Part shown: positions 1 to 20,042 of the stretch, piece after piece
Position numbering within the stretch: the stretch's first letter is position 1
How the letters are laid out: each line of letters begins with the position of its first letter
The notes under the pieces: model-generated
What the model was told of the DNA's origin: nothing
Seen by the model: only the letters and a program-made list of their open reading frames with translations
Databases searched by the model: none
Program-made: the position numbers and the translations under genes
IMG/VR virus record: IMGVR_UViG_3300030110_005522
Span: 1-20,042 of that record
Length of the DNA: 20,042 bases
Origin: a virus
Direction: 5' to 3' (one strand)

Positions 1-1
1 A

Positions 2-349
2 GCAGATAACCTAGCTCTTGGTAATTTAGAAGCTACACGTGATTGGGGACATGCAAAAGATTACGTCAAAGCAATGTGGATGATGCTACAACAAGATAAA
101 CCAGATAATTTTGTATGTTCAACAGGTGTATCGCATTCAGTTAAGGATTTAGTTAACTATGTGTTTAGTCAGCTCGACATGAACTATAAGGATTTTATAA
201 CACAGGATGAAAAATTCTTAAGACCCGAAGAGCTTACAGATTTGAAAGGAGATTCTACAAAATTAAGAACTACCTTAGACTGGAAGCCAGATTATACATT
301 TGAGACAATGATAGATGAGATGGTTGAGTATTGGTTAACCCATGAATAA
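2..349 (+). CDS. gmd: GDP-mannose 4,6-dehydratase, C-terminal part (5' end outside window)
   Basis: The reading frame is open from base 2, so this is the last 115 residues of a gene cut by the window start. The segment with RDWGHAKDYVKAMWMMLQ near its N-terminal side is the typical GMD signature (family knowledge). It is followed by the STGVSHSV stretch and the C-terminal substrate-binding region ending in WKPDYTFETMIDEMVEYW. GMD converts GDP-mannose to GDP-4-keto-6-deoxymannose with NADP. The NADP-binding Rossmann motif and the catalytic residues lie outside the window. The stop overlaps the ATG of the GDP-fucose synthase gene by 8 bases, so the two consecutive steps of GDP-L-fucose synthesis are translationally coupled. 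An ATG at 74 is internal, not the true start. Confidence 0.93.
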   Translation, partial: ADNLALGNLEATRDWGHAKDYVKAMWMMLQQDKPDNFVCSTGVSHSVKDLVNYVFSQLDMNYKDFITQDEKFLRPEELTDLKGDSTKLRTTLDWKPDYTFETMIDEMVEYWLTHE

Positions 350-1241
350 AATATTAGTTACAGGAGGCTCTGGGCAAGTTGGAAGAGAATTAAAGAATAT
401 TTTACCAGACGCAACATATATATCTTCAAGCGAATACGATCTTACAACAGAAGAAGGTGTACAGGACCTTTTTATGTTTAGTAATTTTCACACTATTATA
501 CACTTAGCAGCAAAAGTAGGTGGTATTATCGATAACATTAACAACCCATCTGATTATTATGCAGATAACGTCTTAATGAATACTCTAATGGTTAATTATG
601 CTGTAAAGTATAATGTTGAGAGATTTATTGGTGTTTTGAGTACATGTATTTACCCTGATAAAGTAGAATCCTACCCTATGAAAGAGTCAACCCTACATGC
701 AGGTCCTCCAACCCCGACAAATTTTTCATATGGTATATCAAAGCGCGCTATGGCCGTGCATATTGATGCTGTAAACAAGCAGTATAACAAACAATATTGT
801 TACGTCATACCAAGTAACCTATACGGTATACATGATAAATTCGATGAAAGAAGTCACTTTGTAGCTGCATTAGTTAAAAAAATTTATGAAGCAAATAAAG
901 TTGGTAAAGATAGTATAACATTATTTGGTTCCGGAACCCCATTGCGTCAATTTATGAACGCTAGGGATCTTGCTGTTATTTTAAAGAGAATGGTCGTTGA
1001 AGATATTACTGAAAGTTTTAATGTAGCTAGTAAAGATAATTTAAGTATTAACGACATTGCAAAAATTGCATTAAAGGCCTGTAACTGTGAACATATGTCT
1101 ATAGTATATGATACTTCAAAGCCTGACGGGCAATACAGAAAAGATGTGTCAACAGAAAAAATGAACTCTATTTTTTCTGATCTGCAATTTTTACAGCTTG
1201 AAGAAGGCATTAAAGAAGTATATAATACGCTTGATTATTAA
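342..1241 (+). CDS. fcl: GDP-L-fucose synthase (GDP-4-keto-6-deoxymannose epimerase/reductase)
   Basis: This is a 299-residue extended short-chain dehydrogenase/reductase, close to the usual length of about 310-320. The N-terminal Rossmann motif TGGSGQVG is at residues 7-14. The active-site set fits GDP-fucose synthase: Ser100 and Cys102 in LSTCIYP, then Tyr130 and Lys134 in SYGISK (YxxxK). The stretch HAGPPTPTNFSYGISKRAM is typical of this family. It epimerises and reduces the GMD product to GDP-L-fucose using NADPH. It starts inside the end of gmd, which fits a two-gene pathway unit. The product could feed the glycosyltransferase further downstream, but that link is inferred from neighbourhood only. 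Confidence 0.93.
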   Translation: MNKILVTGGSGQVGRELKNILPDATYISSSEYDLTTEEGVQDLFMFSNFHTIIHLAAKVGGIIDNINNPSDYYADNVLMNTLMVNYAVKYNVERFIGVLSTCIYPDKVESYPMKESTLHAGPPTPTNFSYGISKRAMAVHIDAVNKQYNKQYCYVIPSNLYGIHDKFDERSHFVAALVKKIYEANKVGKDSITLFGSGTPLRQFMNARDLAVILKRMVVEDITESFNVASKDNLSINDIAKIALKACNCEHMSIVYDTSKPDGQYRKDVSTEKMNSIFSDLQFLQLEEGIKEVYNTLDY

Positions 1242-1258
1242 TTGTAATAATTTACAAT
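1241..1258 (+). other. Perfect 7-bp hairpin after the GDP-fucose synthase gene
   Basis: ATTGTAA (1241-1247) and TTACAAT (1252-1258) form a perfect inverted repeat around a TAAT loop, directly after the stop codon. This is almost the only non-coding gap in the sugar operon. The stem is AT-rich and has no following T run, so it is not a convincing terminator. It could be a processing or stability element. Confidence 0.4.
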
Positions 1259-1264
1259 ATTAAT

Positions 1265-1846
1265 ATGGTTATTAAACAAGGTGTATATGATGGAAACTTT
1301 ATTCATAATAGATTTGCTTATGAACAATTTAGAAAAAACGTCTCTTCGTGTGGTAATATTGTAGCTTTTAGAGCTCCGATGTACGTTAAAGATGCACTAA
1401 TTGATTTAGAGGATACACTGAGTAACGATTTTATTCATAGTCAAGATTCTATTAATTTCTGTTGGGAAATTCCTGGGTTATGTCCTTTCGGTGCTGTCTC
1501 CTTTCAAAGGCTCTTTAATACTTCTATTGCTAATATACTTTCACAATTTATTAAAAAGGGTATTATTGTCGACGGTGATGATCTAATGGTGCAAGATGAG
1601 TTCATTGGTAATGATGATAAAGTGAGAGGTGAGGGTAAAGTAAGTGTATCTATAACGTATTCAAAAGAAAATGTTGCTCTAGGTCATACCGGTATTAATA
1701 TTACAGCTGGTGATAAAGCACCGCCTTTTGCTTACTCATCTAATCTTACTGATAAGCAAGCTAATGAATTTATGAATGTAGTAATTGATCATTTTAATAC
1801 AGAGGTAAAAGATCAATTTATCGCTACTACAAAAATTTTAGTTTAA
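1265..1846 (+). CDS. DUF366-like protein
   Basis: This 193-residue protein resembles the archaeal/bacterial DUF366 family (Pfam PF04017; structure known for Pyrococcus PH1223), judged by recalled family pattern rather than by a search. The matching features, in order, are YDGNFIHNRFAYEQF (family YDGS..R..WAYR.F), NIVAFRAP, DLEDTLSND with the following acidic stretch, GDDLMV, KVSVSITY (family LSISIAT) and HTGINI (family HIGLNV). As I recall, the fold resembles class II aaRS/biotin ligase domains, and no function is firmly known to me. It lies between GDP-fucose synthase and a glycosyltransferase and shares the TAATG junction with the latter. No signal peptide or membrane segment is visible. 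A viral copy in a sugar operon is unusual. Confidence 0.65.
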   Translation: MVIKQGVYDGNFIHNRFAYEQFRKNVSSCGNIVAFRAPMYVKDALIDLEDTLSNDFIHSQDSINFCWEIPGLCPFGAVSFQRLFNTSIANILSQFIKKGIIVDGDDLMVQDEFIGNDDKVRGEGKVSVSITYSKENVALGHTGINITAGDKAPPFAYSSNLTDKQANEFMNVVIDHFNTEVKDQFIATTKILV

Positions 1847-2676
1847 TGCAAGTAGTATATAATGACGTTGCGGAATATTTTTGCGAGTGGGCATATTTAC
1901 AGGAGGTTATAAAACATTTACAACCGAAACTTTCTGATCAATATGTATTACATATTGCGTGTCTTAGTCAAGAATGTGCCAATAATAAAAATATAAAGTT
2001 TGTCACTGGTAAAAAAAATATTATTATAGGAACCTCAGATGAGTATATGCAAGATATTTATCCTCCATATCTTAATGAGGCAGTTGCTATCTTTAAACAG
2101 TATTTAGTTCCGGAACAAGAAGTAGGTAACGTATATTCATTTCCACTTGGTTATAATAAAAAACATGTTACTTTAAAAAATAAACCTATTAGTGATCGAC
2201 CGGTAGATGTATTCTTTTCAGGTCATATGCATTCAAAACTTAGGAAGACTAGTTTATTACCGATAATACAGTATTTTAAAAACCTGCCAAAACATAAACG
2301 ACCAAAGCTCGATATTAATATTAGTGGCGGTTTTAATATGGGACTCAATGGAGATGAATATTCAAAAAGACTGCACAATAGTAAGATTGCTATTTGCCCG
2401 CATGGTAATGTAAGTGTTGAAACGTTTAGATTTTATGAAGCTGCGAGAAGCGGATGCGTTATTGTTTCACCAATACTCCCAAATACACAGATATATAAAA
2501 ATAGTAATGTAGTACAAGTTGAAAATTGGCATAGAGATACCGGACCAATTATAGTGGAATTAATAAGGAATGACGATAAACTAGCAGATATACAGCGTAA
2601 TATAGTAGATGATTGGAACGATACTTTATGTGAAGAAGCTGCAGCTAATAAAATTTTAAGTAAACTACAACAATGA
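1846..2676 (+). CDS. Exostosin-like glycosyltransferase
   Basis: This 276-residue protein has the arrangement of an exostosin/GT47-type GT-B enzyme. DVFFSGHMHSKLRKTSL (residues 121-137) would begin the C-terminal nucleotide-sugar-binding half. It is followed by ISGGFNMGLNGDEYSKRLHNSK (159-180, split here as one region) and by CPHGNVSVETFRFYEAARSG (184-203), with the conserved E/R positions and then CVIVSP. It probably transfers a sugar from a nucleotide donor, but donor and acceptor cannot be read from sequence. There is no signal peptide or membrane segment, so it should act in the host cytoplasm. The start overlaps the previous stop (TAATG) and the end overlaps the next start (ATGA). Neighbouring genes make GDP-fucose and possibly UDP-uronic acid, which are candidate donors. 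Confidence 0.72.
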   Translation: MQVVYNDVAEYFCEWAYLQEVIKHLQPKLSDQYVLHIACLSQECANNKNIKFVTGKKNIIIGTSDEYMQDIYPPYLNEAVAIFKQYLVPEQEVGNVYSFPLGYNKKHVTLKNKPISDRPVDVFFSGHMHSKLRKTSLLPIIQYFKNLPKHKRPKLDINISGGFNMGLNGDEYSKRLHNSKIAICPHGNVSVETFRFYEAARSGCVIVSPILPNTQIYKNSNVVQVENWHRDTGPIIVELIRNDDKLADIQRNIVDDWNDTLCEEAAANKILSKLQQ

Positions 2677-3029
2677 ACTTTTTTCAACTCCAAAACAAAT
2701 TATTTTACTCTAAAAAAACTGAAGCAGGTGAGTTAGATGCCGAAGGTGAGCAAGCTTTTGTACCGTTTTTATTTAACAGATGGTTATCCTTCTATAATCA
2801 AAATATGTGTATTTTTACTAATGAGACACTAAACAAATTTAGTACTATATTTGAAAATAAACAAGACACATATAAATTATACTATAACATTATACCGCGA
2901 TTAAAGTGGCAGAAGATACAATACATTAAAAAGAAAAAAAAAGAAGAAGAAAGCGAAATAAATTTAGCGTTAATAGCAAAAAATAAAAATATATCTATTA
3001 GGGAATTAAAACAGTATATAAATGAGTAA
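2673..3029 (+). CDS. Small protein resembling phage DNA polymerase clamp-loader A subunit (T4 gp62-like)
   Basis: This 118-residue protein has the pattern I associate with the Phage_clamp_A/gp62 group. FVPFLFNRWLSFYNQN (about residues 30-45) comes first, then a helix with NETLNKF. Next is YKLYYNIIPRLKWQKIQYIKKKKK (about 68-91), a basic segment where the family has R/K-rich residues before a short C-terminal helical domain (NKNISIRELKQYI). T4 gp62 is 187 residues, so this would be a reduced form. In T4, gp62 with gp44 loads the gp45 sliding clamp. No gp44 or gp45 homologue is in the window. Its place inside a sugar operon, with 4-base and 8-base overlaps to its neighbours, is odd. It could instead be an unrelated basic protein. 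Confidence 0.5.
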   Translation: MNFFQLQNKLFYSKKTEAGELDAEGEQAFVPFLFNRWLSFYNQNMCIFTNETLNKFSTIFENKQDTYKLYYNIIPRLKWQKIQYIKKKKKEEESEINLALIAKNKNISIRELKQYINE

Positions 3030-3921
3030 AGCAATAGTAACAGGTGGAGCTGGGTTTATAGGATCAAATTTAGTAGATGCTATGTTGCCTTTATATGATG
3101 AGGTATTGGTAATTGATAACGAGTCAAGTGACTCAAATGAACAATTTTACTGGAACGATAGATGTACAAATTATAAATTAGATATTTGCGATTATGAAAG
3201 CATAAGACCTTTGTTTGATGGGGTTGAGGTTGTTTTCCATCTAGCAGCAGAAGCTCGAATACAACCAGCTGTTAAAAATCCTATTTTAGCTGCTAAAACA
3301 AACGTAGTAGGTACATGTACTGTATTGCAATGCTCTAGAGAAGCTAACGTTAAGAGAGTTATTTATAGTTCTACATCTTCAGGATACGGTTTAAAAAACG
3401 ATGTACCTCTAAATGAAGAAATGCCGGATGATTGTTTAAATCCGTATTCTGTTACTAAGGTCGCAGGTGAAAAATTATGTAAGATGTATACAGATTTATT
3501 TGGATTGGAGACAGTTATATTTAGATATTTTAATGTATATGGAGAAAGACAACCAATTAAAGGTCAGTATGCACCAGTAATTGGCATCTTTATTAGACAA
3601 CGTAACAGTGGAGAGCCCATGACTATTGTTGGTGATGGAGAGCAACGACGCGACTTTACTCATGTTAGTGATGTAGTTACAGCAAATGTTCTTGCCTCTA
3701 CTCTAGAAAATAAAGAACCTGTAGGTAAGGTTTTAAATATCGGAACAGGTACTAACCATAGTATTTTAGAAATAGCAAAACTTATAGATGGTGATTATAA
3801 GTTTATTAAACCGAGACTTGGTGAATCGCAAGAAACATTAGCTAATACAGATAGGGCTAAAAAAATGCTTGGTTGGATTCCATCAGTTAAATTAGAGGAC
3901 TGGTTAGAAAAAAATAGTTAA
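3022..3921 (+). CDS. NAD-dependent epimerase/dehydratase, UDP-glucose 4-epimerase-like
   Basis: This 299-residue extended SDR protein has the NAD-binding motif TGGAGFIG at residues 7-14, an acidic residue after strand 2 (IDN at 31-33), HLAAEA at 73-78, and the active site Ser/Thr cluster SSTSSGYG (116-123) with YSVTK (Tyr142, Lys146). FRYFNVYGERQ and RDFTHVSDV are conserved in the GalE/WbpP/RmlB-type group. It probably epimerises or dehydrates a UDP-hexose(-uronate); exact substrate is not readable. It begins 8 bases inside the preceding gene and its stop directly abuts the ATG of the dehydrogenase-like gene, so coupled expression is likely. A UDP-glucuronate epimerase role would fit the next gene's product, by inference. 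Confidence 0.85.
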   Translation: MSKAIVTGGAGFIGSNLVDAMLPLYDEVLVIDNESSDSNEQFYWNDRCTNYKLDICDYESIRPLFDGVEVVFHLAAEARIQPAVKNPILAAKTNVVGTCTVLQCSREANVKRVIYSSTSSGYGLKNDVPLNEEMPDDCLNPYSVTKVAGEKLCKMYTDLFGLETVIFRYFNVYGERQPIKGQYAPVIGIFIRQRNSGEPMTIVGDGEQRRDFTHVSDVVTANVLASTLENKEPVGKVLNIGTGTNHSILEIAKLIDGDYKFIKPRLGESQETLANTDRAKKMLGWIPSVKLEDWLEKNS

Positions 3922-4755
3922 ATGATTAAAATTGGTATAGCGGGGCATGGGTTTGTTGGTAAAGCAGTTGACTACGGCTTTAGCAATAATGTTAAAAAGC
4001 TTTTGATTGACCCGAATTACAATACTACATGTAAAGACTTATTGTCATTTAATCCGGATGTTGTTTTTGTATGTGCACCAACACCCATGGGTGATAACGG
4101 TAATATAAACGCTTCAATAGTTCTTGAATGTTGTAGAGAAATAAATGAATTTACTGATGCTTTAATTGTTCTTAAATCAACTGTTACACCGGATATAGTA
4201 AAAAAATTATCAAATTTATATGATAGGTTTGTTTATAATCCTGAATTTTTAACAGAAAAAAATGCTAATGAAGATTTTGTAAATCAGTTTATGTTAGTTT
4301 TAGGAGGTACAACTGAGAGTACACACGAACTTCTTAAGATTTATAATGAACATAGCATTTGTAGACCGTGTCCAGTTTTTCATATGACAGCTCAGGAAGC
4401 TTCATTTGTAAAATACGGTATTAATACATTTCTTGCTACCAAAGTTACTTTTTTTAATCAGTTGTACGATATAGTTAAAGAGCATGATGCTAATTATAAT
4501 AATATAATTAGTGCTATAGGTTCCGATCCTCGTATAACTCATTCACATACTACTGTACCCGGTTTTGATAATAAAAGAGGGTATGGAGGTGCATGCTTTC
4601 CAAAAGACACAACAGCATTTGATGCTTTTGCAAAAATGTTTACTTTGCTTTCTAATGCTATATCTATTAATACCGAATATAGAAAAAATTATAAATTAGG
4701 TAAAAGGGAGATAGAACAAAACATTACGTTTAAAGGGATTGGAAAAAAGCCATAA
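3922..4755 (+). CDS. UDP-glucose/GDP-mannose dehydrogenase family protein, short form
   Basis: This 277-residue protein has the N-terminal NAD-binding motif GIAGHGFVG (residues 5-13), the APTPMGDNG segment, LKSTVTP, and YNPEFLTEKNANEDF, all standard in UDP-glucose 6-dehydrogenases. The catalytic Cys225 lies in GYGGACFPKD. Usual enzymes are about 390-450 residues with a third, UDP-binding domain after the central helix. Here only 52 residues follow the catalytic Cys, so the C-terminal domain is missing. The stop codon is followed 17 bases later by the next gene, so this is a naturally short form, not a visible frameshift. It may oxidise UDP-glucose (or a related sugar nucleotide) to the uronate, but activity without the third domain is uncertain. 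It ends the sugar operon. Confidence 0.82.
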   Translation: MIKIGIAGHGFVGKAVDYGFSNNVKKLLIDPNYNTTCKDLLSFNPDVVFVCAPTPMGDNGNINASIVLECCREINEFTDALIVLKSTVTPDIVKKLSNLYDRFVYNPEFLTEKNANEDFVNQFMLVLGGTTESTHELLKIYNEHSICRPCPVFHMTAQEASFVKYGINTFLATKVTFFNQLYDIVKEHDANYNNIISAIGSDPRITHSHTTVPGFDNKRGYGGACFPKDTTAFDAFAKMFTLLSNAISINTEYRKNYKLGKREIEQNITFKGIGKKP

Positions 4756-4759
4756 AGTA

Positions 4760-4767
4760 AGTAAATA
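4760..4767 (+). promoter_or_regulatory. Late-promoter-like AGTAAATA before the co-chaperonin gene
   Basis: TAAATA at 4762-4767 is followed by exactly five bases (GCTGT) and the ATG at 4773. The match to the T4 late consensus TATAAATA is partial (first two bases differ). It is included because the same spacing recurs at five other genes here. No Shine-Dalgarno sequence is visible before this ATG. Confidence 0.5.
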
Positions 4768-4772
4768 GCTGT

Positions 4773-5201
4773 ATGGCAATGGCAAGTATTGATAATTTAG
4801 CTCCTACTAAAAGTCTTATAGATTTAACCACCAAAGATAAAGGTGATTTTGGCTTAGAGGAATATGATCTAACCTTTCTTTTTGACGATATTCTGTTAAT
4901 TGAATATGTTGATTTAGCTGAGGACGGCAACACCGGTGATGCGGTAGAGAGAAACGGAATTCTTATACCAACAAATACACTTACTAGGGCATGGAGAAAA
5001 GGGAAGGTAGTTTTATCTGGGCCAGATGCTAAGTACGCGAAGGAAGGTGATATCGTTCTTTTTCCAAATAACATGGGTGTTACAATATCAGGTGTTACAA
5101 TACCTGATAAAGGAATGGTAACGAAAGGTGTTTTCTTAAACGAAGAGCGTATGTTTGGAATTTGTAAACCAAAGGATGATAATACAGAAAGCAGCTCTTG
5201 A
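4773..5201 (+). CDS. GroES-like co-chaperonin (T4 gp31 analogue)
   Basis: This 142-residue protein has a GroES-type beta-barrel pattern: DDILLIEYVD opens the barrel, the flexible loop carries the hydrophobic tripeptide in NGILIP (GroEL-binding position in GroES/gp31), then GKVVLSGPDAKYAKEGDIVLF, where family members have V..VG......V..GD.V.F, and the closing strand MFGICKP. Bacterial GroES is about 97 residues and T4 gp31 is 111. The extra length is an N-terminal extension of about 25 residues and a longer mobile loop. In T4, gp31 replaces GroES so that host GroEL can fold gp23. A late-promoter-like element immediately upstream fits expression together with the capsid genes. A second ATG two codons in (Met3) is also possible as start. 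Confidence 0.78.
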   Translation: MAMASIDNLAPTKSLIDLTTKDKGDFGLEEYDLTFLFDDILLIEYVDLAEDGNTGDAVERNGILIPTNTLTRAWRKGKVVLSGPDAKYAKEGDIVLFPNNMGVTISGVTIPDKGMVTKGVFLNEERMFGICKPKDDNTESSS

Positions 5202-5553
5202 TTCTCTTTTATTAGATAATGTTTGTGAAATAAGATTCGCTCGTAGAATAGTTAAACCTGGACAAGCAGCTACGAGAAGAATGCTTTGCACAAAATCACT
5301 ATCTTTACTAAACTCTGTTAATGGTAGAATATCACTAAATTACTTTCCTCCTAAAGGACCTCCAAAGCCTTATCTTGGACCAGATCATTTAGCCGTCGCG
5401 TGGGATATATTAATGCAAGATTATAGAAACATTAATATGAACCAATGCGACTTAATACAAGAAATACCTGCTAATGACGATTTTTGGGTTTATTTTAATG
5501 AGAATATATACCCAATGTCAGCAGCACAAAAAAGAAATTTTATGAACTCATGA
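5176..5553 (+). CDS. DUF2693-like small protein (SH3-like beta-barrel, 'WYL_2')
   Basis: I chose ATG 5176, giving 125 residues; a TTG at 5155 in frame would add seven. The pattern resembles DUF2693 (Pfam PF10902) of T4-like phages: an N-terminal helix (KAALDSLLLDN), a strand VCEIRFARR, then RRMLCTKSL, where the family has RTM.CTL, and near the C-terminus HLAVAWDILMQDYRNIN, where the family has a ..V.D.....WRSF pattern. Function is not known to me. A small DNA- or RNA-binding role has been suggested for such folds, but nothing here tests it. It overlaps the co-chaperonin end by 26 bases, and its TGA overlaps the next ATG (ATGA), so it is translated from the same message. Confidence 0.55.
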   Translation: MIIQKAALDSLLLDNVCEIRFARRIVKPGQAATRRMLCTKSLSLLNSVNGRISLNYFPPKGPPKPYLGPDHLAVAWDILMQDYRNINMNQCDLIQEIPANDDFWVYFNENIYPMSAAQKRNFMNS

Positions 5554-5900
5554 ATGTTAGTCTCGAAAAAGTAACTGAATTTTTAAAACCATTTTTATTA
5601 CAAGATATAATTATAAAAACTGATAAAAAGGTTCTTAAACGTGGTAAATTAAAAATTTTCCAAGTAAAACAATATTATATCAACCTCACGTTGGAGTTTA
5701 ATAACGCAGATAAGTCGTATGAAATACCTTACCCGTATAAAACTAGTTATCATAATAATATAGGTGTACTAAATTATCATTTAAGCTCTTTTGTACCGAT
5801 AAAACAAATCAATAAAGTTAAGTGTTTAGATAGTTCATCAAAATCTAAGCTATATAACAACCTGGTGTATATATTGACTTCCGAAGATGACATTATATAA
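5550..5900 (+). CDS. Hypothetical protein
   Basis: I do not recognise this 116-residue protein. It is basic in the first half (TDKKVLKRGKLKIF), with alternating hydrophobic residues suggesting beta strands (KQYYINLTLEF), and ends in a short acidic tail (SEDDII). There is no signal peptide, membrane helix or metal-binding motif. It starts at ATGA overlapping the stop of the DUF2693-like gene and ends 6 bases before the helicase start. It therefore sits in the same transcription unit as the co-chaperonin and the helicase. Codon use (AGA, ATA, TTA rich) matches its neighbours, so it looks like a resident gene. Confidence 0.75.
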   Translation: MNVSLEKVTEFLKPFLLQDIIIKTDKKVLKRGKLKIFQVKQYYINLTLEFNNADKSYEIPYPYKTSYHNNIGVLNYHLSSFVPIKQINKVKCLDSSSKSKLYNNLVYILTSEDDII

Positions 5901-5906
5901 TTAAGT

Positions 5907-7544
5907 GTGATTGGCGGGTTGTTAAAAAGTTTTCCTAGTGGCTATACTCCTAATTCTTCACAGGTAAAGCTACTAAAAAATATTGATCAAGCATTTAACG
6001 ATGGTTATAAATTCGTAGTGTGTAATGCACCTACGGGTTCAGGAAAGAGCTTTATATCAAAAACACTTGCAAATGCGTCTAGAGAATCAACAGAAGATTT
6101 TAAGGACCTAATAACATCGTACGTTGCATTTAAAATGGATCAATCTGGGATGTATACACACGAGCATGAGTGTGAGGCTGAACTACCTGCAGGTACATTT
6201 GCACTTACTATAACTAAAGCTTTACAGGATCAATATAAAGGACTGTTTAAAGATACAACAATATTAAAAGGTAAAAGTAATTACATTAGTACAATTGATT
6301 CTAATATTGATGTTGAGTTAGAATCATTAATTATACCTAAAAATATATTAGAAGATCATAGAAGAAGCCATAAGTGCCCGTATCATAACGATCGTAGAGA
6401 TGCTTTAACAAATAAGTTTGCTGCTCTAAACTATAATATGTTTTTTTCTCTTCCTAATCATGTTAAAAAAAGACAATATTTAATTTGTGACGAAGCTGCT
6501 GAATTAGAAGATCAATTAGTAAAAGAATTTTCTTGTAACATTAATTTTGAAATGTTGAGTAAAATGGATATTGTAGTAAGACCGTTTTACTCTAAAAATA
6601 CTGCAAATGTTATAAAATGGATTAATAATCTTTTACTAGATTTAAGTGATAAAGTTGAAGAGTTGCGCGATACACTTAACAATATTAATACTAATAATAA
6701 AAAGTTTTTAGTTGAAACAAGAAGACAATTAGTTGGTGTACGTAACCTTCATTCTAAACTTTCGTTAATTATTGAAACATGGAATGAAAGTGAGTATTTG
6801 TTTGAAACGAGTAAAGAAGGGATTACCTTTATGCCGTTAAAGGTAAATAAGCTCTCAAATCATTTATTTAAATATGCAGATAAGGTAGTGTTAATGTCGG
6901 CTACGATAATTGATCCATCTAACTTTTGTAAAAGCTTAGGTATAGATAAATTTAAATATGTTGAAGCTGAGTCTACATTTGACCCTAATAATTCACCTAT
7001 TATGTGTAATACTAAGCTTAAGTTAAATTACCATAACTTAAAGCGTAACTTACCTAAAATTGTTGATCAAATCAAACAAATTTGTGATCATCATAAAGAC
7101 GAAAAAGGTATAATACATACACATAATAATACTATTACGTCGTTTTTATCAAATAAATTAATCGGTTCTAGATTTTTAATTAGAGAGCCAGGAGTCCGGA
7201 ATGAAGAGATATTAGAGCAGCATTTAGCAACAGACGATCCAACAGTATTAATATCTCCATCGATGTCGCATGGAGTCGACTTAAAGGATGATTTAGCAAG
7301 ATTTCAAATTATTGTTAAAGCGCCTTATTTACCTACCAAGGATAAAAGAATAGAAAGACTTATGAACGACGATTTTAATTGGTATGCAAATAAAATGCTA
7401 TGCTCATTAATACAATCTTGTGGGAGAGGTATCAGATCAAAAGAAGATCATTGTAAGACTTATATATTAGATGGTGCTATTGTAGAAAGTATAGTAAATA
7501 ACACACATAAGTTACCGAAATATTTCATCAACAGGTTTGTGTAA
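5907..7544 (+). CDS. DinG/XPD-like superfamily 2 DNA helicase
   Basis: This 545-residue helicase begins with a Q-motif-like region (SGYTPNSSQVKLLKNI). Walker A APTGSGKS is at residues 41-48, motif Ia region TITKALQDQY at 101-110, motif II DEAA at 195-198 (DEAH in most relatives) and LMSATI is motif III. ISPSMSHGVDL is motif V and QSCGRGIRS (503-511) is motif VI. Family members carry a [4Fe-4S] cluster held by four Cys between Walker A and motif II. Here KGKSNYIS (121-128) has Ser where Cys is expected, and only HKCPYH (Cys157) keeps one, so the cluster is probably absent. It would unwind DNA 5'-3' in repair or replication. GTG 5907 is used as start; TTG 5919 would also fit. Confidence 0.82.
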   Translation: MIGGLLKSFPSGYTPNSSQVKLLKNIDQAFNDGYKFVVCNAPTGSGKSFISKTLANASRESTEDFKDLITSYVAFKMDQSGMYTHEHECEAELPAGTFALTITKALQDQYKGLFKDTTILKGKSNYISTIDSNIDVELESLIIPKNILEDHRRSHKCPYHNDRRDALTNKFAALNYNMFFSLPNHVKKRQYLICDEAAELEDQLVKEFSCNINFEMLSKMDIVVRPFYSKNTANVIKWINNLLLDLSDKVEELRDTLNNINTNNKKFLVETRRQLVGVRNLHSKLSLIIETWNESEYLFETSKEGITFMPLKVNKLSNHLFKYADKVVLMSATIIDPSNFCKSLGIDKFKYVEAESTFDPNNSPIMCNTKLKLNYHNLKRNLPKIVDQIKQICDHHKDEKGIIHTHNNTITSFLSNKLIGSRFLIREPGVRNEEILEQHLATDDPTVLISPSMSHGVDLKDDLARFQIIVKAPYLPTKDKRIERLMNDDFNWYANKMLCSLIQSCGRGIRSKEDHCKTYILDGAIVESIVNNTHKLPKYFINRFV

Positions 7545-7550
7545 TAAATA
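7543..7550 (+). promoter_or_regulatory. Late-promoter-like AATAAATA before gp15
   Basis: AATAAATA overlaps the helicase stop codon and ends 9 bases before the gp15 ATG at 7560. It matches 7 of 8 bases of the T4 late consensus TATAAATA. No Shine-Dalgarno sequence precedes the gene. Confidence 0.5.
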
Positions 7551-7559
7551 TATATACGA

Positions 7560-8780
7560 ATGAAGAAACGAGCATTCCATTTTGAAATTAAAAACCTCCT
7601 CACGCAGTTTGTAGCAGCGTTTGATGATACGGTTATTAGTAGATATAATAAAGATAGAGTAGCTAAGCAGAACATTGAGGTGAGGTATGTGTTTGCTCCT
7701 AAACAGCGTGTAATGTATGATATCATTAATAAAGCTCAGAACATAACTTTACCGGTTGTAGCTATAAATTTAACCGGTGTTACGAGAGATAATGATAGAG
7801 TGTTTAATAAACTAGCTGCATCGTATTTACCAGCACAAGAAAAAACTGCATCAAAGGTTTCATCTCCGTTTTTAATGCCTGTACCAGTTAACTTAGAAGT
7901 GAGTATGTCGATACTTGCAAGGTATATGGCTGATGTAGATCAAATTATATCGAACTTTGTTCCATATAACAACCCATATATTATACTTTCGTGGAAAGTT
8001 CCTGCTGCATTTGGAGCAGAATACGATCAAGAAATACGAAGCGAAGTACTCTGGGATGGTAATCTAACATACAACACTCCCACAGATACAACTTACAACG
8101 ACCAGTTTAGAATTACAGTAGATACGACGTTTACTATTAAAGGTTGGTTATTCCCGGAAGAAACTAGCACTAGCGGTAACATTTATAAAATTGATAACAA
8201 CTTTATACCAGTTGATTTAGCTAATAGAATATATTCACCGTTAGATAGTACCCAAGTTGATGAATATTTATCTTACCAGCAGCAAGGGTATACAGGACTC
8301 TCAAGTTATAGCACAACTGCAGCCTTATGCTCTGAAACAGTAACAGTGTCCGGTATACCAGATATTACTAATTTGTATTATTCTGCTACCGGTAATTTGG
8401 TACCTATTTTAGCAACACCAGAAGCCAGTACAATAACAAATATTGCCTCAGGTATTTCAAATACTTTTATTTTTTACGGTAACAGCTTTGATACTAGTTT
8501 AAATTTTTACTTAAGCTCAACAACAATGAGTGACGATTCAACTACAGGTGGTGACTGGTTTAGTAATTTTCAAAAAATAACATCAGCTAAAATGGATACG
8601 ATAAGCGGATTTAAATTAGAAGATACATTTTATACTGTATCTAATGATAACATAGCAAGCGTTACACTACCGGCGTCAACATTGAGCGCATCAGGTGGTA
8701 ACTTTAATTTTGTAGTAGCTAATGAAGCCGGGTGGGCAGATACTAAAGAAGCTACTAGCTCTATCCTTAACTCAGCATAA
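7560..8780 (+). CDS. gp15: Tail sheath stabiliser / tail completion protein, T4 gp15-like, with Ig-like C-terminal extension
   Basis: This is 406 residues; T4 gp15 is 272. The first 250 or so follow the gp15 plan: an early AAFDDTVISRYN segment, then PVPVNLEVSMSILARYMADVDQIISNFVPYNNPYI (about 103-140), where T4 has the matching PIKM.YELSI.TRYEDDMFQI.EQILPYF.P, and the closing strand TFTIKGWLFPEE, where T4 has LTFEVNGWMYPP. In T4, gp15 forms the hexameric ring capping the tail and docking it to the neck. The last 130 or so residues have a pattern like an IPT/TIG Ig-like domain (ITNLYYSATG; ISNTFIFYGNSFD; LSASGGNFNFVVANEAGW), not present in T4 gp15. Homology call is from recalled T4 sequence, not a search. 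Confidence 0.78.
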   Translation: MKKRAFHFEIKNLLTQFVAAFDDTVISRYNKDRVAKQNIEVRYVFAPKQRVMYDIINKAQNITLPVVAINLTGVTRDNDRVFNKLAASYLPAQEKTASKVSSPFLMPVPVNLEVSMSILARYMADVDQIISNFVPYNNPYIILSWKVPAAFGAEYDQEIRSEVLWDGNLTYNTPTDTTYNDQFRITVDTTFTIKGWLFPEETSTSGNIYKIDNNFIPVDLANRIYSPLDSTQVDEYLSYQQQGYTGLSSYSTTAALCSETVTVSGIPDITNLYYSATGNLVPILATPEASTITNIASGISNTFIFYGNSFDTSLNFYLSSTTMSDDSTTGGDWFSNFQKITSAKMDTISGFKLEDTFYTVSNDNIASVTLPASTLSASGGNFNFVVANEAGWADTKEATSSILNSA

Positions 8781-8783
8781 ATA
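8776..8783 (+). promoter_or_regulatory. Late-promoter-like CATAAATA before the portal gene
   Basis: CATAAATA overlaps the gp15 stop codon and ends 8 bases before the portal ATG at 8792. It matches 7 of 8 bases of the T4 late consensus. The gap is AT-rich (TATATAAG), and no clear Shine-Dalgarno sequence is present. Confidence 0.55.
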
Positions 8784-8791
8784 TATATAAG

Positions 8792-10606
8792 ATGGCAGGA
8801 ACCGGATCATCAACTAGTCCAAATCAGAATCCTTCGTATGTAACTAACGATGGAAAAGCTTCTACTTTTGGGAGAAATCTGATACAGTATATTCAAAACC
8901 GTTTACCGTACGCTTCAACAGGGCAACCTGAAAGCGATATTCTTAATCCCAAATATAAATTTTTCCAAAAGACGGGGATGAAAAGAGCAGAGGCTCTAGC
9001 TAAGGCCTCTGTTTCTTCTTCTAATCCCTATAACAATATACCCATTGGCGACTTTGCAAAAGACTCATCTTTTGGTGATGTCATGTATGCAAACATACAA
9101 GATGATAAAGCCGGTAGATTGAGGGATTATAGAATTATGGCTGCTTATTCTGAGGTAGCTGATGCTTTAGATGAAATTTGCGATGAAACTATCAACCCGG
9201 ATGACACTGGGTGGATTACAAAATTACAATTAAAAGATATTGATTTAACTGTTGATGAGAAGGCCGAGATAGATAAGCAATTTAACAGATATATTGAATA
9301 TTTTGATCTAAAGAATAGAGGCTGGCAATATTTTAGACAGTTGTTAGTTGAGGGTGAATTATTTTTCGAGCTCATTATTCATGACGGTTACCTTAAAGAC
9401 GGTACATTAGGGGTAATTAATTTACCTGCTGAAATAATTGATCCTGTATACAATAATATACAGAATATGCTGGTTAAGGGGTTTATATACCGTAAACCAA
9501 TTTTTAGTGTTGATCACCCAAATAAAATAGAAAAAGTTGAATTTGTTCCAATGGATCAAAATCAGATTGTTTATGTAAATTCCGGGGTTTATAACGAAAC
9601 AAAAAACTTTGTTATACCTTTCTTAGAAAACGGAAGAAGACCATATCGACAATTATCTTTAATTGAAGATGCAATTGTAATTTATAGATTGGTTAGAGCT
9701 CCGGAGCGATTAGTCTTTAATGTTGACGTCGGAAACATGGCTCCACCTAAAGCAGAAGCGTATCTTAGAAAGCTTATTCAAAATTATTGGTCTAGAAAAA
9801 CATTTGATATGGATCAAAATGACGTGGTTAAAAAGTTTAATCCACAATCGATGCTTGACGCATTTTGGTTTGCAAAAAGACAAGGGTCTGAAGGAACATC
9901 TGTAAATCAGCTTCAAGGAGGAGCTAATTTAGGTGAACTTAGTGACTTAATGTATTTTATTAAAAAGCTTTACAGAGCACTTAAAGTACCCTCTATGCGT
10001 CTGGATCCTCAAGACCAAGCATCATCTGATGGATCTACAATATTACGCGAAGAATTAAAATTTGCCAGGTTTGTTATGAGGCAGCAACAGCGTTTTGCTG
10101 CTGGCCTTAAAAAAGGCTTTGTAACACATCTTACCTTCATGGGGTTATTTGAGAAGTTTGAATTAAATGAGCAAAATATTGAGATAGACTTCAACCCACC
10201 AACAAATTTTTACGAGTTAAGAGAAAATCAAAGGCTTGAAATGAAAGCAGGTAACTATGGTAACTTAGCATCAGATGAGTTTGTTTCTGCTACATATGCA
10301 CAGAAAAAATACCTTGGGTGGAAGGATAGGGACATTCTTGCTAATAGAGAATTTTTACGAAAAGATGCAGAAATGCAGTGGGAGCTAGCACAGATACAAG
10401 CTGCTGGTCCTGCTTGGAAAGAGCAAGCCTTAGCTGGAGAGTTGGCAGAAGGTGAAGCTGCTGTCGGTGGTGAAGGAGCAGGTGTTGGAGGTGGTGGCGG
10501 AGGTGAAATACCTGAATTTGGTGGTGGTCCAGCTGATACAGGCGCTGTTGATACAGAGGAAGTAGCCGAAACAGAAGTCGAGGTAGAAGAGCCTCCAGAA
10601 GTTTAA
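8792..10606 (+). CDS. gp20: Portal vertex protein of the head, T4 gp20-like
   Basis: This 604-residue protein (T4 gp20 is 524) carries portal hallmarks: RLRDYRIMAAYSEVADALDEICDE (about residues 109-132), the GELFFELIIHDG segment, IYRLVRAPERLVF with NVDVGNMAPPKAEAYL, and the highly conserved LYRALKVPSMRLDPQDQ region followed by REELKFARFVMRQQQRFA. The portal dodecamer nucleates prohead assembly, carries the terminase during packaging and joins the neck. The last 60 or so residues form a Gly/Ala/Glu-rich low-complexity tail (run of six Gly, then a very acidic end EVEVEEPPEV) not found in T4. It lies between gp15 and a minus-strand gene, with its own late-promoter-like element and no Shine-Dalgarno sequence. 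Confidence 0.95.
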   Translation: MAGTGSSTSPNQNPSYVTNDGKASTFGRNLIQYIQNRLPYASTGQPESDILNPKYKFFQKTGMKRAEALAKASVSSSNPYNNIPIGDFAKDSSFGDVMYANIQDDKAGRLRDYRIMAAYSEVADALDEICDETINPDDTGWITKLQLKDIDLTVDEKAEIDKQFNRYIEYFDLKNRGWQYFRQLLVEGELFFELIIHDGYLKDGTLGVINLPAEIIDPVYNNIQNMLVKGFIYRKPIFSVDHPNKIEKVEFVPMDQNQIVYVNSGVYNETKNFVIPFLENGRRPYRQLSLIEDAIVIYRLVRAPERLVFNVDVGNMAPPKAEAYLRKLIQNYWSRKTFDMDQNDVVKKFNPQSMLDAFWFAKRQGSEGTSVNQLQGGANLGELSDLMYFIKKLYRALKVPSMRLDPQDQASSDGSTILREELKFARFVMRQQQRFAAGLKKGFVTHLTFMGLFEKFELNEQNIEIDFNPPTNFYELRENQRLEMKAGNYGNLASDEFVSATYAQKKYLGWKDRDILANREFLRKDAEMQWELAQIQAAGPAWKEQALAGELAEGEAAVGGEGAGVGGGGGGEIPEFGGGPADTGAVDTEEVAETEVEVEEPPEV

Positions 10607-10611
10607 AGCAA

Positions 10612-10971
10612 TTAAGCAGGGTTAGTACTAAAGAATTGTGTTCTATAACTTATAACTGCTGTACCGGCCGACATCTTAGCTGATACTTGATCAACATTAG
10701 TTAACCCTCTAAAGGTAAATTCTTCACCCGCGGAAAGAGGCCATCTATATTCATCTTCCGGAATACCTGCAGTAAATAATTCGGCTCTATCATATACAAA
10801 CAAAACTCCGCCACTATGATTACCTTTAATAATAACTTCAGAACATGGAAATCCGCCGGCGGCGCCTCCTGATAACTTTACAAGCGATGTACTTATCTGT
10901 TGCTCAAAGCTACGACATTGATTTTTATTATAATATTGTGTTCCTTCGTTAGATGTTGGTGGTAAAGCCAT
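10612..10971 (-). CDS. Small minus-strand protein of unknown function, probably late/virion
   Basis: I do not recognise this 119-residue protein. The sequence suggests a compact beta-rich domain: VIIKGNHSGGVLFVYDR, then YRWPLSAGEEFTFRGLTN, then VSAKMSAGTAVISYRTQFF, all alternating strand patterns with Gly turns. There is no signal peptide or membrane segment. It is the only gene in the morphogenesis block read from the minus strand. It converges on the portal gene with a 5-base gap and diverges from gp13 with a 30-base promoter region. Its own element CATAAATA lies exactly at the spacing seen for neighbouring late genes, supporting late expression. A head or tail decoration protein is one guess; the sequence alone does not show it. 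Confidence 0.75.
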   Translation of the reverse strand: MALPPTSNEGTQYYNKNQCRSFEQQISTSLVKLSGGAAGGFPCSEVIIKGNHSGGVLFVYDRAELFTAGIPEDEYRWPLSAGEEFTFRGLTNVDQVSAKMSAGTAVISYRTQFFSTNPA

Positions 10972-10976
10972 ATATT

Positions 10977-10984
10977 TATTTATG
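10977..10984 (-). promoter_or_regulatory. Late-promoter-like CATAAATA for the minus-strand gene
   Basis: Reading the minus strand, CATAAATA runs from 10984 to 10977, followed by five bases (AATAT) and the ATG at 10971. A second, overlapping AATAAATA copy follows at 10980-10973. It is back to back with the gp13 element at 10989-10996. Confidence 0.6.
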
Positions 10985-10988
10985 CCTG

Positions 10989-10996
10989 AATAAATA
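10989..10996 (+). promoter_or_regulatory. Late-promoter-like AATAAATA before gp13
   Basis: AATAAATA ends exactly five bases (TTTTT) before the gp13 ATG at 11002. No Shine-Dalgarno sequence is present. It forms the right half of an imperfect inverted repeat with the opposing promoter. Confidence 0.6.
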
Positions 10997-11001
10997 TTTT
11001 T

Positions 11002-12252
11002 ATGGCACTCGCATGCACAATTAAACCACTTTCAGCGTTTTTATCTACAAATTTAAATAATAAAATTAAAACTTATGATAATCTCGGTGATAGAATTAAG
11101 CGGTCATTAGGTTACCCACTAATAAGCTTAGAGATACATACTGATCAACTAAGACAAAATATTCAAATTGCTGTTGAATATTTTACTAAATATGCTGGAT
11201 TTACGCAAGAATATTTAATATTTGATTCTGACATGTATGAATCTAAAAAAGGGATCCGGCTTGATTTACTTTACACAGTAGCAAATATGAACCTAAACGC
11301 AAGCTCTGTTGCCGGGGGTGATAATCCGCTTGGTCCGAGCCCAGAAAGTCTTAGATCCTACCCACCAACAAGAAATGGCCAAGATTCGGTGTATGTCGCT
11401 ACATCAACCCTTAGTGCTTCATACTTTACTGGATTTTCAGCTCTCTCAACCACTTTTGCGTATCAAACAAGTGGTTTAGAACCGGGTTTAAGTAGGTATC
11501 AAGTTCTTAATCAGACGACCTTTAATATGATCACCGCGTGGGGAGCTGATTACTGGGGAACGGGTGGAGCTACTACACCCGGGGGTGAAGCTGCTACTTT
11601 CCTAAGTGCGGGTACATTTGGTGTCTTTAAGAAAACTACACCGACCACTATTACATTTAAAGGCTCTGCAACAGATGCAACTTACTATCAAAATGTTTTT
11701 GATTATGATGTAATGGAATATAGAAAAGTTGTTGATGTATGTGATTTTGAAGAAGGCTCCACTACAGGTATTAATACTTTATTTACATTAGAACAAACTC
11801 TTGCACAACAAACGTACTTTAGTTATGCCATGGGTAATTATGGTTTTGATTTAGTATCGTGGTATACATTAAAAGAATGGATAGATACACGCGAAAAAGT
11901 TCTTGGTATAAGACGTGACGTTAAGTTTGATCCAAGATCACAATATTTACAAATGTATCCGGAGCCTGGGGGTGATAGATTTTACGGCGTAATATCTTGT
12001 TATCTAGAACGTGCTATTCGAGATGTTATTATGGAACAATGGGTATATGAATACGCCATGGCGTTGTCTATGATTACTATTGGTCGGGTTAGAGGTAAAT
12101 TTGGAAATGTATCTTTATTAGGTGGTGGGGCTTTGAATTATGATATTCTAACAGAAGGAATGGAAAAGAAAACAGAGCTTGAAGCTAAACTTCTAGAAGG
12201 TGCATCTCCTGGACTCGGTGATACAGATCCAACTTTATTCATAGTAGGATGA
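11002..12252 (+). CDS. gp13: Neck protein, T4 gp13-like
   Basis: This is 416 residues; T4 gp13 is 309. Both ends match the T4 protein as I recall it. Near the N-terminus IKRSLGYPLISLEIHTDQL (about 33-51), with the following amphipathic helix, corresponds to T4 LRRLGAPIINVELTPDQI. At the C-terminus the pattern of a long helix, then LLGGGALNYDILTEGMEKK, and the ending DPTLFIVG, corresponds to T4 LPGGVTIDGQRLIEEARLE ... DPPFGILVG. The middle is longer, with a Ser/Thr/Gly-rich insertion (about residues 115-240). In T4, gp13 with gp14 forms the neck that closes the filled head and accepts the tail. The stop overlaps the gp4 start (ATGA). Confidence 0.82.
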   Translation: MALACTIKPLSAFLSTNLNNKIKTYDNLGDRIKRSLGYPLISLEIHTDQLRQNIQIAVEYFTKYAGFTQEYLIFDSDMYESKKGIRLDLLYTVANMNLNASSVAGGDNPLGPSPESLRSYPPTRNGQDSVYVATSTLSASYFTGFSALSTTFAYQTSGLEPGLSRYQVLNQTTFNMITAWGADYWGTGGATTPGGEAATFLSAGTFGVFKKTTPTTITFKGSATDATYYQNVFDYDVMEYRKVVDVCDFEEGSTTGINTLFTLEQTLAQQTYFSYAMGNYGFDLVSWYTLKEWIDTREKVLGIRRDVKFDPRSQYLQMYPEPGGDRFYGVISCYLERAIRDVIMEQWVYEYAMALSMITIGRVRGKFGNVSLLGGGALNYDILTEGMEKKTELEAKLLEGASPGLGDTDPTLFIVG

Positions 12253-12689
12253 GGAAAAAATGGAGGCAGGGTATATTCGTTCCTAAAAATCAAGACAAAT
12301 TTATAGGCAGTAAAGCAGTCTATAGATCAGGTTTAGAGCTTAAATTTTTTAGATTTTGTGATGATAATCCAAATGTGTTAGAATGGGGTAGTGAGAATAT
12401 AATTGTACCATATATAAGTCCCTTAGATAATAGAGCTCATAAATATTACGTTGATAATTATATTGCTATAAAAGAAGGGACTCAAGTCGTAAAGTATTTA
12501 GTTGAGATTAAACCATCAAAACAAACTAAACCCCCTACAACAAAATACAGAAAACGTCAACATCTTATTTATGAGCAGAAACAATATGTCATAAATCAAG
12601 CTAAATGGAAGGCTGCAAAAGAATTTTGCAAGAAAAAGGGACTTACCTTCATTATTTTAACAGAAAAAGAGCTTATTTTTAAAAGATGA
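12249..12689 (+). CDS. gp4: Head completion protein / nuclease, T4 gp4 (gp50)-like
   Basis: This 146-residue protein (T4 gp4 is 150) matches T4 gp4 along its length: VPKNQDKFIG, YRSGLELKFFRFCDDNPNV, EWGSENIIVPY, LVEIKPSKQTKPP and, near the end, KWKAAKEFCKKKG with FIILTE. The residues Glu30, Asp69, and Glu86-x-Lys88 fit a PD-(D/E)xK/TnsA-like endonuclease core. In T4, gp4 acts late in head completion so that the tail can attach. It is translationally coupled to gp13 through ATGA. Placing gp13 and gp4 in one two-gene unit makes sense because both act at the portal end of the filled head. Confidence 0.9.
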   Translation: MRKKWRQGIFVPKNQDKFIGSKAVYRSGLELKFFRFCDDNPNVLEWGSENIIVPYISPLDNRAHKYYVDNYIAIKEGTQVVKYLVEIKPSKQTKPPTTKYRKRQHLIYEQKQYVINQAKWKAAKEFCKKKGLTFIILTEKELIFKR

Positions 12690-12696
12690 TTAAATA
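12689..12696 (+). promoter_or_regulatory. Late-promoter-like ATTAAATA before gp21
   Basis: ATTAAATA overlaps the last base of the gp4 stop; TAAATA (12691-12696) is followed by exactly five bases (ATTGT) and the ATG at 12702. No Shine-Dalgarno sequence is present. Confidence 0.5.
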
Positions 12697-12701
12697 ATTG
12701 T

Positions 12702-13367
12702 ATGTCATTAAAACTTAACTTGGTTGTAGAAAAACCTGACGTAAACGATGAGTTCGAATACATTGAAGAGGAAGTGGATAGAAACTCCCCTTCAAATTTA
12801 TTCATAAAAGGCCCTTATATGATGGCTGAAGGGGTTAATAGAAACAACAGGCTGTACCCTAGAGATGAGTTAGAAAGAGAGACAGCGCGTTATATTGAAG
12901 AAATGGTTACACCGGGTCGTGCAATGGGTGAACTAAACCATCCAACGACAGCAGATGTTGATCTAGAAAGAGCATGCCATATGGTAACCGAGTTAACGCA
13001 AGATGGAAACGTGTTTTATGGTAAATCTAAAGTTCTATCAACACCATGTGGTCAAATAGTTAGATCTTTAATTAATGACGGTGTAAAGGTTGGTATGTCT
13101 TCACGTGCACTAGGCACTCTTGAAGAGAGCGCTGATCACAGTACAGTTAAAAATATGAAACTTGTAGCTATCGATTGCGTAGCAGACCCGTCTTATCCAA
13201 AAGCATTTGTTAATGGCATTCTTGAATCCAAGCAATGGGTTATGGTCGATGATAACAAATATGAAGAAGTTTATGAAAATTTCGAAAAATCTTTAAAAAG
13301 ACTGCCTAAAAAGGACATAGATAACTTTTTACGTGATAGAATCCTTAGCTTTATTAACTCTATCTAA
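12702..13367 (+). CDS. gp21: Prohead core protease, T4 gp21-like
   Basis: This 221-residue protein (T4 gp21 is 212) has the phage prohead protease signature (S78-type). GVNRNNRLYPRDELERE (44-60) comes first, then MGELNHP with the probable catalytic His80, then GQIVRSLINDGVKVGMSSRA (117-136) with the probable nucleophile Ser133 or Ser134, and IDCVADPSYP with a conserved Asp. The enzyme cleaves the scaffold and the capsid protein N-termini after (I/L)xE. A matching IEE/A site is present in gp23 at residues 55-58 and one in gp22. It is followed by the small ORF and gp22, the expected prohead-core neighbourhood. Confidence 0.93.
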   Translation: MSLKLNLVVEKPDVNDEFEYIEEEVDRNSPSNLFIKGPYMMAEGVNRNNRLYPRDELERETARYIEEMVTPGRAMGELNHPTTADVDLERACHMVTELTQDGNVFYGKSKVLSTPCGQIVRSLINDGVKVGMSSRALGTLEESADHSTVKNMKLVAIDCVADPSYPKAFVNGILESKQWVMVDDNKYEEVYENFEKSLKRLPKKDIDNFLRDRILSFINSI

Positions 13368-13373
13368 TAAATA
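13366..13373 (+). promoter_or_regulatory. Late-promoter-like AATAAATA before the small prohead ORF
   Basis: AATAAATA overlaps the gp21 stop; TAAATA (13368-13373) is followed by exactly five bases (ATATT) and the ATG at 13379. No Shine-Dalgarno sequence is present. Confidence 0.55.
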
Positions 13374-13378
13374 ATATT

Positions 13379-13525
13379 ATGGCTAAAGAGAAAACAAAAA
13401 TTATTAAGTTTATAGAGGAAATTTCTTGTAAAAATTACGCCAAGGCACATAAATATTTAAAGAGCGTAATTGAAGATAAGATTGCAAAAAGAATCAGTCG
13501 CGCAACAGAGAAACCACTTTTTTAA
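13379..13525 (+). CDS. Small basic protein (48 aa), candidate prohead core protein
   Basis: A short ORF of 48 codons plus stop fills the gap between gp21 and gp22. Its product is helical and basic, with the pattern KIIKFIEEISCKNYAKAHKY and LKSVIEDKIAKRISRATEK. The support for it being real is its late-promoter-like element at the standard 5-base spacing, the fact that it fills the gap, and the immediate start of gp22 one base after its stop. Small prohead core genes (67 and 68 in T4, between 20 and 21) lie in this part of T4-like genomes. A role as internal core protein is therefore plausible but not shown by sequence similarity that I can verify. Confidence 0.65.
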   Translation: MAKEKTKIIKFIEEISCKNYAKAHKYLKSVIEDKIAKRISRATEKPLF

Positions 13526-13526
13526 T

Positions 13527-14381
13527 ATGAAGAAAGATACAGCATTACCAAAACAAGCAGAAGAGGTCTTGACAGAAGAATCTGTTAAAGCAATTGAAAC
13601 TGCTCTTGAAGAAAAAATTCATTTGTCAGTTGAAGCAGCTTTAACAAATCAAGACGAGCTTTATGCTGAAAAACTTGATGAGTTGGTTACTGCGATTGAT
13701 AGTGATCATACATCCAAACTTAAAAGGGTTGTTGAGGCAGTTGATATTAATAACGCCAATAAGCTGATAAAAGTGGTTAAAAGATATGAAAAAGAACTTG
13801 GAACTACTGCTGATCAGTTTAAAACAACTTTAGTAGAAAGTATTTCGGATTATCTCGAAGAGTATTTAGAAGAGTCTGTACCAACGAAAGCTATTGAAGA
13901 AGCTACTAAAAACAGAACTGCTACTGAAGTTTTAGGTAATTTAAGAAAAGTACTTGCTGTTGATTCTACATTAATGAGCGAGTCTGTTAAAGAAGCTGTA
14001 ATGGATGGTAAGACCCAAATTGATCATTTAACGTCTAAGGTTAATGAGCTTGCAAAAGAAAATAATCTTCTTAAAGAAGCTTATACAAAACAAAGAGCGC
14101 ATTTATTACTAGAGACAAAAACAGCTGGGTTACCTGATAGTAAAAAAGGATATCTTGTTAAAATTTTAGAAGACAAGTCTCCTACATTTATTGAAGAGAA
14201 TTTTGATTATACAGCTAAGCTTTTCGATAAGAAAGAAAAAGAAAGACTTTCAGTAATTAAAGAGGAAGCATACAAAACACGTAAAGTTAAAGCTGATGCT
14301 CCTGTACAAAAGATCTCAGAGAAGAAAGAAAAGAAGCCATATAACCCGTATTTAGCGGAGTTAGAAAGGTCTCATAAATAA
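13527..14381 (+). CDS. gp22: Prohead core scaffolding protein, T4 gp22-like
   Basis: I place the start at ATG 13527, giving 284 residues; the TTG at 13470 would overlap the small ORF and is unlikely. The product is almost wholly helical and charged, rich in Glu and Lys, with coiled-coil-like heptads (for example EALTNQDELYAEKLDELV and LTSKVNELAKENNLLKEAY), as expected for a scaffold. The C-terminus is basic (KKEKKPYNPYLAELERSHK). An IEE/A sequence in KAIEEATKN fits the gp21 cleavage rule. In T4, gp22 forms the core on which gp23 assembles and is then degraded by gp21. Position between gp21 and gp23 is the same as in T4. Confidence 0.85.
   Translation: MKKDTALPKQAEEVLTEESVKAIETALEEKIHLSVEAALTNQDELYAEKLDELVTAIDSDHTSKLKRVVEAVDINNANKLIKVVKRYEKELGTTADQFKTTLVESISDYLEEYLEESVPTKAIEEATKNRTATEVLGNLRKVLAVDSTLMSESVKEAVMDGKTQIDHLTSKVNELAKENNLLKEAYTKQRAHLLLETKTAGLPDSKKGYLVKILEDKSPTFIEENFDYTAKLFDKKEKERLSVIKEEAYKTRKVKADAPVQKISEKKEKKPYNPYLAELERSHK
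14373..14380 (+). promoter_or_regulatory. Late-promoter-like CATAAATA upstream of the gp23 leader
   Basis: CATAAATA overlaps the end of gp22, 85 bases before the gp23 ATG. By T4 late spacing, transcription would begin near 14386 and produce a leader of about 80 nt, unlike the other late genes here. Confidence 0.6.
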
Positions 14382-14399
14382 TTTCAACCCTGAACAACG

Positions 14400-14443
14400 A
14401 GGTGCTTGCCACCTGAGTAACTTGGGACTTGATCCCATGAGGT
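14400..14443 (+). promoter_or_regulatory. Structured gp23 leader with two tandem hairpins
   Basis: Hairpin 1 is AGGTG (14400-14404), loop CTTGC, CACCT (14410-14414). Hairpin 2 is TGGGA (14423-14427), loop CTTGA, TCCCA (14433-14437). Both have 5-bp stems and 5-base loops beginning CTTG, and are 8 bases apart. ACCT of hairpin 1 (14411-14414) could instead pair with AGGT at 14440-14443, enclosing hairpin 2. A purine-rich ribosome site (AAGGA, 14451-14455) follows 10 bases before the ATG. No T run follows, so these are not terminators. A role in mRNA stability or translation control is inferred. Confidence 0.6.
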
Positions 14444-14465
14444 AAAATGAAAGGAAACGTCTAAT

Positions 14466-16037
14466 ATGAATAAACCACAATCATTTATCGATAGAGATAG
14501 AGCAGATACCCTACTTGAAAAGTGGGCACCTGTTCTTAACTACTCTTCTGATAGCGTTGCTCCTATCGAAGACGATCACACTCGCCTCAATACCGCCATT
14601 CTTCTTGAAAACCAGGAAAAGTGGTGTATTGAAGAGGCTAATACAGCCGGTGCAGCGGGTGCTTTCGGAGCTGAAGTCACGCCACCCGTATACCAGCCTG
14701 GTGTACAGGGTAATGGCCCGAACGGCGGCTCTGGAGACACTTATGCTCCTAATGATGCTCGTCTTCCTAAGGTGTTAATTCCGATGATTCGTCGTACGTT
14801 CCCTGAGCTTATCACCAACGAAATCGTTGGTGTTCAGCCGATGTCTGGTCCTGTTGGACTGGCCTTCGCTCTTCGTTATGCTTACAACAGTCAGCACTTA
14901 GGTGCTGGTACCGATGGTACAAATAGCTCTACTGCTGCGCAAGCTGCAAGTGGTGGATTTGTACCTACTGGTGCTACTAGTACTGGTCCAGGAGATCCTA
15001 CCGTAACTGGTGGTTCTGTCGGTCCATATGACGGTACAGTTGCTAACGTTGAGCTTGGTTATCAGTTGCTTGATACCCGTTTCACTGGTTCTTCTTCTGC
15101 CGCTCTTTCGGGTGGTAGTAATGGAGTTACTGGTGATTGGGACTTTGCAGCTCAAGACCAAGGTGTAGCTCAGATTCTTTCCGCTTTCGAGATTACTGGT
15201 AACATTCCTCAGGTTGAGGTTAAGTTCGAGAAGACCGCTGTTGAGGCCGGCACACGCCGCCTTGGTGCACGTTGGTCCGTCGAGCTTGAGCAAGACCTTA
15301 AGAACATGAACGGTATCGATATTGATGCTGAGATCACAAACGCTATGTCGTATGAGATTCAGGCTGAGATCGACCGTGAGATGCTCATGAGAATGATCCA
15401 GGCAGCTCTTAATGCTGGATTGAACGCTGGATATTCCATCTGGTCACCTGCTTCTGCAGATGGTCGTTGGATGGTTGAGCGTAATAGGGACTTTTATCAG
15501 CGTCTTATCATTGAAGCCAATCGTATCGCCGTACGTAACAGACGTGGAGCTGCTAACTTTGTTGTAGCAACTCCTCGTGTTTGCGCTATCCTCGAGATGC
15601 TCCCTGAATTCCAGTGGGTGCCTGTGCAGGGTGACGTCAACACACAGCCTGTTGGTATTGCTAAGGTTGGTTCGCTTGGTGGAAGATTCAACGTTTACCG
15701 TGATACCAGAACAGAAGTTCAGAACAGTACAGCCTATACCGATGGTACAGACAAGTACAGTGACGGAAGTGGCGGAACATTAGCAGCTCAAATTGAGTAT
15801 GCTCTGCTCGGCTACAAAGGTCCTGAGTTCTACGACACTGGTATCATTTATTGCCCTTACATTCCTGTCATGGTTCAGAGAACTATCGGTCCTAACGACT
15901 TCGCACCACGTGTTGGCTTGCTTACTCGTTATGGTGTTGTTGACAACATCTTCGGAGCGAATCTCTACTACCATGTCATTCTTGTTCAGGGACTTGGTAC
16001 TGCGTTTACGCCAGCTTCTCAGTCGGTGTACTTCTAA
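14466..16037 (+). CDS. gp23: Major capsid protein, T4 gp23-like
   Basis: This 523-residue protein (T4 gp23 is 521) has LLEKWAPVL near the N-terminus and the classic segment GVQPMSGPVGLAFALRYAY (about residues 120-138). Later come ARWSVELEQDLKNMNGIDID, NFVVATPRVCAIL, LGGRFNVYRD and GYKGPEFYDTGIIYCPYIPV, with TRYGVVDNIF near the end. The likely gp21 processing site is IEE57/Ala58, giving a mature protein of about 466 residues. It forms the hexamers of the capsid. The gene differs from its neighbours in composition: Arg is mostly CGT/CGC rather than AGA, Phe and Ile often end in C, and GC content is visibly higher. It is preceded by a structured leader with a Shine-Dalgarno sequence and followed by two stop codons and a strong terminator. 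Confidence 0.97.
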   Translation: MNKPQSFIDRDRADTLLEKWAPVLNYSSDSVAPIEDDHTRLNTAILLENQEKWCIEEANTAGAAGAFGAEVTPPVYQPGVQGNGPNGGSGDTYAPNDARLPKVLIPMIRRTFPELITNEIVGVQPMSGPVGLAFALRYAYNSQHLGAGTDGTNSSTAAQAASGGFVPTGATSTGPGDPTVTGGSVGPYDGTVANVELGYQLLDTRFTGSSSAALSGGSNGVTGDWDFAAQDQGVAQILSAFEITGNIPQVEVKFEKTAVEAGTRRLGARWSVELEQDLKNMNGIDIDAEITNAMSYEIQAEIDREMLMRMIQAALNAGLNAGYSIWSPASADGRWMVERNRDFYQRLIIEANRIAVRNRRGAANFVVATPRVCAILEMLPEFQWVPVQGDVNTQPVGIAKVGSLGGRFNVYRDTRTEVQNSTAYTDGTDKYSDGSGGTLAAQIEYALLGYKGPEFYDTGIIYCPYIPVMVQRTIGPNDFAPRVGLLTRYGVVDNIFGANLYYHVILVQGLGTAFTPASQSVYF

Positions 16038-16080
16038 TAGTACGTCGCTGATTAAGCAGCAGTCGAGAGACACAACTTAT

Positions 16081-16116
16081 AAAAACAGCGGGACGAAAGT
16101 TCCGCTGTTTTTTTTT
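16081..16116 (+). terminator. Rho-independent terminator after gp23
   Basis: CAGCGGGAC (16086-16094) pairs with GTTCCGCTG (16099-16107) as a 9-bp stem with one G-T pair and a GAAA tetraloop. It is flanked by an A run and followed by nine T (16108-16116). The A/T flanks make it potentially bidirectional. It ends the gp23 transcript. Confidence 0.93.
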
Positions 16117-16147
16117 GTTTAAGTTTACGTAAATAGTACCATTTTTG

Positions 16148-16155
16148 TATAAATA
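16148..16155 (+). promoter_or_regulatory. Perfect T4-type late promoter TATAAATA
   Basis: TATAAATA matches the T4 late consensus in all eight bases. It is followed by exactly five bases (TTTGT) and the ATG at 16161, and lies just after the gp23 terminator, so it restarts transcription for the next gene. Confidence 0.75.
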
Positions 16156-16160
16156 TTTGT

Positions 16161-16736
16161 ATGGCAAATTTCATTTATTCATTCGACACCGGGCTGTATG
16201 ATATTGCAAACTCAGCCGCACAAGGATATCCTTACGGTTCAGGTCCAGTGCCAATTAAAAATACAACTGGATATACTAATACCAAAACAGGTCCGATTTA
16301 CGCTGCAGCAGACGGGATAACATTTGTAGAAGCTCTCGCGAGCCCGTTAAGTGACGGTAATGCAGGTATGGAGTTTTTAACAGGAGGCCGGCTTGCAGAT
16401 GGTAGAACAATTATTGGAGCGCTATATAATTTTAGAACTACTGCAACAGGTAATGCGGATGAACCTATAAGTGCAGCACCTGCATATTACCATATCTTTG
16501 AGCTTCCAGAGCCGGAAGACAGCGACTTTCTGCATCAACCTATTATGAGAATTTCAGCTGGATATCATGGGGATCCAATTGCCTTGGTTCTAGATGATAA
16601 CAGTACTATCATGTATACTATTGCTCATAAAGGGGCCGGTAACGCTGATGTAATGTCGCCATTAGCTGGTCTATCAGGTTATAATATGGCTGTAGGACCT
16701 AACTTACGTCGTAAGGTAGCATTAGGATACGCTTAA
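16161..16736 (+). CDS. Hypothetical late protein next to gp23
   Basis: I do not recognise this 191-residue protein. It is rich in Gly, Ala and Thr, weakly acidic, with few Lys, and looks beta-rich (for example IIGALYNFRTT, YYHIFELPEPEDSDF, IALVLDDNSTIMYTIAHKG). There is no signal peptide, membrane segment or coiled coil. It has its own perfect late promoter between the gp23 terminator and its ATG, and no Shine-Dalgarno sequence. Position directly after the capsid gene and late-type control suggest a virion protein, possibly a head decoration or vertex protein, but this is inference from context. It ends 57 bases before the stop of the convergent fibre gene. Confidence 0.8.
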   Translation: MANFIYSFDTGLYDIANSAAQGYPYGSGPVPIKNTTGYTNTKTGPIYAAADGITFVEALASPLSDGNAGMEFLTGGRLADGRTIIGALYNFRTTATGNADEPISAAPAYYHIFELPEPEDSDFLHQPIMRISAGYHGDPIALVLDDNSTIMYTIAHKGAGNADVMSPLAGLSGYNMAVGPNLRRKVALGYA

Positions 16737-16753
16737 GTCTCCCTGCATTAAAC

Positions 16754-16791
16754 ACTAGTCTCGTCTACTAGTCTTATATACGTTCTATATA
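16754..16791. other. Inverted repeats between convergent genes
   Basis: Two palindromic pairs lie in the 57-base gap between the hypothetical late gene and the fibre gene. ACTAGT (16754-16759) and ACTAGT (16767-16772) are also part of a direct repeat ACTAGTCT. TATATA (16775-16780) and TATATA (16786-16791) surround CGTTC. Either could form a short hairpin on both strands. There is no T run, so any terminator role for the two converging genes is weakly supported. Confidence 0.35.
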
Positions 16792-16793
16792 AC

Positions 16794-19700
16794 CTACTCA
16801 GGGTTATCATATTCAACACGTACCCTACCATCATCATCTGTAGTGGGATTATCATACATGTGTTGGTCATGTCTCTCACCTAATACCATCCATGATACTG
16901 TAGCAGTAGAATTTGCTACACAGCTCTCAACCGTTAGTATGTTGCCTGATACTGACCCTCTTACAGGGTCCCAGTTAGTTTCATTAGTTGTAAATGTTCT
17001 AAAGCACCTATTTAAAGCAGTTAAAGTACCATCAGTCATACCGTGTTTATTGTCGATATTTACTGTAGCTTTACCAGCAGTTAATTGTACAACCCCGCTA
17101 TATATATTATCAGCTTGAGGAGCCTCAACAAATGAGTGTGATAACCGCTTACTAGCAGACAATGCTGGTAACGGGTGTATAATATCAAAACATCCGGATG
17201 ATTTACTCAAAGTACCACATATATTAACACCATAACATGCTAGTATAGATGGTGTACCACCACACCCACAGCAGCCAGCACTTCCACCAACAATCAAGCA
17301 AGCACTGCTACTAGCTGATGTTCCTATACCGGCACAAGAAAAACAAGCTGTACCACCGCAAACAGATGTAGTACCGCACACCGCAGGTGATCGTAAGCAT
17401 GTACTAGCGCAATGTGTTCCTGTTGTTCGCGAACCAGATGAACAAGTGCAAAATTTAACAGAGTTATTATTATAAAGTACAACAGTAGAATCGTCATTAA
17501 TAATAATACCATTCTCATTATCATGCGGCATTAAGTAAATGTTACCGCCGTCATCACCATCAACATTGTTTCTGATACAAATATGATTTTTATCATTATC
17601 GATAAATGATGAAGTACCGTTATGATAAATGCTTAGATCAGCACTATCACCAAAATTAGCAGAAACATCATCAGCTAAATCAATTTGACCAGTAAATGTC
17701 TTTGTACCAGCTATTGATTGATCACCAGTAGTTCTAATTACCGTACTATCAACGCAAATTGTTCCTGTTGAGGTTATAGCACCGCCGTCAATACCGTCGC
17801 CTGTGGCAATATTCGTTACAGTACCTGTGCAAGTTGTATACCCGCTATTATTTGTCCACTGAGATATATTACCACCCTTGTTGGTAAACGTTTGAGAGTT
17901 GCTCGCTGTTGTAGTACCAGTACAATCGGTATAACTACAATCATTTGTCCATTGTGATATATTACCCCCTTTGTTAGTAAAGGTCTGAGAGTTACTTGCT
18001 GTTGTAGTACCAGTACAATCGGTATAACTACAATCATTTGTCCATTGCGATATATTACCACCTTTATTGGTAAAGGTTTGTGAGTTACTATTTGTCGTAG
18101 TACCGGTACAAGTAGTATAACCAGCGCCGTTATCAAAGATAGCATTACTTATTTCACATGCAGCTTTTCTCCTATCAGCACCATTATCTAAAACTATAAA
18201 CTCATCTGTACTTACCATTGTTGCTGTCATATCAGTTAACTCTGACATATCCAACGTTAATGTTACACCACCTGAAGAACCACCTCCGCAAAGACCGACA
18301 CCTGCTGTAACACCTGTTATATCACCTGCATTAGTTGTATAACCGCAATCATTGGTCCACTGAGATATATTACCCCCTTTGTTAGTAAAGGTCTGCGAGT
18401 TGCTCGCTGTTGTAGTACCGGTACAGTCTATACCAGCAGCACTACTACAACCATCAAGCAAGTTAAGCTCTGTAGCAGTAGAATCAACCGCAGTACCATT
18501 AAGAATTAGCTTACTATCACCAATACATACTTTACCAATAGTAAAATCTCCATTGTCATCGATACACCCTCTATCTCCGTTGGATGTTCTAAATATAATA
18601 TTATTATCTGTGCTAAACTTAATTAAGTTATGATCATCTCTACCCACAACTAAACTAGTATTTTTAATACTTGTAATACCTGTCTGACATGCTGTTACAG
18701 CAACATCATTTGTGTTTACTGTAATACCTGTACCAGCACCAACAGCTAAGCTACCTGTTGTCGTAATAGCTCCACCAGTAAGTCCAGCACCATCATCAAC
18801 TGAAGTAACCGTACCTGTACAACCAGTATAACTACAATCGTTAGTCCACTGAGATATGTTACCACCTTTGTTTGTAAAGGTCTGCGAGTTACTCGCTGTT
18901 GTAGTACCAGTACAATCGGTATAACTACAATCATTTGTCCATTGCGATATATTACCACCTTTATTGGTAAAGGTTTGTGAGTTACTTGGTGTAGTCGTAC
19001 CAGTGCAGGTAGTAAAGCCTGTAGAATTATAAGCATTACAGCCAAATATTTCACTGAAAAGTTTTCTTCTCTCCGAACCATTATCAAGAAGAATTAATTC
19101 ATCCTCTGATGTATTAATACTACCAGTCATATCAGTTAGTTCTGATAGATCTAATGATATATCAACAGTACCACTACTACCGCTACCATCTAAGCCAGCT
19201 GAAGTTGTAATACAAGCTATATTACCAACGCCTGTTCCTGTACATGTAGTATATCCACTATCGTTAGTCCATTGTGATATACAACCACATTTGTTAGTGA
19301 AGGTCTGTGAGTTACTATTAGTTGTTGTACCTGTGCAAGTTGTATACCCACTATCGTTTGTCCACTGTGATATATTACCGCCTTTATTGGTAAACGTTTG
19401 AGAGTTACTATTAGTTGTAGTACCGGTGCAAGTAGTATACCCGCTATTATTTGTCCACTGTGATATATTACCGCCTTTATTGGTAAAGGTCTGTGAGTTA
19501 CTTGCTGTTGTTGTTCCTGTGCAATCTGTAAAACCTTCATCGTTACTAAAGACACTTAAACCAATTTCATTAGCAGCTTTACGTCTTTGCGCTGAGCTAT
19601 CCAATACAACAAGTTCATCAGACCCAGTAAATGTTGCAGTCATATCAGTCAACTCACTGAGATCGACATTAACGCATGGAGTAGCTGAAGTACCACCATC

Positions 19701-20042
19701 AATATCTATTAAAGAACCCGCTTGAATCTCAGTAATATCACCCGCGCAAGTAGTATACCCGCTATCGTTAGTCCATTGTGATATACAACCACCTTTGTTT
19801 GTAAATGTTTGTGTATTACTATTTGTTGTAGTACCGGTACAAGTTGTATAACCAGAATCATTCGTCCATTGAGATATACAACCGCCCTTGTTAGTGAAGG
19901 TCTGCGAGTTACTATTTGTCGTAGTACCTGTGCAGGTAGTGTAACCAGAATTATTTGTCCATTGAGATATATTACCACCTTTGTTAGTAAACGTTTGGGA
20001 ATTGCTTGCAGTAGTTGTACCTGTACAATCAGTAAATCCGGA
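16794..20042 (-). CDS. Giant repetitive, cysteine-rich tail fibre protein (N-terminal part outside window)
   Basis: The minus-strand frame is open from the stop at 16794 to the window end, giving at least 1082 residues; a TTG at 19652 that could be taken as start is internal. From the N-terminal side there are twelve 31-residue units of the form CTGTTTxSNSQTFTNK then GGNISQWTNDxxYT. They are grouped 3+3+2+1+3 and separated by modules with SELTDM and VLDNGxxRRKA. An ATELNLLDG module is near 18450-18510 and a DLSIYHNG module near 17610-17660. Then follow a segment with 15 Cys in 87 residues (17190-17450) and a conserved C-terminal domain (DIIHPLPALSASKRLSHSF; SWMVLGERHDQHMYDN) common to marine phage fibres. 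It probably forms a trimeric receptor-binding fibre. It converges on the gp23-side genes. Confidence 0.9.
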   Translation of the reverse strand, partial: SGFTDCTGTTTASNSQTFTNKGGNISQWTNNSGYTTCTGTTTNSNSQTFTNKGGCISQWTNDSGYTTCTGTTTNSNTQTFTNKGGCISQWTNDSGYTTCAGDITEIQAGSLIDIDGGTSATPCVNVDLSELTDMTATFTGSDELVVLDSSAQRRKAANEIGLSVFSNDEGFTDCTGTTTASNSQTFTNKGGNISQWTNNSGYTTCTGTTTNSNSQTFTNKGGNISQWTNDSGYTTCTGTTTNSNSQTFTNKCGCISQWTNDSGYTTCTGTGVGNIACITTSAGLDGSGSSGTVDISLDLSELTDMTGSINTSEDELILLDNGSERRKLFSEIFGCNAYNSTGFTTCTGTTTPSNSQTFTNKGGNISQWTNDCSYTDCTGTTTASNSQTFTNKGGNISQWTNDCSYTGCTGTVTSVDDGAGLTGGAITTTGSLAVGAGTGITVNTNDVAVTACQTGITSIKNTSLVVGRDDHNLIKFSTDNNIIFRTSNGDRGCIDDNGDFTIGKVCIGDSKLILNGTAVDSTATELNLLDGCSSAAGIDCTGTTTASNSQTFTNKGGNISQWTNDCGYTTNAGDITGVTAGVGLCGGGSSGGVTLTLDMSELTDMTATMVSTDEFIVLDNGADRRKAACEISNAIFDNGAGYTTCTGTTTNSNSQTFTNKGGNISQWTNDCSYTDCTGTTTASNSQTFTNKGGNISQWTNDCSYTDCTGTTTASNSQTFTNKGGNISQWTNNSGYTTCTGTVTNIATGDGIDGGAITSTGTICVDSTVIRTTGDQSIAGTKTFTGQIDLADDVSANFGDSADLSIYHNGTSSFIDNDKNHICIRNNVDGDDGGNIYLMPHDNENGIIINDDSTVVLYNNNSVKFCTCSSGSRTTGTHCASTCLRSPAVCGTTSVCGGTACFSCAGIGTSASSSACLIVGGSAGCCGCGGTPSILACYGVNICGTLSKSSGCFDIIHPLPALSASKRLSHSFVEAPQADNIYSGVVQLTAGKATVNIDNKHGMTDGTLTALNRCFRTFTTNETNWDPVRGSVSGNILTVESCVANSTATVSWMVLGERHDQHMYDNPTTDDDGRVRVEYDNPE
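17822..18120 (-). repeat. Fibre repeat array, three 93-bp units
   Basis: Three tandem units, each encoding 31 residues with SNSQTFTNK and ISQWTN, lie in the C-terminal half of the fibre. Unit ends vary between NDCSYTD and NNSGYTT types. Boundaries are approximate. Confidence 0.85.
17998..18089 (-). repeat. Exact 92-bp direct repeat, copy 1
   Basis: This 92-base stretch is identical to 18895-18986, offset 897 bases (299 codons, in frame). Other copies of the fibre unit differ from one another at many synonymous positions, so exact identity stands out. Confidence 0.85.
18339..18430 (-). repeat. Single fibre repeat unit
   Basis: One isolated copy of the 31-residue unit (ASNSQTFTNK, ISQWTNDCGYTT) follows the ATELNLLDG module in the protein. 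Boundaries are approximate. Confidence 0.8.
18817..19020 (-). repeat. Fibre repeat array, two 93-bp units
   Basis: Two tandem copies of the 31-residue unit (PSNSQTFTNK and ASNSQTFTNK), both ending in the NDCSYT type. Boundaries are approximate. Confidence 0.85.
18895..18986 (-). repeat. Exact 92-bp direct repeat, copy 2
   Basis: This stretch is identical to 17998-18089. Recombination between the two would remove 299 codons without changing the frame. Confidence 0.85.
19236..19530 (-). repeat. Fibre repeat array, three 93-bp units
   Basis: Three tandem copies of the 31-residue unit. One has Cys substituted at two Gly/Asn positions (NKCGCISQW) instead of NKGGNISQW. Boundaries are approximate. 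Confidence 0.85.
19745..20042 (-). repeat. Fibre repeat array, three 93-bp units, running off the window
   Basis: Three tandem copies reach the window end; two have NKGGCISQW with Cys in place of Asn, and one has SNTQ instead of SNSQ. The array may continue outside the window. Confidence 0.85.

Follow-up and report, generated by a model that had tools for sequence, protein, structure and literature searches.

A conserved two-stem RNA element in the leader of the major capsid gene of uncultivated T4-like phages

Introduction

What is the nature of the paired hairpins that precede the major capsid gene of an uncultivated T4-like phage, and could they act on the capsid mRNA? The question is raised by a 20,042-nucleotide genome fragment of such a phage (IMG/VR record IMGVR_UViG_3300030110_005522, positions 1–20,042; hereafter the window), several of whose structural genes are recognized by Pfam (Table 1). 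A first-pass annotation of its letters described two hairpins of identical geometry in the leader of gp23, proposed that the first could exchange partners in a regulatory switch, and knew of no described RNA of such form in T4-like phages. In a review of T4 phages, structured autoregulatory leaders are reported for the replication genes 32 and 43, and none for the capsid gene (PMC3014915).

In the current study, we describe a comparative analysis of this leader. Alignments of related loci show that it carries a conserved structured RNA whose two stems, P1 and P2, are kept by compensatory mutation, and they make a regulatory or stabilizing role for gp23 mRNA plausible.

Results

The gp23 leader of the window

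The gap between gp22 and gp23 in the window measures 84 nt and contains both hairpins. Their initial description was accurate: AGGTG-CTTGC-CACCT (14400–14414) and TGGGA-CTTGA-TCCCA (14423–14437) are each 15 nt long, lie 8 nt apart, and share a 5-bp stem and a 5-nt loop beginning CTTG, while the ACCT and AGGT segments proposed as alternative partners are found at 14411–14414 and 14440–14443. Of 5000 dinucleotide shuffles of the leader, one contained two such hairpins within 12 nt. The single sequence is nonetheless weak evidence, because shuffling a 20-kb window is expected to give about 0.5 hairpin pairs of this kind and the folding energy of the leader is no better than that of shuffles (z = 0.49); the comparative evidence is decisive.

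Table 1. Structural genes of the window and parts of the gp23 leader element
Feature	Position	Strand	Basis and remarks
Tail sheath stabilizer	7560–8780		Pfam
Portal gp20	8792–10606		Pfam
Prohead protease	12702–13367		Pfam
gp22-like prohead scaffold	13470–14381	+	Start TTG as listed; Pfam T4_CASP 7e-6, slightly under the curated cut-off; gene order portal, protease, scaffold, capsid
Whole leader element	14393–14448	+	Covariance models: R1 69.1 bits, E 6e-18 (window in R1 seed); R2 63.2 bits
Hairpin P1	14400–14414	+	Stem 14400–14404 / 14410–14414; loop 14405–14409
Unpaired linker GAGTAA	14415–14420	+	Conserved; GA (nearly) invariant in the family
Hairpin P2	14421–14442	+	Upper stem 14423–14427 / 14433–14437; basal clamp 14421–14422 / 14441–14442; 3'-side bulge 14438–14440 (UGA)
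GGUAAA	14441–14446	+	Replaces GGUCGA of most relatives (alignments)
Shine-Dalgarno-like AAAGGAAA of gp23	14450–14457	+	Outside the conserved structure; mean unpaired probability 0.63 in the window
gp23 major capsid protein	14466–16037	+	Pfam Gp23, E 1.9e-87; ATG at 14466

Stems kept by compensatory change

A search of IMG/VR with gp23 yielded 80 loci at 64–80% identity, and the same pattern was found in their upstream regions. Near relatives of the window share the leader pattern AACAAUGAGG-n-CCUGAguaACYUGG-n-CCAUGAaGGUCGAA, and a sister clade has UUUAGG-n-CCUGAGUUaCCUGG-n-CCUUGGGGUCGA. Among the 20 near relatives from which the covariance model R1 was built, 97.5% of cells are paired, with changes on both sides in 8 of the 12 pairs and 43 doubly changed cells; the covariation score is 0.499 versus 0.227 in shuffles, and slid registers leave no more than 47% paired. 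Compensatory changes affect 11 of the 12 pairs in the alignment of R1 matches (49 sequences, 103 doubly changed cells) and 10 of the 12 in that of the 82 matches to a second model, R2 (160 doubly changed cells), both alignments being fitted to a model and thus favoring the model's own structure.

A tree-based covariation test modeled on R-scape (40 null alignments with a fitted tail) was run on a model-fitted alignment of this kind and returned exactly five significant column pairs (E 7e-5 to 0.03), all of them predicted. Three belong to the upper stem of P2 (E 7e-5, 9e-4, and 4e-3) and two to P1 (E 8e-4 and 0.03), in which four of the five pairs show compensatory changes. The covariation check that had been suggested for the gp22–gp23 gaps of relatives thus supports the stems. 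No covarying pair outside the nested P1 and P2 emerged from this test, and hence no pseudoknot was found. An outer helix joining the UUGA ahead of P1 to the UCGA that follows P2 was rejected, being 67.7% paired, devoid of compensatory changes, and worse than shuffles. An upstream open reading frame over P1 (AUGAGG... in near relatives) was likewise rejected by eye: it meets early stops in several of them, reads ACG in the window, and has no AUG at that place in the sister clade.

The most conserved bases of the element are unpaired or junctional, namely the GA after P1, the U and then the GG of the P2 base, the bulged UG, and the GGUCGA after P2. Column counts reach 74/75 (G), 75/75 (A), and 68/75 (the next U) after P1, and 72/75, 62/75, 69/75, and 73/75 for the successive bases of the UCGA after P2. 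The GA and the UG...GGUCGA are more conserved than the stems, and the loops vary. Since loops are not conserved among relatives, the CTTG loops common to both hairpins of the window, once put forward as a shared feature, are on this comparison incidental. The alignments also mark the window copy of the element as derived: together with L001, L002, and L003, the window has lost the CG of GGUCGA, which is otherwise near-invariant.

Distribution among T4-like phages

In the gp23 tree, one group (37 rows, support 96) unites the window, its near relatives, and the group-E loci; its sister is the clade with CCUUGGGGUCGA (39 rows, support 100). The parts of the leader were placed on this tree by reading the sequences by eye, because a rough automated count of P1 included spurious stems. 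P1 is present out to deep branches (L061, L067–L075), GGUCGA is common to many intermediate branches, and the two large sister clades have the most fully developed P2; copies with both stems sit about 15–33 nt upstream of the gp23 start. P2 and GGUCGA are missing from L009, L015, L017, L020, and L022, P2 is also absent from L030 and L032, and the element is absent from L028, L037, L026, L047, L070, L054, L077, and L078. It is likewise absent from T4, in which genes 22 and 23 are separated by 18 nt, and from the sampled cyanophages and single-cell marine viruses, which have short gaps. Among the matches listed, the closest isolates show about 33–35% gp23 identity, and the lineage of the window may correspond to the Far-T4 phages (PMC4360716).

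Two further features were noted in these leaders. In near relatives, CCUGAACAA occurs twice, before and after P1 (e.g., L007:1415–1460), a duplication that suggests a repeated recognition unit. Leaders that lack the element (L026, L047, L070, L028, L037, and L077) have other hairpins and share, upstream of gp23, a stretch resembling AACCC(A/G)(C/T)A; these may represent another leader RNA or a signal for the ribosome site.

Specificity for gp23 leaders

Convincing matches to the covariance models are confined to gp23 leaders. Over 473 kb, all 53 R1 matches at E values up to 1 are gp23 leaders, far clades included. R2 gave 82 matches, and every one better than E 0.02 is a gp23 leader; R2 matches outside such leaders, such as L134:1172–1227 at E 0.02, were taken as chance. 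Four contigs of 66–87 kb contain one strong match each, at the gp23 leader, and a weaker match in a fifth (G002:9350–9388, E 7e-4) was dismissed as chance, as it lies in coding sequence and has no P2. Pattern scans A and B of IMG/VR returned 106 and 63 stretches, respectively; among the matches listed, those of pattern A lie directly upstream of gp23 as identified by profile search, and those of pattern B are either gp23 leaders or stretches of coding sequence evidently matched by chance. A third, looser pattern placed 44 of its 79 matches before or within gp23, the remainder resembling chance coding matches, and retrieved freshwater members with P1 and GGUCGA, some of them also with P2. A search of 85,000 genomes of bacteria and archaea gave one match, in Nitrospira; it is GC-rich and was judged by eye to be chance.

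The statement that no RNA of this form had been described also stands, within the sources covered. Rfam release 15 has no family reaching the gathering score in the window, and in a permissive Rfam search of eight relatives the sole overlap with a leader came from a snoRNA model (L052, E 4), well under its cut-off and attributable to chance. No account of the element was found in the open-access full texts searched.

Discussion

A candidate recognition platform for a trans-acting factor

From its location, its strand (as read from the U-G pairs), and its conservation, we infer that the leader regulates gp23. The explanation that we favor, at roughly even confidence, is that the element controls gp23 mRNA in cis by binding a trans-acting factor. 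The leader RNA would act as a platform recognized either by a structural or late protein of the phage, most simply gp23, or by an RNA-binding protein of the host, and binding would set, separately from gp22, how gp23 mRNA is translated or degraded. This function appears the most likely one because the conserved bases lie at junctions rather than in loops and the consensus fold does not include the ribosome site: conserved junctions with free loops favor a bound factor over a passive stem, and the position of the ribosome site argues against simple occlusion. Against this reading, UCGA is lost in the sub-lineage of the window and P2 is absent from some lineages, so that the part recognized would not be the whole element everywhere. 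In functional terms, the amount of capsid protein is probably tuned by the element.

A narrower form of this proposal, which we put forward tentatively and consider quite unlikely, is an RNA operator that senses the state of assembly, with free gp23 or another head protein binding the P1/P2 junction and thereby providing a post-transcriptional control of head proteins that T4 lacks. The T4-type translational repressor RegA had no match in 11 contigs, in which a control search was likewise without a match.

Possible stabilization without a specific ligand

Covariation would be shown just as well by a passive stabilizer, which counts against the factor-binding reading. According to this possible, albeit on balance unlikely, alternative, the element is a 5' stabilizer, insulator, or processing site that neither switches nor binds a specific ligand; the hairpins would mark or protect the 5' end of gp23 mRNA, produced from a cut gp22–gp23 transcript or from a late promoter close upstream, such that capsid exceeds scaffold. 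Its position at the junction of the scaffold gene and the most abundant capsid gene is consistent with such a role, as are the retention of stems with variable loops and a ribosome site that is mostly open in near relatives. A late-promoter-like CATAAATA at 14373–14380 would, moreover, start an RNA directly 5' of P1, but it shares bases with the stop codon of gp22 and is not kept in relatives, and it was rejected as a conserved late promoter. More generally, a pure stabilizer needs no near-invariant unpaired GA, UG, and UCGA across phages whose stems have fully diverged.

A proposed alternative pairing and possible masking of the ribosome site

The first-pass annotation had proposed a switch in which the 3' arm of P1 pairs either with its own 5' arm or, exclusively, with the AGGU at 14440–14443. 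Sterically, the ACCT/AGGU pairing could form in 98.8% of cells among the 20 closest relatives, yet its four pairs contain no compensatory change and its covariation score equals that of shuffles, because both strands are nearly invariant. Covariation is thus found for P1 and not for its competitor. The AGGU, moreover, is already paired in P2, with whose basal clamp the switch would compete, and is better explained, on the alignments, as the 3' half of that clamp together with the conserved GGUCGA. We therefore regard a switch as improbable.

A related mechanism, sequestration of the Shine-Dalgarno sequence, was rejected as a conserved feature. In the unconstrained ensemble, this sequence is less than half unpaired in 24 of 60 leaders, mostly in the sister clade, where CCU segments of the linker and stems can pair with the ribosome site; in most near relatives masking is absent. 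Masking may be real in the sister clade, as in members such as L125 and L119 the AGGAAA of the ribosome site has complements in the linker and P2 base (UUUCCU) and in P1 (UUCCU).

Riboswitch and DNA-level explanations

A small-molecule aptamer is very unlikely: conserved unpaired junction residues between variable stems do recall small aptamers, but the element occurs before gp23 only and never before metabolic genes, matches no Rfam riboswitch, and has the single chance-like match mentioned above among bacterial and archaeal genomes. Equally remote is a DNA-level element (part of a promoter, a protein-binding palindrome, or a packaging site) that merely resembles RNA hairpins, for the presence of a late-promoter-like octamer in the region is outweighed by stem sequences that have changed wholly with pairing retained, by a fixed sense orientation and distance to gp23, and by the pairs of the P2 basal clamp, which among relatives are C-G, U-G or C-G, with U-G in 15 sequences of the 82-sequence alignment, pointing to sense-strand RNA and away from a palindrome in the DNA.

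Relation to known leaders

Among known elements, the T4 leaders of genes 32 and 43 come closest in kind; the gp23 leader does not show the features that define them. Like the gene 43 operator of T4 and RB69, the gp23 leader comprises small hairpins a few tens of bases upstream of a start codon that lies outside them (PMC3014915). The two differ in the gene that follows and in the number of hairpins, the gp23 leader having two, and the gene 43 operator has a conserved, recognized, UAAC-like loop (PMC3014915), whereas in the gp23 leader the loops vary and the flanks are conserved. The gene 32 pseudoknot likewise forms a structure in the 5' region of a T4-type mRNA, ahead of an A-rich ribosome site (PMC3014915); the gp23 leader precedes another gene, shows covariation for its nested stems only and not for the two coaxial stems of an H-type pseudoknot, and is not followed by UUAA(A) repeats. 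Of cis-regulatory RNAs in general it has both the compensatory stem changes and the consistent genomic context.

A further point of comparison is the leader of T7 gene 10, a major capsid mRNA leader thought to favor high expression. Both precede the major capsid gene; T7 is an unrelated phage, and the gp23 leader stands apart as a family of RNAs with two covarying stems and conserved bases at the junctions.

An aquatic T4-like lineage is thus found to have a covarying RNA ahead of its most abundant protein, and control of capsid supply becomes testable with a minimal reporter. Because gp23 is the gene used for surveying T4-like phages, the covariance models also provide a very specific marker. 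The states of the leader (P1 alone; P1 with GGUCGA; P1 and P2 with GGUCGA) can be traced on the gp23 tree, which offers a rare view of a leader RNA gaining or losing parts.

Other features of the window

Late-promoter-like [CT]ATAAATA octamers occur on the + strand at 8776, 13448, 14373, and 16148, the last being a perfect copy (TATAAATA); they lie 13–22 bases before gp20, gp22, and the genes after gp23, and 93 bases before gp23. Within the head module, an unassigned gene and the prohead protease gene flank one (12249–12689) whose product has a TnsA-like endonuclease N-terminal domain (Pfam 2.3e-19). Genes resembling nucleotide-sugar epimerases and dehydrogenases, as judged from their translations alone, lie upstream of the structural genes (342–4755). 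On the − strand, opposite to the head genes, a 952-aa open reading frame (16794–19652) contains many near-identical repeats (TGTTTxSNSQTFTNKGGNISQWTN...) and probably encodes a tail fiber or adhesin.
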